A DNA stretch of 64,000 bases, from the NCBI RefSeq assembly GCF_001476815.1, contig NZ_LDSL01000018.1, positions 1-64,000 on the forward strand. Reading direction: 5' to 3'. Below the pieces are notes generated by a model. The model had not been told where the DNA came from. It did not search any database and worked only from the letters and a program-made list of their open reading frames with translations. Made by a program: the position numbers and the translations under genes. Of this stretch, positions 1 through 64,000 are shown piece after piece (position 1 is the stretch's first letter; each line of letters opens with the position of its first letter). This DNA comes from Pseudacidovorax intermedius. GTDB taxonomy: Bacteria; Pseudomonadota; Gammaproteobacteria; Burkholderiales; Burkholderiaceae_C.

Positions 1-218
1 GAGTCGGCGCCTGCTGTACGTCGCGGCGATGTCGGCGGCGCGCACGAAGACGTGGAAGGACTTCTACCAGACGCAGCGCAACAAGGGGCTGAGCACGACG
101 GCTGCACTGGTGGTGCTGGCCCGAAAGCTCATGCGCGTGGCGTTCTCGCTGTTCAAGCGACACGTGATGTTCAATGCCCGCTTGGCGGCCGCCAAAGCTT
201 GACGAGAACCATAGAACC
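1..218 (+). mobile_element. IS110-family insertion sequence, right end
   Basis: This is the transposase tail plus about 16 bases after its stop. The DNA that follows immediately (217-231) reads on the minus strand as the first half of a common REP-like palindrome. The element therefore seems to end at about 216-218, inside that palindrome. IS110-family elements such as IS621 are known to insert in REP sequences and lack terminal inverted repeats, which fits. The boundary is inferred from where the REP match stops and could be off by a few bases. The left end is outside the window. Confidence 0.6.
2..202 (+). CDS. IS110-family transposase, C-terminal fragment (5' cut by window)
   Basis: Only the last 66 residues are in the window. 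They read SRRLLYVAAMSAAR, then KGLSTTAALVVLARKLMR, ending NARLAAAKA. This is the conserved tail of the IS110/IS1111 DEDD-type transposases (Transposase_20 region), which recombine DNA through a bridge RNA encoded in the element's non-coding end. The frame is open to the window edge, so truncation in the genome cannot be judged. The stop is about 15 bases from the apparent right end of the element, as expected for the IS110 subgroup, where the long non-coding end lies upstream of the gene. The family call is secure; the exact IS name is not. Confidence 0.85.
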   Translation, partial: SRRLLYVAAMSAARTKTWKDFYQTQRNKGLSTTAALVVLARKLMRVAFSLFKRHVMFNARLAAAKA

Positions 219-231
219 TCAGGGCGAACGG
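217..231 (-). repeat. REP-like element, half copy at IS junction
   Basis: The minus strand reads CCGTTCGCCCTGAG followed by G. This matches the first 14 bases of the REP-like element seen complete at 422-448, allowing for changes in its variable stem. The remaining half (GCCTGTCGAAG and on) is missing, replaced by the end of the IS110-family element. It would be expected at the other end of that element. Confidence 0.55.
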
Positions 232-392
232 GTCGACGGGCAAACGCGTACTTGGCCAAACGGGTACTTGGGCAAACGGGTCGCTGGGTGAACGGGTTGG
301 AGGATGAACGGGTCGGTGTGTGGCCTTTCGGAGAAAGGGTTGGCGGATGAACGGGTCGGCGTGTGGTCGGTGGGCAAACGGGTGGGTGGGTA
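227..392. repeat. Degenerate 16-bp tandem repeat array
   Basis: The heptamer AACGGGT, or a one-base variant, occurs at 227, 243, 259, 275, 291, 307, 334, 350 and 377. Six of the eight steps are exactly 16 bases and the other two are 27 (16 + 11). Units resemble AACGGGTACTTGGGCA; positions 1-7 are most conserved and the second half drifts. Because 16 is not a multiple of three and no gene-like frame crosses the array, it is not a coding repeat. The first unit overlaps the half REP element at 217-231. Confidence 0.75.
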
Positions 393-421
393 CGTGGCGG
401 CCAGGAACGGATGCCCCCGAA

Positions 422-448
422 CCGTTCGGGCTGAGCCTGTCGAAGCCC
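422..448 (+). repeat. REP-like intergenic palindrome, complete copy
   Basis: The element begins CCGTTCGGGCTGAG and continues GCCTGTCGAAGCCC. Its arms GGGCT and AGCCC can form a small stem-loop. This motif (TTCG..CTGAGCCTGTCGAAG) is a widespread short intergenic repeat in high-GC proteobacteria. It is inverted relative to the half copy at 217-231, so the two copies flank the 16-bp array. Confidence 0.7.
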
Positions 449-805
449 TGCGCCGCCGCGCCGTGGCAGCTTGCCATGTCCCCGACGTGCCCACAGACCC
501 GCGCCCCTGAACTCGGCGGTCCAAGCGCACGGTCGAGGCGGAGGATGCCGGCGTGCGATCGGAGGCGCCCCATTCGCGGCGCCGTGCAGTGCCCAAAGCG
601 CGTCGGTGGAGAGCGAGCACCCGTCTGGTGTGGCAAGCCGGTGAGCGCGACGCGGTGCCGGAGAGCGCATGCCGGCGTCCTCTGCCGGTTAGCGCCCCGA
701 AACTTTCCGCGCCCCGATGCTCACCTCAACCCTCGACACAAGAACCGAGAGCCGGGAACGTCAGAACGTACCGCCACCGTCAACCACGGCCCGGCAGCAC
801 CTGCT
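449..805. other. Intergenic stretch with no recognisable gene
   Basis: GC-rich DNA between the repeat cluster and the stop of the dmeF-like gene. Open frames exist on both strands, but none has a family-like sequence or a convincing ribosome-binding site. I see no RNA gene or terminator. Confidence 0.5.
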
Positions 806-1783
806 TCAGCCGCTGCAGCGCTGCACCTCGACCGTGGAGTGCCGGATCTCCTCGTGCATCGAGAAGCAGGCCCGCACGCCGTCCGCATCCAGCGTGGGCG
901 AGTGTGTGACGACCGTCACCGCGCAGGCATAGGCCTCGCGGCCCACGCGCCAGACGTGCAGGTCGACCACGCGGGTGTGCGAATCGGCCAGGCCCGTCTC
1001 GACGCCCTCGCGGATCTCCTCGGCCACGGGATGGTCCATCTCGCGGTCCAGCAGCACGGCGCTGGTCTGGCGCAGCAGGCTGCGCGCCCAGTTGGCCACC
1101 AGCACCGCACCGACCACGCCCATCACCGGGTCCAGCCAGGCCCAGCCCAGGAACCAGCCGCCCAGCAGCGCCGCGATGGCCAGCACCGAGGTGGCGGCAT
1201 CGGCCAGCACGTGCAGGTAGGCGGAGCGCAGGTTCAGGTCATGGTGGTGGCCATGCCCGTGGTCATGCCCATGGCCGTGGTCGTGGCCGTCGTGCGCATG
1301 GCCGTGGCCGTGTCCGTGGTCATGCCCGTGCGCACCCGCCAGCAGCCAGGCACACAGCAGGTTCACCGCCAGGCCCAGGGCGGCCACCATCACGGCCTCG
1401 CGGTAGTGGATCGGCTCGGGCGACCACAGCCGCTCCACCGAGGCGAAGACCATCAGCCCCGCCACCGCCAGCAGGAACACCGCGCTGGCGAAGCCGCCCA
1501 GCACCTCGATCTTCCAGGTGCCGAAGGCGAAGCGCCGGTCGCGCGCCAGGCGCCGCGCCGCCGTGTAGGCGAAGGCGCTGACGCCGATGGCCACCGCATG
1601 CGAGCTCATGTGCCAGCCATCGGCCAGCAGCGCCATGGAGTTGAACCACCAGCCGGCAGCGATCTCCATGAGCATCGCGGCGGCGGTGATGGCGAGCACC
1701 CAGCGGGTGCTGCGCTCGGCGGCGGGATTGCCGGCGTCGAACTGGTGGCTGTGCTGCCAGGGGCTGAGGTCGTGGGTGTGCAT
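806..1783 (-). CDS. dmeF: CDF-family divalent metal efflux protein, DmeF-like
   Basis: A 325-residue inner-membrane cation diffusion facilitator, predicted to export divalent metal (Co/Ni/Zn type) in exchange for protons. The N-terminus MHTHDLSPWQHSH is characteristic of DmeF proteins, which is why I start here rather than at an in-frame ATG eight codons upstream (1807). Six membrane segments are visible. Metal-site residues are seen in TM2 (D55, H58, H62) and TM5 (H181, D185). The loop between TM4 and TM5 (about residues 141-171) has 16 histidines alternating mainly with glycine and aspartate. A cytoplasmic C-terminal domain follows. No DmeR-type repressor gene is adjacent in the window. Confidence 0.9.
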   Translation of the reverse strand: MHTHDLSPWQHSHQFDAGNPAAERSTRWVLAITAAAMLMEIAAGWWFNSMALLADGWHMSSHAVAIGVSAFAYTAARRLARDRRFAFGTWKIEVLGGFASAVFLLAVAGLMVFASVERLWSPEPIHYREAVMVAALGLAVNLLCAWLLAGAHGHDHGHGHGHAHDGHDHGHGHDHGHGHHHDLNLRSAYLHVLADAATSVLAIAALLGGWFLGWAWLDPVMGVVGAVLVANWARSLLRQTSAVLLDREMDHPVAEEIREGVETGLADSHTRVVDLHVWRVGREAYACAVTVVTHSPTLDADGVRACFSMHEEIRHSTVEVQRCSG

Positions 1784-1819
1784 GGCGGCGGCGATTCTGG
1801 CAGCCACCGCACTGCCCGC

Positions 1820-2884
1820 CTAGCCGCCGAACAAGTCCCCTTCACCGCTGCGGCTGCTCGGCGCCGCCACGCCGAGGTGGCGGTAGGCGGCCAGCGTGGC
1901 GATGCGCCCGCGCGGCGTGCGCTGCAGGTAGCCCTGCTGGATCAGGTAGGGCTCGATCACGTCCTCGATGGTGCCGGACTCCTCGCCGATGCTGGCGGCG
2001 ATGTTGTCCAGGCCCACCGGTCCGCCGTCGAAGCGGTGGATCACCGCCTCCAGCAGCTTGCGGTCCATCAGGTCGAAGCCTTCCGGGTCCACGTCGAGCA
2101 TGGCCAGCGCCTTGTGGGCGATGGGCCGGGTGATGCGGCCGTCGCCCTTCACGTCGGCATAGTCGCGCACGCGGCGCAGCAGCCGGTTGGCGATGCGGGG
2201 CGTGCCGCGCGAGCGGCGGGCGATCTCGTAGGCGCCGTCGGGCTCGATGGGCGCGTTGAGCAGGCCGGCGCTGCGGGTGACGATGAGCGTGAGCTCCTCG
2301 GCCGTGTAGAACTCCAGCCGCGCCACGATGCCGAAGCGGTCGCGCAGCGGGTTGGTCAGCATGCCGGCGCGCGTGGTGGCACCCACCAGCGTGAAGGGCT
2401 GCAGGTCGAGCTTGATGCTGCGCGCCGCCGGCCCCTCGCCGATCATGATGTCGATCTGGTAGTCCTCGAGCGCGGGATACAGGATTTCCTCGACGACCGG
2501 CGAGAGCCGGTGGATCTCGTCGATGAAGAGCACGTCGTTGGGCTCGAGGTTGGTCAGCAGCGCGGCCAGGTCCTTGGGCTTCTCGAGCACCGGGCCGCTG
2601 GTCTGGCGCAGGTTGACGCCCAGCTCGGCCGCGACGATGTGCGACAGCGTGGTCTTGCCCAGGCCGGGCGGGCCGAAGAGCAGCACGTGGTCGAGCGCCT
2701 CGCGCCGCTTGCGGGCGGCGCCGATGAAGATCTCGAGCTGCTCGCGCACCTTGGCCTGGCCCACGTATTCCTGCAGCAGCTTAGGCCGCAGGGCGCGTTC
2801 GATGGCCTCTTCGTTGGGCGAGGCGGGGGCCGCGGACACCACGCGCGGCGGTACCGGGGCGAAGTCGTCGGTGTGGATGGACAT
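1820..2884 (-). CDS. ruvB: Holliday junction branch-migration helicase subunit RuvB
   Basis: A 354-residue AAA+ motor that, with RuvA, drives branch migration of Holliday junctions in recombination and repair. Visible motifs are Walker A (GPPGLGKT), Walker B (LFIDEIH), sensor 1 (GATTRAG) and a C-terminal winged helix ending EGDLFGG. The ATG at 2884 (MSIHTDDF) fits RuvB proteins; a frame opening at 2980 adds 32 residues unlike the family. ruvA is 6 kb away at 9005-9586, not adjacent as is usual, because a lipid operon on the other strand lies between them. Confidence 0.97.
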
Positions 2885-2994
2885 GTCGCGGGCGGAAGCG
2901 TGAGATTGTAGGCGGCGGTGCCACCGGCGGGACGCGTTCAGCCGGCATTCAGGCGGCAGAATCGGCGACCACCCTTCCATCTGCGCCGACCACC

Positions 2995-3603
2995 TTGTCC
3001 ATCTACCAGCTCAAGCCCCGCTTCCAGGCCCTGCTCCGCCCCCTGGTCCATCGACTCGCCGGGGCCGGGATCACGGCCAACCAGGTCACGCTGGCGGCAT
3101 GCGGGGTGTCCGTGCTGCTCGGGCTGTGGCTGTTCTGGGCCGCGCCGGGCCGGGTGGCCTTCGCGCTGGTGCCGCTGTGGATGCTGCTGCGCATGGCCTT
3201 CAATGCGGTGGACGGCATGCTGGCGCGCGAGCACGGCCAGAAGAGTGCCCTGGGCGCCTTTCTCAACGAGCTGACGGACGTGGTGTCCGACGCGGTGCTG
3301 TACCTGCCGTTCGCACTGGTGGCGCCCTTCTCCGGTTTCTGGGTGGGCGGGGTCATCGTGCTGGCCGGGCTGTCCGAATTCGCGGGCGCGCTGGGGCCCA
3401 CGGTGGGCGCCAGCCGGCGCTACGACGGGCCGCTGGGCAAGAGCGACCGGGCCTTCGTGTTCGGCGCGCTGGGCCTCTATGTGGCGCTGGGCTGGCCGCT
3501 GCCGCCGGCGGCCGCCTGGCTGATGCCGCTGCTGGCGCTGGCGGTGTGCTGGACCATGGTGCGCCGCGTGCGCGGCGCCCTGGCAGAAGTCGGCGCACGA
3601 TGA
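2995..3603 (+). CDS. ynbA: CDP-alcohol phosphatidyltransferase family protein, YnbA-like
   Basis: A 202-residue integral membrane protein, first gene of a ynb-type lipid operon. Members of this family move a phosphatidyl group from CDP-diacylglycerol to an alcohol. The motif at about residues 66-95 reads NAVDGMLAR, then G and NELTDVVSD. Compared with the family consensus DxxDGxxARx8GxxxDxxxD, the first and third Asp are Asn, while the second and fourth remain. The likely start is TTG at 2995 ([10 protein letters not shown]), as no suitable ATG exists. Several membrane helices follow. The alcohol substrate is unknown. It resembles E. coli YnbA, whose product is also uncharacterised. Confidence 0.82.
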
Positions 3604-3659
3604 CACGCCATGACCCGCCATCAAAATTCCACAACGACGACCCTGGGGAGGGTTCACAC

Positions 3660-5423
3660 ATGACGACAACCAGCACGCCACGCATCGCCGGGGAACACCA
3701 CTTCCGCACCCACGACGGCGAATCGCTCTTCTACCGCCACTGGCCGGCCACCGGCGGCGCGCGCCGCGGCGCGGTGCTGCTGTTCCACCGCGGCCACGAG
3801 CACGGCGCCCGCATGGCGCACCTGGTGGACGAGCTGGACCTGCCCGACTTCGACTTCTTCGCCTGGGACGCCCGTGGCCACGGCCGCTCGCCGGGCCAGC
3901 GCGGCCACAGCCCCAGCTTCGCGCATTCGGTGCGCGACGTGCAGACCTTCGTCGAGCACATCGCCGCGCAGCACGGCGTGGCGGAGCAGGACATGCACGT
4001 CGTGGCCCAGAGCGTGGGCGCGGTGCTGATCGCCACCTGGGCGCACGACTACGCCCCCAAGGTGCGCGGCCTCACGCTCGCCTCGCCGGCCTTCAAGGTC
4101 AAGCTCTACGTGCCCTTCGCGCGGCCGGGCCTTGCACTCATGCACAAGCTGCGCGGGCTGTTCTTCGTCAACAGCTACGTCAAGCCCAAGTTCCTCACGC
4201 ACGATCCGGCGCGCATCGCCAGCTACCAGGCCGATCCGCTGATCACCCGGCCCATCGCGGTCAACATCCTGCTCGACCTGTACGAGGCCGCCGAGCGCGT
4301 GGTGGACGACGCCCAGGCCATCGTGCTGCCGACGCAGTTGCTGATCTCGGGCGCCGACTGGGTGGTGCACCACGGGCCGCAGCACCGCTTCTTCGAGCGG
4401 CTGGGCAGCCGAGTCAAGGAGAAGCTGGAGCTGCCCGGCTTCTTCCACGACACGCTGGGCGAGCGGGACCGGGCCGGCGCGGTGGCCGCGGTGCGCGGCT
4501 TCGTGCTGCGGCTGTTCGATGCGCCGCCGGAACCGGTCGACCTGCGCGGCGCCGACCGCCAGGGCTTCACCGCCGACGAGGCCCGCGCACTCGCCGCGCC
4601 GCTGCCGGCGCTGTCGCCGCGCGGCCTGTACTGGGCCGCAACGCGCGCCGGGCTGCGGCTGGGTGGCCGACTGTCGAAGGGCATCGCACTCGGCCATGCC
4701 ACCGGCTTCGACTCCGGCAGCACGCTCGACTACGTCTACCGCAACGCGCCCGCCGGCGCACCGGTCATCGGCCGGCTGATCGACAAGACCTACCTCGATT
4801 CCATCGGCTGGCGCGGCATCCGCCAGCGCAAGCTGCACGTGGAAGAACTGCTGCGCGAGGCCATGGCCCGCCTGGCCACCGATGGCCGCGAAGTGCGGCT
4901 GATGGACATCGCCGCCGGCCACGGTCGCTACGTGCTCGACGCCGTGGCGGGCAGCGCGGTGGCGCCGGCCTCGATCCTGCTGCGCGACTACAGCGACATC
5001 AACGTGCGCGACGGCCAGCGCCTGATCGCCGAGCGCGGCCTGCAGGACACAGCGCGCTTCGTGCAGGCCGACGCCTTCGACCGCGCGAGCCTAGCCGCCG
5101 TCATGCCGCGGCCGACGCTGGCGGTGGTGTCCGGGCTGTACGAGCTGTTCCCGGACAACGAGATGGTCGCCCGCTCGCTGGACGGCGTGGCCAATGCGGT
5201 CGAGCCCGGCGGCTACTTGGTCTACACCGGCCAGCCCTGGCATCCGCAACTGGAAATGATCGCGCGGGCACTGACCAGTCACCGGCAGGGCCAGGCCTGG
5301 GTGATGCGCCGCCGCACGCAGGCCGAGATGGACCAGCTGGTGCAGGCCGCGGGCTTCCGCAAGATCGCCCAGCGCGTGGACCGTTGGGGCATCTTTACCG
5401 TCTCGCTCGCGCAGAAGGCATGA
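3660..5423 (+). CDS. ynbC: Alpha/beta hydrolase-methyltransferase fusion, YnbC-like
   Basis: A 587-residue cytoplasmic two-domain protein. Residues about 10-300 are an alpha/beta hydrolase of the lysophospholipase/monoacylglycerol lipase type, with AQSVGA (Ser118) as nucleophile elbow and GFFHDTLGE carrying the late His. Residues about 400-585 are a SAM-dependent methyltransferase with motif I DIAAGHGRY near 416. The order is as in E. coli YnbC. A GGGGAGGG ribosome-binding site precedes the ATG at 3660, and the stop overlaps the next start (ATGA). Context suggests it trims or methylates a phospholipid or its head group. That is inference; no substrate is known. Confidence 0.85.
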   Translation: MTTTSTPRIAGEHHFRTHDGESLFYRHWPATGGARRGAVLLFHRGHEHGARMAHLVDELDLPDFDFFAWDARGHGRSPGQRGHSPSFAHSVRDVQTFVEHIAAQHGVAEQDMHVVAQSVGAVLIATWAHDYAPKVRGLTLASPAFKVKLYVPFARPGLALMHKLRGLFFVNSYVKPKFLTHDPARIASYQADPLITRPIAVNILLDLYEAAERVVDDAQAIVLPTQLLISGADWVVHHGPQHRFFERLGSRVKEKLELPGFFHDTLGERDRAGAVAAVRGFVLRLFDAPPEPVDLRGADRQGFTADEARALAAPLPALSPRGLYWAATRAGLRLGGRLSKGIALGHATGFDSGSTLDYVYRNAPAGAPVIGRLIDKTYLDSIGWRGIRQRKLHVEELLREAMARLATDGREVRLMDIAAGHGRYVLDAVAGSAVAPASILLRDYSDINVRDGQRLIAERGLQDTARFVQADAFDRASLAAVMPRPTLAVVSGLYELFPDNEMVARSLDGVANAVEPGGYLVYTGQPWHPQLEMIARALTSHRQGQAWVMRRRTQAEMDQLVQAAGFRKIAQRVDRWGIFTVSLAQKA

Positions 5424-6745
5424 CGAACGAGCGCCCCTGGAAGCGCGCCCTCGCCTGGCTGGCCCTGCTGGGGCCCTTCTTCTACCTGAGCTATGGCCTC
5501 GCCAACTGGTGGGCCGGCACGCGGGCGCAGGTGCCGTCGGTGGTGTTCGACTGGGAGCGGGGCATGCCCTTCTGGGCCTGGACCATCTTTCCCTACTGGT
5601 CGATCAACGCCTTCTACGCGCTGTCGCTGTTCCTGGGCCGGACGCGGCATCGGGTGGACCGGCATGCGGCGCGGCTGCTGACCGCGCAAGTGGTGGCCGT
5701 CGGCTGCTTCGTGCTGTGGCCGCTTGCCTTCAGCTTCGGGCAGCCGGCGGTGGCGGGCGCGCCAGCCTTCCTGTTCGAGGCGCTGCGCGGCTTCGACAAG
5801 CCCTTCAACCAGGCGCCCTCGCTGCACATCGCGCTGGCCGTGATCCTGTGGGACTGGTACCGGCAGCTGATCCGAACGCGCTGGGCGCGCGGCGTGCTGC
5901 ACGGGTGGACGCTCTTGATCTGCGCCTCGGTGCTGACCACTTACCAGCACCACTTCATCGACATCCCGACCGGTGCGCTGCTGGGCGTGCTGTGCGTGTG
6001 GCTGTGGCCGCTGGAGCGGCAGGTGGCGCTGCCGCGCGCCTGGCGGCTGGCGCGGGATGCCGGGCGCTGGACGCTGGCCAGCGCCTACGCCGCAGGCGCG
6101 CTGCTGTGCCTGGGGCTGGGCCTGTGGGCGGGCGGCTGGCTGCTCTGGCTGGCCTGGCCTGCGGTGTCGCTCGCGCTCGTCGCCTTGAACTATGCCGGCC
6201 TGGGCGCGCGCGGCTTCCGCATGGATGGCCAGGGCCGCATGCACTGGACGGCGCGCTGGCTCTTCGGCCCCTACCGCGCCGCCGCCGCGCTCAACGCCTG
6301 GGCCTGGACGCGCCGGCTGCCCGCCAGTGCCGAGATCGCGCCCGGGCTGCGGCTGGGCCGCATGCCCGGCCATGCCGAATGGCAGGCCGCCGGCCGGCCG
6401 CGGCTGCTGAGCCTGTGCGCCGAGCTGCAGTTGCCGCCGGTGCCGCAGGCGCGCTGCGTGCCGATGCTGGACCTGGTGACGCCCTCGGCCGCGCAACTGC
6501 GGCGCGCCGTCGCCGTGCTGGAAGGCCAGCGGCGCGCGGGGCCCGTGTGGGTCTGTTGCGCGCTTGGCTTTTCGCGCAGCGCCGCAACGGTGGTGGGGTG
6601 GCTGCTGCGGCACGGCTCGGCCGCCGACCTCGGCACCGCCGAGGCAGCCGTGCGGCGTGCACGGCCGCAGATCGTGCTGCGCGAGCGCTGGCGCACCCTG
6701 CTGGCCCGCACGCAGGCAGGCCGGCAGCCGGAGGGCCCGGCGTGA
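5420..6745 (+). CDS. ynbD: PAP2 phosphatase fused to dual-specificity phosphatase, YnbD-like
   Basis: A 441-residue membrane protein with two phosphatase modules. The N-terminal part is a multi-pass PAP2-type lipid phosphatase with PSLHIA near residue 133 and TYQHHFID near 174. The C-terminal part (about 300-430) is a tyrosine/dual-specificity phosphatase with the Cx5R loop CALGFSR near 380. The architecture matches E. coli YnbD. The start overlaps the stop of the ynbC-like gene (ATGA), and the stop overlaps the next GTG start, so translation is probably coupled. A plausible job is to dephosphorylate a phosphatidyl-alcohol phosphate made by the YnbA-like enzyme; this is inferred from context. 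Confidence 0.83.
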   Translation: MTNERPWKRALAWLALLGPFFYLSYGLANWWAGTRAQVPSVVFDWERGMPFWAWTIFPYWSINAFYALSLFLGRTRHRVDRHAARLLTAQVVAVGCFVLWPLAFSFGQPAVAGAPAFLFEALRGFDKPFNQAPSLHIALAVILWDWYRQLIRTRWARGVLHGWTLLICASVLTTYQHHFIDIPTGALLGVLCVWLWPLERQVALPRAWRLARDAGRWTLASAYAAGALLCLGLGLWAGGWLLWLAWPAVSLALVALNYAGLGARGFRMDGQGRMHWTARWLFGPYRAAAALNAWAWTRRLPASAEIAPGLRLGRMPGHAEWQAAGRPRLLSLCAELQLPPVPQARCVPMLDLVTPSAAQLRRAVAVLEGQRRAGPVWVCCALGFSRSAATVVGWLLRHGSAADLGTAEAAVRRARPQIVLRERWRTLLARTQAGRQPEGPA

Positions 6746-7254
6746 GGGGCGGCCCCGTGTCGGCGCCAGAGGCGGACGACGACGCCACCGCGCGCAGCCG
6801 TTGCGCGGCATTGGCCGCCCTGCTCGGCGCCCACCGCGCCGTCGGCGCCTGGGGCGTGATGTCTTCTGCCCTGGCGGCGAGCGGACTGCTCGCGGCAGCC
6901 TTCGGTCTGGTACCACCGATGGCGGACGCGGCCGCCCTCTTCCTGGTCGCCGCCGGCCTGCTCGGCCTGGCCGAGCGCTACCTCGCCTTCCGCCTGCGGC
7001 TGGACGAAGCCTTGTTTCACGCGCTCGCCACGGGCCGGCTGGCGGGCCTTCCGGCGCTGGACGACGGCCTTGCCTGGCTGGGCCTGCGCCCCGCCACGTC
7101 CACGTCCATGTCCACGACCGCGCCGCGCAGCCTCCATGAGCGCCTGCGCGGCACTCGCGCGCTGCTGCGCCGCCATCTCGCCACCGTCCTGCTCCAGACC
7201 CTGTTCCTCACGGCCGCCCTCGCGGCCGGCTTCCTTCTTCATCCTCCCGCATGA
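6742..7254 (+). CDS. Small membrane protein of unknown function in the ynb operon
   Basis: A 170-residue protein I do not recognise. It starts with GTG overlapping the upstream TGA (GTGA) and ends with TGA overlapping the next ATG (ATGA), so it is a real, coupled member of the operon. Hydrophobic segments are visible at about residues 38-58 and 62-80, and near the C-terminus (about 148-166). The middle carries a short Ser/Thr-rich stretch (TSTSMSTT). E. coli ynbABCD has no obvious counterpart. Its place between the phosphatase and the acyltransferase suggests a role in the same lipid pathway or complex. Confidence 0.72.
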   Translation: MRGGPVSAPEADDDATARSRCAALAALLGAHRAVGAWGVMSSALAASGLLAAAFGLVPPMADAAALFLVAAGLLGLAERYLAFRLRLDEALFHALATGRLAGLPALDDGLAWLGLRPATSTSMSTTAPRSLHERLRGTRALLRRHLATVLLQTLFLTAALAAGFLLHPPA

Positions 7255-8039
7255 ACGACCTTCTCGACGCCGACACTCCGCCGCCGCGCGTGCTGCTGCG
7301 GCGGGCCGCCGCCTTCGTGTCGGCCCGCCTGATCGTGGGCGGTGCGCGCCTGCTGACCGGCGTGCGCGCCATCTGGAGCGGCACCACGCCGCTGGCCGAG
7401 ACCACGCTCTACTTCGCCAACCATTCCAGCCACGGCGACTTCGTGCTGGTGTGGGCCACGCTGCCGCCCGACCTGCGCGCCTGCACCCGGCCCGTGGCCG
7501 GGCAGGACTACTGGCTCGCCTCGCGCGCACGGCGCTTCATCGGCCGGGACGTGTTCAATGCGCTGATGATCCGCCGCGACGGCAGCGGCGCCACTGGCGC
7601 GCCGAGCGCCAACCCGGTCGAACAGATGGTGCAGGCGCTGCAGGCCGGCGACTCGCTCATCATGTTCCCGGAAGGCACGCGCAACACCGGCGATGCAGTC
7701 ATGCTGCCCCTCAAGAGTGGCCTGTTCCACCTCGCCCGCGCCTGCCCGCAGGTGCGCCTGGTGCCGGTGTGGATCGAGAACCTCCGGCGCGTGCTGCCCA
7801 AGGGCCAGCTGGTGCCGGTGCCGCTGGCCTGCTCGGTGCGCTACGGCGCGCCGGTGGTGCTGGCCGAGGGCGAGGACAAGGCATCGTTCCTCGCCCGCGC
7901 CCAGCAGGCGATGCTGGACCTGCGGCCCGATCACGACAAGGCAGAAGACGCGTCCACGGCGCCGCCTGCCGCAGCGCCCATTCCCTCCCCGCCCGCCGCG
8001 TCCCAGTCCGGCCAACCGAAGCAGGTCGACGCTCCATGA
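7251..8039 (+). CDS. 1-acyl-glycerol-3-phosphate acyltransferase family protein
   Basis: A 262-residue PlsC-like acyltransferase. The catalytic HX4D motif is in NHSSHGDF (about residues 57-64), and the substrate-binding motif FPEGTRN is near 139. The family transfers an acyl chain to lysophosphatidic acid or related lysolipids at the inner membrane. The C-terminal 40 residues are Pro/Ala-rich and probably disordered. Start and stop overlap both neighbours by four bases. With the next gene (CDP-DAG synthase-like) and the YnbA-like enzyme, the operon contains the steps from a lysophospholipid to a phosphatidyl-alcohol. Whether this is a housekeeping PlsC or a dedicated enzyme cannot be told here. 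Confidence 0.85.
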   Translation: MNDLLDADTPPPRVLLRRAAAFVSARLIVGGARLLTGVRAIWSGTTPLAETTLYFANHSSHGDFVLVWATLPPDLRACTRPVAGQDYWLASRARRFIGRDVFNALMIRRDGSGATGAPSANPVEQMVQALQAGDSLIMFPEGTRNTGDAVMLPLKSGLFHLARACPQVRLVPVWIENLRRVLPKGQLVPVPLACSVRYGAPVVLAEGEDKASFLARAQQAMLDLRPDHDKAEDASTAPPAAAPIPSPPAASQSGQPKQVDAP

Positions 8040-8983
8040 ACCCCACCACCCACACCACCCTGATGCTCTTCGGCGGCGTGGCCGGCGTGCTGGTGCTCGC
8101 CTCGGCCATCGGCGCGCTGCTCAAGTGGCGCGTGGCCCATGGCGGGCCGCATGCCGTCATCGACAACCTCAACGCCCGGGTCAACGCCTGGTGGGTGATG
8201 GTGGCCGTGATCGGCATCGCCTTCGCCTTCGGCAAGCTGGGCGTGATCGTGCTGTTCTACCTGGTCTCGTTCTATGCGCTGCGCGAGTTCCTGAGCCTCA
8301 CCTACACCCGCCGCGGCGACCACCTGGCCATGGCGGCCGCCTTCTACGTGGCACTGCCGGTGCAGTACTTCCTGGTATGGATCGAGTGGTACGGCATGTT
8401 CGCCATCTTCATCCCGGTGGAGGTGTTCCTGATCCTGCCCATCCTGTCGGCGCTGGGCGGCGACACGCAGCGCTTCCTGGAGCGCACGTCCAAGGTGCAG
8501 TGGGGGCTGATGGTCTGCGTGTTCTGCATCAGCCACGTGCCGGCGCTGCTGACGCTCCACATCCCGGGCTTCGAGGACCGCAACCTGCTGCTGATCGCCT
8601 TCCTGGTGATCGTGGTGCAGGGCAGCGACGTGCTGCAGTACGTCTGGGGCAAGCTGCTGGGGCGGCGCAAGGTGGCGCCGGAGCTGTCGCCCTCCAAGAC
8701 CTGGGAAGGGCTCGTCGGCGGCGTGGCCAGCGCCACGCTGCTGGGCGCGGCGCTGTGGTGGGCCACGCCCTTCACGCCCTGGCAGGCCGCGCTCATGGCC
8801 CTCATGATCTGCGTGATGGGCTTCTTCGGCGGGCTGGTGATGTCGGCCATCAAGCGCGACCGCGGGGTGAAGGACTGGGGCACCATGATCGAGGGCCACG
8901 GCGGCATGCTGGACCGGCTGGACTCCGTGATCTTTGCTGCACCGATGTACTTCCACGCCCTCCACTACTGGTGGGTTCCGTGA
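8036..8983 (+). CDS. ynbB: Phosphatidate cytidylyltransferase, YnbB-like (CdsA family)
   Basis: A 315-residue polytopic membrane enzyme predicted to make CDP-diacylglycerol from phosphatidate and CTP. The C-terminal CDP-diglyceride synthetase signature is present at about residues 270-297: SAIKRDRGVKD, then HGGMLDRLD. About eight membrane helices precede it. It is the last gene of the ynb-type operon and starts by ATGA overlap with the acyltransferase gene. It ends 21 bases from the stop of convergent ruvA. It is likely a second, pathway-specific CdsA rather than the essential one, judged from operon context. Confidence 0.88.
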   Translation: MNPTTHTTLMLFGGVAGVLVLASAIGALLKWRVAHGGPHAVIDNLNARVNAWWVMVAVIGIAFAFGKLGVIVLFYLVSFYALREFLSLTYTRRGDHLAMAAAFYVALPVQYFLVWIEWYGMFAIFIPVEVFLILPILSALGGDTQRFLERTSKVQWGLMVCVFCISHVPALLTLHIPGFEDRNLLLIAFLVIVVQGSDVLQYVWGKLLGRRKVAPELSPSKTWEGLVGGVASATLLGAALWWATPFTPWQAALMALMICVMGFFGGLVMSAIKRDRGVKDWGTMIEGHGGMLDRLDSVIFAAPMYFHALHYWWVP

Positions 8984-9004
8984 CCCACCCCGGCGCTGAG
9001 GCGA

Positions 9005-9586
9005 CTACTTCGCCAGCGCCTTCAACGCCATCTTGATGCCCTCGCTCACGCCCACGTCCTTGGGCAGGGCCTTGAGCGCGGCGGCGCCCTCCTTGTCGTT
9101 GTAGCCCAGCGCCAGCAGGGCCTGCAGGATGTCGGCCTGGGCGTCGCTGGCGGGCTGGGCCGCGGCGCCGGCGGTGCCCACCGCGTCGCCCAGCTTGCCC
9201 TTGAGTTCCAGCAGCAGCCGCTCGGCGGTCTTCTTGCCGATGCCGGGAATCTTCACCAGCCGGCCCGGCTCCTGCAGTGCGATGGCCTGCACCAGCTCGC
9301 CCACGCTCAGGCCCGACAGGATCCCCAGCGCCGTGCGCGGCCCCACGCCGGCGATCTTGATCAGCTGTCTAAAGGCCGCACGTTCTTCCGCCGACGCGAA
9401 GCCGTAGAGAATCTGCGCATCCTCGCGCACGATGAAATGCGTGAGCAGCGAGACCTTCGCCCCCACCTGCGGCAGGTTGTAGAAGGTGCTCATCGGCACG
9501 TCCACCTCGTAGCCCACACCGCCGCAGTCGATGACGATCTGCGGCGGGTTGCGTTCGGCCAGGGTTCCGGTGAGTTTTCCTATCAT
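9005..9586 (-). CDS. ruvA: Holliday junction branch-migration protein RuvA
   Basis: A 193-residue protein that binds Holliday junctions as a tetramer and loads RuvB. The OB-fold N-terminus starts MIGKLTGTL. Two helix-hairpin-helix motifs follow ([20 protein letters not shown]), then a flexible linker rich in Ala and the C-terminal RuvB-binding domain. The ATG at 9586 is the family start. It is convergent with the ynb-type operon and divergent from phoH with 48 bases between starts. Confidence 0.97.
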
Positions 9587-9634
9587 GACTTGCGTGCCGA
9601 TCCTTCGATTCCATCTGCCAGAGAAAAAAGCCGC

Positions 9635-10591
9635 GTGATTCTCCGCCACAGCTTCACCCCCGCGAACAACACCCGCCTGGCCCACCTGTGCGGCCCCATG
9701 GACGCGCACCTGCGCCGCATCGAGGAGGCGCTGGAGGTCAAGATCGCCCACCGCCACGAGCTGTTCAAGATCGACGGTCCCAAGGCCCGCGCCGAGCGCG
9801 CGCTGGAGGTGCTGCAGGCCCTCTACGAGATCGCCCGGCATCCCCTCGACGCCGCCATGGTGCAGCTCACGCTGGCCGGCGACGGCCAGATGGCCGAGGA
9901 CGCCGCCGGCGCCCTCACGCTCAGCACCCGCCGCGGCGACCTGCGCGCCCGCACGCCCAACCAGAGCGTCTACCTGGACAACATCGCCAGCCACGACATC
10001 ACCTTCGGCATCGGCCCGGCCGGCACCGGCAAGACCTACCTGGCGGTGGCTTGCGCGGTCGATGCGCTGGAGCGCAGCAGCGTGCAGCGCATCGTGCTCA
10101 CCCGCCCGGCGGTGGAGGCCGGCGAGCGCCTGGGCTTCCTGCCCGGCGACCTGTCGCAGAAGGTCGACCCCTACCTGCGTCCGCTCTACGACGCGCTCTA
10201 CGACCTGATGGGCTTCGAGAAGGTCACCAAGGCCTTCGAACGCAACGCGCTGGAGATCGCGCCGCTGGCCTTCATGCGCGGGCGCACGCTCAACAACGCC
10301 TTCGTCATCCTGGACGAGGCGCAGAACACCACGCCCGAGCAGATGAAGATGTTCCTCACCCGCATCGGCTTCGGCAGCAAGTGCGTGGTGACCGGCGACA
10401 TCAGCCAGATCGACCTGCCCAAGACCCAGACCAGCGGGCTGGTGGAGGCCGAGCGCGTGCTGCGCCGCGTGCAGGGCCTGGCCTTCACCCGCTTCGACAC
10501 CGGGGACGTGGTGCGCCATCCGCTGGTGGCGCGCATCGTCGATGCCTACGACGCCGCCCGCAAGCGCAGCAGCAGCGCGAAGGCCGACTGA
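9635..10591 (+). CDS. ybeZ: PhoH-like ATPase (YbeZ)
   Basis: A 318-residue PhoH-family P-loop ATPase. Motifs are Walker [10 protein letters not shown] near residue 128 and Walker [10 protein letters not shown] near 223, followed by MKMFLTRIG and [11 protein letters not shown]. The start is GTG at 9635, in a segment ([11 protein letters not shown]) typical of the family; upstream codons overlap the ruvA start region and read as non-family sequence. It is coupled to ybeY by a one-base overlap. The ybeZ-ybeY pair is conserved and linked to ribosome maturation and RNA metabolism. ybeX does not follow here. Confidence 0.93.
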
Positions 10592-11052
10592 TGGCGATGC
10601 CGCCGCTGTCCCTGTCGCTGCAGTTCGGCCGCATCGATGCGCTCGCGCGCCACCGCGCCGCCCTGCCCCGCCACCGCGTGGCCCGCTGCATCCGCCATGC
10701 GCTGGAAGCGCCCGGCGAGATCACCGTGCGCATCGTCGATGCCGAGGAAGGCCAGCAGCTCAACCGCGAGTTCCGCGGCAAGGACTACGCGACCAACGTG
10801 CTCACCTTCGACTACGCCCAGTCGCCGATGGTGATGGCCGACCTGGTGCTGTGCGCGCCCGTGGTCGCGCGCGAGGCGAAGGAACTGGGCGTGACCCTGG
10901 CCGCCCACTATGCCCACCTGCTGGTGCACGGCACGCTGCATGCGCAGGGCTGGGACCACGAGACCGGCGACGAGGACGCCGAGGCCATGGAAGCGCGCGA
11001 GATCGAGATCCTGGCGGGGCTCGGCGTGCGCAACCCGTACCGTGGCCGCTGA
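10591..11052 (+). CDS. ybeY: Endoribonuclease YbeY (rRNA maturation factor)
   Basis: A 153-residue single-domain metalloprotein needed for 16S rRNA 3' end processing and 70S quality control. The zinc-binding motif [11 protein letters not shown], with three histidines, is complete (about residues 110-120). The ATG overlaps the phoH-like stop by one base (TGATG). The length is normal for the family. It ends 65 bases before convergent dtd. Confidence 0.95.
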
Positions 11053-11117
11053 CCGCCCCCGTCCCTCACCGCGCGCGGCCTGCACGGCCCCCCAGGCCAG
11101 GCGGCGAGCCCGCGCCG

Positions 11118-11558
11118 TCAGCGCATGTCGATCGGAATCGTCACCGGCCCATCGTTGAGCAGGTGCACCTGCATGTCCGCCCCGAAGCGCCCCGTGGCCA
11201 CCTCGGGATGCAGGCGGCGGGCCTGCGCCACGAAGGCGTCGTAGAGCCGCCGCCCTTCGTCCGGCGGCGCGGCCCCGGTGAAGCTGGGCCGGTTGCCGCC
11301 GCGCACGTCCGCCGCCAGCGTGAACTGGCTGACGATCAGCAGCCCGCCGCCCACGTCCTGCACGCTGCGGTTCATCTTGCCGGCCTCGTCCGCGAAGATG
11401 CGCAGCTTCAGGATCTTGGCCAGCAGGCGCTCGCCCACCGCGTCGGTGTCGCCGGCTTCGGCGCACACCAGCACCAGCAGGCCCGGGCCGATGGCGCCGG
11501 CCAGCTCGCCGCCGATCTCGACGCGGGCCTCGCGCACCCGCTGCAGCAGCGCCTTCAT
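11118..11558 (-). CDS. dtd: D-aminoacyl-tRNA deacylase
   Basis: A 146-residue homodimeric enzyme that hydrolyses D-aminoacyl-tRNAs (and Gly-tRNAAla), preventing D-residue misincorporation. The two signature motifs are present: SQFTLAAD near residue 77 and [10 protein letters not shown] near the C-terminus. The ATG at 11558 overlaps the stop of the upstream CDF gene (ATGA), so the two are probably co-transcribed and coupled. Start MKALLQRV is typical. Confidence 0.96.
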
Positions 11559-12517
11559 GGCAGCACCCGGCCGACCGGGTCGCGGTCCTGCGCCAGGGCG
11601 GCGCGCGATTCGAACTTGAGCGGCAGCAGCTGGATGGTGACCCGCAGGTTGGGCAGTACGCCCATCAGCGCCCGCTCCACGTCGTCGCGCATCAGCGCGG
11701 CGCGGCGCAGCGTCCAGCCGCCCGGCAGGTGCATGTGCAGGTCGGCAAAGCAACGCCGGCCGGCACGGCGGGTGACGAGGTGGTCGAAGCGCAGCTCGGT
11801 GTCGGCCGGCGTCTCGGCGGCGATGCGGTCGAGCACCGACTGCAGCAGCGCCTGGTCGGCCGGCGCCAGCGCCTCGTCCATCAGGCCCTGGGCCGAGCGC
11901 CAGACCAGCTGGCCGCCCTCCCGGATGATGTTGATCGCCACGCCGATGGCCAGCAGCGGATCGAGCCACAACCAGCCGGTGAAGCCCACCGCCACCACGC
12001 CGACGATCACCGCCACGGAGGTCCAGACGTCGGTCATCAGGTGGCGGCCATCGGCCTCCAGCGCGATGGAGTTGTGCCGCTTGGCAGCGCGGAACAGCAG
12101 CCAGGCCAGACCGCCGTTGAAGGCCGAACTCACCGCCGACAGCACCAGGCCCCAGCTCAGCTGCTCCAGCGGCTGGGGATTGAGCAGCCGGTGCACGGCT
12201 GCACCCGCAATGGCCAGCGCCGCGCCGACGATCAGCACGCCCTCGAAACCGGAGGAGAAATATTCGGCCTTGTGGTGGCCGTAGGGATGGTCGTCGTCCG
12301 CCGGCCGCGCCGCCACCGTGATCATGCTCAGCGCGAAGATGGCGCTCGCCAGGTTGACGAAGGACTCCATCGCGTCCGAGATCAGGCCCATCGAATGGGT
12401 GACGTAGCCGGCGATGCTCTTGAGCAGGATGGTCAGCAGGGCCACCGCGATGGACAGCCGCAGCAGGTTGCGCGGCGCCCACAAGGGAGAATCGGGCGCG
12501 AAGGACAGGGTTTTCAT
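11555..12517 (-). CDS. Cation diffusion facilitator (CDF) family transporter
   Basis: A 320-residue inner-membrane transporter for divalent cations such as Zn, Fe or Mn. About six helices make up the first 210 residues, followed by a cytoplasmic ferredoxin-like domain (about 215-300). TM2 carries SDAMES and TM5 carries HLMTD (HxxxD). There is no His-rich loop, unlike the DmeF-like protein at 806-1783, so it belongs to another CDF subgroup. The cytosolic segment [13 protein letters not shown] is typical of many CDF proteins. Its stop overlaps dtd. The metal cannot be assigned from sequence. Confidence 0.9.
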
Positions 12518-12598
12518 GGCAAGGGGAGCAGGGGTTGGCTTCTTCGGGGCACCGGTCGGCGCAGCCTGTCTATGATGCCCGGCCATAAGAAACCAGGG

Positions 12599-13120
12599 AT
12601 GAACGTCTTCATGCAACCACGACTTTTTGCCCGGCCTGGCCCCGCCGCCTGCGGCTGGCTGTTGGCCGGCGTCCTGTGGGCGGTCGCGCCGCCGCTGCGG
12701 GCGCAGACCGCCGCACCGCCTGCCGCGGCGCCCGCGGCCCAGCACGCCGGCTTCATCAAGACGGTGCAGGGCACCGTGCGGCTGGTCGATGCCGCCGGCC
12801 AGGCCCAGCCCGCCCAGCCGGGCAGCGCCCTGCGGGTCAGCGACAGCGTCCAGACCGGCGACGACGGCTCGGCCGGCCTGGTGCTGCGCGACGGCACCAC
12901 GCTGGTGGTCGGCCCCAGGTCCCGCATGGACGTGCGCGACTACCGTTTCGAGAGCACGGCGCAGGACGGCGGCATGCTGATCGGCCTGCTCAGCGGCTCG
13001 CTGCGCATGATCACCGGCCTGCTGGGCAAGAGCCATCCGGAGGCGGTGCGCGTGCAGACGCAGACCGCCACCATCGGCATCCGCGGGACGGACTTCATCG
13101 TGTCCACGGAGGCCCCATGA
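12599..13120 (+). CDS. FecR domain-containing exported protein
   Basis: A 173-residue secreted protein. A signal peptide covers about the first 36 residues (LLAGVLWAV, cleavage near PPLRAQ), then a FecR-type domain (about 50-170): GFIKTVQGTVRLVDAAG, SVQTGDDGSAGLVLRDGT, ATIGIRGTDF. Unlike sigma-regulator FecR proteins it has no cytoplasmic part. Similar stand-alone periplasmic FecR domains occur with OmpA-like or CHASE2-cyclase genes in Burkholderiales. An internal ATG at 12611 also gives a good signal peptide and may be the true start. Its stop overlaps the ATG of the next gene. Function unknown, perhaps envelope sensing. Confidence 0.82.
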   Translation: MNVFMQPRLFARPGPAACGWLLAGVLWAVAPPLRAQTAAPPAAAPAAQHAGFIKTVQGTVRLVDAAGQAQPAQPGSALRVSDSVQTGDDGSAGLVLRDGTTLVVGPRSRMDVRDYRFESTAQDGGMLIGLLSGSLRMITGLLGKSHPEAVRVQTQTATIGIRGTDFIVSTEAP

Positions 13121-13743
13121 TGCTGCACCGCCCCTTCACGCCGTCGTCGCTGCTGCGCGTGGCCGTGCCGCTCGCGGCCTTGCTGCTGGCCGCCTGCGCG
13201 GCGCCGCCCTCCACCCGCGTGGTGCTGCTGCCGCAGGCCGATGGCACACCGTCGGCCGTGGTCGTCGCCACCCAGGGCGGCGAGCAGCGGCTGGACAAGC
13301 CCTACGCGCAGGCCTCGGTGATCGCCACCGACCAGCCGCCGCGCCTGGGCGCCACCGATGCCGCCACGGTGCAGGCCGAGAACCCGGCGCTGTTCGCCAT
13401 GCGGCCGCCCGCGTCCCGACGCTACGTGCTGTTCTTCGATGCCGGCGGCACCCAGCTGGCCGCTGCTTCCCAGCGTGAACTGGACGCGCTGCTGGCGGAT
13501 GCTTCCGCCCAGCCGGGCTCGGACGTGGTCATCACCGGCCACACCGACACCCGCGGCGCCGCCGCGGCCAACGACGCGCTGTCCCTGGCGCGCGCGCAAC
13601 TGCTGCAGCGCATGCTGGTGGCGCGCGGCTTCGCGGCCAACCGGATCGAGGCCGCCGGCCGGGGCGAGCGCGAACTGGCCGTGCCCACCGCTGACAACGT
13701 GGATGAGCCGCGCAACCGGCGCGTGGTCGTCGAGGTGCGCTGA
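13117..13743 (+). CDS. OmpA-family peptidoglycan-associated lipoprotein
   Basis: A 208-residue outer-membrane lipoprotein. The signal peptide ends in the lipobox LLLAAC (Cys28). The C-terminal half is an OmpA/MotB domain with VITGHTDTRG and RIEAAGRGERE and the end motif NRRVVVEV, expected to bind peptidoglycan. The start overlaps the FecR-like gene (ATGA), so the two probably work together at the envelope. There is no beta-barrel portion. It ends 47 bases before convergent tyrS. Confidence 0.88.
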   Translation: MMLHRPFTPSSLLRVAVPLAALLLAACAAPPSTRVVLLPQADGTPSAVVVATQGGEQRLDKPYAQASVIATDQPPRLGATDAATVQAENPALFAMRPPASRRYVLFFDAGGTQLAAASQRELDALLADASAQPGSDVVITGHTDTRGAAAANDALSLARAQLLQRMLVARGFAANRIEAAGRGERELAVPTADNVDEPRNRRVVVEVR

Positions 13744-13790
13744 AGGCGGGGGGAAGGCCCCCACCGGCAAGGCCGGCCGGAGAACCCGGC

Positions 13791-15026
13791 TCAGGCGCCC
13801 AGCACCACGCGGGCGAACTTGCGCTTGCCCACCTGCACCACGTAGCTGCCGGCCTCCAGCTTGAGGCCCTTGTCGCTCACCACGCTTGAATCCACCCGCA
13901 CGCCGCCGCCGTCGATCAGGCGGTTGCCCTCGGAGGTGGAGGCCGCCAGCCCCGCCTGCTTGAGCAGGTGGGCGATGCCCAGCGGCGCGCCCGCCAGCTG
14001 CACCTCGGGAATCTCGTCCGGCACACCGCCGCGGCTGCGGTTGACGAAGTCCTGCTCGGCCGCATCGGCCGCCTGGGCGCTGTGGAAGCGGGCCGTGATC
14101 TCCTTGGCCAGCATCACCTTCGCGTCCTTGGGATTGCGCCCGGCGTCCACCTGGGCCTTGAGCGCAGCGATCTCCTGCAGCGAGCGGAAGCTCAGCAGGG
14201 TGAACCACTTCCACATCAGGTCGTCGGAAATCGACAGCACCTTGGCGAACATGGTGTTCGGCGCCTCGCTGATGCCGATGTAGTTGTTCTTGCTCTTCGA
14301 CATCTTCTCGACGCCGTCCAGGCCCTCGAGCAGCGGCATGGTCAGGATGCACTGCGGCTCCTGACCGTATTCCTGCTGCAGGTGGCGGCCCACCAGCAGG
14401 TTGAACTTCTGGTCGGTGCCGCCGAGCTCCAGGTCGCTCTTGAGCGCCACCGAGTCGTAGCCCTGCATCAGCGGATACAGGAATTCGTGCACCGAGATCG
14501 ACTGGCCCGCCTTGAAGCGCTTGGTGAAGTCGTCGCGCTCCATCATGCGCGCCACGGTGTACTTGGCCGCCAGCTGGATCATGCCGCGCGCGCCCAGCGG
14601 GTCGCTCCATTCGGAGTTGTAGCGGATCTCGGTGCGCGCCGGGTCCAGCACCAGGCTGGCCTGGCGGTAGTAGGTCTGGGCGTTGACCTCGATCTGCTCG
14701 CGGGTGAGCGGCGGGCGGGTGCTGTTGCGGCCCGACGGATCGCCGATCAGCGTGGTGAAGTCGCCGATCAGGAAGATCACCTGGTGGCCCAGGTCCTGCA
14801 GCTGGCGCATCTTGTTGAGCACCACCGTGTGGCCGATGTGGATGTCCGGTGCCGTGGGGTCTAGGCCCAGCTTGATGCGCAGCGGCTGGCCGGTGGATTC
14901 GGCCCGTTGCAGCTTGCGCACCCACTCGTCCTGAGGCAGCAGTTCGTCGGCGCCGCGCAGCGAGATGTCGAGCGCTTGTCTTACACCATCCGATAGGGAA
15001 TGACCAATATCGATCTGAGGATTCAT
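13791..15026 (-). CDS. tyrS: Tyrosyl-tRNA synthetase
   Basis: A 411-residue class I aminoacyl-tRNA synthetase that charges tRNA-Tyr. Visible motifs are HIGH (PDIHIGHT near residue 62) and KMSKS ([10 protein letters not shown] near 238), plus an S4-like RNA-binding domain at the C-terminus. It belongs to the shorter-linker bacterial type found in betaproteobacteria. The start at 15026 ([10 protein letters not shown]) is preferred over an ATG nine codons upstream. It is divergent from the M23 peptidase gene. Confidence 0.96.
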
Positions 15027-15061
15027 TGGGATTTTGAGGGGCGGAAACAACACTGCGCCGC

Positions 15062-15067
15062 TATACT
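15062..15067 (+). promoter_or_regulatory. Possible -10 box upstream of the M23 peptidase gene
   Basis: TATACT in the 158-base gap between tyrS and the M23 peptidase gene, about 118 bases before the peptidase start. No convincing -35 lies at 16-18 bases, so this is a weak call. Confidence 0.3.
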
Positions 15068-15184
15068 CCGCCGGGTTTCGCGCTCTGCATTCTACGCAGC
15101 GCCTCTTTTTCGCCCCGCCCTGTGTCGGCCTGAGACCTACAGCCCGACCCGGCGGCCGCCGAACCCGAGCCCTGGATTCCTACG

Positions 15185-16546
15185 TTGTCGACATTGATCA
15201 ACGGCATTCTGGCCGCCGAGGAAGCTTTTGCGTCTCGCCTGGCCTTCGTCATCCGGACCCATCCCCGCCATCTCACCGCCGCCGTCGCCGCGCTGCTGAT
15301 GACCGCCGGCGGCGGCGCCTTCGCCGTCGCCTCGCTGGGCCCCGATGCGGCGGATCTGCCGATCCGCCAGGTGCTGGAAACCGTCACCCCGCTGTCGGTC
15401 GAAAGCCAGAGCGAGGCCCTGGACGGCTACAGCTTCACCCTCTTCCGCACCGAATTCACCCGCGCCAGCGACACGGCCGACGCCCTGCTCGGCCGCCTGG
15501 GTGTGCGTGACCCCGCCGCCGCCGCCTTCGTGCGCGGCAACGGCGACGCCCGGCTGGCCATGCTCAGCCGCGTGGGCCGCACCATCTCGGCCGAGATCGG
15601 CCACGACGGCCGGCTGCACCGCCTGTCCGCCCGCTGGGTGCCCGACGCCAACGGCGGCTTCCGCCGCGTGACGGTCGAGCCGGACGGCAGCGGCTTTGCC
15701 GTGCGCAACGAGGCCGAGACGCTGGACACCAACCAGCGCGTGGCCGGCGGCACGATCCAGAGTTCGCTGTTCGCCGCCACCGACGCCGCCGGCATTCCCG
15801 ATGCCATCGCCAGCCAGCTGGCCGACATCTTCTCGGGCGACGTGGACTTCCGCCAGTTGCGCAAAGGCGACCGCTTCGCCGTGCAGTACGAAAGCCTGGA
15901 GGCCGACGGCCAGGCCATGCGCAGCGGCCGCGTGCTGGCCGCCGAGTTCGAGACCGGCGGCAAGGTGCACCAGGCCCTGTGGTTCGAGGCACCCGGCCAG
16001 AAGGGCGGCTACTACCGCTTCAATGGCGAGAGCCTGCGCCGCGCCTACCTGGCCTCGCCGGTGGAATTCACCCGCGTGTCCAGCGGCTTCGCGATGCGGC
16101 TGCACCCCATCCTCAACAGCTGGCGCCAGCACACCGGCACCGACTTCGCCGCCCCGCCCGGCACGCCGGTGCGCACGGTGGGCGACGGCACGGTCGACTT
16201 CGCCGGCTGGCAGAACGGCTACGGCAACATCGTCATCGTCAACCACCGCAACCGCCAGCAGACCGCCTATGCGCACCTGAGCCGCATCGACGTCAAGGCC
16301 GGCCAGTCGGTGAGCCAGGGCCAGAAGGTCGGTGCCGTCGGTTCCACGGGCTGGGCCACGGGCCCGCACCTGCATTTCGAGTTCCGCATCGACGGCCAGT
16401 ACTTCGACCCGCAGCGCATGCTGGCCGAGCAGGACGGCGGCACGCCGGTGCCCGCCTCCGCCCGTGCCGCCTTCGCCAAGGTGATGGGCGCCGCCCGCAC
16501 CGAGCTGGCCGCCGCCAGCGCGACGCTGCAGGCGCGAGCCGACTGA
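15185..16546 (+). CDS. M23 family murein DD-endopeptidase
   Basis: A 453-residue membrane-anchored periplasmic peptidase that should cleave peptidoglycan cross-links. A single N-terminal membrane segment lies at about residues 32-52. A LytM-associated middle region follows, then the M23 domain (about 300-420) with zinc ligands in HTGTDFAA and GPHLHFEF. All catalytic residues appear intact, so it is an enzyme rather than an EnvC-like activator. The likely start is TTG at 15185 (MSTLINGIL). It neighbours tyrS and anmK, a common Burkholderiales arrangement linking cell-wall cleavage with recycling. A clear terminator follows. Confidence 0.92.
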   Translation: MSTLINGILAAEEAFASRLAFVIRTHPRHLTAAVAALLMTAGGGAFAVASLGPDAADLPIRQVLETVTPLSVESQSEALDGYSFTLFRTEFTRASDTADALLGRLGVRDPAAAAFVRGNGDARLAMLSRVGRTISAEIGHDGRLHRLSARWVPDANGGFRRVTVEPDGSGFAVRNEAETLDTNQRVAGGTIQSSLFAATDAAGIPDAIASQLADIFSGDVDFRQLRKGDRFAVQYESLEADGQAMRSGRVLAAEFETGGKVHQALWFEAPGQKGGYYRFNGESLRRAYLASPVEFTRVSSGFAMRLHPILNSWRQHTGTDFAAPPGTPVRTVGDGTVDFAGWQNGYGNIVIVNHRNRQQTAYAHLSRIDVKAGQSVSQGQKVGAVGSTGWATGPHLHFEFRIDGQYFDPQRMLAEQDGGTPVPASARAAFAKVMGAARTELAAASATLQARAD

Positions 16547-16596
16547 ACGACCGCTGTCCGGCCGCGGCGCCTCCGCCGGCGGCCTGGCAACATCCC

Positions 16597-16623
16597 AAGC
16601 GCCGGCCCGTCCGGCGCTTTTTT
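16597..16623 (+). terminator. Rho-independent terminator after the M23 peptidase gene
   Basis: Stem AAGCGCCGG/CCGGCGCTT with a five-base loop, followed by a T run (TTTTTT). It lies 50 bases after the peptidase stop and 16 bases before the anmK start, so anmK may need its own signal or read-through. Confidence 0.85.
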
Positions 16624-16639
16624 CATTCCCGAGCCGCCC

Positions 16640-17779
16640 ATGACCACGACGCCTCCCGCCGCCCCGGACTGCTACATCGGCCTGATGTCGGGCACCTCGC
16701 TCGACGGCGTGGATGGGGTGGTGGCGGAGTTCGGCGCGGACGGCCTCGCAGTGTGCGCCCACGCCGGTGCCGCATTTCCGCCGGCGCTGCGGGCCGAATT
16801 GCTGGCCCTCAACACGCCCGCCGGCGTGGATGAATTGCACCGCGCGTCCCTGGCCGCGAACGGCCTGACCCGGGTCTACGCCGACGTGGTGGCGCAACTG
16901 CTGGCGCGCACCGGGCTGGACGCCGCCGCCATCCGCGCGATCGGCGCCCATGGCCAGACCGTGCGTCATCGGCCCGGCGCCTTCGACGGCACGGGCTACA
17001 CGATGCAGCTCAACAACCCGGCCCTGCTGGCCGAGCTGACCGGCATCGCCGTGGCGGCCGACTTCCGCAGCCGCGACGTCGCCGCCGGCGGCCAGGGGGC
17101 GCCGCTGGTGCCGGCCTTCCATGCGGCCGTCTTCGGACGGGCCGGCGAGGCGCGTGCCGCGCTCAACCTGGGCGGCATCGCCAACCTGAGCCTGCTGCCG
17201 GGCGACGGCACGCCGGTGCGCGGCTTCGACTGCGGGCCGGCCAATGCCCTGCTCGACCACTGGTGCCAGCTGCACCGCGGCCACCCCTTCGACGCCGACG
17301 GCGCCTGGGCCGCCACCGGCACGGCGCGCGCATCGCTGCTGCAGCGCCTGCTGGCCGAGCCCTATTTCGCCCAGCCCATTCCCAAGAGCACCGGCCGCGA
17401 CCTGTTCCATCCCGACTGGCTGGCGCAGCGCCTCGACGACGCCGACCGGGCCGCCGACCCAGCCGACGTGCAGGCGACGCTGGCCGAGTTGACCGCCCGC
17501 AGCAGCGCCGAGGCGCTGCGCACGCACGCGCCGGCCACGCGGCGCCTGATCGTCTGCGGCGGCGGCGCCTTCAACGGCGACCTGCTGCGCCGGCTGGCGC
17601 GGCATCTGCCCGGCGTGGCCATCGACAGCTCGGCCGACCACGGACTGCCGCCGCAGCAGGTGGAGGCCGCGGCCTTTGCCTGGCTGGCACGGCAACTGGT
17701 GAACGGCGCGCCCGGCAACCTGCCGGCCGTGACCGGCGCGCACGGCTTGCGCGTGCTGGGAGCGCTGTATCCCGCCTGA
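16640..17779 (+). CDS. anmK: Anhydro-N-acetylmuramic acid kinase
   Basis: A 379-residue ASKHA-fold cytoplasmic kinase of peptidoglycan recycling, converting anhydro-MurNAc and ATP to MurNAc-6-phosphate. N-terminal phosphate-binding motif [13 protein letters not shown], catalytic region GHGQTV..H, and [10 protein letters not shown] and [12 protein letters not shown] are all present. Length and motif order are normal. It is convergent with the MFS gene, with six bases between stops. Confidence 0.96.
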
Positions 17780-17785
17780 GGGCGC

Positions 17786-19204
17786 CTAGTGCCGCCCGGC
17801 CACGTCCGGCTCTTCCAGCTGCGGCGAGCGCGCCTCCGGCGGCACCTGCCAGAAGATGAAGGCCGAGGCGATGGTCACCAGCCCCACGGTGACGAAGGTG
17901 GCCTGGAAGGCCGGCAGCGCATGCGCGCCGAAGGCATTGCTGAAGCCCGACAGCACGGCCCCCGCCATGGCCACGCCCATGCTCATCGCCAGCATCTGCA
18001 CCATCGAGAACAGGCTGTTGCCGCTGCTGGCGCTGGCGCCGTCCAGGTCCTTGAGCGTGAGCGTGTTCATGGCCGTGAACTGCAGCGAGTTGAAGGCGCC
18101 GAACAGCGCGAACTGCACCAGCCGCAGCCATACCGGCTCGCCCGGCGAGGCCAGCGCGAAGCTGATCATCAGCAGGCCGATGATGCAGGTGTTGCCCACC
18201 AGGATGCGGCGGTAGCCCCAGCGCAGGATCAGCTGCGCCGCGATGCGCTTCATGCCCATGCCGGCCAGCGCCGTGGGCAGCATCATCAGGCCGGCCTGCA
18301 TGGGCGAATAGTCCAGCGAGACCTGCAGCGACAGCGGAATCAGGAAGGGCATTGCCCCGCTGCCCAGGCGGCAGAACAGGTTGCCCAGCAGCCCCACCGA
18401 CAGCGTGCGCACCCGGAACAGGTGCGTGGAGAACAGCGGCGCCGGATGCCGCGCCGCATGCAGCCAGTAGGCCACGATGGCGGCGAAGCCGAAGATGGCC
18501 AGCACCAGCGCGCCGGCATGGCCCAGGCGCTCGCCGCCGCCCTCGATGGCCATCGACAGGCCCGCCATGCCGATGGCCAGCAGCACGTAGCCCAGCAGGT
18601 CGAAACGGCCGGGCGCATCGGCGCGCACGTCGGGCATGAAGCGCTGCGTGGCCAGCAGGCCGATCAGGCCCACCGGCAGGTTGATGAGGAACACCCAGTG
18701 CCAGGAGGCGTATTCCACCAGCCAGCCGCCCAGCGTCGGCCCCAGCAGCGGACCGATCAGTCCGGGGATGGCGACGAAGCTCATCGCCTGAAGGAACTGC
18801 GCGCGCGGAAAGGTGCGCAGCACCGACAGCCGACCCACCGGCAGCAGCAGCGCACCGCCCAGGCCCTGCAGGATGCGCGCAGCCACCAGCTCGTCCAGGT
18901 GCCGCGAGGCCGCGCAGGCCAGCGAGCCCAAGGTGAACAACCCGATCGCCAGCATGAACATGCGGCGGGTGCCGAAGCGGTCCGCCAGCCAGCCCGAGGC
19001 CGGGATCAGGATCGCCATGGTCAGCGAATAGGACACCACCACCGACTGCATGCGCAGCGGGCTCTCGCCCAGCGCCCGCGCCATCGACGGCAGCGCGGTG
19101 TTGATGATCGTGGCGTCCAGCGTCTGCATGAAGAAGCCGATGGCCACCAGCCACAGCAGCACCCGCTGGCGGGCATCGGTGGCGGCGGCCGAGGCGTCGG
19201 GCAT
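17786..19204 (-). CDS. MFS transporter, DHA2 (EmrB/QacA, MdtD-like) family
   Basis: A 472-residue drug:H+ antiporter-type permease with about 14 predicted helices. Visible family motifs are motif A (GWLADRFGTRR), motif C-like GLIGPLLGPTLGGWL, and the N-terminal LDATIINTALPSMARAL typical of the DHA2 group. ATG at 19204 is preferred; upstream in-frame TTG at 19243 would start inside the erpA terminator. No EmrA-type membrane-fusion partner is adjacent, which fits MdtD-like stand-alone exporters. The substrate is unknown. Confidence 0.88.
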   Translation of the reverse strand: MPDASAAATDARQRVLLWLVAIGFFMQTLDATIINTALPSMARALGESPLRMQSVVVSYSLTMAILIPASGWLADRFGTRRMFMLAIGLFTLGSLACAASRHLDELVAARILQGLGGALLLPVGRLSVLRTFPRAQFLQAMSFVAIPGLIGPLLGPTLGGWLVEYASWHWVFLINLPVGLIGLLATQRFMPDVRADAPGRFDLLGYVLLAIGMAGLSMAIEGGGERLGHAGALVLAIFGFAAIVAYWLHAARHPAPLFSTHLFRVRTLSVGLLGNLFCRLGSGAMPFLIPLSLQVSLDYSPMQAGLMMLPTALAGMGMKRIAAQLILRWGYRRILVGNTCIIGLLMISFALASPGEPVWLRLVQFALFGAFNSLQFTAMNTLTLKDLDGASASSGNSLFSMVQMLAMSMGVAMAGAVLSGFSNAFGAHALPAFQATFVTVGLVTIASAFIFWQVPPEARSPQLEEPDVAGRH

Positions 19205-19235
19205 GGGATCGGTCAAAGGCAGGCTCCGGAACAGG

Positions 19236-19265
19236 GAAAACAAAAAGCCGCCCGAAGGCGGCTTT
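19236..19265 (-). terminator. Rho-independent terminator after erpA
   Basis: On the minus strand, stem AAAGCCGCC/GGCGGCTTT with loop TTCG is followed by a T-rich run. It is 41 bases after the erpA stop and just upstream of the MFS start. Confidence 0.85.
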
Positions 19266-19306
19266 GGCAGTGCGACGCAGGCGTTGCTGTTCGCACGGTG
19301 CGGGGA

Positions 19307-19681
19307 TCAGGTCGAGAAGCTAGAACCGCAACCGCAGGTGGTGGTGGCGTTGGGGTTCTTGATCACGAACTGGGCGCCCTGCAGATCTTCCTTGTAGTCG
19401 ATCTCGGCGCCGACCAGGTACTGGTAGCTCATGGCATCGATCAGCAGGGACACGCCGTTCTTGGTCATGGTCGTGTCGTCCTCGTTGGTCACCTCGTCGA
19501 AGGTGAAGCCGTACTGGAAGCCGGAGCAGCCACCGCCCTGCACGAAGACGCGCAGCTTCAGGTCGGGATTGCCTTCCTCGGCGATCAGGTCGGCCACCTT
19601 GGCGGCAGCGGAATCGGTGAACACGATCGGCTCGGGCATCGCCTGCACGGCGGGCGCGGTGGTTTCGGCAACTGCGGTCAT
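19307..19681 (-). CDS. erpA: Iron-sulfur cluster insertion protein ErpA
   Basis: A 124-residue A-type Fe-S carrier that delivers clusters to apoproteins. The three conserved cysteines are in [11 protein letters not shown] and the C-terminal CGCGSSF. The first 18 residues are a variable extension rich in Ala and Thr. It lies downstream of rplM-rpsI but is separated from rpsI by a strong terminator, so it probably has its own promoter. Confidence 0.95.
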
Positions 19682-19740
19682 GGGAAATCTCCGTGAGAGC
19701 CGGCCGGGCAGGCACAGCCAAGGGAAGGATGCTAACGCAG

Positions 19741-19778
19741 GCAAAGAAAAACCGCCCCGAGGGCGGTTTTTCTTTTGC
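19741..19778 (-). terminator. Bidirectional-looking terminator after rpsI
   Basis: A long perfect stem, AAAGAAAAACCGCCC/GGGCGGTTTTTCTTT, with a three-base loop CGA. A-rich and T-rich arms allow termination in either direction. The gene it serves is rpsI on the minus strand, about 130 bases upstream. Confidence 0.9.
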
Positions 19779-19907
19779 GGCACCAGCCAGCGCCCGAAGC
19801 GCTGAGACTGGCGTCGCGAGGGCCTGCAGGGCAAGGCGCGAACCGGAGCCGGACTGGCGTCCGGCGAGGATTCGCAACGCGGCCATGCAGGGCCGCAGCA
19901 GCCAGGC

Positions 19908-20300
19908 TCAGCGCTTCGAGAACTGCTTGCGGCGGCGTGCGGAGTGCAGACCGACCTTCTTACGCTCGACTTCACGCGCATCGCGGGTGACGAAGCCAGC
20001 CTGGCTCAGCACCGGCTTCAGCGTCGCGTCGTAGTCGATCAGCGCACGGGTGATGCCGTGGCGGGTGGCGCCGGCCTGGCCGGATTCGCCGCCGCCGTGC
20101 ACGTTGACCTGCACGTCGAAGGTTTCCAGGTTCTCGGTCAGCGCGAGCGGTTGCTTCGCGATCATGATCGAGGTCTGGCGGCCGAAGAACTGCTCGATCG
20201 GCTTGCCATTCACCGTGATCTTGCCGCTGCCCTTCTTGAGGAACACGCGGGCGACGCTGGACTTGCGACGGCCGGTGCCGTTGTTCCAATCACCAATCAT
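19908..20300 (-). CDS. rpsI: 30S ribosomal protein S9
   Basis: A 130-residue small-subunit protein whose C-terminal tail reaches the P-site tRNA. N-terminal [12 protein letters not shown], central [15 protein letters not shown] and terminal [10 protein letters not shown] are the family signatures. It lies 11 bases after rplM in the usual operon. Confidence 0.98.
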
Positions 20301-20311
20301 CTCGGGACTCC

Positions 20312-20740
20312 TCAGATTTCCAGCGGCTGCGGTTGCTGGGCGCTGTGCGGATGCTCAGCGCCGCCGTAGACCTTCAGCTTCTTGATCATGGCGTAGCCCA
20401 GAGGACCCTTGGGCAGCATGCCCTTGACGGCCTTCTCGAGCGCGCGGCCGGGGTGCTTGGCCTGCATGTCGCGGAAGTTGGTGGCGGTGATGCCACCCGG
20501 GAAGCCGGAGTGACGGTAGTAGACCTTGTCGATGCTCTTGGTGCCGGTGACCTTGAGCTTGGACGCGTTGACGATGACGATGAAGTCACCGGTGTCGACG
20601 TGAGGCGTGTAGATGGCTTTGTGCTTGCCGCGCAGACGGAGGGCCACTTCGCTGGCGACCCGTCCGAGAACCTTATCGGTTGCGTCAATCACAAACCACT
20701 CGTGCTTCACGTCAGCGGGCTTGGCGCTGAACGTAGACAT
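20312..20740 (-). CDS. rplM: 50S ribosomal protein L13
   Basis: A 142-residue large-subunit protein that binds 23S rRNA early in assembly. Recognisable segments are [32 protein letters not shown] and [19 protein letters not shown]. It has a strong ribosome-binding site (AAGGAAATCTC before ATG). First gene of the rplM-rpsI operon. Confidence 0.98.
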
Positions 20741-20883
20741 GAGATTTCCTTGGAAAGGAGGTTTGGAAGGAGCCCTTTTCCACGGTCGGTCCTTCTCTGG
20801 AGGAAGGCTCTTAGGTGGTGAACGCGGGCAGGCCGCGCTTCGCCGCGGGGCTCTGGGAATTCGCTGCGAAGCCTTCCATTATA
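20741..20883 (-). promoter_or_regulatory. rplM-rpsI promoter (-10 TATAAT) and structured leader
   Basis: On the minus strand a perfect TATAAT lies at 20878-20883, with a poor -35 at 17 bases (GGCGCC). Transcription would start near 20871, giving a leader of about 130 bases. The leader contains small hairpins: CCTTC..GAAGG (within CCTTCCTCCAGAGAAGG) and AAGG-GCT-CCTT. Autoregulatory leaders are known upstream of many r-protein operons; whether this is one is inference. Confidence 0.45.
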
Positions 20884-20937
20884 GGCACGGATGCCGCACC
20901 GGCGCCAGATGCGCCCGTCGGCGGTTAGCATTGGCCC

Positions 20938-21837
20938 ATGTTCAGCTACCGCCACGCCTTTCATGCCGGCAACCATGCCGACGTGCTCAAACACACGGTG
21001 CTGATCGCCGTCCTCGACCACCTGCTGGAAAAGGACACGGCCCTGACCGTGGTCGACACCCATGCCGGCGCGGGACTGTACCGGCTGGACGGCGACTATG
21101 CCGGCACCAGCGGCGAGGCCGCCGAGGGCGTGCTGCGCCTGGCGGAGGCCGCCGCCACCGCCAAGGAGCCGCTGCCCGACGCCCTGGCCCGCTACCTGGC
21201 GCTGGTGCGCGAATTCAACCGCGGCGAGGCGCTGCGCGTGTACCCCGGCTCGCCCTTCGTCGCCCAGCACCTGCTGCGCGAGCAGGATCGGCTCAAGCTC
21301 TACGAACTGCATCCCACCGATGCCAAGACCCTGGACGGCAATGTGGCCCAGCTCGACGCCGGGCGGCGCATCGCCGTGCTGCGCGAGGACGGCTTCGGCA
21401 GCGCGACCAAGTTCCTGCCGCCGCCCTCGCGCCGCGCCCTGGTGCTGACGGACCCGAGCTACGAGATCAAGACCGACTACGCCCGCACCGCCGCCTACGT
21501 GGGCGACGCGCTCAAGCGCTTCGCCACGGGCGTGTACGCGGTGTGGTACCCGATCATTCCGCGGCCCGAAGCGCACGAGCTGCCGCGCCGGCTCAAGACG
21601 CTGGCGACCAAGGCCGGCAAGCCCTGGCTGAGCGCCTCGCTGACGGTGAAGTCCAGCCGCATGGCGACGGCCCTGCCGGGCGAGACGGTGCGCCGCCCAG
21701 GGCTGCCGGCCAGCGGCATGTTCCTGATCAATCCGCCCCACACGCTGGCGGCGCGCCTGCGGCCCTCGCTGGCCCGCATGGCGCAGATGCTGGCGCAGGA
21801 CGCCAACGCGGCCTTCACGCTCGAGCACGGCGGCTGA
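20938..21837 (+). CDS. rlmJ: 23S rRNA (adenine-2030-N6)-methyltransferase RlmJ
   Basis: A 299-residue SAM-dependent methyltransferase modifying A2030 of 23S rRNA. N-terminal MFSYRHAFHAGNHADVLKH and VVDTHAGAGLY are diagnostic. The catalytic motif IV reads DPSYE where E. coli has DPPY; the second Pro is Ser, which may be a lineage variant. The length is slightly above the E. coli enzyme. Convergent with rlpA. Confidence 0.93.
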   Translation: MFSYRHAFHAGNHADVLKHTVLIAVLDHLLEKDTALTVVDTHAGAGLYRLDGDYAGTSGEAAEGVLRLAEAAATAKEPLPDALARYLALVREFNRGEALRVYPGSPFVAQHLLREQDRLKLYELHPTDAKTLDGNVAQLDAGRRIAVLREDGFGSATKFLPPPSRRALVLTDPSYEIKTDYARTAAYVGDALKRFATGVYAVWYPIIPRPEAHELPRRLKTLATKAGKPWLSASLTVKSSRMATALPGETVRRPGLPASGMFLINPPHTLAARLRPSLARMAQMLAQDANAAFTLEHGG

Positions 21838-21891
21838 GCGTCGCTGCGCCCTGCGCTGCCTCGGCCGGGCCGATGGCCGGCTGCGGGCCCG

Positions 21892-22611
21892 TCAGCGACG
21901 CCGCACCGGCGCCTTGCCGCGCGCGGGCGCACGCCGCACCGGCTGGCGCACCACCGGCGCCACGTTGATCGGCACCAGGCCGCCTTCCACGCGCTGGCCG
22001 TCGCACAGGCCGCCCTCGTCACCGATCACCGTCAGCGACACCTGCTTGAAGCCCAGGCTGGTGAGCTGGATGCGCTCGGCCGCGGCCTGGCTCAGGTCGA
22101 TGATGCGGCCCGGCGTGAAGGGCCCGCGGTCGTTGATGTGGACCAGCACCTCGCGGCCATTGACCAGGCTGCGCACGCAGACCTTGGTGCCGAAGGGCAG
22201 TGTCTTGTGGGCGGCCGTCAGGCTCGTCATGTCGAACATCTCGCCGCTGGCGGTGCGGCGGCGGTGGAACTGGATGCCGTACCAGGAGCCGCCGCCGCGC
22301 TCGAATTCCTCGCCGGGCAATTCGGTCGCGTCGGGGGCATCGCCGGGCTCGGGAAAGATCTGCACCACGCGCGAGGTCGGCGCATCCGCGGGCAGGGGCG
22401 CCTGGCGCTGGAGCGGCAGCAGGCTGCGAGCCGGCGGCTTGCCGGCCGCGGCGGGTGCCGCGGCAGGAGCGCTGGGCACCGCCGCAGCCGCCGGGGGCGA
22501 CGCGCCCGCCGCGGCCGGCTCGCCGGGCGCCGGCGGCAACGGTGCGCAGGCCACCGTCAGCAGCGTGGCCAGCCCGGCGCAGACGGCGCGCGCCGTCGCC
22601 GCCACGCTCAT
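21892..22611 (-). CDS. rlpA: RlpA-family septal ring lytic transglycosylase / lipoprotein
   Basis: A 239-residue probable outer-membrane lipoprotein. The signal peptide carries a lipobox at TVAC (about Cys21). A Pro/Ala-rich linker spans about 25-110, then the RlpA double-psi beta-barrel (about 110-205) with GGSWYGIQFHRRRTASGE, NGREVLVHINDRGPF and GRIIDLSQAAAE. The Asp in NDRGPF fits an active transglycosylase on denuded glycans. There is no SPOR domain at the C-terminus; the tail is Arg/Pro-rich. ATGA overlap with metF suggests co-transcription. Confidence 0.88.
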   Translation of the reverse strand: MSVAATARAVCAGLATLLTVACAPLPPAPGEPAAAGASPPAAAAVPSAPAAAPAAAGKPPARSLLPLQRQAPLPADAPTSRVVQIFPEPGDAPDATELPGEEFERGGGSWYGIQFHRRRTASGEMFDMTSLTAAHKTLPFGTKVCVRSLVNGREVLVHINDRGPFTPGRIIDLSQAAAERIQLTSLGFKQVSLTVIGDEGGLCDGQRVEGGLVPINVAPVVRQPVRRAPARGKAPVRRR

Positions 22612-23441
22612 GCGGCGCCGCCCAGCCGGTCCAGCAGCGCCAGCGTGGGCGCGGCCTGGTTCATCGTGTAGAAGTGCAGCGCCGGGGCGCCGCCGACCAC
22701 CAGCCGCTCGCACAGGGCACCGACCACGTCCAGGCCGAAGGCCTTGATCGAGGCGGTGTCGTCGCCGAAGGACTGCAGCCGCAGCCGCACCCAGCGCGGG
22801 ATCTCGGCGCCGCAGGCGTCGGAGAAGCGCATCAGCTGCGTGGAGCTGGTGATGGGCATGATGCCGGGCACGATGGGCACTTCGGCACCCGCGCGGCGCG
22901 CCTCGTCCACGAAGCGGAAGTAGGCCTCGGGCGTGAAGAAGTACTGCGTGATGGCCGAATCGGCGCCGGCACGCACCTTGGTGACGAAGGCCTGCAGGTC
23001 GGCCTGCGGCGAGCGGGCCTGCGGATGCACCTCGGGATAGCAGGCCACCTCCAGGTGGAAGTCGCGGCCGGTCTCGGCGCGGATGAAGGCCACCAGGTCG
23101 CTCGCGTACTGGAACTCGCCGCCGATGCCGTAGCCGCTGGGCAGGTCGCCGCGCAGCGCCACCAGGCGGCGCACGCCCATGGCCTTGAGCTGCTGCAGCT
23201 GCTCGCGCACCGTGTCGCGGGTGGCGCCGATGCAGCTGAAGTGCGAGGCGGCGTCGTTGCCCTCTTCCAGGATCTCGAGCACGGTGGCGAAGGTGCCGGC
23301 CTGCGTGGAGCCGCCGGCGCCGTAGGTCACCGAGCAGAACTGCGGCGCGCGTTCGCGCAGTTGCGCGCGCACCGCACGCAGCTTGACCGCGCCCTCGGGC
23401 GTCTTCGGCGGGAAGAACTCGAAACTGATCGGAAGACGCAT
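22608..23441 (-). CDS. metF: 5,10-methylenetetrahydrofolate reductase
   Basis: A 277-residue flavoenzyme reducing 5,10-methylene-THF to 5-methyl-THF for methionine synthesis. Motifs include ISFEFFPPKTPEG, FCSVTYGAGGST and ALRGDLP. ATG 23441 is preceded by AAGGGATTT. It sits in a methyl-cycle group with ahcY (24362-25795), which recycles SAH; tlyA lies between them. This association of ahcY and metF is common in betaproteobacteria. Confidence 0.96.
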   Translation of the reverse strand: MRLPISFEFFPPKTPEGAVKLRAVRAQLRERAPQFCSVTYGAGGSTQAGTFATVLEILEEGNDAASHFSCIGATRDTVREQLQQLKAMGVRRLVALRGDLPSGYGIGGEFQYASDLVAFIRAETGRDFHLEVACYPEVHPQARSPQADLQAFVTKVRAGADSAITQYFFTPEAYFRFVDEARRAGAEVPIVPGIMPITSSTQLMRFSDACGAEIPRWVRLRLQSFGDDTASIKAFGLDVVGALCERLVVGGAPALHFYTMNQAAPTLALLDRLGGAA

Positions 23442-23470
23442 CGGAAATCCCTTTCTTCTTTCTTGTGGCT

Positions 23471-24244
23471 CTATGGCTCGTCCACGGCCGCGGGCCGCGC
23501 CGCGTGGATGAAGAACTCGCGGTTGCCGTCGCCGCCCGCGATGGGGCTGTCCAGCCACTGCAGCAGCACCAGCCCCGCATCGGCGCAGCCCTGCCGCAGC
23601 CGGGCCTCGACCTCGGCATACAGCGCCGCATCGCGCACGATGCCGCCCTTGCCGATCTGCGCCGGCTGCAGTTCGAACTGCGGCTTGGCCAGCATCAGCA
23701 GCCGGCCCGCGGGCGCCATCAGCGGCAAGAGTGCCGGCAGCACCAGCGTGAGCGAGATGAAGGACAGGTCGCCCACCACGAGGTCGAAACCGGCACCGCC
23801 CACCGGCGCGAACTGCGCCGGCAGCAGATGGCGGGCATTGACCTTCTCGAGCGCGCGCACGCGCGCGTCGCCGCGCAGCCGCTCGTGCAACTGGCCGTGG
23901 CCCACGTCCACGCCCACCACGGCGGCGGCGCCGCGCTGCAGCAGGCAGTCGGTGAAGCCACCGGTGGACTGGCCGACGTCCAGGCAGCGCAGGCCGGCGA
24001 CCGCGATGCCCGCCGCGTCCAGCGCGCCTTCGAGCTTGAGCCCGCCGCGCGAGACGTAGCGGGCCTCGGCCGCATCGGCCAGGTCGAGCTCGGCGATGGA
24101 CGGCACGTCGTCGCCGTTCTTCGCCACGGCGCGCCAGGGCAGCGCCGCATGCAGGCGCCAGCGCAGGCCGCCCGCGATCAGGCGCGCGGCCTGCGAGCGG
24201 GAGGCGGCCAGGCCGCGGTCGACGAGCAACTGGTCAGCGCGCAT
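23471..24244 (-). CDS. tlyA: TlyA-family rRNA (cytidine-2'-O)-methyltransferase / hemolysin A family
   Basis: A 257-residue protein with an N-terminal S4 RNA-binding domain (MRADQLLVDRGLAASRSQA) and an FtsJ-like Rossmann methyltransferase domain (CLDVGQSTGGFTDCLLQRG, DLVVGDLSFISL, KPQFE). Family members methylate 2'-OH groups of rRNA; the hemolysin name is historical. It is placed between ahcY and metF on the same strand, so its SAM use fits the context. Confidence 0.9.
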   Translation of the reverse strand: MRADQLLVDRGLAASRSQAARLIAGGLRWRLHAALPWRAVAKNGDDVPSIAELDLADAAEARYVSRGGLKLEGALDAAGIAVAGLRCLDVGQSTGGFTDCLLQRGAAAVVGVDVGHGQLHERLRGDARVRALEKVNARHLLPAQFAPVGGAGFDLVVGDLSFISLTLVLPALLPLMAPAGRLLMLAKPQFELQPAQIGKGGIVRDAALYAEVEARLRQGCADAGLVLLQWLDSPIAGGDGNREFFIHAARPAAVDEP

Positions 24245-24361
24245 GGATGCAGCGACGCGGCGGCCCGTGCGGACGGGCGCCGCCCCTCACCGGCCGCAGC
24301 GGCCGGCCCGCGCACCGCCCGGTGTGGACGGTGCCGGCGGCCGCCACGGCCCGGTGCGGGA

Positions 24362-25795
<1,434 letters not shown>

Positions 25796-25869
25796 GCAAT
25801 GCTCCAGAACACGGGTTTCAGGGTTTCCGCTGCGCGTGGGGAGGGAGAAAAAGCACTCACCACGGCGCG

Positions 25870-25945
25870 ATGCGGGTGAGCGTGGTTGCGTGTGAATTCC
25901 GAGCCTCACGCCTGACGGCGCTGCAACGCTCCTCGGTTGGCCGGG
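25870..25945 (-). promoter_or_regulatory. SAH riboswitch upstream of ahcY
   Basis: The minus strand starts CCGAGGAGCGTTGCAG, followed by GCGCC-GTCA-GGCGT, then GGCTCGG, then GCAACCACGCTC. The predicted pairings of the SAH riboswitch are all met: P1 by GAGCGT with ACGCTC extended by GTTGC with GCAAC, a short P2 hairpin GCGCC/GGCGT, and a pseudoknot CCGAG with CTCGG. This class binds S-adenosylhomocysteine and turns expression on. The aptamer is about 75 bases upstream of ahcY and begins at the likely transcription start. Confidence 0.9.
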
Positions 25946-25949
25946 GATT

Positions 25950-27626
25950 CTACAAAAGCGCGGCGAAGGGTGCGGCGGCCATGTCCTCCGCGGACCAGGC
26001 GAGCACCTCGATGGGCGCGCGCCGGCCGCGCACCTCGATGCGCTGCAACTTTGCCGCCCCCGGCGCCAGGCCCGCCTGCTCGGCGGCGAAGCGCGAGGCC
26101 ACCAGCGCAGCACCGGCCGTCTTGGTCTGCTCCTGCAGCCGGCTGGCGGTGTTCACCACCTCGCCCACGGCGGTGAAGCTCTGCACGTCCAGATGGCCCA
26201 CTTCGCCGAGCGCGGCCGAGCCGGCATGCAGGCCCATGCCGAAGTCCAGCGGCTGGCCGAATTCGCGCTCGAAACGGTCGCGCCATTCGCGCATGCGCAG
26301 GCTCACCAGGGCGGCGGCCCGGAAGGCGCGGCGGCAGGCCAGGTCCAGCCCCTCGTCCAGCCCGAAGATGGCCATCACGCTGTCGCCGATGAACTGGTTG
26401 GGCACGCCGCCGGCCTCGCGCACCGCCTCGCCGACCAGCGCGAAATAGCGGTCGAGCACGTAGACCAGGTCGAAGGGCCACTGGCGCTCCGCCAGCCCGG
26501 ACCAGCGGCGCAGGTCGACGAAGAGCACGGCCACCTCGCGCTCGCCGCCCAGGCGCGGGCGCTGCGCGTCGGCCGCGGCGGTGCGGCCCAGGAGCGGCCG
26601 CACCGACAGGTCGCCGGTCGGCCGCAGCTGGCACGCCAGCCGCACGCCGGGGCCGGCGTGCACGCGCGCCAGCGTGCGTGCCTCGTCGGGATTCGGCGCG
26701 GGGCAGTGGGCGTCGGGGCCGCTCACCTGCACCCGGCAGGTGGAGCAGCGGGCCCGGCCGCCGCACAGGGACAGGTGCGCGATGCCATGGGCCCGGCTCG
26801 CCTCCAGCACGCTCCAGCCCACCGGCACCTGCACCTGCCGGTCGGGATAGCGCAGCGTCAGCACGCGTCCGCCAGCCAGGCGCAGCCAGCGACTGCGGAT
26901 CAGCCGGGCCACCAGCACGCCGGCCAGCGCCGCCAGGAATAGCGCCTCGCCCCCATCCGCCAGCATGGACAGCCGCGCGCTGCCCGCCGCGTCGGGCCCG
27001 TTCACCGGCTGCGGCGCGACCTGCCATTCGCGGCCCATGGCGACGAAGCCCAGGGCCGCCAGCACTGGCAGCAGCACGGCGGCCACCAGCAGCAGCGGCT
27101 GGGCTCGGCGCCAGCGCGGGGCGGCCCGCAACGCGAAATGCAGGCCCATGCAGCCGTGCGCCCAGGCCACCGCCATGGCAAGCACCTGGAACCAGCCGCC
27201 GGCCGAATCCCACAGTCCGGCCACCACGCGGGCATAGCTGCCGTCCAGCCCCAGCAGTGTGTAGCCGCCGCGCATGGCCGCCAGGTGCGAGGCCAGCAGC
27301 AGCGGCAAGGCGAAACCCAGCACGATGCGCAGGCCCTGCAGCGGCGGCATGCGCAGGCTGCGCCGCTCCCACAGCGCCACGAAGGCCAGCAGCATGTGCA
27401 CGCAGGCAGCGCCATAGAGCAGCAGCGTGCCGGGCCAGGCATGCCAGAACGCCCGCAACGGCGCCAGCACCTGCTGCGCCAGATGCATGGACACCAGGCC
27501 GAGCGCATGGTTGGCGAGGTGCAGCGTGACGTAGGCCATGAGCACCAGCCCGCTGGCCCAGCGCAGGTCGCGCCGCGAGCGCAAGTCGAAGGCCGGCGGC
27601 GCGGCCGGAGCGGGAGGCGGGGTCAT
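25950..27626 (-). CDS. cyaC: Membrane-anchored heme/[2Fe-2S] class III nucleotide cyclase, CyaC-like
   Basis: A 558-residue three-part protein. Residues 20-245 form about six membrane helices with histidines at 36, 40, 77, 114, 157 and 163, resembling the diheme-b anchor of succinate:quinone oxidoreductases. Residues 250-345 are a [2Fe-2S] ferredoxin domain with Cys288, 294, 297 and 332. Residues 360-545 are a class III cyclase with metal Asp371 and Asp415 and NxxxR (Asn492, Arg496). This matches Sinorhizobium meliloti CyaC, a quinone-responsive adenylate cyclase. The usual purine-contact Lys and Asp appear as Gln411 and Glu489, so the product nucleotide is not certain. It is divergent from a Crp/Fnr gene 26 bases away. 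Confidence 0.88.
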
Positions 27627-27652
27627 GGGCGGCTGAGCATAATCGGCCGCCC

Positions 27653-28372
27653 ATGAGCGACCGGCCCTCCAGTCTCGCGCTTCGGCGCTTTGCCCTCTTC
27701 GACGAACTGCCGGCCGAGCGGCTGGACGCGCTGGCCGGGCGCTGCACGTGGCGCCGCGTGCCCGCCGGCCAGCCGCTGCTGCTGCGGCGCCAGCGGCGCG
27801 CCGACGTCTTCCTGGTGGTCGACGGCACGGTGCGCGTGACCACCTATGGCGCCAACGGCCGGCAGGTCACCTTCCGCGACCTCGGTGCGGGCGAGATCGT
27901 CGGCGACCTGTCGGCGCTGGACGGCCAGCCCCGTTCGGCCGACGTGGTGACGGTGGCGGACAGCCTGGTGGCCGTGCTGGAGCGTGAGGCCTTCCTGGCG
28001 ATGCTGCAGGAAGAGCCCGCCGTCGCCCTGCGCCTGATGGCGCGGCTGGCGCTGCTGGTGCGCCAGCTGTCGGAGCGGGTGATCGAGCTGAGCACGCTGG
28101 GCGTGCAGAACCGGCTGCATGCGGAACTTCTGCGCCTGGCGCGGGCCGCGACCGAGGACGCCGATGCCGCCCGGGAAGCGCGCATCGCCCCCGTGCCGCG
28201 CCACGCCGAGCTGGCCAGCCGCATCAGCACCAACCGCGAACAGGTCACGCGCGAGCTCAATGCGCTGGTGCGCGCCGGGCTGCTGCGCAAGGAGGCCGAT
28301 GCGCTGGTCGTCACCGACCTCGCCCGGCTGGCGCGCCTGGTGGCCGAGGTGATGGGCGACGGGGAGCGCTGA
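27653..28372 (+). CDS. Crp/Fnr-family transcriptional regulator with intact cNMP pocket
   Basis: A 239-residue regulator. The N-terminal cyclic-nucleotide domain has GEIVGDLSALDGQPRSADV (Gly80, Glu81, Arg94, Ser95), the phosphate-binding cassette of true cNMP-binding proteins. There is no N-terminal Cys cluster, so it is not an FNR-type Fe-S sensor. The C-terminal winged helix has its recognition region at about 183-206 (HAELASRISTNREQVTREL). It is divergent from the CyaC-like cyclase gene with 26 bases between start codons. A cyclase-receptor pair is the natural inference. Confidence 0.9.
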   Translation: MSDRPSSLALRRFALFDELPAERLDALAGRCTWRRVPAGQPLLLRRQRRADVFLVVDGTVRVTTYGANGRQVTFRDLGAGEIVGDLSALDGQPRSADVVTVADSLVAVLEREAFLAMLQEEPAVALRLMARLALLVRQLSERVIELSTLGVQNRLHAELLRLARAATEDADAAREARIAPVPRHAELASRISTNREQVTRELNALVRAGLLRKEADALVVTDLARLARLVAEVMGDGER

Positions 28373-28416
28373 GCGCGGCGCCGCGCGCCCCTTGAGCGCG
28401 GCGGCCTCCAGGACGC

Positions 28417-28854
28417 TCAGTTCAGCCCGCGCTGCGGCCCGGCCAGCGCGAAGCGGCCAGCGCCCATCAGCATCACGGCGAGCGCGCCGAACAGGTACAG
28501 GCCCTGCAGTTCCAGCGCCCAGCCGCCCTGGCTGGTCATGGCGAAGAACTGGCTGGTGTGCACCAGCAGCAGCGCGACGATCATGTTGATCACCACCACG
28601 CCGGCGGCGGCGCGCGTCCACAGGCCCAGGATCATGAGCACCGGCGCCAGCACCTCGCCCACGTAGACCAGGTAGCCGATGGCGCCCGGCAGGCCATGGG
28701 CGGCCAGCATCTTGACGATGAAGCCGGGGCCCGTGCCCAGCTTGGAGAGGCCGTGCAGCAGCACCAGCAGGCCGACCGCGAGGCGCAGCACCAGCTTGCC
28801 GGCATCGTTCTGGCGCGGCCACACGAGGCCGTTTTCGTTGGCAGCGGCGGTCAT
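28417..28854 (-). CDS. DoxX family membrane protein
   Basis: A 145-residue protein with four predicted membrane helices (LRLAVGLLVLLHGLSKL, then GEVLAPVLMILGL, AAGVVVINMIVALLLVH and LYLFGALAVML). HGLSKL and the overall pattern place it in the DoxX family, often linked to redox or thiol stress; no catalytic residues are known. The start lies 8 bases after the stop of the DUF4148 gene, so the two likely form an operon. Confidence 0.85.
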   Translation of the reverse strand: MTAAANENGLVWPRQNDAGKLVLRLAVGLLVLLHGLSKLGTGPGFIVKMLAAHGLPGAIGYLVYVGEVLAPVLMILGLWTRAAAGVVVINMIVALLLVHTSQFFAMTSQGGWALELQGLYLFGALAVMLMGAGRFALAGPQRGLN

Positions 28855-28862
28855 GGCGGACC

Positions 28863-29246
28863 TCACAGGGCGGGCTGCTGCCCGGCAGCGGCCTGTTGGG
28901 GCTGGGCCGTCGTCTGCAGGCGGGCCGGCAGGCGGCTGTCGACGAAGGCGCGCGGGTCCAGGTTCTGGTTGGGCGCGTGGGCGGCGGCCACGGCCTCGGC
29001 CTGCACCTGGGCGCGGCTGCGCTCGCCCACCACCAGGCTGGGCTGGCCGAAGCTGCTGGCCTCGCCGATGGCCGCCAGTTCGCCACCGCGCTGGGCAGCG
29101 GCCAGGTCCTGCTGCACCTGGGCGCGCGACAGCGTGCCGTGGAAGGCGGTGCGGTTCTGCTGGATGTAGTCGGCCTGGGTTTCGGCGGCGGCGGTGCCGG
29201 CGACGGCGGCAAGCAGTGCGGCGATCAGGGCGGTCTTGGTGTTCAT
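28863..29246 (-). CDS. DUF4148 domain-containing exported protein
   Basis: A 127-residue periplasmic protein. The signal peptide MNTKTALIAALLAAVAGTAAA is followed by a region of the DUF4148 type (SRAQVQQDLAAAQRGGEL). The second half is Ala/Gln-rich. Burkholderiales encode many such small proteins and their function is unknown. Upstream of doxX on the same strand. Confidence 0.78.
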   Translation of the reverse strand: MNTKTALIAALLAAVAGTAAAETQADYIQQNRTAFHGTLSRAQVQQDLAAAQRGGELAAIGEASSFGQPSLVVGERSRAQVQAEAVAAAHAPNQNLDPRAFVDSRLPARLQTTAQPQQAAAGQQPAL

Positions 29247-29526
29247 GGCGCAATCCTTGGGACGTTGAGGTTCGGAAGTTCGACCGCCGCGCCCGGGGCG
29301 TCGGCGAATCGATGGAAGGAGTCTCTCGCCGCGGCGTCCGCGCGGCAGTGCGTTTGCGCACACCCGGAAGCAGGTCGCGCCCTCAGGTTGTCCCGGATTT
29401 CTGTGGATAAGCCTGGGCATATGTCGGGGAGGACGACGCCAAGTGACGTTCCTGCGGGCCATCCGGGTGGATTGCCTGTTTGGCAGGCAACGTGCCGCCG
29501 ATCGGGACAGGCGGCCGGACGCGGAC
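29247..29526. other. Intergenic region with a single DnaA-box match
   Basis: No gene is visible. The only notable site is TGTGGATAA at 29402-29410, the exact complement of the consensus DnaA box TTATCCACA. No other box, AT-rich unwinding element or dnaA/dnaN gene is nearby, so it is not an origin. Confidence 0.5.
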
Positions 29527-29563
29527 GAAAAAAAGCCTCCGGCAGGAACTGCGCGGAGGCTTT
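29527..29563 (-). terminator. Rho-independent terminator after tRNA-Thr
   Basis: On the minus strand, stem AAAGCCTCC/GGAGGCTTT is followed by seven T. It starts 33 bases after the tRNA 3' end and so closes the tRNA transcript. Confidence 0.85.
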
Positions 29564-29596
29564 GGGCAGGGCGGGCTGGCCGCCAGGCCTGGAGAT

Positions 29597-29671
29597 GGTG
29601 CCGCTTGTCGGAATCGAACTGACGACCTACCGCTTACAAGGCGGGTGCTCTACCAACTGAGCTAAAGCGGC
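29597..29671 (-). tRNA. tRNA-Thr (anticodon TGT)
   Basis: The minus strand folds as a complete cloverleaf: acceptor stem GCCGCTT/AAGCGGC, D-loop AGCTCAGTTGGTAGAGC, anticodon stem with loop CTTGTAA (anticodon TGT, reading ACA), and T-arm loop TTCGATT. Discriminator A and an encoded CCA are at 29597-29600. It lies upstream of the terminator and downstream of sspB on the same strand. Confidence 0.95.
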
Positions 29672-29705
29672 GAAGCGGGCGATTCTAGCGAAGGGGCCCC
29701 GTGCG

Positions 29706-30224
29706 CTATTTCACGCGCTTGAGCGCAGGCCGACCGCCCTGCGGCGGGCGCGGCGGCTCGTCGTCGGGCGTGGCGGCTGGCGTCGCGACGCTGGGCTCGG
29801 GCTCGCCGCCCTCGCCCACCAGGTGCATGCCCGCGCGCGGCTCGGGCACCGGCTGGCTGGCCACCGGGCCGGCGGCATCGCCGGCGTCCGGTGCACCGGC
29901 CTCCAGCGGCGGGAAGGCCATGCCCTGGCCGTTCTCGCGCGCATAGATGGCCACGACCCGGCCGATGGGCACGGCGATGTCGCGCGCCGTGCCGGCGAAC
30001 CGGGCCTTGAACTGGATGAAGTCGTTGCCGATCTTCAGCGCACTGGTCGCGTCGTAGCTGATGTTCAGCACGATCTCGCCGTTCTTGACGTACTCGCGCG
30101 GCACCTGCACCGTGTCGTCCACGAGAACGGCGATGTAGGGCGTGAAACCGTGGTCGGTGCACCACTCGTACAGGGCACGCAGCAGGTACGGCCGCAGCGA
30201 GGTGGATTCGAGGGCACTGATCAT
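29706..30224 (-). CDS. sspB: ClpXP protease specificity-enhancing factor SspB
   Basis: A 172-residue adaptor that binds ssrA-tagged proteins and hands them to ClpXP. The folded domain (residues about 8-110) shows RPYLLRALYEWCTDHGFTPY, LNISYDATSAL and FAGTARDI. A long disordered tail rich in Pro, Gly and Ala follows, ending GGRPALKRVK, which is the ClpX-binding motif (XB). Directly downstream of sspA as in E. coli. Confidence 0.95.
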   Translation of the reverse strand: MISALESTSLRPYLLRALYEWCTDHGFTPYIAVLVDDTVQVPREYVKNGEIVLNISYDATSALKIGNDFIQFKARFAGTARDIAVPIGRVVAIYARENGQGMAFPPLEAGAPDAGDAAGPVASQPVPEPRAGMHLVGEGGEPEPSVATPAATPDDEPPRPPQGGRPALKRVK

Positions 30225-30262
30225 GGAGGAATGAGGCGTCTTTCTTCCGGACGGCCGCGCAA

Positions 30263-30874
30263 TTACTTGCGCATCACCTTCTCGGAGGGCGTCAGCGCCT
30301 CGATGTAGGCGGGGCGCGAGAAGATGCGCTCGGCGTACTTCAGCAGCGGCGCGGCGTTCTTGCTCAGGTCGATGCCGTAGTAGTCCAGGCGCCACAGCAG
30401 CGGGGCGATGGCCACGTCCAGCATGGAGAAGTTCTCGCCCAGCATGTACTTGTTCTTGAGGAACACGGGCGCGAGCTGCGTCAGGCGGTCGCGGATGTGC
30501 GAGCGGGCCTTCTCGATGGCCTTGTCGTTGCCCTTGGCGCTGCGGTTCTCGAGCGTGGAGACGTGGACGAACAGTTCCTTCTCGAAATTGAGCAGGAACA
30601 GACGCACGCGGGCGCGGTCGACCGGGTCGCCGGGCATCAGCTGCGGATGCGGGAAGCGCTCGTCGATGTACTCGTTGATGATGTTGGATTCGTACAGGAT
30701 CAGGTCGCGCTCGACCAGGATCGGCACTTGCCCGTACGGGTTCATCACGCTGATGTCCTCGGGCTTGTTGTAGAGGTCGACGTCACGGATCTCGAAGTCC
30801 ATGCCCTTTTCGAACAGCACGAAGCGGCAGCGATGGGAGAAGGGGCAGGTCGTTCCGGAATACAGCACCATCAT
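30263..30874 (-). CDS. sspA: Stringent starvation protein A
   Basis: A 203-residue glutathione-transferase-fold protein that binds RNA polymerase rather than glutathione. N-terminal thioredoxin-like domain (MVLYSGTTCPFSHRCRF, NPYGQVPILVERDL) and helical C-terminal domain are complete. Two adjacent ATGs (30874 and 30871) are possible starts. It lies downstream of petABC behind a strong terminator and forms a pair with sspB. Confidence 0.95.
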   Translation of the reverse strand: MMVLYSGTTCPFSHRCRFVLFEKGMDFEIRDVDLYNKPEDISVMNPYGQVPILVERDLILYESNIINEYIDERFPHPQLMPGDPVDRARVRLFLLNFEKELFVHVSTLENRSAKGNDKAIEKARSHIRDRLTQLAPVFLKNKYMLGENFSMLDVAIAPLLWRLDYYGIDLSKNAAPLLKYAERIFSRPAYIEALTPSEKVMRK

Positions 30875-30887
30875 GGCGAAAGGCTCC

Positions 30888-30928
30888 AAAAAATCAAAAA
30901 AGAGTGGGCCGCTGGCGCAGCCCACTCT
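30888..30928 (-). terminator. Rho-independent terminator after petC
   Basis: On the minus strand, stem AGAGTGGGC/GCCCACTCT with a ten-base loop, followed by TTTTTTGATTTTTT. It ends the petABC transcript just before sspA. Confidence 0.9.
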
Positions 30929-30976
30929 GTCGGTCCACGCGCCCGGCAGGCCCGGGCAGCGCCGTCGGCGTTCCCG

Positions 30977-31732
30977 CTACTTCACGTCCTTCCAGAACGC
31001 GGCATTGAGACGCCAGGCGAAGACCAGCGACACCACGAGGAAGAGCAACACCCACACCCCCACGCGCACGCGCGTGTTCTGCGCGGGCTCTGCCATCCAC
31101 TGCAGGTAGTTGACCAGGTCGCCGACGGCCTGGTCGAACTGCAGCGGCGTCATCTTGCCCGGCTTGACCTGCTCCCAGCCCTTGAGGACCTCGGTCTCGT
31201 GACCGTGCTGCTCCACCTTGTCGTAGACCGGGCGGCGCTCGCCTTGCAGTTCCCAGAGCACGTTGGGCATGCCCACGCTCGGAAAAGCCAGGTTATTCCA
31301 GCCGGTCGCCTTGGTGTCGTCGCGGTAGTAGGTGCGCAGATAGGTGTAGAGGTAATCGGCACCGGTGCCATTGTGACCGGCGCGCGAACGCGCCACCAAG
31401 GTGAGGTCGGGCGGGTTGCCGCCGAACCATTCCTTGGCCTGTCGGGCATCGATGTTGGCCTTCATCGTGTCACCCACCTTTTCGGTGGTGAACAGCAGAT
31501 TGTCCTTGATCTGCTGCTCGGTCAGGCCGATGTCCTGCAGGCGGTTGTAGCGCATGAAGGCGGCCGAGTGGCAATTGAGGCAGTAATTGACGAACAGCTT
31601 GGCACCGTTCTGCAGCGACGCCAGGTCGTTGGTGCGCCCCGGCGCCTTGTCCCAGGCGATGCCGCCTTCGGCCGCCAGGGCGCCCGTGGCGACGCCCAGC
31701 GCCATCATCAACGTGAGGATCAGTTTCTTCAT
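30977..31732 (-). CDS. petC: Cytochrome c1, bc1 complex
   Basis: A 251-residue periplasmic heme protein of the ubiquinol:cytochrome c oxidoreductase. Signal peptide MKKLILTLMMALGVATGALA, heme motif CLNCH (near residue 51), a methionine axial ligand region (FPSVGMPNVLW) and a C-terminal membrane anchor (VGVWVLLFLVVSLVFAW) are visible. Third gene of the petABC operon. Confidence 0.97.
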   Translation of the reverse strand: MKKLILTLMMALGVATGALAAEGGIAWDKAPGRTNDLASLQNGAKLFVNYCLNCHSAAFMRYNRLQDIGLTEQQIKDNLLFTTEKVGDTMKANIDARQAKEWFGGNPPDLTLVARSRAGHNGTGADYLYTYLRTYYRDDTKATGWNNLAFPSVGMPNVLWELQGERRPVYDKVEQHGHETEVLKGWEQVKPGKMTPLQFDQAVGDLVNYLQWMAEPAQNTRVRVGVWVLLFLVVSLVFAWRLNAAFWKDVK

Positions 31733-31755
31733 GGGGATGCTTCTCCGGCGCTCGT

Positions 31756-33159
31756 TCAGTGCGCGGCGTAGGTCACGCGGTCGGGCACGGGCTTGAATTC
31801 GCCCAGGCGGGTCCACCACGGCATGAGCAGGAAGAAGCCGAAATAGAACAGGGTGCCCACCTGCGACACGCGCTCGCCGAGGGGCGACGGCGGCTGCACG
31901 CCCAGGTAGGCCAGCACCACGAAGACCACCACGAAGACGCCGTAGAGGTACTTGTGCCAGGAAGGCCGGTAGCGGATCGACTTGACCGGGCTCTTGTCCA
32001 GCCAGGGCAGGAAGAACAGGATGATCACGGCGCCGCCCATCACGACCACGCCCCAGAACTTGGCATCGATCGACAGCATCATCGCGCAGGCCAGGACGGC
32101 CGCCACGACGATGGCGATCTTGGCGATGCGCGCCAGGCGCGTCTTCCAGACACCGAACACGGCAGCGCCGACGACGCAGGCGATCAGCGCATACATCATC
32201 TCGCTGGTGATGGCGCGCAGCATCGAATAGAAGGGCGTGAAGTACCAGACCGGCGCGATGTGGTTGGGCGTCTTGAGCGGGTCGGCCGGGATGAAGTTGT
32301 TGTACTCCAGGAAGTAGCCGCCCATCTCCGGCGCGAAGAAGATCACCGCCGTGAACACGATCAGGAACATCACGACCGCGAAGATGTCGTGCACCGTGTA
32401 GTACGGGTGGAAGGGAATGCCGTCCAGCGGCCGGCCCTGCGCGTCCTTGTTGGCCTTGATCTCGATGCCGTCGGGGTTGTTGGAGCCCACGTCGTGCAGC
32501 GCCAGCAGGTGCGCCACCACCAGGCCCAGCAGCACCAGCGGCACGGCGATCACGTGGAAGCTGAAGAAGCGGTTGAGCGTGGCGTCGCTCACCACGTAGT
32601 CGCCGCGGATCAGCAGCGCCAGGTCGGGGCCGATGAAGGGAATGGCGGAGAACAGGTTCACGATCACCTGCGCGCCCCAGTAGGACATCTGGCCCCAGGG
32701 CAGCAGGTAGCCCATGAAGGCCTCGGCCATCAGGCACAGGAAGATGGCGCAGCCGAAGATCCAGACCAGCTCGCGCGGCTTGCGGTAGCTGCCGTAGAGC
32801 AGGCCGCGGAACATGTGCAGGTACACCACCACGAAGAAGGCCGAGGCGCCGGTGGAGTGCATGTAGCGGATCAACCAGCCCCAGGGCACGTCGCGCATGA
32901 TGTACTCGACCGAGGCGAAGGCCTGGGTGGCATCCGGCTTGTAGTGCATCACCAGGAAGATGCCGGTGACGATCTGGATGACCAGCACCAGCAGCGCCAG
33001 CGAGCCGAAGATGTACCAGAAGTTGAAGTTCTTCGGCGCGTAGTACTCCGACATGTGGACGCGGTAGGCGTCGAAAGCCGTCGGAAAGCGGTTGTGCAGC
33101 CAGTTGCCCAGCTTGGCGCCGGCGGGCGCGTTGGGCGAGATGTCCTTGAAGTCGGCCAT
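31756..33159 (-). CDS. petB: Cytochrome b, bc1 complex
   Basis: A 467-residue integral membrane subunit with two b-type hemes and the Qo and Qi quinone sites. Eight or more helices are visible; PEF-loop equivalent FFAPEMGG is PEM rather than PEW(Y), and heme-ligand histidines are in TM2 (IRYMHSTGAS) and TM4 (FFSFHVIAVPL). Longer C-terminus than mitochondrial forms, typical of proteobacteria. Lies 16 bases downstream of petA. Confidence 0.97.
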   Translation of the reverse strand: MADFKDISPNAPAGAKLGNWLHNRFPTAFDAYRVHMSEYYAPKNFNFWYIFGSLALLVLVIQIVTGIFLVMHYKPDATQAFASVEYIMRDVPWGWLIRYMHSTGASAFFVVVYLHMFRGLLYGSYRKPRELVWIFGCAIFLCLMAEAFMGYLLPWGQMSYWGAQVIVNLFSAIPFIGPDLALLIRGDYVVSDATLNRFFSFHVIAVPLVLLGLVVAHLLALHDVGSNNPDGIEIKANKDAQGRPLDGIPFHPYYTVHDIFAVVMFLIVFTAVIFFAPEMGGYFLEYNNFIPADPLKTPNHIAPVWYFTPFYSMLRAITSEMMYALIACVVGAAVFGVWKTRLARIAKIAIVVAAVLACAMMLSIDAKFWGVVVMGGAVIILFFLPWLDKSPVKSIRYRPSWHKYLYGVFVVVFVVLAYLGVQPPSPLGERVSQVGTLFYFGFFLLMPWWTRLGEFKPVPDRVTYAAH

Positions 33160-33175
33160 GGGTGTCTCCTCCCGC

Positions 33176-33796
33176 TCAGGCGTTGCCGGTGCCGTCTTCG
33201 CCGATCAACAGGCGCGTGTCCGACAGGTACTTGTGCGGAGGAACGGGCAGGTTGTCGGGGGCGGGCTTGTTCTTGAACACGCGGCCGGCCAGGTCGAAGG
33301 TCGAGCCGTGGCAGGGGCAGAGGAAGCCGCCCTGCCAGTCGTCGGGCAGCGAGGGCTGGGGGCCGGCCTGCAGCTTGTCGGTGGGCGAGCAGCCCAGGTG
33401 GGTGCAGATGCCCACGACCACCAGCACCTCGGGCTTGATCGAGCGGTTCTCATTCTGCGCGTACTTGGGCGTGAATTCAGAAGGGTTGCGCTTGGACTCC
33501 GGATCGGCGAGCTGCGGGTCCAGCTTGGGCAGCTCGGCGATCTGCGCCGGCGATCGCTTGAGGATCCACACCGGCTTGCCGCGCCATTCGACGGTGATCT
33601 TCTCGCCGACCTGCAGGCCGCCGATGTCGACCTCGACCGGCGCGCCGGCGGCCTTGGCCTTTTCCGACGGCTGGAAGGTGCTGACGAAGGGAATCGCCGT
33701 GGCCACCCCACCCACCGCGCCGGCACAGCCGGATGCGATCAGCCAAGTCCGCTTGCTGGCGTCGACCCGCTTCGGGCCGACCGGAATGTCACTCAT
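33176..33796 (-). CDS. petA: Rieske iron-sulfur subunit, bc1 complex
   Basis: A 206-residue subunit carrying the high-potential [2Fe-2S] cluster. Ligand boxes CTHLGC and CPCHGSTFD are complete. The N-terminal segment SKRTWLIASGCAGAVGG resembles a Tat signal anchor with KR in place of RR, as often seen in betaproteobacterial Rieske proteins; tatABC is also in this window. First gene of petABC. Confidence 0.97.
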   Translation of the reverse strand: MSDIPVGPKRVDASKRTWLIASGCAGAVGGVATAIPFVSTFQPSEKAKAAGAPVEVDIGGLQVGEKITVEWRGKPVWILKRSPAQIAELPKLDPQLADPESKRNPSEFTPKYAQNENRSIKPEVLVVVGICTHLGCSPTDKLQAGPQPSLPDDWQGGFLCPCHGSTFDLAGRVFKNKPAPDNLPVPPHKYLSDTRLLIGEDGTGNA

Positions 33797-33970
33797 GGGG
33801 GGCTTCCTCGATGTACTTGTGGTGGCTGAGCCGGGTCAACAAACAATTTTAACGGAGGGGTTTTGTCGGCTTCAATTTGGGACAGACCCGATATACAGGG
33901 CGGCCAGGCCCGCCGGCGTGCGGTCCGGAGGCCGTGTTCGACCGCCGCCCGCGACGTGCGGACGACACCG

Positions 33971-34041
33971 TGGAACGGCCTTCCTGCTCCCTATACTTCC
34001 TGCGCCAATTGTTAAGGCGCATGGGACAGGAGAAACAATTC
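33971..34041 (+). promoter_or_regulatory. mscL promoter and leader hairpin enclosing the ribosome-binding site
   Basis: A -10-like TATACT is at 33993-33998 with TGGAAC at 33971-33976 (16-base gap) as a weak -35. Transcription would begin near 34005. There the leader opens with AATTGTT (34007-34013), exactly complementary to AACAATT (34034-34040) just before the mscL ATG. The loop contains the ribosome-binding site AGGAGA (34028-34033). The pairing is seen directly; regulation is inference. Confidence 0.4.
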
Positions 34042-34476
34042 ATGAGCTTCTTCAGCGAATTCCGCGAGTTCGCGGTCAAGGGCAACGTGGTCGACCTCGC
34101 CGTCGGCGTGATCATCGGCGGGGCCTTCGGCAAGATCGTCGACTCGCTGGTGGGCGACGTGATCATGCCGCTGGTGGGCCTGGTGTTCGGACGGCTCGAC
34201 TTCTCGAACCTGTACGTGGTGCTCGGCACGATACCCGCCGGCGTGCCCAATACCTTGGCCGATCTCAAGAAAGCCGGCGTCGCCGTGCTGGCCTACGGCA
34301 ATTTCCTGACCATCGTCGTGAACTTCCTGATCCTGGCCTTCGTGATCTTCCTGATGGTCAAGCAGATCAACCGGCTGCGCCGCGAGAAGGCCGAGCCGCA
34401 GGCGGCCGCCCCTGCCGCGCCGCCGGAAGACATCGTGCTGCTGCGCGAGATCCGCGACAGCCTGGCGCGCCGCTGA
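34042..34476 (+). CDS. mscL: Large-conductance mechanosensitive channel MscL
   Basis: A 144-residue homopentameric channel that opens at high membrane tension to release solutes on osmotic downshock. Family pattern [31 protein letters not shown], second helix [20 protein letters not shown] and a charged C-terminal helix are present. Start ATG 34042 follows AGGAGA; an upstream ATG (34021) would add non-family residues. Confidence 0.97.
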
Positions 34477-34572
34477 GCGGGCGCTGCCGGCGGGCATGAA
34501 GGCGCCGCCGGGCGCAGCGTGCCGGTCGGTCGCCGGCCGCCCTGAGAACGGCCGGCCCCCGCCGCTGGCGTT

Positions 34573-35628
34573 TCAATTCCCCGCCAGGCTGCGCGCCATG
34601 CGCACGGCGGCGATCAGGCTGTCGGCCTTGGCGATGCCCTGGCCGGCGATGTCGAAGGCCGTGCCGTGGTCCGGGCTGGTGCGCACGAAGGGCAGGCCCA
34701 ACGTCACGTTGACGCCGGTTTCCACGCCCAGGTACTTCACCGGAATCAGGCCCTGGTCGTGGTACATCGCGACCACAACGTCGAATTCGCCGGCCGTCCG
34801 GCCTGGCAGGCGTCGGGCCCGCATGAAGACCGTGTCCGGCGCATAGGGCCCCGAGGCGTCGATGCCTTCGGCCCGCGCATCGGCCACGGCGGGCGCGATG
34901 AGGTCGATCTCCTCGCGGCCGAAAAGGCCACCCTCCCCCGCATGCGGATTGAGCCCCGCCACCGCGATGCGCGGCGCACGGCCAAGCATGCGCGCGAGCG
35001 AGGCATGCGTGATGCGCAGCGTCTGCAGCACGCCCGCACGGCTCAGGCGGTCGATGGCCTCGCGCAGCGAGACATGGATGCTGACCAGAACGGTGCGCAG
35101 TTCGTCGTTGGCCAGCATCATGCGCACCGGCACGTCGTCGATGCTGCAGCCCTGGAAGGCGGCCGCCTCGGCCTGCAGCAGTTCGGTGTGGCCGGGAAAG
35201 CCGTAGCCGGCGGCGGACAACGCCTCCTTGTGCAGCGGCGCCGTCACCATGGCGGCGATTTCACCGCGCAATGCCGCGCGGGCCGCCCATTCGACGGCGG
35301 TGCCGGCGCTGCGTCCGGCCCCGGCACTGATGCGGCCGTAGTCGGGCGGCACCAACGGCTCGCCCACCTGCAGCACGGGCATGCAGCGCGGCGGCACCTG
35401 CTGCACGTCCGCCGGCTGCGCGATCTGCGCGACAGGCCAGGCGATGCCGCCCGGTCCCGCGACGAGTTGCGAGGCCCGTCGCATGACGGCGACGTCGCCT
35501 GCGACAAAAGCACCCCGCAGGGCGTCGGGCGCCTCATGCCAGGCCCGCACGACGATCTCCGGCCCGATGCCGGCCGGGTCGCCCTGCGTGATGGCAAAAA
35601 GGGAATGGGCGGCGGAGGATGCGTCCAT
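34573..35628 (-). CDS. pdxA: 4-hydroxythreonine-4-phosphate dehydrogenase
   Basis: A 351-residue metal- and NAD(P)-dependent enzyme of pyridoxal-5'-phosphate synthesis. Motifs ITQGDPAGIGPEI, TAPLHKEAL, GHTELL, AGLNPHAGEGG and AMYHDQGLIPVKYL are complete. GAAGGGAT gives the best spacing to the ATG at 35628; another ATG two codons upstream is possible. The Nif3-like gene is 10 bases upstream on the same strand. Confidence 0.96.
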   Translation of the reverse strand: MDASSAAHSLFAITQGDPAGIGPEIVVRAWHEAPDALRGAFVAGDVAVMRRASQLVAGPGGIAWPVAQIAQPADVQQVPPRCMPVLQVGEPLVPPDYGRISAGAGRSAGTAVEWAARAALRGEIAAMVTAPLHKEALSAAGYGFPGHTELLQAEAAAFQGCSIDDVPVRMMLANDELRTVLVSIHVSLREAIDRLSRAGVLQTLRITHASLARMLGRAPRIAVAGLNPHAGEGGLFGREEIDLIAPAVADARAEGIDASGPYAPDTVFMRARRLPGRTAGEFDVVVAMYHDQGLIPVKYLGVETGVNVTLGLPFVRTSPDHGTAFDIAGQGIAKADSLIAAVRMARSLAGN

Positions 35629-35638
35629 GACCATCCCT

Positions 35639-36403
35639 TCAGGCCGGGTTGTCGATGTCGATGAAGACATGCTCGAGTCCGTGCGCCGCCGCCACCTGCG
35701 CTGCCACGGCCGGGGCACCGTAGCGCTCGGTCGCATGGTGGCCGCAGGCCAGGAAGGCCACGCCCGTCTCGCGGGCGTAATGCGCCTGCGGCTCCGAGAT
35801 CTCGCCGGTGAGGAAGGCATCCGCCCCTGCAGCGATGGCGGCCTCGAAGAAGCCCTGCGCCCCACCGGTGCACCAAGCGATGCGGCGCAGCGGCCGGCCG
35901 TCGCCGGGCACCACGGTCACCGGGCGGCCCAGCCGCGACTCGACGTGCCGGCCCAGCGCCGCGGCGCCGTCGAACGCCGTGCCGGCCTCGGGCGTGCCGA
36001 GCCAGCCCAGGTCCTGCTCGCCGAAGCGTGTGGCCTGCGCCTCCAGCCCGAGCACGCGGCCGAGCTGCGCGTTGTTGCCCAGCAGCGGATGCGCGTCCAG
36101 GGGCAGGTGGTAGGCGAACAGGTTGACGTCGTGGCCGATCAGCAGGCCCAGGCGCTGGCGCATCCAGCCGGTCACCCGGCCGTCCTGGCCGCGCCAGAAC
36201 AGCCCGTGGTGCACGAAGAGCGCATCCGCACCTTCGGCAATGGCGGCCTCGATGAAGGCCCGGCTGGCCGTCACGCCCGAGACGATCTTGCGGATCTCGG
36301 CGCGGCCCTCGACCTGCAGGCCGTTGGGGCCGTAGTCCTTGAAGCGGTCGGGCGTCAGCAGGGCATCGAAGGACTGCAGGAGGGCGGATCGGGACAGGCT
36401 CAT
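35639..36403 (-). CDS. Nif3-like dinuclear metal centre protein (YbgI family)
   Basis: A 254-residue NIF3/YbgI protein forming hexameric toroids with a dinuclear metal site per subunit. Metal ligands are in FVHHGLFW and HLPLDAHPLLG near residues 64-105, and in CGHHATERYG near the C-terminus. It has been tentatively linked to GTP cyclohydrolase I type 2 activity; the role is still unclear. The ATG overlaps the upstream MFS stop (ATGA), so the transporter, this gene and pdxA look like one transcript. Confidence 0.93.
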   Translation of the reverse strand: MSLSRSALLQSFDALLTPDRFKDYGPNGLQVEGRAEIRKIVSGVTASRAFIEAAIAEGADALFVHHGLFWRGQDGRVTGWMRQRLGLLIGHDVNLFAYHLPLDAHPLLGNNAQLGRVLGLEAQATRFGEQDLGWLGTPEAGTAFDGAAALGRHVESRLGRPVTVVPGDGRPLRRIAWCTGGAQGFFEAAIAAGADAFLTGEISEPQAHYARETGVAFLACGHHATERYGAPAVAAQVAAAHGLEHVFIDIDNPA

Positions 36404-37725
36404 CCGCGCATTGTCGCGGCCTGCATCGGCTGGCCCCGGACGGCCAGCGGCAACCATGCCAGCACGAAGCCCAGCACGGCCAGCGCGCCGACGTAGTGGG
36501 CGGGCGCCATCAGGTCGCGCTGCAGCCACAGCGTCAGGATCACCGGCGTCAGACCGCCGAAGATGGCATAGGCCATGTTGTAGGCGAAGGACAGGCCCGA
36601 GAAGCGCACGGGCGCCGGGAAGGCCCGCACGCTCGCGATCGGCACCGTGGCGATGGTGCCCACGAACAGCCCGACCAGTCCGTAATGCCAGAACAGCGAC
36701 GCGGTGGTGCCCGGCAGGCCGGTGTAGAACAGGTAGGCCGTGATGAAGAGGCCCGCCCAGCCGACCAGCATGGTGGGGCGCGTGCCGAAGCGGTCGCAGG
36801 CCCAGCCGACGAGCACGCAGCCCAGCGTCAGCATGAACGTGGCCAGGGCATTGGCCTCCAGCGCGACGGCGGCCGGAACGTGGTGCACCTTCTGCAGGTA
36901 GGTGGGCGTGTACAGCACCACCACGACGATGGCGGCCGACAGCACCCAGGTCAGCAGCGCAACGTACAGTACCGGCGCGCGGTGGTCGCGCACGATGGTC
37001 TTGAGCGGCAGCTCGGCGGCCACGCTGCGGCGCTGCGCCAGCTCCTGGAACACCGGCGTCTCGTGCAGGAAGCGGCGCAGGTACACCGACACCAGGCCGA
37101 ACACGCCGCCCAGGATGAAGGGAATCCGCCAGGCGAAGTCGCTCACCTCGGCCGGCGCGTAGTGCGTGTTGATGGCCACTGCCACCAGCGAGCCCAGCAG
37201 GATGCCGCCGGTGATGCCAGCCGTGAGCGTGCCCACGCCCAGACCGTAGCGTTGCGCCGGCACGTGCTCGCCGATGAAGACCCAGGCGCCCGGCATCTCG
37301 CCGCCGATGGCAGCGCCCTGCAGCACGCGCATGGCCAGCAGCAGCAGCGGCGCGGCCACGCCGATGGCGGCATAGGTGGGCAGCAGGCCGATCACCAGCG
37401 TCGGCACGGCCATGAGGAAGATCGACAGCGAGAACATGCGCTTGCGCCCCAGCAGGTCGCCGAAGTGCGCGATGACGATGCCGCCCACCGGCCGGGCCAG
37501 GTAGCCGGCGGCGAAGATGCCGAAGGTCTGCAGCTGGCGCAGCCAGTCCGGCATGTCGGCCGGAAAGAACAGGCCGCCGATCACGGCAGCGAAGAAGACA
37601 TAGATGACGAAGTCGTAGAACTCGAGCGTGCCGCCCAGCGCGGACAGCGCGAGCGTCTTGTAGTCCCGCGCGGTCAACGGGCGCGGGCCGGCGGCGGCGC
37701 CGGCGAATGGGGAAGCAGAAGACAT
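36400..37725 (-). CDS. MFS transporter, metabolite:H+ symporter (MHS/ProP-like) family
   Basis: A 441-residue 12-helix permease. Features of the MHS group are SALGGTLEFYDFVIY at the first helix, ARPVGGIVIAHFGDLLGRKRMF (motif A) and RVLQGAAIGGEMPGAWVF. Related proteins import citrate, ketoglutarate, shikimate, proline or betaine. The substrate cannot be read from the sequence. Start ATG 37725. It shares an ATGA junction with the Nif3-like gene. Confidence 0.9.
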   Translation of the reverse strand: MSSASPFAGAAAGPRPLTARDYKTLALSALGGTLEFYDFVIYVFFAAVIGGLFFPADMPDWLRQLQTFGIFAAGYLARPVGGIVIAHFGDLLGRKRMFSLSIFLMAVPTLVIGLLPTYAAIGVAAPLLLLAMRVLQGAAIGGEMPGAWVFIGEHVPAQRYGLGVGTLTAGITGGILLGSLVAVAINTHYAPAEVSDFAWRIPFILGGVFGLVSVYLRRFLHETPVFQELAQRRSVAAELPLKTIVRDHRAPVLYVALLTWVLSAAIVVVVLYTPTYLQKVHHVPAAVALEANALATFMLTLGCVLVGWACDRFGTRPTMLVGWAGLFITAYLFYTGLPGTTASLFWHYGLVGLFVGTIATVPIASVRAFPAPVRFSGLSFAYNMAYAIFGGLTPVILTLWLQRDLMAPAHYVGALAVLGFVLAWLPLAVRGQPMQAATMRG

Positions 37726-38023
37726 GGAAAAACCCAACCGGCGGAGACGGCCGCCGCCGGCGCCCGGCACAGGTCGGGCGCGAATCGAGGCGAGAAAGGG
37801 GCGAGGACGAGCGGCGCGCAGCAGGCGACCGGATGGGTCGCGCCCGGGCCACGTCGGGCAGGCCGGATAGGCCAAGGGGCAGGATTTTAGGGTTTACCCG
37901 CTCTCCGGGTCCGGGACGGGCGCTTGTCCGACGGCCGCGACACGGCCCGTCCAGGGGTCATCAGCGACAATCCCGGGCCCCGCGGGGACGCTCCCTGCAT
38001 TTTTTCCTGCCTCTGGTTTCCTC
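37726..38023. other. Divergent intergenic region between MFS and DegS-like genes
   Basis: A 298-base gap between divergent starts. It must hold promoters for both directions. I see no convincing -35/-10 pair, repeat or RNA. Confidence 0.4.
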
Positions 38024-39181
<1,158 letters not shown>

Positions 39182-39237
39182 AGACGCCAGGGATTTCGGC
39201 CGGCGGTCCAGCCCCGCGGCCGAACCGTTGCCGGCGC

Positions 39238-40047
39238 TTACTGCCCGGTCGGCCCCGCCGTCTCCTCGCTGCGCTCCTCCTCGGACTTGGTGGCGCGCGA
39301 GAAATAGCCCGCGGCCACGATGCCCACCTCGTACAGCAGGCACATGGGCACCGCCAGCGCCAGTTGCGAGATCACGTCCGGCGGCGTCACCACGGCGGCG
39401 ACGACGAAGGACAGCACGATGAAGTAGCCGCGGAAGCTGCGCAGCTTCTCGATCGTGACCATCTCGAAGCGCACCAGCAGCATGACCACGATCGGCACCT
39501 GGAAGGCCAGGCCGAAGGCGATGTAGAGCGACAGGATCGACTCCACATACGACGAAATGTCCGGCGTTGCCGCCACCGACGGCGGCGTGAAGCGCTGGAT
39601 GAAGGCGAACATCTTGTCCAGCACGAAGAACTGCACGAAGGCGATGCCGGAATAGGCCAGGAAGCTGCCGAAGATGATGAGCGGCAGTGCGAAGCGCTTC
39701 TCATGGCTGTAAAGGCCCGGCGCCACGAAGGCCCAGATCTGGTACATCAGCCAGGGCAGCGCCAGCAGCACCGCCGCCATGCCCAGCACCTTCAGCGGCA
39801 CGAAGAAGGGCGAGAACACACCCACCGCGATCAGCTTGGCATCGGGCGGCATGTGGGCCTTGATGGGCACCGCGATCCAGTCGATCAGCCCGGCCGGCCC
39901 GGGCCAGAAGGCCAGCAGCGCAGCGGCAGCGGCAATGCCGTAGATGCAGTAGAGCAGCCGGTCGCGCAGCTCGACCAGATGGGCGACGAAGGGCTGCTCG
40001 GTGCCCGCGAGCTCGTCTTCTTTGTTGTTGGAATTCGAATCAGCCAT
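39238..40047 (-). CDS. tatC: Sec-independent protein translocase TatC
   Basis: A 269-residue six-helix core of the Tat translocase, the receptor for twin-arginine signal peptides. Conserved segments are FVAHLVELRDRLLYC near the N-terminus, and the first periplasmic region and FGLAFQVPIVVMLLV. Gene order is tatA-tatB-tatC on the minus strand. Confidence 0.97.
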   Translation of the reverse strand: MADSNSNNKEDELAGTEQPFVAHLVELRDRLLYCIYGIAAAAALLAFWPGPAGLIDWIAVPIKAHMPPDAKLIAVGVFSPFFVPLKVLGMAAVLLALPWLMYQIWAFVAPGLYSHEKRFALPLIIFGSFLAYSGIAFVQFFVLDKMFAFIQRFTPPSVAATPDISSYVESILSLYIAFGLAFQVPIVVMLLVRFEMVTIEKLRSFRGYFIVLSFVVAAVVTPPDVISQLALAVPMCLLYEVGIVAAGYFSRATKSEEERSEETAGPTGQ

Positions 40048-40133
40048 CAGAGGTCACCGCGTGGCTGGATCAGCGCACAGAAACGGGAGGAAAGTGAAAG
40101 ACGGCGCGCCGGGCCCAGGCGGCCCGCGCTGCC

Positions 40134-40595
40134 TCAACCGCCAGGCCGCGGCCGGTGCCGGGCCACTCGCGCAGCGCCGGACTGCGTCCGCGTGCGCAGC
40201 TTGTTGCGCGCCTTGTACCAGTGCGGCACGGCGCCCTGCTTCAGGCGCCAGTTCTTCTTGGGATGGCGGTAGACCGGGTACACCGGCGCCGCCTCGTACG
40301 ACGTGGCCGGCGTCACCGTGTCCAGGCCCGACAGGTCGTCCTGCACCTGGCCGGCATGGTCGCGGATGCTCTGCTCGACCTCGCGCGCAGCACCCACCAC
40401 GCCGTCCTTCATCTTGCGAAGCTCATCCAGCTCCATCGAGCGGTTGACCTCCGCCTTGACGTCGTTGACGTAGCGCTGCGCCTTGCCCAGCAGGGTGCCC
40501 ACGGTACGGGCCACCCGCGGCAGCTTCTCGGGGCCGATCACCACCAGTGCCACAGCGCCGATCAACGCCATCTTGGAAATGCCGAGATCGATCAC
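40134..40595 (-). CDS. tatB: Sec-independent protein translocase TatB
   Basis: A 153-residue protein with an N-terminal helix and the motif [15 protein letters not shown], followed by an amphipathic helix with many charged residues (about 25-90). TatB forms the substrate-binding complex with TatC. The C-terminal tail is basic, ending RPRPGG. Confidence 0.95.
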
Positions 40596-40633
40596 CGCGA
40601 CGTCCTTGCCTCAGGGATGGCGTGCTGCACGGC

Positions 40634-40876
40634 TCAGGACTTCTGGCGTGCCTCGACGTCGATGGTGGACTTGTCGGCCGCAGGCTGGCCGGTGACCTGC
40701 TGATGCGGGGCCGATGCGGCCGGCGCGTCGGACGAGGAACCGTCCTTCATGCCGTCCTTGAAACCCTTGACCGCACCGCCCAGGTCCGAGCCCATGTTCT
40801 TGAGCTTCTTGGTGCCGAACACCATGACCACGATGAGCAGCACGATCAGCCAGTGCCAGATGGAAAACGAACCCAT
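40634..40876 (-). CDS. tatA: Sec-independent protein translocase TatA
   Basis: An 80-residue pore-forming Tat subunit. Short membrane helix ([15 protein letters not shown]), hinge [14 protein letters not shown], then an amphipathic helix and a polar tail. First of tatABC; hinT is 43 bases upstream on the same strand. Confidence 0.96.
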
Positions 40877-40919
40877 GGAATGCTCCTAACAATGTTGAAA
40901 TTCTAGACCGCCGGCGGCC

Positions 40920-41276
40920 TCAGCCCTTGAGCCAGGGACGCGGACCGCCCATGACGTGGACATGGAGATGGTGCACTTCCTGCCCGCCTTCCTGGCCCGT
41001 GTTGACGACGACACGGAAACCGCCTTCGGGATAGGCACCGCAGCCCTGCGCCAGCGCCAGGCGCGGTGCCAGCGTCATGATGCGGCCCATCAGGCCGGCA
41101 TCCTCCGGCCCGAGCTGGGCCATCGAGGGAATATGACGCTTGGGCACGATCAGGAAGTGCACCGGCGCCCAGGGCGCGATGTCGTGGAAAGCGAGCAGTT
41201 CCTCGTCCTCGTACACCTTGTTGGAAGGAATCTTGCCTTCCACGATCTTGCAGAAGATGCAGTCGTGCTCTGCCAT
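40920..41276 (-). CDS. hinT: Histidine triad nucleotide-binding protein (HinT-like)
   Basis: A 118-residue HIT-family phosphoramidase/nucleotide hydrolase. The N-terminal CIFCKIVEGKIPSNKVYEDE and histidine triad HHLHVHV are complete. The start MAEHDCIFC is preferred over an ATG seven codons upstream. It lies between the his genes hisE/hisI and tatA, a usual order in Burkholderiales. Confidence 0.95.
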   Translation of the reverse strand: MAEHDCIFCKIVEGKIPSNKVYEDEELLAFHDIAPWAPVHFLIVPKRHIPSMAQLGPEDAGLMGRIMTLAPRLALAQGCGAYPEGGFRVVVNTGQEGGQEVHHLHVHVMGGPRPWLKG

Positions 41277-41332
41277 TCGAATCGGTCTCCAGGGCAACAG
41301 GGGTCAAACGGCCACAGCAGGTCCGCCGCGCC

Positions 41333-41725
41333 TCAGGCGATGGCCACCGCGTCCATCGGGCGGCCGGCATTCATCCGCACCATGCCCTTGACGATGCGGT
41401 AGAGGAACCAGAGGGATATGAGGCTCCAGGCGATGAAGCCCGGCAGCAGGAAGATCAGCCATAGCCAGGAGGTCAGCACATACAGCAGCCCGGCCCACAG
41501 CACCGACCGGATGCGCCAGCTGAAATGGGAGGCCTGCCAGGTGCCCGCCGCATCATCGCGCTTGACGAAGTCGATCAGCAGTGCGAGCAGCAGCAACAGG
41601 ACGGACACCTGCGCGCCCGGCACCACCGCAGCGACGGCGACGATCAGGTGCAGCACATAGCTCACCCAGCCGATGGTGCGCAGCGAGTCGCCGCGATCCA
41701 CCTCGATGATGTCCCTGTTGCTCAT
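41333..41725 (-). CDS. DUF4870-type membrane protein
   Basis: A 130-residue protein with about three membrane helices: a first at residues 18-50, a second at 75-92, and a third at 93-112. Its N-terminus (RTIGWVSYVLHLI) and the motif HFSWRIRSVLW resemble the DUF4870 family (Tic20-like topology). Its function is unknown. It is conserved between hisE and the HIT gene in related genomes. Confidence 0.75.
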   Translation of the reverse strand: MSNRDIIEVDRGDSLRTIGWVSYVLHLIVAVAAVVPGAQVSVLLLLLALLIDFVKRDDAAGTWQASHFSWRIRSVLWAGLLYVLTSWLWLIFLLPGFIAWSLISLWFLYRIVKGMVRMNAGRPMDAVAIA

Positions 41726-41784
41726 GCGATCCCCTTCAGAGTTTGTATTGCAGCGACGGCGCGGCGATGTGCGCCGGGCGACGC

Positions 41785-42180
41785 TCAGTCGCCCGCGGCC
41801 TCACGGGCCTGCGCCTTGCGCAGCGCCTTTTCCTCGATGCCGCTGGTGCCCTCGCGCCGCGCCAGCTCAGCCGCGACGTCCCGGGGCGCCAGCCCATAGT
41901 GCGCCAGCGCCACCATGCTGTGGAACCACAGATCGGCCACTTCGTTCACAATTTTTTGGCGGTCGGCGCCGTGGTCGGCGTCCTTGCAGGCCATCACCAC
42001 CTCGGTGGCTTCCTCGCCGATCTTCTTGAGAAAGCCGTCGGGGCCCTTGTGGAGCAGGCGGGCGACGTAGCTCTGGCCCGGGTCGCCCCCGGCAGCGGGC
42101 TTGCGGGCGTCGATGACGGCGGCCAGCCGGTCCAGCACATCCGCCGTGCCGCTGGCCGGCGTGGAATCGTGGTCACTCAT
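41785..42180 (-). CDS. hisE: Phosphoribosyl-ATP pyrophosphatase
   Basis: A 131-residue MazG-fold enzyme for step 2 of histidine synthesis, hydrolysing PR-ATP to PR-AMP and PPi. Motifs are [31 protein letters not shown] and [13 protein letters not shown]. The ATG overlaps the hisI stop (ATGA). HisE is a separate protein here, as usual in betaproteobacteria. Confidence 0.95.
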
Positions 42181-42572
42181 GATTGGTAGATGGCACCGGG
42201 ATCCTTGAGGACCGGCTCGACGCTGACCCATTGGCCGTCGACGTATTTCTGGAAGAAGCAGCTGTGACGCCCCGTGTGGCAGGCGATGCCGGGATCATGG
42301 CCCTCCTGCGTGACAGAAAGCAGCACGACGTCGTTGTCGCAGTCCAGGCGCAGTTCGTGCACACGCTGCACATGGCCGGACTCCTCGCCCTTGAACCAGA
42401 GCTTGCCGCGCGAGCGGCTGAAATACACCGCACGCCCGGTCTCCACCGTCTTTGCGAGGGCCTCCCGGTTCATCCAAGCGAACATCAGGATGTCCTTGCT
42501 GCCGTGCTCCTGGGCGATCGCCGGCACCAGCCCGGCCGCATCCCAGCGCACTTCGTCAAGCCATGTTGTCAT
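42177..42572 (-). CDS. hisI: Phosphoribosyl-AMP cyclohydrolase
   Basis: A 131-residue zinc enzyme for step 3 of histidine synthesis. Metal-binding residues are in [13 protein letters not shown] and [10 protein letters not shown]. It lies 8.5 kb downstream of hisF; the gap is filled by a capsule-export cassette, so hisI needs its own promoter or one within the divergent gap to gfcA (42573-42706). Confidence 0.96.
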
Positions 42573-42706
42573 GAGCGCATTGTCACCCAGCAACACCGGA
42601 ACAAATCAGTTGGCCCGGGCGCCGAAAGGCCGTTAAACTCACTTCGACTGAATCCGCCATCCAGATCGTCTGGCTGGGCCGCACACCTTTTTATAGGGGA
42701 ACTGCC

Positions 42707-42991
42707 ATGAACTTCGCTCGTCTCGTTTCCGCAGCGGCTGCCGCTGCCCTCATCGCCGCTCCCATGGTGGCCGGCGCCCAGACCGCTCCCGCTGCTGCTG
42801 GCGGCGGTGGCGCGGGTGGTGGTGCCGCCACCGCAGCCGGCATCGGCGGCCTGTCCGTCGGCGCCACGGTGGCCGTGGTCGTCGCAGCCGGCGTCGTCGT
42901 CGGTGCAGCCGCCAGCTCGGGTGGCGACAGCGGCGGTGGCAACTTCATTCTGCCCGGCACGGGCACGACCGGCACCACCGGCACCCGGTGA
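42707..42991 (+). CDS. gfcA: Small exported Gly/Ala-rich protein, GfcA/YjbE-like
   Basis: A 94-residue secreted protein. Signal peptide with cleavage after AGAQ-like site near residue 25; the rest is Gly/Ala/Val-rich with a hydrophobic stretch (GATVAVVVAAGVVVGAAAS) and a repetitive end GTGTTGTTGTR. Composition, size and position match the small first gene of the gfc/yjb exopolysaccharide operons (GfcA/YmcD, YjbE). Strong ribosome-binding site AGGGGAA. Function unknown in any organism. Confidence 0.7.
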   Translation: MNFARLVSAAAAAALIAAPMVAGAQTAPAAAGGGGAGGGAATAAGIGGLSVGATVAVVVAAGVVVGAAASSGGDSGGGNFILPGTGTTGTTGTR

Positions 42992-43027
42992 GGCCCGGCA
43001 TCCTCCCCCGCGGGAGGGTGCGATCCA

Positions 43028-43072
43028 CGCAACAGCGGCCTTCGATGCTGAATCCAAGGCCGCTTTGTTGCG
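43028..43072 (+). promoter_or_regulatory. Long hairpin spanning the gfcB start codon
   Basis: Arms CGCAACAGCGGCCTT (43028-43042) and AAGGCCGC-TT-TGTTGCG (43056-43072) pair in all 15 positions with a two-base bulge. The 13-base loop contains the ATG at 43045. Only three T follow the inner stem, so it is a poor terminator by itself; attenuation or translational control is possible. Confidence 0.6.
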
Positions 43073-43749
43073 TCCTGGCAACGCTCTTTCTTGCAGCATG
43101 CGGCACCGGCGGCGGTGCGACTTTCGAGAGTGCGCGCTACGTGGTCGAACGGGCCAGTGGCCGCATCGACGAGAGGCAACCCGTCTTCAACCCCGCGTTT
43201 CGTTACCTTCGCGCCACGCGGGGTGACTCGGTGGCGTATCTGGTGCTCGGCTACGTGGACCCTACACCGGAAGGACCGGTCGAGGTCTGGTACACGGGCG
43301 AGCGCGAAGTGATCCGCCTGCGAGATGGTCGCCTGGTCGGCACCTCGGGATTGACGGTGGACTGGCGCACCACCCGGTTGGCCGATGCGCCGAGCTGGCA
43401 GCGGCTGCTTTCCGGCCAAGGTGGCATCAGCTTCGACCGCGCACGCGACGTGATGCCCGGCTACCACGCCGACATCCAGGAAAAAGTGAACGTCTCTCGT
43501 CTGAATGCCTACAAACCGGCTGCGCTCAAGGGTCGCCCCGCCTCCCAGCTGACGTGGTTCGAAGAGCGTGCAGTCCCCCGCTCTTTCGACAGCCCGGCCC
43601 TGCCGCCCGCGCATTTCGGTGTCGCCCGGGACGCGGAAGGCGCACCTTTTGTTGTTTATTCGGAACAGTGCTTGAGCCCCGACGTCTGCTACACCTTCGA
43701 GCGCTGGACGCCCTCCGTCGCCAGCCGCACGCCGACCGCAGGCTCATGA
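43045..43749 (+). CDS. gfcB: YjbF/GfcB-family outer-membrane lipoprotein
   Basis: A 234-residue lipoprotein: signal peptide MLNPRPLCCVLATLFLAAC with lipobox LAAC, then a beta-rich domain (YLVLGYVD, VWYTGEREVIRLRDGRLVGT, TVDWR) matching the YjbF/GfcB pattern. These are needed for group 4 capsule or Yjb polysaccharide output in E. coli. A GTG at 42988 overlapping the gfcA stop is an alternative start but gives an over-long signal n-region. Its stop overlaps the next ATG. Confidence 0.82.
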   Translation: MLNPRPLCCVLATLFLAACGTGGGATFESARYVVERASGRIDERQPVFNPAFRYLRATRGDSVAYLVLGYVDPTPEGPVEVWYTGEREVIRLRDGRLVGTSGLTVDWRTTRLADAPSWQRLLSGQGGISFDRARDVMPGYHADIQEKVNVSRLNAYKPAALKGRPASQLTWFEERAVPRSFDSPALPPAHFGVARDAEGAPFVVYSEQCLSPDVCYTFERWTPSVASRTPTAGS

Positions 43750-46700
43750 CCACCTGCGAGCGCGCGTCCCGCCTGCACCCCCTCACGCTCCACCTGTTTG
43801 CCGCGCTCTGCCTGGGCACGGCGGGCGGCGCGCTGGCGCAGAACGCGGCAGGCACCCTGCCTGCTGCCGGCACCGAGGCGACGCCGACGCGGCCCGGCGA
43901 GCGCCTGAGCCAATGGCTACTCCAGCAGTCCCCCCGACCGGCGGACCCTGGCGTGGCATGGCTGGTGCCGCAGGAAAAGCTTCCCCAGCAGTACCTGCGC
44001 AACGTGCTGCTGATCCATTTCGAGCGTTCCGCGGCGCAGCGTTCCGGAGAGGACCGCGCCATCCGCCAGCGGCTGCTGGGCTGGCTGCACACCCTGCCCG
44101 CGACAGGCCGGGTCGCGCTCGGCATCGTGGATCCGCGCTGGCTGGAGGTGAACCCGGGCCAGGATCCGGTGGCTGGCGACCGTGCGCGTTTCGTGCTGCC
44201 GCAGGATGCCACAGGCGACGTCGTCGTGGTCCAGCCGGACGGCACTCTCTGCCACGTTCGGCATGCCAGCGGCCGCTGGGTGGGCGATTACCTGCGGGCC
44301 TGCGGCCGGCTGGATGGCACCGACTGGGCCTGGATCGCGCAGGCCGACGGCCGCACCGCGCGCATGGGCGTGGCGGCGTGGAACCGGGAGGCGGGCGTGG
44401 AGCCCGCGCCCGGCGCCTGGGTCTGGGCACCGCCCCGGTCCATGGAGGACATGGTCGCGGCCTCCGAAGGCCTCATCAAGTTCCTGGGAACGCAGGGCCC
44501 CGCGCCCTCGGCCGCGCGTGCGGCATTCCAGCCGGTACCGACGCCAAACGACGGCGCGGCCACGACACCTGTCCCCACTCCCGCGCTGCCGGGCGGCTTC
44601 GCGGCGACCGGCAGCCTGCCCGCCATGCCAGCCGCCTGGCCGCGCCCTCTGGATGGCAGCGCCAACGACTGGGGCGAGATCGGCCTGCTGCAGACGCCCA
44701 CCGCCCGCATGAGCGCGGCCGGCGAGGTGCGCACCTCCTACAGCTCGGTGTGGCCCTACAGCCGGCTCAACGTGATGTTCCAGCCCTTCGACTGGATGGA
44801 GGCCGGATTCCGCTACACCAGCGTCTCCAACCGCGAGTACGGACCGCAGTTCCCCAACCAGAGCTACAAGGACAAGAGCATCGACGTCAAGTTCAGGTTG
44901 CTGCGCGAGTCGGCCCGTGTGCCTGAGTTGTCACTGGGCTTTCGCGACATCGGCGGCACCGGCCTGTTCTCGAGCGAGTACTTCGTCGCCAACAAGCGCT
45001 TCGGCGACCTGGACGTCAGCCTGGGCATCGGCTGGGGCTACCTGGGCGCGAGCGGCAACATCAGCAACCCGCTGCGGCTGATCAGCAACCGATTCGCCAC
45101 GCGGCCCGGCTCCGACAACACCGGCGAGGCCAACCTCAACGCCTATTTCCGCGGGCCGGCCGCCCTGTTCGGCGGCGTCCAGTGGCAGACGCCGTGGTAT
45201 CCGCTCACGCTCAAGCTGGAATACGACGGCAACAACTACCAGAACGAGCCGCTCGCCAACCCGTTGCCGCGGCGCTCGCCGCTCAACGTCGGGCTGGCCT
45301 ACAAGCTGGCGCAGAACGTGACGCTGTCCGCCGGCTTCGAGCGTGGCGAACGGTTCATGATCGGCCTGACGGTGGGCGGCAACCTGTCCACGGCCCAGGT
45401 GCCCAAGCTGCTGGATCCGCCGCCGCCCAACTTCGTGCCCGGTGCGCCGGCCAATCCGCCGGGCTGGCAGGAGACGGCGGCGCAGATCGAAGCGCAGACG
45501 GGCTGGCGCGTCCTGCGCATCGCGCCTAACGGCGACGTGCTGCACCTGTGGGTGACCGACGCCAACACCGTCTACCGCGACACGCGCACCGAGCGCGCCG
45601 TGGCCGTGCTGCACCGCGACGCGCCGGCGGCCATCCGCTCCTTCGTCATCCACTACGAGGAGCGCGGCCTGCCCCTGCATGCGCAGGCCATCGCCCGCGA
45701 CGAATGGGTGCGCGCCCGCACCGAGCCGCTGCCGCCTCACCTGGCGCGCGACGTCACGCGCCGCGACTATGCGCCGGAACCCCAGCCGCAGCCCGACACG
45801 CTGCTGACGCCCGTGGCCGAGGGCAAGCCGGGCCAGACCGGCGCCGCCTGGCTGCGGCCGACGGACACCTTCACCTTCGGCGTGTCGCCCTACTTCAACC
45901 AGATCATCGGCGGCCCCAACAGCTTCGCCCTGGTAGAGCTGGGCGCGCGGGCCAGTGCCCAGTACAACTTCTCGCAACAGACCTGGCTGCAGGGTACGGT
46001 CAACCTGCGCCTGGCCGACAACTACAAGGGCTTCACCTACGACGCCCCCAGCGGCCTGCCGCGCGTGCGCACCGACCAGCGTCTCTACCTGACGACCAGC
46101 CGCGTCACGATTCCGAACCTGCAGCTCACGCACGTCGGCCAGCTGACCAAGGACCAGTTCTACAGCGTCTACGGCGGCTACCTCGAGCCGATGTTTGCCG
46201 GCGTGGGCGCCGAGTGGCTGTACCGGCCCTGGGGCAGCCGCTGGGCCTTCGGCATCGACGTCAACCGCGTGCGCCAGCGCGAGTTCGACCAGCACCTGGG
46301 CCTGCGCGACTACCGCGTCAACACCGGCCATGCCTCGCTGTACTGGAACACCGGCTGGAACGGCGTGCTGGTGCGCGTGAGCGCGGGCCAGTACTTGGCG
46401 GGCGACCGCGGCGCCACGCTCGACATCGCCAAGCGCTTCGACAACGGCCTGACGCTGGGCGCCTATGCGACCAAGACCAACGTGTCGGCGGCGCAGTTCG
46501 GCGAGGGCAGCTTCGACAAGGGCATCTACCTGTCGATCCCGCTGGACGCCCTGCTGCCGCGTTCGAGCCGCTCGCTCATCGGCTTCAACTGGTCGCCACT
46601 GACCCGCGACGGCGGCGCCCGCCTGGGCCGCGCCGTCTCGCTCTACGACCTGACCTACATCCGCGACCCGGACGCCTTCCGCTTCGGGCCGCCGCCGAGC

Positions 46701-46751
46701 CAGGCGCCAAGGGCGGGCGACAATATTCTGGACTTCGATGCCAAGTACTGA
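43746..46751 (+). CDS. gfcD: Fused GfcC-GfcD (YjbG-YjbH) capsule secretion protein
   Basis: A 1001-residue exported protein. Signal peptide to about residue 32. Residues about 45-255 look like GfcC/YjbG (VALGIVDPRWLEVNP, GDRARFVLP, VVVVQPDGTLCHV). A Pro/Ala linker (260-310) leads to the YjbH/GfcD part, opening DWGEIGLLQTPTARM and continuing as a long beta-rich outer-membrane region with alternating aromatic strands to the C-terminus. In E. coli these are two genes. The domain split is by eye. ATGA overlap with gfcB. Confidence 0.82.
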   Translation: MTTCERASRLHPLTLHLFAALCLGTAGGALAQNAAGTLPAAGTEATPTRPGERLSQWLLQQSPRPADPGVAWLVPQEKLPQQYLRNVLLIHFERSAAQRSGEDRAIRQRLLGWLHTLPATGRVALGIVDPRWLEVNPGQDPVAGDRARFVLPQDATGDVVVVQPDGTLCHVRHASGRWVGDYLRACGRLDGTDWAWIAQADGRTARMGVAAWNREAGVEPAPGAWVWAPPRSMEDMVAASEGLIKFLGTQGPAPSAARAAFQPVPTPNDGAATTPVPTPALPGGFAATGSLPAMPAAWPRPLDGSANDWGEIGLLQTPTARMSAAGEVRTSYSSVWPYSRLNVMFQPFDWMEAGFRYTSVSNREYGPQFPNQSYKDKSIDVKFRLLRESARVPELSLGFRDIGGTGLFSSEYFVANKRFGDLDVSLGIGWGYLGASGNISNPLRLISNRFATRPGSDNTGEANLNAYFRGPAALFGGVQWQTPWYPLTLKLEYDGNNYQNEPLANPLPRRSPLNVGLAYKLAQNVTLSAGFERGERFMIGLTVGGNLSTAQVPKLLDPPPPNFVPGAPANPPGWQETAAQIEAQTGWRVLRIAPNGDVLHLWVTDANTVYRDTRTERAVAVLHRDAPAAIRSFVIHYEERGLPLHAQAIARDEWVRARTEPLPPHLARDVTRRDYAPEPQPQPDTLLTPVAEGKPGQTGAAWLRPTDTFTFGVSPYFNQIIGGPNSFALVELGARASAQYNFSQQTWLQGTVNLRLADNYKGFTYDAPSGLPRVRTDQRLYLTTSRVTIPNLQLTHVGQLTKDQFYSVYGGYLEPMFAGVGAEWLYRPWGSRWAFGIDVNRVRQREFDQHLGLRDYRVNTGHASLYWNTGWNGVLVRVSAGQYLAGDRGATLDIAKRFDNGLTLGAYATKTNVSAAQFGEGSFDKGIYLSIPLDALLPRSSRSLIGFNWSPLTRDGGARLGRAVSLYDLTYIRDPDAFRFGPPPSQAPRAGDNILDFDAKY

Positions 46752-46895
46752 CGCCCTGGCCGCGGTTAGCATCCGCGCGCCGCGCAGCCACCCTGCGCGC
46801 CGCGCCTCGATTTCCCCTTGGGCGCCCACGGCCTCCATCGGCCCCTGCGCCCATTCTTCCCCTGCCCCCGACGCCCTCCGGTTCCCGTTGATTCC

Positions 46896-47330
46896 ATGAA
46901 GTCCCTCCTCGTCATCTGCGTCGGCAACATCTGCCGCAGCCCCATGGCCGAGGCCCTGCTGGCGCAGCAACTGCCCGACCTCAAGGTGAGTTCCGCCGGC
47001 ACCGGCGCACTGATCGGCCATGCCGCCGACCCCATGGCCCAGACGCTCATGACCGAGCGCGGCATCGACATCGGCCAGCATCGCGCCCGCCAGGTGAGCC
47101 GCGCCCTGTGCCAGGACAACGATCTCATCCTGACGATGGACGACGGCCAGAAGCGCTTCCTCGAGCAGACCTATCCCTTCGTGCGCGGCAAGGTCTACCG
47201 CATCGGCGAGGCCGCCAAGCTGAACGTGCCCGATCCCTACAAGCTCAGCCGCGACGCGTTCGAGAACGCGCTGCAACTCATCGATGCCGGCGTCCAGCAC
47301 TGGGCAGCGCGCATCCGCAAACTCTCATGA
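46896..47330 (+). CDS. etp: Low-molecular-weight protein-tyrosine phosphatase, Wzb/Etp-like
   Basis: A 144-residue phosphatase with P-loop CVGNICRS (residues 8-15) and acid loop VPDPY near 112. It dephosphorylates the cognate BY-kinase, whose gene follows with ATGA overlap. The pairing is standard for capsule and exopolysaccharide export systems. Start MKSLLVICVGN is typical. Confidence 0.93.
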   Translation: MKSLLVICVGNICRSPMAEALLAQQLPDLKVSSAGTGALIGHAADPMAQTLMTERGIDIGQHRARQVSRALCQDNDLILTMDDGQKRFLEQTYPFVRGKVYRIGEAAKLNVPDPYKLSRDAFENALQLIDAGVQHWAARIRKLS

Positions 47331-49582
47331 AGCCCCCTGCCTCCGCGGCCAGCCCCATGCAAACCACCCCCGCCCACGCCGTCGACAAGGATGACGACGA
47401 GATCCATCTGGCCGAGTATTTCGACATCCTGGTCGACAACAAGTGGCTGGTGGCCGGCATCACCGCACTGGCCCTGGTCCTCGGCGCCGCCTATGCGCTG
47501 CTGTCCACGCCCATCTACCAGTCCAACCTGCTGATCCAGGTCGAGGACGCGGCCCCCGACGCCAAGGGCTTCCTGGGCGACGCGTCCAGCCTGTTCGAGG
47601 TGAAGACGCCCGCCACCGGCGAGATCCAGGTGCTGCGTTCGCGCCTGGTCATCGGCGGCGCGGTGGATGCCACACGCTTCTACATCGATGCCAAGCCGGA
47701 CTACGTGCCGCTGGTGGGCGAATGGCTGTCGCGCCGCGCCAAGTCGCTGTCCAAGCCGCTGTCCTTCCCGGGGCTGAGCGGCCATGTGTACGGCACCGAG
47801 AAGATCGCCGTCGGCCGCTTCGTCGTGCCGGCCGAGCTGGAAGACCAGAAGCCCTTCATCGTGGAAGCGCTGGGCGACGGCCGCTACGAGCTCACGCATC
47901 CCGACCTCGACCAGCCGATCACCGGCCGCGTCGGCGAACAGGTGGTGCACAAGACGCCCCTGGGCGACATCGAGATCAAGATCGACACGCTGGACGCCCT
48001 GCCCGGCGCCAAGTTCGTCGTGCACCGCTACTCGCGCCTGCGCACCATCGAGGACCTCCAGCGCCGCATCCAGCCGAGCGAGCAGGGCCGGCAGTCCAAC
48101 GTGATCAGCGTGGCGCTGGAAGACAGCGACCGCGCGCGCCTGACGTCCATCCTGAACGCGGTCGCGGCCCAGTACGTCGAACAGAACCGCGAGCGCAAGG
48201 CCGCCGAAGCCGAACGCACGCTGGGCTTCCTGGACGAACAGTTGCCCGAGTTCAAGAAGCAGCTCGAGCGCTCGGAGGACGCGTACACCCGCTTCCGCAA
48301 CCAGAATTCCACCGTCGCCTTCGACGAGGAGGCCAAGGGCACGCTGGCGCAGATCGTCGAACTCCAGGGCAAGCTGCTCGAGGCACAGCAGAAACGCCGC
48401 GAGCTGGCGTCGCTCTACACCGCCAACCATCCGCGCATCCAGACCATCGACCAGCAGATCGGGCTGATCCAGAAGGATATCAATGCCCTCAACGCCCGCG
48501 TGGGACGCATGCCCACCATCCAGCAGGACGCCTTCCGCTTCGAGCGCGACGTGCGCGTGGGCAGCCAGCTCTACCAGTCGCTGCTGAACAACTCGCTGCA
48601 GTTGCGCCTGGTCAAGGAAGGCAAGACCGGCAACGTGCGCCTGCTCGACCCGGCCGTCCCGCCGCGCCTGCCCGTCAAGCCGCAGAAGGGCCTGATCGTG
48701 GCCCTGGCCGGCGTGCTGGGCCTGCTGGCCGGCGTCGCCCTGGCCTTCGTGCGCAGCATGTTCTTCAGCGGCATCCGCAACCCGCAGGAGATCGAGAACC
48801 ACACCGGTATGAGCGTGATGTCGGTGATCCCGTACACCGCCGAGCAGGGTGCGCTGGAAGCCCGCATGGAGACGGGCCAGAAGGGCGTGCACGTGCTGAC
48901 GGTGACCAATCCCGACAGCACGGCCGTCGAGAGCGTGCGCAGCCTGCGCATCGCGCTGCAGTTCGCGCTGCTCGAAGGCGAGAACAACCGCGTGCTGATC
49001 ACCGGCCCGACGCCTGGCATCGGCAAGAGCTTCGTCTCGGCCAATTTCGCCGCCATCATGGCCGCGGCCGGCAAGCGGGTGCTGCTGATGGACGCCGACA
49101 TGCGCAAGGGCTACATCAACAAGCAGTTCGGCCTCAAGCGCGAAGGCGGCCTGTCGGAACTGCTGCTGGGCGACCTGACGCTCGAGCAGGCCGTGCATGC
49201 CCAGGTGGTGCCCAACCTGGACGTGATGACCACGGGCCGCTATCCGCCCAACCCGGCGGACATGCTGCTCTCCGACACCTTCGGCCGCCTGCTGGACACG
49301 CTGTCCGCCCAGTACGACCTGGTGGTCATGGACGCGCCGCCGGTGCTGGTGGCCGCCGATGCGGCCGCCGCCGGCGCCCATGCAGCGGTGGTGCTGCTGG
49401 TGGCCCGCGCCGACCAGACCCAGATGGGCGAGCTGGTCGAGAGCACCAAACGCCTGCGCCAGGGCAACGTCACGCCGGCCGGCGTGGTGTTCAACGCCAT
49501 GGACATGACGCGCCGCCACTACGGCAGCCAGGGCTACCGCTACGGCGGCTACCGCTACACCGAGTACAAGTACAAGAGCTGA
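47327..49582 (+). CDS. etk: Polysaccharide co-polymerase / tyrosine autokinase, Wzc/Etk-like
   Basis: A 751-residue inner-membrane BY-kinase. TM1 lies at about 40-59 and TM2 at about 454-475, with a large coiled-coil periplasmic domain between (Wzz part). The cytoplasmic kinase has Walker A GPTPGIGKS (about 558), A' LLMDADMRKG (585) and B LVVMDAPP (664). The last 20 residues hold seven tyrosines, the autophosphorylation cluster. It regulates polymer length and export with the outer-membrane protein encoded convergently (gfcE). Confidence 0.94.
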   Translation: MKPPASAASPMQTTPAHAVDKDDDEIHLAEYFDILVDNKWLVAGITALALVLGAAYALLSTPIYQSNLLIQVEDAAPDAKGFLGDASSLFEVKTPATGEIQVLRSRLVIGGAVDATRFYIDAKPDYVPLVGEWLSRRAKSLSKPLSFPGLSGHVYGTEKIAVGRFVVPAELEDQKPFIVEALGDGRYELTHPDLDQPITGRVGEQVVHKTPLGDIEIKIDTLDALPGAKFVVHRYSRLRTIEDLQRRIQPSEQGRQSNVISVALEDSDRARLTSILNAVAAQYVEQNRERKAAEAERTLGFLDEQLPEFKKQLERSEDAYTRFRNQNSTVAFDEEAKGTLAQIVELQGKLLEAQQKRRELASLYTANHPRIQTIDQQIGLIQKDINALNARVGRMPTIQQDAFRFERDVRVGSQLYQSLLNNSLQLRLVKEGKTGNVRLLDPAVPPRLPVKPQKGLIVALAGVLGLLAGVALAFVRSMFFSGIRNPQEIENHTGMSVMSVIPYTAEQGALEARMETGQKGVHVLTVTNPDSTAVESVRSLRIALQFALLEGENNRVLITGPTPGIGKSFVSANFAAIMAAAGKRVLLMDADMRKGYINKQFGLKREGGLSELLLGDLTLEQAVHAQVVPNLDVMTTGRYPPNPADMLLSDTFGRLLDTLSAQYDLVVMDAPPVLVAADAAAAGAHAAVVLLVARADQTQMGELVESTKRLRQGNVTPAGVVFNAMDMTRRHYGSQGYRYGGYRYTEYKYKS

Positions 49583-49672
49583 TCACGGCGGGCCCCTCGG
49601 CCGCTGCCTGCCACAGCACGGCGGTGGCGGACCGGCTCGCGGTTCGCACCGGCTTCGCGCTGCCGCACAGGC

Positions 49673-49701
49673 AAAAAAAGACCGCCCTCGGGCGGTCTTT
49701 T
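49673..49701. terminator. Bidirectional terminator between etk and gfcE
   Basis: Stem GACCGCCC/GGGCGGTC with a two-base loop, flanked by seven A on the left and TTTT on the right. It can stop transcription from both convergent genes. Confidence 0.85.
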
Positions 49702-49747
49702 CGTTGGCCGGGCGCAGAAGCCTTCCGGCCGCGCTCAACGCAAGGGC

Positions 49748-50908
49748 TTACCAGCCGCGCGCGCGGTCGATGGTCTCGCTGCCCACGTTGACGGCCGAAG
49801 CCGAGGGCAGGATCAGGCTGATCACGCGGTTCCAGCGCACCAGCGGCACGGGGTCGATGTAGACCACGTCCTGGGGCCGCAGCGGGAACTGGCTGGCCAG
49901 GGCCAGCGCGGCGGGATTCTTGGCGTCGAGCTGGAAGATGGCCGGAGAGCCGGTCACGCCCTTGCGGATCACGTAGATCTGTCCCGGGTTCGAGGTATCG
50001 AGCGACGGACCGCCGGCTTCGCCCAGGGCCTCGTTGAGCATCAGCCGACCGGAGCCGCGCAGCGCGAGCGCGGTGGGCCGCAGCACCTCGCCCATCACGT
50101 AGATCTTGGTGTCCTCGCGCGTGCCCACGTAGATCGTGTCGCCGTTGCGCAGCGGGATGTCGGTGAGGTCATGGCCGGCCTCGCGCAGCGCGGGCAGGTC
50201 GATGCGGGTCGAGCGGCCGCCGCGCGTCAGCACGATCGACGAGCGGTCGCCCGCATCGACGATGCCGCCCGCACGGTTGATGGCCTCGGCCGCCGTCATC
50301 GGCAGGTCGGTGAAGATCTGCGAGCCCGGCGTGCGAACCTGGCCCTCCACATAGGCGCGGCGGCTGCGGAAGGACTGGATGCGCACCGTGACCTGGGGGC
50401 TCTGGATGTTGCGTGCCAGACGCCGTGCCAGCAGGTCCGATGCCTCGGACTCGGTCAGCCCCTCGAGCTTGACCCGGCCGACGTAGGGGAAGGAAATCTC
50501 GCCATTGCCAGCGACGATGAACCCGGGCGCCACGCTCACGCCCGTCGGGTCCACGGACTGCGAAATCACCGCGCCGGCATTCGGCAGCAGCTCGGGATGG
50601 TCATACACGATCACGCCCACCACGTCGCCCGGGCCGATGGTGTACGGGTCGGGCTTGCCGAACAGCGCCTGCACGTCCGCCGGCACGCCCTTCGGGGCGA
50701 ACTGCTGCAGCGTGCGCACCAGCGCGGTCGTGATCGGGGTGATGCGGCCTTCGGGCGCCTCGTCGGGCACGTACTGGAACTTGGGCGGCAGTTCGCTCTG
50801 GTCGGCATACGGCCCGACCGGTCCCGGCCCCGGGATCACCGTGCAGCCCTGCAAGGCCGCGGCCGCCGCCAATGCCGTCCAGGCCGGCACATTCACTGGG
50901 AATTTCAA
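49748..50908 (-). CDS. gfcE: Polysaccharide export outer-membrane lipoprotein, Wza/GfcE-like
   Basis: A 386-residue OMA-family protein forming the outer-membrane export channel. A lipobox is seen in ALQGC. The Poly_export domain (YTIGPGDVVGVIVYDHPEL) is followed by SLBB domains (EGQVRTPGSQIF, IYVMGEVLRPTALAL) and a C-terminal WNRVISLILPSASAV. I choose TTG at 50908 (MKFPVNVPAW), which gives a proper lipoprotein signal; ATG at 50944 adds 12 partly acidic residues. It is convergent with etk instead of lying inside the gfc operon as in E. coli. Confidence 0.88.
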   Translation of the reverse strand: MKFPVNVPAWTALAAAAALQGCTVIPGPGPVGPYADQSELPPKFQYVPDEAPEGRITPITTALVRTLQQFAPKGVPADVQALFGKPDPYTIGPGDVVGVIVYDHPELLPNAGAVISQSVDPTGVSVAPGFIVAGNGEISFPYVGRVKLEGLTESEASDLLARRLARNIQSPQVTVRIQSFRSRRAYVEGQVRTPGSQIFTDLPMTAAEAINRAGGIVDAGDRSSIVLTRGGRSTRIDLPALREAGHDLTDIPLRNGDTIYVGTREDTKIYVMGEVLRPTALALRGSGRLMLNEALGEAGGPSLDTSNPGQIYVIRKGVTGSPAIFQLDAKNPAALALASQFPLRPQDVVYIDPVPLVRWNRVISLILPSASAVNVGSETIDRARGW

Positions 50909-51029
50909 GTCAACTACCTGTTCTGATCGTGGAATGCGCGCCATGCAAGGCGCGGCGCGCGCAGTGCGGCGGCGAGAGGGTTGTCTCTGCCCCGCGGATG
51001 ATATTCGGCTTTGCGGCCCGCTCCGGCGC

Positions 51030-51809
<780 letters not shown>

Positions 51810-51816
51810 GGCGGGA

Positions 51817-52674
51817 TCAGGCGGTCGGAGAAGAGGAAGGCCGGGCGTCGAGCTGCTGCCACAGCAACGTCGCGGCGCCGGGGGCAAGCTCGATCGGCGC
51901 GTCGATGGCCGCGGCCTCGACGCACAGCATGTGGCGCCAGCCGTCGGCCGGCATGTCGGCCAGGCGAGCGCACAGCGCGGGGCCGGGGTTCCAGACCACC
52001 GTCTGCGGGCAGTCGGGCGACGACGCGATGTGCAGGTCGCCGCGCGGCTGCCGCAGCACCAGCGGCTGTGCGGGCGCGCCGTAGACGCTGTCGAATTCCT
52101 CGCCGAAGCCGACAGCATCGCGCGTCTCGGTGGCGCGCGCGTCGCGCACGGCGTCCCAGCACGGCGCGCCCTGCAGGCCCAGCAGACGCGCATCGGCCAG
52201 TTCGTCGACGCGCAGGTAGGTATGCAGTGCCGCGGTGAAGGACCAGGGCGCAACCCCGGTGTTGGCGACCTGCAGCGCGATGCGCAGCACGCCCGCCCGC
52301 GGCACGCTCAGCGTCAGGTCGAGGCCGAAGCGCTCGGGCCAGAAGGCGCGGGTCGCGTCGCTGTCCGTGAGCCGGAGCGTCCAGGCGTCGGGCGCCGTCT
52401 CCCCGGCGAAGGTCCACGGCAGGTTGCGGGCGAAGCCGTGCTTGGGCAGCGGCCCGCGCTGGTTGAACTGGGGAAAGCAGATGGGCACGCCGCCGCGGAT
52501 CGCCGAACGGCCGTCGAACAGCGCCGTCGGACTGAGGTACAGCCGCTCGGTGCCGTCGGCGTCCTGCCACGACAGCAGATGGCCGCCATGCAGCGCGACC
52601 ACGAGGCGGTCGCCGGTGCGGGCCGAGAGTTCGACGGCCGGCTGGCCGCGGACGATGGTCTCGCGGTGGCTCAC
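51817..52674 (-). CDS. yeaD: D-hexose-6-phosphate mutarotase (YeaD family)
   Basis: A 285-residue aldose-1-epimerase-like protein. Substrate-binding region [24 protein letters not shown] and catalytic His in [11 protein letters not shown] are visible. The family interconverts anomers of glucose-6-phosphate and similar sugars. It is inserted between hisA and hisF with short gaps (54 and 7 bases), so it is co-transcribed with the his genes although it has no role in histidine synthesis. Confidence 0.9.
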
Positions 52675-52728
52675 TGCACGGGCCTCTTGCAGGCGAAAGG
52701 CGGGCGCGGACCGGCGCGCATCGGGCGC

Positions 52729-53475
52729 TCAGGCCGCATTGGCCAGTTCGTCCGCACGGGCCTGGGCCTGGCCGAAGTCCAGATCGCCCGAATAGATGGC
52801 GCGGCCGCAGATCACGCCTTCCACGCCCTCGCCTTCGACCGCGCACAGCTGCTCGATGTCGGCGATGTTGGACAGGCCGCCGGAAGCGATCACCGGGATG
52901 GTCAGCGCCTGCGCGAGCTTCACGGTGGCGTCGATGTTGATGCCCGAGAGCATGCCGTCGCGGCCGATGTCGGTGTAGATGATCGACTCGACGCCGTAGT
53001 CCTCGAACTTCCTGCCCAGGTCCACCACCTCGTGGCCGGTGAGCTTGCTCCAGCCGTCGGTGGCCACCTTGCCGTCCTTGGCGTCCAGGCCCACGATGAT
53101 GTGGCCGCCGAAGGCCACGCAGGCGTCCTTCAGGAAGCCGGGGTTCTTCACGGCGGCGGTGCCGATGATCACGTAGCGCAGGCCGTCGTCGATGTAGCGC
53201 TCGATGGTGTCCAGGTCGCGGATGCCGCCGCCCAGCTGCACCGGGATGTCGTCACCCACCTCGCGCAGGATCGCCTTGATGGCCGCATGGTTCTGCGGCT
53301 TGCCGGCGAAGGCGCCGTTCAGGTCCACCAGGTGCAGGCGGCGGGCGCCGGCCTGGACCCACTTGCGCGCCATGGCCGCGGGGTCTTCGCTGAAGACGGT
53401 CGATTGGTCCATGTCGCCCTGCTTGAGCCGAACGCAATGGCCGTCCTTGAGATCGATGGCGGGAATGAGGAGCAT
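52729..53475 (-). CDS. hisA: ProFAR isomerase HisA
   Basis: A 248-residue (beta-alpha)8 isomerase for step 4 of histidine synthesis. [16 protein letters not shown], the catalytic Asp pair (IDLK and YTDIGRDG), and [11 protein letters not shown] are present. Located between hisH and the mutarotase on the minus strand. Confidence 0.97.
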
Positions 53476-53607
53476 GATGAGGCGCTGAAACGTGCCGGGA
53501 ACGAACGAGGAGGAATGCGAAAGGAACCGGTTTCGACGCGGCCGCCGGGCGCTGCCTCGCGGGACACGCGGGCGCCCACCGCAACGGCGGCGGTCGGCAT
53601 GGCCGAT

Positions 53608-54264
53608 TCAGGGAGTCCAGTGGAGGAAGTTCCGGTAGAGCTGCAGACCGTGGTCGGCGCTCTTCTCCGGGTGGAATTGGGTCGCAAAAATGTTATCGCG
53701 CGCCACTGCGGCGGTAAAGCGGCCGCCGTAGTCGGCCTCGCCCACGCTGTGCGCCGCGTCCTGCGGCCGGGCATAGAAGCTGTGGACGAAATAGAACCAT
53801 TCGTTGTCGGGAATGCCTTGCCACATGGCATGTGGCCGGGCCTGCTGCACCTGGTTCCAGCCCATCTGCGGCACCTTGAAATGGCTGCCGTCGGGCTGCA
53901 GGCGACCTGCCAGCTGGAAGCGCCGCACCTCGCCGGCAATCAGGTTCAGGCCGTCGCTGGGCCCTTCTTCGCTGCGGCCCAGCAGCATCTGCATGCCCAC
54001 GCACACGCCGAACAGCGGCTTGCTGGCCGCCGCCTCGAGCACCGAGGCCAGCAGGCCCGACTCGCGCAGCTCGCGCATGCAGTCGGGCATGGCGCCCTGG
54101 CCGGGCAGCACCACGCGGGTGGCGGCGCGCACGACCTCGGGGTCGGCCGTCACGTGCACCTCCACGCCCGCGGCATCGGCCGCATGGCGCACGGCCTGGG
54201 ACACGGACCAGAGGTTGCCCATGCCGTAGTCCACCACGGCGACGCTGTTCTTCATCGGAGTCAT
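53608..54264 (-). CDS. hisH: Imidazole glycerol phosphate synthase, glutaminase subunit HisH
   Basis: A 218-residue class I glutamine amidotransferase that supplies ammonia to HisF. Catalytic triad: Cys in FGVCVGMQ, His and Glu in [10 protein letters not shown]-terminal [13 protein letters not shown] is diagnostic. Starts at 54264 (MTPMKN) or 54255 (MKN) are equally possible. hisA is 132 bases downstream, a wider gap than elsewhere in the cluster. Confidence 0.96.
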
Positions 54265-54307
54265 TCGGGTCGGAAAGGACCGGTCGGGCGACGGTGCGCC
54301 AGGAGGT

Positions 54308-54955
54308 TTACAGGGAGCCCTTGGTGGAGGGAATCACGCCGGCTGAGCGCGGATCCAGCTCGAGCGCGGCGCGCACGGCGCGGGCGAAGGCCTTGAAGAT
54401 CGTCTCGCACTGATGGTGCGCGTTGACGCCCTTGAGGTTGTCGATGTGCAGCGTCACGCCGGCATGGTTGACGAAACCCTGGAAGAACTCGAAGGCCAGC
54501 TGGGTGTCGAAGCCGCCGATGCTGCCGCTGGTGAAGCGCACGTCCATGTGCAGCCCGGGACGGCCCGAGAAGTCGACCACCACGCGCGACAGCGCCTCGT
54601 CCAGCGGCACGTAGGCATGGCCGTAGCGGCGGATGCCCTTCTTGTCGCCCACGGCGCGGGCGACGGCCTGGCCCAGGGTGATGCCGACGTCTTCCACGGT
54701 GTGATGGCCATCGATGTGCAGGTCGCCCTCGCAGTGCACGTCCAGGTCGATCAGGCCGTGGCGGGCGATCTGGTCGAGCATGTGGTCGAAGAAGCCGATG
54801 CCGGTGGCCAGCTGGGCCCGGCCGCTGCCGTCGAGGTCGATGCGCACGCGGATCTTCGTCTCGGCGGTGTTGCGCGCGACGTCGGCCACGCGGGCCGGGG
54901 GCTGGGCATTGCCGGCGGCGGCAACGATGGCGTCGGGAGCCGTGGGGGTGTTCAT
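54308..54955 (-). CDS. hisB: Imidazoleglycerol-phosphate dehydratase
   Basis: A 215-residue manganese enzyme (monofunctional; no phosphatase domain). Metal-binding motifs [24 protein letters not shown] and the duplicated [13 protein letters not shown] are complete. The ATG overlaps the hisC stop by four bases. The first 20 residues are a variable extension. Confidence 0.97.
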
Positions 54956-56064
54956 AGGGAGGCCTGGAGGGCGGCCAGCATGCGCGCGTTGTCGTCGGGC
55001 GTGCCGACCGTCAGGCGCAGGCAGTTGGCCAGCAGAGGGTGCATTTTAGAAACGTTCTTGATGAGGACGCCGCGCGCCTTCATGCCCGCGAAGGCGGCGT
55101 CGGCGTCGGGCACGCGCAGCAGCACCATGTTGGCCTCGCTGGGCCACACCTTCACCCCTGGCAGTGCCTGCAGCGCCTCGACCAGGCGGGAGCGCTCCAG
55201 GCGGATGGTCTGGGCCTGGGCCTCGAACACCTCGGCATGCTCGAGCGCGAAGAGCGCGCATTCGGCATTGAGCACGCTGATGTTGTAGGGCGGCCGCACC
55301 TTGTCGATCTCGGCGGCCAGCGCCTCGGGCGCCAGCAGGTAGCCCAGGCGCACGCCGGCCAACCCGAACTTGCTGAGGGTGCGCATCAGCACGACATGGC
55401 CATGGGCCGCCGGGTCGCGGCGGATTTCGTCCAGCCAGCTGTGGGCGGCGAAGGGCTGGTAGGCCTCGTCGATCACCACCAGGCCGCCCTGCGCGCCCTG
55501 GGCCGCGATCAGCCGGCGCATGGCGGCGGCGTCGAACAGGTTGGCGGTCGGGTTGTTGGGATAGGCCAGGTAGAGCAGCGCCGGCTTGTGCTGGGCAATG
55601 GCGGCCAGCATGGCCACCTCGTCCAGCTGGAAGTCGGCGTCCAGCGGCACGCCCACGAAATCCAGGCCCTGCAGCTGCGCACTGAGCGCATACATCACGA
55701 AGCCGGGCAGCGGCGCCAGGATGGTGGCGCCGGGCTGGTCGCAGGCGATGCCCAGCAGCGAGATCAGTTCGTCGGAGCCGTTGCCCAGCACCAGCGACTG
55801 GCCCGAAGGCAGGTCCACATGGGCGGCGATGGCGGCCTTGAGCCGCTGCGCCTCGTCGCCGGGATAGCGGTTGACGGCCAGGGCGCCCAGGCGGGCGCCC
55901 AGCGCGGCCTGCAGCGCGGGCGGCAGGCCGTAGGGGTTCTCCATCGCGTCGAGCTTGAGCAGGCCCTCGGCGGACTGCACGACGTAGGCATGCATGTCGC
56001 GCACGTCGGGGCGGATGCGGTCGAGGGCGCGGCGGGTGAGGTCGGAAGTGGGGGCAGTGGTCAT
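54952..56064 (-). CDS. hisC: Histidinol-phosphate aminotransferase
   Basis: A 370-residue PLP-dependent aminotransferase. Motifs [43 protein letters not shown] and the PLP lysine in [18 protein letters not shown]. Follows a small exported-protein gene and is coupled to hisB (ATGA). Confidence 0.97.
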
Positions 56065-56084
56065 GGATGCGGGCGCCGGGGCGC

Positions 56085-56441
56085 TCAGGGACTGCAGCGG
56101 TAGGCGCTCTGCAGCGCCGCCGACAGCACCAGTTGCACGGGCATGTCGGCTTCGTAGAGCTGGGCGTTGCGCGCCAGCTCGCCCTGGAACAGCGAACGCG
56201 CCATCGAGGGCTCCAGCCGGCGGCCGGCCACGCAGAAGGGCGGCTTCTGGCCGGCACGCTGAACGGTGTCGGCGGCCTCGCGTAGGCCCTCAAGCACGCC
56301 GACGAGGTAATAGCTCGCGTAGTTGGGGCCTTCCTTGCCGGCGGCTTCCAGCGTGCGGAACTCGCGCAGGCTCATGGCGGGGGCTGCCGTGGCCAAGGCC
56401 AGCAGGGCCAGCGCCATCAGGGGCCGCCTCGGCGAAGTCAC
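56085..56441 (-). CDS. Small exported protein, possibly Rap1a/Tai-like, in the his cluster
   Basis: A 118-residue periplasmic protein I cannot name firmly. A GTG start overlaps the hisD stop (GTGA); this gives a signal peptide with two arginines ([20 protein letters not shown]). An ATG at 56417 is the alternative. The mature part has two cysteines (FCVAGRR and terminal YRCSP) and the pattern [11 protein letters not shown]....AALQSAYRC. This recalls Rap1a/Tai-type disulfide proteins, some of which are immunity proteins. Its conserved coupling to hisD is unexplained. Confidence 0.65.
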
Positions 56442-57763
56442 GGTCGGCCTTCCAGTCGCAGTTCTGCCGCGCGGGCATGGGCCTGCAGACCCTCGCCATA
56501 GGCCAGTTCGGCGGCGATGGGGCCCAGGCTGCGGGCGCCGGCCTCGCTCACCTCGATCAGGCTGCTGCGCTTCTGGAAGTCGTACACGCCCAGCGGCGAG
56601 GAAAAGCGCGCCGTGCCCGAGGTGGGCAGCACGTGGTTGGGGCCCGCGCAGTAGTCGCCCAGGCTTTCGCTGGTGAAGGCCCCCAGGAAGATGGCGCCGG
56701 CGTGCTTGAGCAGCGGCTCCCAGCGCTGCGGCTCGCGGCTGGAAACCTCCAGGTGCTCCGGCGCGATGCGGTTGCTGATGGCGCAGGCCTCGTCCATGTC
56801 CCGGGTGTGGATCAGCGCGCCGCGGCCGTTGAGGCTGGCGGCGATGATGTCGCGCCGCGGCATGCCGGGCAGCAAGCGGTCGATCTCGCGCTGCACGGCG
56901 TCGATGTAGGCGGCGTCGGGGCACAGCAGGATGCTCTGGGCCAGCTCGTCGTGCTCGGCCTGGCTGAACAGGTCCATGGCCACCCAGTCGGGCGGCGTGC
57001 TGCCGTCGGCCAGCACCAGGATCTCGCTGGGGCCGGCGATCATGTCGATGCCCACCGTGCCGAACACGCGGCGCTTGGCGGCGGCCACATAGGCGTTGCC
57101 CGGGCCGGTGATCTTGTCCACGGCCGGCATCGTCGCCGTGCCATAGGCCAGCGCGGCCACGGCCTGCGCCCCGCCGATGGTGAAGGCGCGCGTGACGCCG
57201 GCCACATGGGCGGCGGCCAGCACCAGCGTGTTCTTCTCGCCGCGCGGCGTGGGCACCACCATCACGATTTCGCCGACGCCGGCCACGTGCGCCGGAATGG
57301 CGTTCATCAGCACGCTCGACGGATAGGCCGCCTTGCCGCCGGGCACGTAGATGCCCACGCGGTCCAACGGCGTGACCTTCTGGCCGAGCAGGGTGCCGTC
57401 CTCGTCGCGGTAGCTCCAGCTCTCGCCGCTGGCCTTCTTCTGGGCCTCGTGGTAGCTGCGCACGCGGCGGGCGGCGGCCTCGAGGGCGTGGCGCTGGGCA
57501 TCCGGCAGCGCCTCGAAGGCGGCCTTCAGCTCGGCCGGGTCCAGCGCGAGCGCCGACAGCGAATCCGCTTCGAGGCCATCGAAGCGGCGGGTGTAGTCCA
57601 GCACCGCCGCGTCGCCGCGCTGCTGCACGTCGGCCAGGATGTCCGCCACGCGCTGCTCGATGGCGGCGTCGGTGTCCGCCGCCCAATGCAGACGCGCCTT
57701 GAACGCGGCCTCGAAATCGGGCGCGGAGGTGGCGAGACGCAGAGGGGTGGCTTGCAGGGTCAT
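56438..57763 (-). CDS. hisD: Histidinol dehydrogenase
   Basis: A 441-residue zinc- and NAD-dependent enzyme for the last two steps of histidine synthesis. Signature [15 protein letters not shown], with [18 protein letters not shown] and metal residues in [10 protein letters not shown] and the C-terminal [17 protein letters not shown] 57763. Follows hisG by 25 bases. Confidence 0.97.
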
Positions 57764-57788
57764 GGCAGCGGCGGGCGGTGGATGGGAT

Positions 57789-58430
57789 TCAGTTCTGCGG
57801 AAGAGCCGACGCGAAGGCGTCGACGATGCGGCGGATGGGCTCGCGCTTGAGCTTGAGCGCGGCCTGGTTGACGACCAGGCGGGCGCTGATGTCCATGATG
57901 CGCTCGACCTCCACCAGGTGGTTGGCGCGCAGCGTGTTGCCGGTGGAGACCAGGTCGACGATGGCATCGGCCAGGCCGGTGAGCGGCGCCAGTTCCATGC
58001 TGCCGTAGAGCTTGATCAGGTCCACGTGCACGCCCTTGCGGGCGAAGAACTCGCGCGCCAGACCCAAGTACTTGGTGGCCACGGCCAGACGCGCGCCCTG
58101 GCGCACGGCATGGGCGTAGTCGTAATCGGCACGCACGGCCACGCTCAGGCGGCACTGGGCGATGCGCAGGTCCAGCGGCTGGTACAGGCCCTCGCTGCCA
58201 TGCTCCAGCAGCACGTCCAGGCCGGTCACGCCCAGGTCGGCGCCGCCGTACTGCACGTAGGTGGGCACGTCGGAGGCGCGCACCAGCACCACGCGCACGT
58301 CGGGCCGGCTGGTGGGCAGGATCAGCTTGCGCGACTTCTCGGGGTCTTCGGTCACCTCGATGCCGGCGGCGGCCAGCAGCGGCAGGGTCTCCTCGAAGAT
58401 GCGTCCCTTGGACAAGGCGAGCGTGATCAC
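57789..58430 (-). CDS. hisG: ATP phosphoribosyltransferase, short form
   Basis: A 213-residue catalytic subunit for step 1 of histidine synthesis. It lacks the C-terminal regulatory domain of the long form, so a HisZ partner is expected elsewhere in the genome. Motifs [34 protein letters not shown] and the PRPP loop [16 protein letters not shown] are present. Its ATG overlaps the murA stop. Confidence 0.97.
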
Positions 58431-59707
58431 GCGGCGGCTCCGGAAGAAATGCGTTCGATGTCGGCGCCCAGTGCGCCGAGCTTGCGTTCGATGCGGTCGT
58501 AGCCGCGGTCCAGGTGGTAGATGCGGTCCACCAGCGTCTCGCCCTCGGCCACCAGGCCGGCGATGACCAGGCAGGCCGAGGCGCGCAGGTCGGTGGCCAT
58601 GACCGTGGCGCCCGACAGGCGCGGCACGCCTTCGATGACGGCCGTGCGGCCGTCGGTCTGGATGCGCGCGCCGAGCCGCAGCAACTCGTTGACGTGCATC
58701 ATGCGGTTCTCGAAGATGGTTTCGGTCACCGTCGACGCGCCTTCCGAAACCACGTTCAGCGCCATGAACTGCGCCTGCATGTCGGTCGGGAAGCCCGGGT
58801 ACTCGGTGGTGCGGAAGCTCTGGCCCTTGAGGCGGCCCTGCGAACGCACGCGCAGCCCGCCTGCCTCTTCGCTGATCTGCGCGCCGGCATCGCGCAGCTT
58901 CTCGACCACCGCGTCCAGATGGTCGGCGCGGGCACCGCGCAGCAGCACGTCACCGCCGGTGGCCGCCACGGCGCACAGGAAGGTGCCGGCCTCGATGCGG
59001 TCGGCCACCGTCGCGTGCTCGCAGCCGTGCAGGCGTTCCACGCCCTGGATGCGGATGCGGCTGGTGCCGTGGCCTTCGATCTTCGCGCCCATCTTGATGA
59101 GCATCTCGGCCAGGTCGGGGATCTCCGGCTCCTGGGCGGCGTTCTCGAGCACCGTCTCGCCCTCGGCCAGCGCGGCGGCCATCAGCAGGTTCTCGGTGCC
59201 CGTCACCGTGACCATGTCGGTGGTGATGCGCGCACCGCGCAACCGCGTCAGGCCGGGCTGCAGCCGGGCCATCATGTAGCCGTGCTCGACCTCGATCTCG
59301 GCACCCATGGCGCGCAGGCCCTTGATGTGCTGGTCCACCGGCCGCGAGCCGATGCCGCAGCCGCCCGGCAGCGACACCTTGGCATGGCCGAAGCGCGCCA
59401 CCAGCGGGCCCAACGCCAGCACCGAGGCCCGCATGGTCTTGACCAGCTCGTAGGGCGCCTCGGGCTGCGTCAGGTCGGCCGCGTTCAGGCTGACCGTGCC
59501 GTTGTCGTCGCGCTCGGCGGTCACGCCCATGTGGCGCACCAGCTTGAGCATGGTGGAGACGTCCTGCAGGCGCGGCACGTTGTGCACGACCACCGGGTCG
59601 GTGGTGAGCAGCGCGGCGCACAACTGGGGCAGCGCCGCATTCTTGGCGCCGGAAATAGTGACTTCGCCGCCGAGCTGGCGCCCGCCGCGAATGAGGAGTT
59701 TGTCCAT
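58427..59707 (-). CDS. murA: UDP-N-acetylglucosamine 1-carboxyvinyltransferase
   Basis: A 426-residue enzyme for the first committed step of peptidoglycan synthesis. N-terminal [20 protein letters not shown], catalytic Cys loop [15 protein letters not shown] (fosfomycin target), and the C-terminal [18 protein letters not shown] are complete. Placed between a BolA-family gene and hisG, with ATGA coupling to hisG. Confidence 0.97.
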
Positions 59708-59749
59708 CAGGATTCCTTGGAACGGCGGCCTCGCCGTTCGGTCATCGGG

Positions 59750-59992
59750 TCAGGCGTTCTGCCGGACCCACTCGGCAGGCGTGTAGGTCTTCATCGACAG
59801 CGCATGCACCTCGTCGGTGTGCATTTTCTCACCGAGGGTGGCGTAGACCCGCTGGTGGCGCTGGATGGGGCGCTTGCCCTCGAATTCGGCCGAGACGATG
59901 GTGGCGAACCAGTGGCGGCCGTCGCCCTCCAGCGCGATGTGCTGGCAGGGCAGGCCGGCCTCGATCAGGGCCTGGAGTTCTTGGGCGGTCAT
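59750..59992 (-). CDS. ibaG: BolA family protein (IbaG-like)
   Basis: An 80-residue BolA-fold protein with the signature HQRVYATLGEKMHTDEVHALSMKTYTP; His residues bind Fe-S clusters jointly with monothiol glutaredoxins. The acid-resistance protein IbaG (YrbA) is the E. coli homologue next to murA and mla genes; the same order is found here. Confidence 0.92.
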   Translation of the reverse strand: MTAQELQALIEAGLPCQHIALEGDGRHWFATIVSAEFEGKRPIQRHQRVYATLGEKMHTDEVHALSMKTYTPAEWVRQNA

Positions 59993-60057
59993 GGTGGTTC
60001 GCGGGGCGCTCGTAGGTGCGGCGGCGGGCAGCCGTCCGCGGCGGTCGGTGGCCTTCT

Positions 60058-60837
60058 TCAGCCTCGGATCTTGTAGCCGGTGCGCAGCAGGTGCACCGCC
60101 ACGGCACTCGTCACGGCCAGCGCGCCGGCCACGACGCCCAGGCTCAGCCAGGGCGACACGTCCGACATGCCGAAGAAGCCGTAGCGGAAGCCGTCGATCA
60201 TGTAGAAGAAGGGATTGAGGTGGCTCACCGCCTGCCAGAAGGGCGGCAGCGAACTGATGGAATAGAACACGCCCGACAGGAAGGTCATGGGCATGATCAG
60301 GAAGTTCTGGAACACGGCCATCTGGTCGAACTTCTCGGCCCACAGGCCGGCGATCAGGCCCAGCGTGCCGAGCAGGCCAGCGCCCAGCAGCGCGAAGAGC
60401 ACGATCCACAGCGGGTGCGCGAAGGGGGGCACGGCAAAGAACATCGTCACCAGCAGCACGCCGGTGCCGACCACCAGGCCGCGCACCACCGACGAGCCCA
60501 CATAGGCGAAGAACCAGCCCCAGTGCGACAGCGGCGTGAGCAGCACGAAGACCAGGTTGCCCATGATCTTGCTCTGGATGATGGACGAGGAGCTGTTGGC
60601 GAAGGCGTTCTGCAGCACGCTCATCATCACCAGGCCCGGGATCAGGAAGGCGGTGTAGCTGAAGCGGCCGTAGACCTGCACGTGGTCCTCCAGCACGTGG
60701 CCGAACACCATGAGGTAGAGCACCGAGGTCAGCACCGGCGCGCCGACGGTCTGGCCGGCCACCTTCCAGAAGCGCAGCACCTCCTTGGCCAGCAGGGCCC
60801 GCCAGCCCATGGCACGCGACAGCAGCATCTCTCTCAT
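60058..60837 (-). CDS. yadH: ABC-2 type exporter permease, YadH-like
   Basis: A 259-residue six-helix ABC-2 permease. The family motif near residues 210-235 reads PMTFLSGVFYSISSLPPFWQAV with LNPFFYMIDGFRYGFFG. The ATG region overlaps the stop of the ATPase gene (ATGA). E. coli YadGH is uncharacterised; placement between mla and murA genes suggests an envelope substrate. Confidence 0.92.
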   Translation of the reverse strand: MREMLLSRAMGWRALLAKEVLRFWKVAGQTVGAPVLTSVLYLMVFGHVLEDHVQVYGRFSYTAFLIPGLVMMSVLQNAFANSSSSIIQSKIMGNLVFVLLTPLSHWGWFFAYVGSSVVRGLVVGTGVLLVTMFFAVPPFAHPLWIVLFALLGAGLLGTLGLIAGLWAEKFDQMAVFQNFLIMPMTFLSGVFYSISSLPPFWQAVSHLNPFFYMIDGFRYGFFGMSDVSPWLSLGVVAGALAVTSAVAVHLLRTGYKIRG

Positions 60838-61781
60838 CGCGCCACCTCCAGCGGCGTCTGCTCGCCGGCCATCAGGTCGATGAACACGTCCTCCAGGTCA
60901 GCCTTGCGCATTTCCACGTCTTCCACCGGCACCCCGGCCTGGCGCAGGCTGGACAGCAGATGCTCCACCTCCAGCGCGTTCTGCGCCGGCAGCTGGACGA
61001 TGCGGCCGGTGATGCGGGCGTTTCGGGCCAGCTCCCAGGGCAGCTCGGCATCGGTCTTGAAGCGCAGCACATTGCTGGCCGCGGCCTTGAGCAGTTCGCT
61101 GGTGCGGTCCAGCGCCACCACCCTGCCCTTCTTGAGCATGGCGATGCGGTTGCACAGCGCCTCGGCCTCTTCCAGGTAGTGGGTGGTCAGCAGCACGGTG
61201 CTGCCTTCGCGGTTGAGGCGGGCGACGAACTGCCAGAGGGTCTGGCGCAGCTCCACGTCCACGCCGGCGGTGGGCTCGTCGAGCACGATCACCGGCGGCT
61301 TGTGCACCAGCGCCTGCGCCACCAGCACGCGGCGCTTCATGCCGCCCGAGAGCTGGCGCATGTTGGCGTCGGCCTTGTCGGCCAGGCCCAGGCTGGTGAG
61401 CAACTCGTCGATCCAGTCGTCGTTGCGGGCGATGCCGAAGTAGCCGGACTGCAGGCGCAGTGTCTCGCGGACATTGAAGAAGGGGTCGAACACCAGCTCC
61501 TGCGGCACGATGCCGAGCTGGCGGCGGGCATCGGCGAAGTGGGTCTGCACGTCGAAACCATGGACGCTGACCTGCCCCGCGGTGGGCCGCGACAGGCCCG
61601 CCAGGATGCTGATGAGGGTGGTCTTGCCCGCGCCGTTGGGGCCGAGCAGGCCGAAGAACTCGCCCTCCTCGATGTCGAAACTCACGTCTTCCAGTGCCCG
61701 CAGACCCGGGTTGCCATGGGCCCGCTGCGTGCGGGACGGGGGATAGGTCTTGGAGACGGACTGGAAGGAGATGGCGGCCAT
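60834..61781 (-). CDS. yadG: ABC transporter ATP-binding protein, YadG-like
   Basis: A 315-residue ATPase partner of the YadH-like permease. Walker A GPNGAGKTT, signature LSGGMKRRV, Walker B VIVLDEPTAGVD and His switch LTTHYLEEAE are all present. The C-terminal 80 residues form the extra domain common in ABC-2 exporters (DrrA type). ATG 61781. Confidence 0.95.
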   Translation of the reverse strand: MAAISFQSVSKTYPPSRTQRAHGNPGLRALEDVSFDIEEGEFFGLLGPNGAGKTTLISILAGLSRPTAGQVSVHGFDVQTHFADARRQLGIVPQELVFDPFFNVRETLRLQSGYFGIARNDDWIDELLTSLGLADKADANMRQLSGGMKRRVLVAQALVHKPPVIVLDEPTAGVDVELRQTLWQFVARLNREGSTVLLTTHYLEEAEALCNRIAMLKKGRVVALDRTSELLKAAASNVLRFKTDAELPWELARNARITGRIVQLPAQNALEVEHLLSSLRQAGVPVEDVEMRKADLEDVFIDLMAGEQTPLEVAR

Positions 61782-61833
61782 AGGGGGTGCGGATTCTAGG
61801 TCGTCCCCCTGGCCCGCGCCGCCGGCGGGCCAT

Positions 61834-61865
61834 GGCGCCCCGTCAGGGCGCCCCGTCAGGGCGCC
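61834..61865. repeat. 13-bp palindromic tandem duplication at the mlaB end
   Basis: GGCGCCCCGTCAG occurs twice in tandem (61834-61846, 61847-61859), followed by GGCGCC. Each GGCGCC is self-complementary, so hairpins can form. The repeat contains the mlaB stop codon, and so marks a local slip duplication at the gene end. Confidence 0.6.
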
Positions 61866-62146
61866 GAAGGCAGCAGGCCCGCCACGCCGTACAGCATGGC
61901 GAGTTCGCGCAGCCGCGAAGGAAGTCCCTTGACGGCGAAACCCCGGCCCAGGGCCGCGGCCTCGCGCCGGCATTCCAGCAACACGGCCAGCGCGGACGAG
62001 TCGAACTGGCTCAGCGCGCTGGCATCGACCACGGCCGAGGAGCCGACCTGCGCGCTCAGCCCCTGCTGGAGCATGCGCATGCAGGCAGGCGCCTCGTCAT
62101 GCGTGAGCCGCGGTGGCAGCATCAGGGTCAGGGCTTCCAGCGCCAT
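61856..62146 (-). CDS. mlaB: STAS domain protein MlaB
   Basis: A 96-residue cytoplasmic STAS-domain subunit of the Mla phospholipid transporter, regulating MlaF. Segments VVDASALSQFDSSALAVLLECRREA and LRELAMLYGV match the family. It lies 10 bases after mlaC. The stop falls within a 13-bp tandem repeat. Confidence 0.9.
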   Translation of the reverse strand: MALEALTLMLPPRLTHDEAPACMRMLQQGLSAQVGSSAVVDASALSQFDSSALAVLLECRREAAALGRGFAVKGLPSRLRELAMLYGVAGLLPSAP

Positions 62147-62156
62147 GCCAGCGTCC

Positions 62157-62807
62157 TCAGTTGCGGGCGTTGGACTTGTTGCGCGCCGCCAGCGCAGCGA
62201 TCAGCCCGTCGATGCCCTTGCTGTTGACTTCCTGCGCGAACTGGGTGCGGTAGGTGTCGACCAGCCACACGCCCATCACGTTCAGGTTGATCACCTTCCA
62301 GCCATAGCCCTCGCCCGGCGTCTTTTCCAGGCGGTAATCGATCTGCACCGGGTCGCCGGAGCCGCGCACCTCTGTGCGCACCAGCACTTCCTTGTCGTCG
62401 GGCGAACCGCGGAAGGGCTTGATCGTGACGGTCTGGTCGCTCACCTGGTCCAGCGCGCCCGCGTAGGTGCGCACCAGCAGCGTCTTGAACTGCTGCTGCA
62501 GCTGGGTGCGCTGCTCCGGCGTCGCCTGGCGCCAGGCCGGGCCGACGGCCGAGGCCGTCATGCGCTGGAAGTTGACGTTGGGCATGATCTTGGCGTCCAC
62601 CAGGGCCATGATCTTGTTCAGGTCGCCGGCCTTGATCGAGCTGTCGGCCTTGATGGTTTCGAGCACCTCGGTGGACAGCCGCTTGACCAGCGCGTCCGGC
62701 GCCTCGTCGGCGGCCAGTGCGGGCAGGGCCGAAGCCCCCATGCCCAGGATCAGGGCGCCCATGGCGGCCCAGCGGCCGAGGGTGCGTCGTTGCAAGGCGA
62801 AATTCAT
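62157..62807 (-). CDS. mlaC: Phospholipid shuttle protein MlaC
   Basis: A 216-residue periplasmic lipid-binding protein that carries phospholipid between the outer-membrane MlaA complex and inner-membrane MlaFEDB. Signal peptide ends near ALPALAADE. Core motifs are VNFQRMTASAVGPAWRQATPEQR, FKTLLVRTYAGAL and GYGWKVINLNVMGVWLVDTYR. 125 bases downstream of mlaA. Confidence 0.95.
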   Translation of the reverse strand: MNFALQRRTLGRWAAMGALILGMGASALPALAADEAPDALVKRLSTEVLETIKADSSIKAGDLNKIMALVDAKIMPNVNFQRMTASAVGPAWRQATPEQRTQLQQQFKTLLVRTYAGALDQVSDQTVTIKPFRGSPDDKEVLVRTEVRGSGDPVQIDYRLEKTPGEGYGWKVINLNVMGVWLVDTYRTQFAQEVNSKGIDGLIAALAARNKSNARN

Positions 62808-62932
62808 ACTCGGAATCCCTTCAAACTTGGGTTGGCGCGCGAAGACGCAATGGTTTTTTGGACGGCGTGCCACTCGGACCGGTTCCGGCCGTGCGCGGCG
62901 GCGGTGCAACCAACTGCAAGCAGCGCGGCGGC

Positions 62933-63733
62933 TTACTCGTCGTCGGCACCGGCGCTGGCGCGGCCCTCGTTGACCTCGGCGCGCCGGCGCTGCAGGTAGG
63001 CGTCGCGCACGAAGCTGTACGGGTCGAGCGCGGCATCTTCCAGCAGACTGGTGGTGCGCAAATAGCGGGCACGCTTGTCCACGATTCGCAGTGCCGACAG
63101 TCCCACCTCGGCCGTGCGGTCGTTGACCGACGACACCGGGTCGCCCTGCCAGTCGAGCGGCAATGCCGCAGTGTCGCGCACGGTCGAGGGCCCCAGCAGC
63201 GGCAGCATGAGGTACGGGCCGGCAGGCACGCCCCAGTAGCCGAGGGTCTGGCCGAAGTCGGCGCCGTGGCGCTCGATGCCCAGGTCGGTCGCCACGTCCA
63301 GCAGCCCGCCCAGGCCGAAGAAGGTGTTCACGTTCAGCCGCATGAAGGTCTCGGCCGCGTTCTGGCCCTTCAGCATGAAGACGTTGTTGGCGAAGTTCCA
63401 GACGTCGCCCAGGTTGCTGAAGAAGTTGGTGACGCCGCTGCGCATGAGCGAGGGCACCACGTCCCGGTAGGTGGTGGCCACCGGCTTGAGCACCGCGTCG
63501 TCCACCGCCTTGTTGAAGCGGAAGACGCCGCGGTTGAAGGGCTCGAAGGGATCGACCGGATTGCGCGCCGGCGCGGTCTGCACGCTGGCGGCGTCGGGCA
63601 CGGCGCCGGTGGGCGATGCGGGCGCGGTGTCGGTCGGTGCCTGGGCCAGGGCCCCGCCGCTGGAAGCCAGGGCGGCGGCCAGGGTCCAGGCACGCAGATG
63701 GTGCCGGGCCGTCGTGGGGAGGGTCTTTTTCAT
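62933..63733 (-). CDS. mlaA: MlaA/VacJ family protein lacking a lipobox
   Basis: A 266-residue outer-membrane component that removes mislocalised phospholipid from the outer leaflet. Family segments DPFEPFNRGVFRFNKAVD, FFSNLGDVWNFANNVF, LGYWGVPAGPYLMLPLLGPS are complete. The signal peptide ends ASSGGALAQ and has no Cys near the cleavage site; MlaA is normally a lipoprotein. The C-terminus is acidic. ATGA overlap with mlaD. Confidence 0.93.
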   Translation of the reverse strand: MKKTLPTTARHHLRAWTLAAALASSGGALAQAPTDTAPASPTGAVPDAASVQTAPARNPVDPFEPFNRGVFRFNKAVDDAVLKPVATTYRDVVPSLMRSGVTNFFSNLGDVWNFANNVFMLKGQNAAETFMRLNVNTFFGLGGLLDVATDLGIERHGADFGQTLGYWGVPAGPYLMLPLLGPSTVRDTAALPLDWQGDPVSSVNDRTAEVGLSALRIVDKRARYLRTTSLLEDAALDPYSFVRDAYLQRRRAEVNEGRASAGADDE

Positions 63734-64000
63734 TTTTTGTTGCCTTCGGCCGGCTTGCTGCCATCGCCGCCGCCGGACGAACTGCCGTCGGCGGCCTTGT
63801 TGTAGAGGAACTGGCTGATCAGGTTCTCCAGCACCACGGCCGACTGGGTGGACGTGATGGTGTCGCCCGCCTGCAGGTTCTTGTCGTCGGCGCCGGCCTC
63901 GATGCCGATGTACTGCTCGCCCAGCAGGCCGCTGGTGAGGATCTTCAGCGAGCTGTCCTTCGGGAACACGTAGCGGTCCTGCAGCGCCAGCGTGACGCGC
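63730..64000 (-). CDS. mlaD: MlaD, 3' part (cut by window)
   Basis: The last 89 residues of the MCE-domain subunit that forms a hexameric ring with a lipid channel. Seen are VTLALQDRYVFPKDSSLKI, GLLGEQYIGIEAGADDKNL and a C-terminal helix (VLENLISQFLYNKA), followed by a Ser/Gly-rich tail. The frame is open to the window edge; the N-terminal anchor is outside. Confidence 0.92.
   Translation of the reverse strand, partial: RVTLALQDRYVFPKDSSLKILTSGLLGEQYIGIEAGADDKNLQAGDTITSTQSAVVLENLISQFLYNKAADGSSSGGGDGSKPAEGNKK

What the first reader, a model, noticed from the sequence alone, without database searches (positions are those of the whole stretch)
2995..8983. A six-gene ynb-type phospholipid operon with two extra genes
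Genes like E. coli ynbA, ynbC, ynbD and ynbB are joined in one operon with a PlsC-like acyltransferase and an unknown membrane protein. All junctions after ynbC overlap by four bases (ATGA or GTGA). Together they would take a lysophospholipid to phosphatidate, CDP-diacylglycerol, a phosphatidyl-alcohol (phosphate), then dephosphorylate and methylate or trim it. The E. coli operon has no assigned product, and this version has a more complete set of steps. The enzyme families are established; the pathway is inference.
Basis: partly seen in the sequence, partly recalled or inferred. Interest (0 to 1): 0.78.

Follow-up and report, generated by a model that had tools for sequence, protein, structure and literature searches.

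The report
Arc1-type phospholipid operon for toxin defence
These six genes are a Pseudacidovorax copy of a lipid-making gene set that another bacterium needs to survive attacks by membrane-cutting toxins; the lipid is still unknown, and one of its enzymes carries an unusual altered active site.

Summary
The operon is real, as described: six co-directional genes at 2995-8983, with 4-base overlaps at all four junctions after ynbC. arc1 is needed to survive type VI attack, and arc1A contributes to resistance to lipase effectors (PMC8926400, PMC12663445). The six-gene content holds in 92 of 97 loci with room. E. coli nests among such loci in a YnbC tree, so it probably lost PlsC and the small gene.
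New here: (1) YnbA/Arc1A has Asn for two of the four signature Asp in 106 of 106 sequences, yet keeps a PIP-synthase fold and both acceptor-phosphate arginines. (2) The small gene, of no named family, directly follows YnbD in all 96 loci where it is found. (3) YnbD is probably two-faced. (4) Arc1 co-occurs with T6SS, uncorrected for relatedness. The product lipid is unknown.

The parts
2995..3603 (+). Gene A: YnbA/Arc1A, divergent CDP-alcohol phosphotransferase, 202 aa, TTG start; D1 and D3 of the signature are Asn70 and Asn91
   Evidence: PF01066 32.4 bits, cut-off 22; PIP-synthase fold, TM (query) about 0.73-0.75 for the best; N70, N91 in 106 of 106 sequences
3660..5423 (+). Gene C: YnbC/Arc1B, Hydrolase_4 (lysophospholipase/monoacylglycerol-lipase-like) fused to Methyltransf_20, 587 aa
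   Evidence: PF12146 233 bits, PF12147 508 bits; putative triad S118, D233, H263 each 107 of 107
5420..6745 (+). Gene D: YnbD/Arc1C, membrane PAP2 domain plus C-terminal dual-specificity phosphatase domain, 441 aa
   Evidence: PF14378 28.3 bits (cut-off 27), PF00782 below cut-off; model pLDDT 90.6; phosphatase domain matches solved dual-specificity phosphatases; H136, H177, D181 104 of 104, C380 101 of 101, R386 100 of 100
6742..7254 (+). Gene S: Arc1D, small hydrophobic, probably membrane protein, 170 aa, GTG start, no named family
   Evidence: no Pfam or NCBIfam hit; homologue directly downstream of D in 96 of 96 loci where one was found, of 106 searched
7251..8039 (+). Gene P: Arc1E, PlsC-like acyltransferase, 262 aa
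   Evidence: PF01553 56.6 bits; H58, D63, E141, G142 98 of 98; TIGR00530 only 40 of the 103 bits required
8036..8983 (+). Gene B: YnbB/Arc1F, CdsA-like cytidylyltransferase, 315 aa
   Evidence: PF01148 239 bits; K273, R274, K279, D280, H288, D293, R294 98 of 98

Best explanation
This is the Pseudacidovorax arc1 operon: an accessory phospholipid pathway that protects the cell envelope against lipase toxins delivered by rival bacteria. Proposed mechanism, all inference from anatomy: P reacylates a lysolipid to phosphatidate. B activates it with CTP to CDP-diacylglycerol. A moves the phosphatidyl group on to a phosphorylated alcohol, using a metal site with two Asn in place of Asp. The cytoplasmic phosphatase domain of D removes the exposed phosphate. 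C, a hydrolase-methyltransferase fusion, trims or methylates the product or clears lysolipids. The periplasm-facing PAP2 domain of D, with S as its likely partner, acts on the other leaflet. The outcome is a membrane restocked with, or containing, a lipid that lipase effectors attack poorly. Shown here: gene content, orthology to arc1, conservation, predicted fold of A. Shown by others in P. aeruginosa: a defence role for arc1, and for arc1A against lipase effectors. Inferred: every reaction, and the defence role in this organism.
For: Orthology: of nine fragments of published primers placed on L116, five match with 0 mismatches (PA2541 start twice and end once, PA2536 start and its upstream primer) and three with 1 (upstream of PA2541, a second PA2541 end primer, PA2536 end); C, D, S, P lie between. 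Function of arc1: transposon and deletion fitness defects under B. thailandensis T6SS attack, partly complemented (PMC8926400); arc1A deletion in a tssM1 mutant raises sensitivity to A. baylyi carrying only Tle1 and to V. cholerae, the latter reduced when TseL is inactive, while the strain lacking arc1A, arc3A and aas was not more sensitive to Tae1 or Tse2 (PMC12663445). Arc1-bearing genomes carry T6SS more often: 19 of 27 against 69 of 371 in the phylum sample, 10 of 13 against 33 of 137 in the family sample, the window's genome included in both (Fisher p 3e-8 and 2e-4). The window's genome has three VipA matches and a match to the Arc3A family PF10101. The putative catalytic residues of C, D, P and B named under parts are invariant in the rows that cover them.
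Against: In PMC8926400 no single B. thailandensis effector mutation changed the arc1 defect, only one arc1 gene passed the cut-off against Tle3 and one against ColA, and arc1 loss also let B. thailandensis survive modestly better, so lipase specificity is incomplete. In PMC12663445 the strain lacking arc1A, arc3A and aas was no more sensitive to V. cholerae than the one lacking arc3A, so the authors see arc1A as auxiliary. 8 of 27 Arc1 genomes of the phylum sample have no VipA match, and the co-occurrence is not corrected for relatedness or genome size. No lipid product is known. The Asn pair could mean that A does not do standard CDP-alcohol chemistry. Nothing was tested in Pseudacidovorax.
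Confidence: 0.55

Rival explanations
1. Damage clearance rather than a new lipid: the C hydrolase destroys lysophospholipids made by lipase toxins, P reacylates others, the periplasmic PAP2 domain removes phosphatidate, and B and A recycle the products into ordinary phospholipids.
For: C contains a lysophospholipase-type hydrolase (match to lysophospholipase L2 of 32 bits, far below its cut-off of 362); arc1A helps against lipase effectors (PMC12663445).
Against: It does not need a dedicated CDP-alcohol enzyme with an altered, invariant site, nor a methyltransferase. In P. aeruginosa regeneration of PE from lyso-PE required Aas (PMC8926400).
Confidence: 0.22
2. A second copy of the phosphatidylglycerol pathway (PlsC-CdsA-PgsA-PGP phosphatase) that raises PG during stress, as the homology noted in PMC8926400 suggests.
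For: Four of six genes resemble enzymes required for PG synthesis (PMC8926400); the acceptor-phosphate arginines of A are kept.
Against: E. coli YnbD did not complement a PGP-phosphatase-deficient strain (PMC7413402); E. coli YnbB did not complement cdsA (PMC6362211, data not shown there); A is closer to PIP synthase than to PGP synthase by sequence (E 8e-9 against 0.2) and by fold; another CDP-alcohol enzyme of the window's genome has the ordinary D1-D4 motif and resembles E. coli PgsA by eye.
Confidence: 0.12
3. A lipid pathway unrelated to defence, such as an auxiliary route to the glycolipid MPIase or a general membrane adaptation, with the P. aeruginosa phenotype a side effect.
For: Overproduced E. 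coli YnbB raises MPIase (PMC6362211); 8 of 27 genomes with the operon have no VipA match.
Against: An E. coli ynbB deletion did not significantly change MPIase (PMC6362211); P. aeruginosa arc1 mutants survived the general stresses tested as wild type (PMC8926400); T6SS co-occurrence.
Confidence: 0.1

Closest known systems
arc1 (arc1A-F, PA2541-PA2536) of Pseudomonas aeruginosa
   Same: Same six families in the order A-C-D-S-P-B, orthologous by sequence and by mapped primers; the letters arc1B-E for C, D, S, P follow from the order
   Different: Gac/Rsm control in P. aeruginosa (PMC8926400); regulation in Pseudacidovorax unknown; here the operon lies between ruvB and ruvA
ynbABCD of Escherichia coli K-12
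   Same: Orthologues of A, B, C, D, including the Asn-Asn motif of YnbA
   Different: Order A-B-C-D, no PlsC-like and no S gene; probable secondary loss
Mycobacterial phosphatidylinositol-phosphate synthase (PgsA1, PIPS)
   Same: Closest solved relative of A by sequence and fold; both acceptor-phosphate arginines kept
   Different: D1 and D3 of the metal site are Asn in A; 25 of 28 Arc1 genomes searched have no inositol-1-phosphate synthase match. The best NCBIfam match is archaetidylinositol phosphate synthase, 69 of the 180 bits required
LplT/Aas and Arc3 lipid-repair and protection systems
   Same: Also protect against lipase effectors (PMC8926400, PMC12663445)
   Different: Different protein families; additive with Arc1 against B. 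thailandensis in PMC8926400, not additive with arc1A against V. cholerae in PMC12663445

Membership tests
arc1 cluster | Six genes orthologous to PA2541-PA2536 in one operon | tested here: met
   published PA2541 and PA2536 primers bracket genes A and B of L116; C, D, S, P between; window genes homologous to all six
arc1 cluster | Protection against T6SS attack, in part against lipase effectors | not testable with these tools
   Shown in P. aeruginosa only (PMC8926400, PMC12663445)
arc1 cluster | Induction by Gac/Rsm | not tested
   [quoted passage not shown] not examined in this genome
CDP-alcohol phosphotransferases (gene A) | CDP-alcohol phosphotransferase fold | tested here: met
   pLDDT 92.2; 6h59 and 5d92: TM, query, 0.73-0.75 for the best chains
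CDP-alcohol phosphotransferases (gene A) | D2, G, A, R, G and D4 of the signature D1xxD2GxxAR...GxxxD3xxxD4 | tested here: met
   D73, G74, A77, R78, G87 106 of 106; D95 105 of 105 (one row gapped). In three further, divergent loci (L148-L150) the Arg is Thr or Gln
CDP-alcohol phosphotransferases (gene A) | D1 and D3 of the signature (metal ligands) | tested here: not met
   N70 and N91 in 106 of 106; three other CDP-alcohol enzymes of this genome and E. coli PgsA have Asp
PIP synthase (gene A) | Two acceptor-phosphate arginines (MtPIPS R155, R195) | tested here: met
   R152 and R191, 105 of 105, aligned by HMMER to two arginines of PgsA1 (residue numbers counted by me; roles from PMC4634129)
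PIP synthase (gene A) | Inositol phosphate made in the host | tested here: not met
   Ino1 (PF01658) match in 3 of 28 Arc1 genomes, the window's own genome being one of the three; uptake not examined
PAP2 phosphatase (gene D) | PAP2 catalytic motifs | tested here: inconclusive
   PSLH and QHHxxD invariant, PF14378 just over its cut-off (28.3 against 27 bits); by eye the Arg of motif C3 (motif recalled) is not in its place; no significant solved relative (best E 0.03)
Dual-specificity phosphatase (gene D) | CxxxxxR loop and fold | tested here: met
   Pfam DSPc itself is below its cut-off
CdsA (gene B) | C-terminal cytidylyltransferase signature | tested here: met
   and invariant residues; signature pattern recalled; E. 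coli YnbB does not complement cdsA (PMC6362211)
PlsC (gene P) | NHxSxxD and FPEGTR motifs (recalled); LPA acyltransferase | tested here: inconclusive
   Motifs kept; score far below the PlsC subfamily cut-off; substrate not testable
Anti-phage defence systems (PADLOC) | Match to a PADLOC model | tested here: not met
   0 families for 6 of 6 proteins

The most novel reading that the evidence does not exclude
Arc1/Ynb makes an undescribed membrane lipid through a CDP-alcohol phosphotransferase with a rebuilt metal site (two signature Asp fixed as Asn), finished by a two-faced phosphatase with its own small partner, and this lipid makes membranes resistant to lipase toxins. E. coli ynbABCD would be a reduced form of the same defence pathway, which would give the unassigned ynb operon a function.
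Probability: 0.3. Interest if true: 0.8.

Novelty: new member of a known kind. Interest (0 to 1): 0.52.

Why it matters
It ties two unexplained gene sets together: the E. coli ynb operon, for which the papers I read give no lipid, and arc1, which protects against interbacterial toxins by an unknown route. It points to one enzyme to test first: A matters in vivo in P. aeruginosa although two of the four aspartates called absolutely conserved in its family are Asn. If A works as its relatives do, the accepted two-metal site of this enzyme family is not universal; if it uses another donor or acceptor, a new lipid head group is likely.

Tried and rejected
Rejected: an E. coli-type operon with two added genes (E. 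coli nests among six-gene loci). Inositol phosphate as the general acceptor (Ino1 match in 3 of 28), though the window's own genome is one of the three. A known anti-phage system (no PADLOC match). A sphingomyelin-synthase or Aur1-like PAP2 domain: the PAP2_3 name suggested it from memory, but no such structure was among the 4 matches or the 50 rows listed, of 749, (those are taken up by the phosphatase domain); left open. S as a known family (no match; none for the window's S, and eight families that each matched one of 26 members, best E 0.016).

Limits: the 80 loci are the best of 503 and lean heavily to Comamonadaceae, so invariance counts lean on relatives. S was sought with an iterated profile built from these loci. 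Locus content was called by profile hits on stop-to-stop frames, so printed gene orders there are rough. Nine of 106 loci were flagged as having too little room downstream and set aside; one of these is E. coli K-12, where the absence of P and S is real. The tree used 49 of the 113 YnbC sequences then in hand, chosen by me, without the window's own; it flags E. coli as a long branch and its neighbours L133 and L135 for odd composition. In the family T6SS count I dropped G492 from the Arc1 side (partial match, positions 79-288 of 309); counting it gives 11 of 14 against 32 of 136. The 13 include three genomes of the divergent subtype without P and S. I counted partial VipA matches as T6SS.

Full report
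What is there. Six co-directional genes fill 2995-8983. A (2995-3603, TTG start) is separated by 56 bases from C (3660-5423); C/D, D/S, S/P and P/B overlap by ATGA, GTGA, ATGA, ATGA. Families: A CDP-alcohol phosphatidyltransferase; C serine hydrolase fused to Methyltransf_20; D PAP2 plus dual-specificity phosphatase; S no family; P acyltransferase; B cytidylyltransferase. The nearest YnbC relatives are from Pseudacidovorax (92-95% identity).

It is arc1. A literature search for the P. aeruginosa locus tags, which I recalled as the likely orthologues, gave one paper: PMC8926400 (abstract, outline, sections 5, 6, 7, 34 and passages seen). It names PA2541-PA2536 arc1A-F, an operon under Gac/Rsm control that protects against the T6SS of Burkholderia thailandensis; five of six genes were predicted to act in phospholipid metabolism. 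To test orthology without relying on memory I used the paper's deletion primers: the start of PA2541 matched one of 25 genomes of an unnamed genus that I took for Pseudomonas. Of nine primer fragments placed on that region (L116), five match with 0 mismatches, three with 1, and one, downstream of PA2536, was not found (best 6 mismatches); those for the gene ends bracket genes A and B. Profile hits give A, C, D, S, P, B in order there. The genome itself is unnamed.

What arc1 does. In PMC8926400 arc1 mutants lost fitness under attack, were partly complemented, and survived the general stresses tested as wild type; no single B. thailandensis effector explained the defect, and arc1 loss also modestly helped the attacker. 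PMC12663445 (passages) reports that arc1A contributes to resistance to lipase effectors: A. baylyi carrying only Tle1, and V. cholerae with TseL; its authors call the role of arc1A auxiliary there. A preprint (PMC11888443, passages) mentions Arc1 once. My searches for arc1 gene names, for arc1 with phospholipid terms and for ynbA with arc1 (listings) showed no paper in this library that I could see to name the Arc1 lipid or to link arc1 to ynb; most subscription papers are not held.

How common and how intact. Among 106 loci, 97 have room downstream; 92 of these hold all six genes. The five exceptions are L129 and L130 (no P, B), L068 (no S), L135 (A, C only) and L136 (no D, S). Gene order varies: in L067, L082 and L134, B and P lie on the upstream side of A. 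In a tree of 49 YnbC sequences E. coli K-12 groups with L135 (100/100) and these with the six-gene locus L133 and with L136 (97/92), inside a set that otherwise mostly has P and S, so the lack of P and S in E. coli is most simply a loss. The tree flags E. coli as a long branch and L133 and L135 for odd composition. Three divergent loci of the window's family (L148-L150) also lack P and S, with B-C facing A and D; they split off at the midpoint root, so the deepest ancestral state is open.

The odd enzyme. The family signature is D1xxD2GxxAR...GxxxD3xxxD4, called absolutely conserved in PMC4634129; D1-D3 bind metal and D4 is the likely base (PMC4634129, PMC6506517, passages). In all 106 A sequences (window and 105 loci) D1 is Asn70 and D3 is Asn91; HMMER aligns both to aspartates of M. 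tuberculosis PgsA1. The A proteins of L148-L150, L152 and L154 show the same pair (read by eye); in L148-L150 the signature Arg is changed as well, to Thr or Gln. Three other CDP-alcohol enzymes of the window's genome and E. coli PgsA have Asp at both places. In human CEPT1 replacing an aspartate of this motif by alanine (D154A) abolishes activity (PMC10156783, passages). Yet D2, D4, both acceptor-phosphate arginines (R152, R191, 105 of 105) and the nucleotide-binding Asn29 and Thr32 are kept, the model is confident (pLDDT 92.2) and the nearest solved folds are PIP synthases. Deletion of PA2541 has a phenotype that its gene partly restores, so A matters in vivo. It probably joins a phosphorylated alcohol to a lipid by a modified metal site; the acceptor is not generally home-made inositol phosphate (Ino1 match in 3 of 28 genomes). 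One search for such a substitution (7 papers listed, passages of three of them seen and none of the rest) showed none.

D and S. The model of D (pLDDT 90.6) has about eight long N-terminal helices that I take for membrane spans, then the phosphatase domain. Mean net charge over the aligned sequences is positive in the loops that would face the cytoplasm (N-terminus +1.7, loop 2 +0.5, loop 4 +1.4, loop 6 +1.1, the segment before the phosphatase domain +5.2) and near zero or negative in the others (loop 1 -0.3, loop 3 -0.9, loop 5 0, loop 7 +0.1). This puts the PAP2 residues outside and the phosphatase inside; it is an inference, and some differences are small. S has no named family, but its profile has 96 hits in 106 loci, one per locus, every one starting from -6 to +89 bases of the D stop, also where P and B are elsewhere or absent. 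S is best read as a partner of D.

Links to T6SS. Of 398 phylum genomes, 27 carry Methyltransf_20; 19 of these and 69 of the other 371 have VipA; for the Arc3A family PF10101 it is 14 of 27 against 71 of 371. In the family sample of 150, 10 of 13 against 33 of 137 have VipA. Fisher p values are 3e-8, 3e-4 and 2e-4, uncorrected for relatedness and genome size; the window's genome is in both samples.

Known tests of the E. coli parts. YnbD did not replace C55-PP or PGP phosphatases (PMC7413402, passages). YnbB did not replace CdsA but raised MPIase when overproduced; deleting it did not significantly change MPIase (PMC6362211, passages). These speak against a plain second PG pathway, by homology only.

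Verdict. A real and conserved operon, a new member of a known cluster (arc1), with a known defence phenotype elsewhere and unknown chemistry. The altered active site of A, the S-D linkage and the ynb-arc1 link are what this study adds.

Noticed in passing
1820-2884 and 9005-9586 (- strand): ruvB and ruvA, usually neighbours (recalled), are separated by this operon. Of 112 loci searched, 32 have ruvB on the upstream and ruvA on the downstream side of arc1, 15 show ruvB alone, and one (L068) has both on one side. It may mark the insertion site of arc1 in this family.
   Followed up: partly
L148, L149, L150: A divergent Ynb subtype in the same family: B-C on one strand, A and D on the other, no P and no S, with the Asn-Asn motif kept and the signature Arg of A changed.
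   Followed up: partly
G000:C15:3667-4533 (L143, L144): A third CTP_transf_1-type protein in the window's genome besides the one on C243 and gene B.
   Followed up: no
L057: A Desulfobulbus MAG carries a YnbC very close to that of an Azonexus MAG in the tree: recent transfer or a mis-binned contig.
   Followed up: no
L085:4227-8202: ynbB-D is not fixed in E. coli: a match in 4,579 of 5,426 genomes, at least 80% covered in 4,277; of five records listed, one has an IS5-family transposase under the match and one only a 7% piece in D.
   Followed up: no
PMC8926400 (Methods and Appendix 3): The methods speak of tagging and expressing Arc1F while the primer table tags and clones PA2541, which is arc1A by the paper's own numbering: possibly a naming slip.
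   Followed up: no
E. coli ynbA: ynbA is listed in a table of a genome-wide c-di-GMP screen (PMC13031359, one passage).
   Followed up: no
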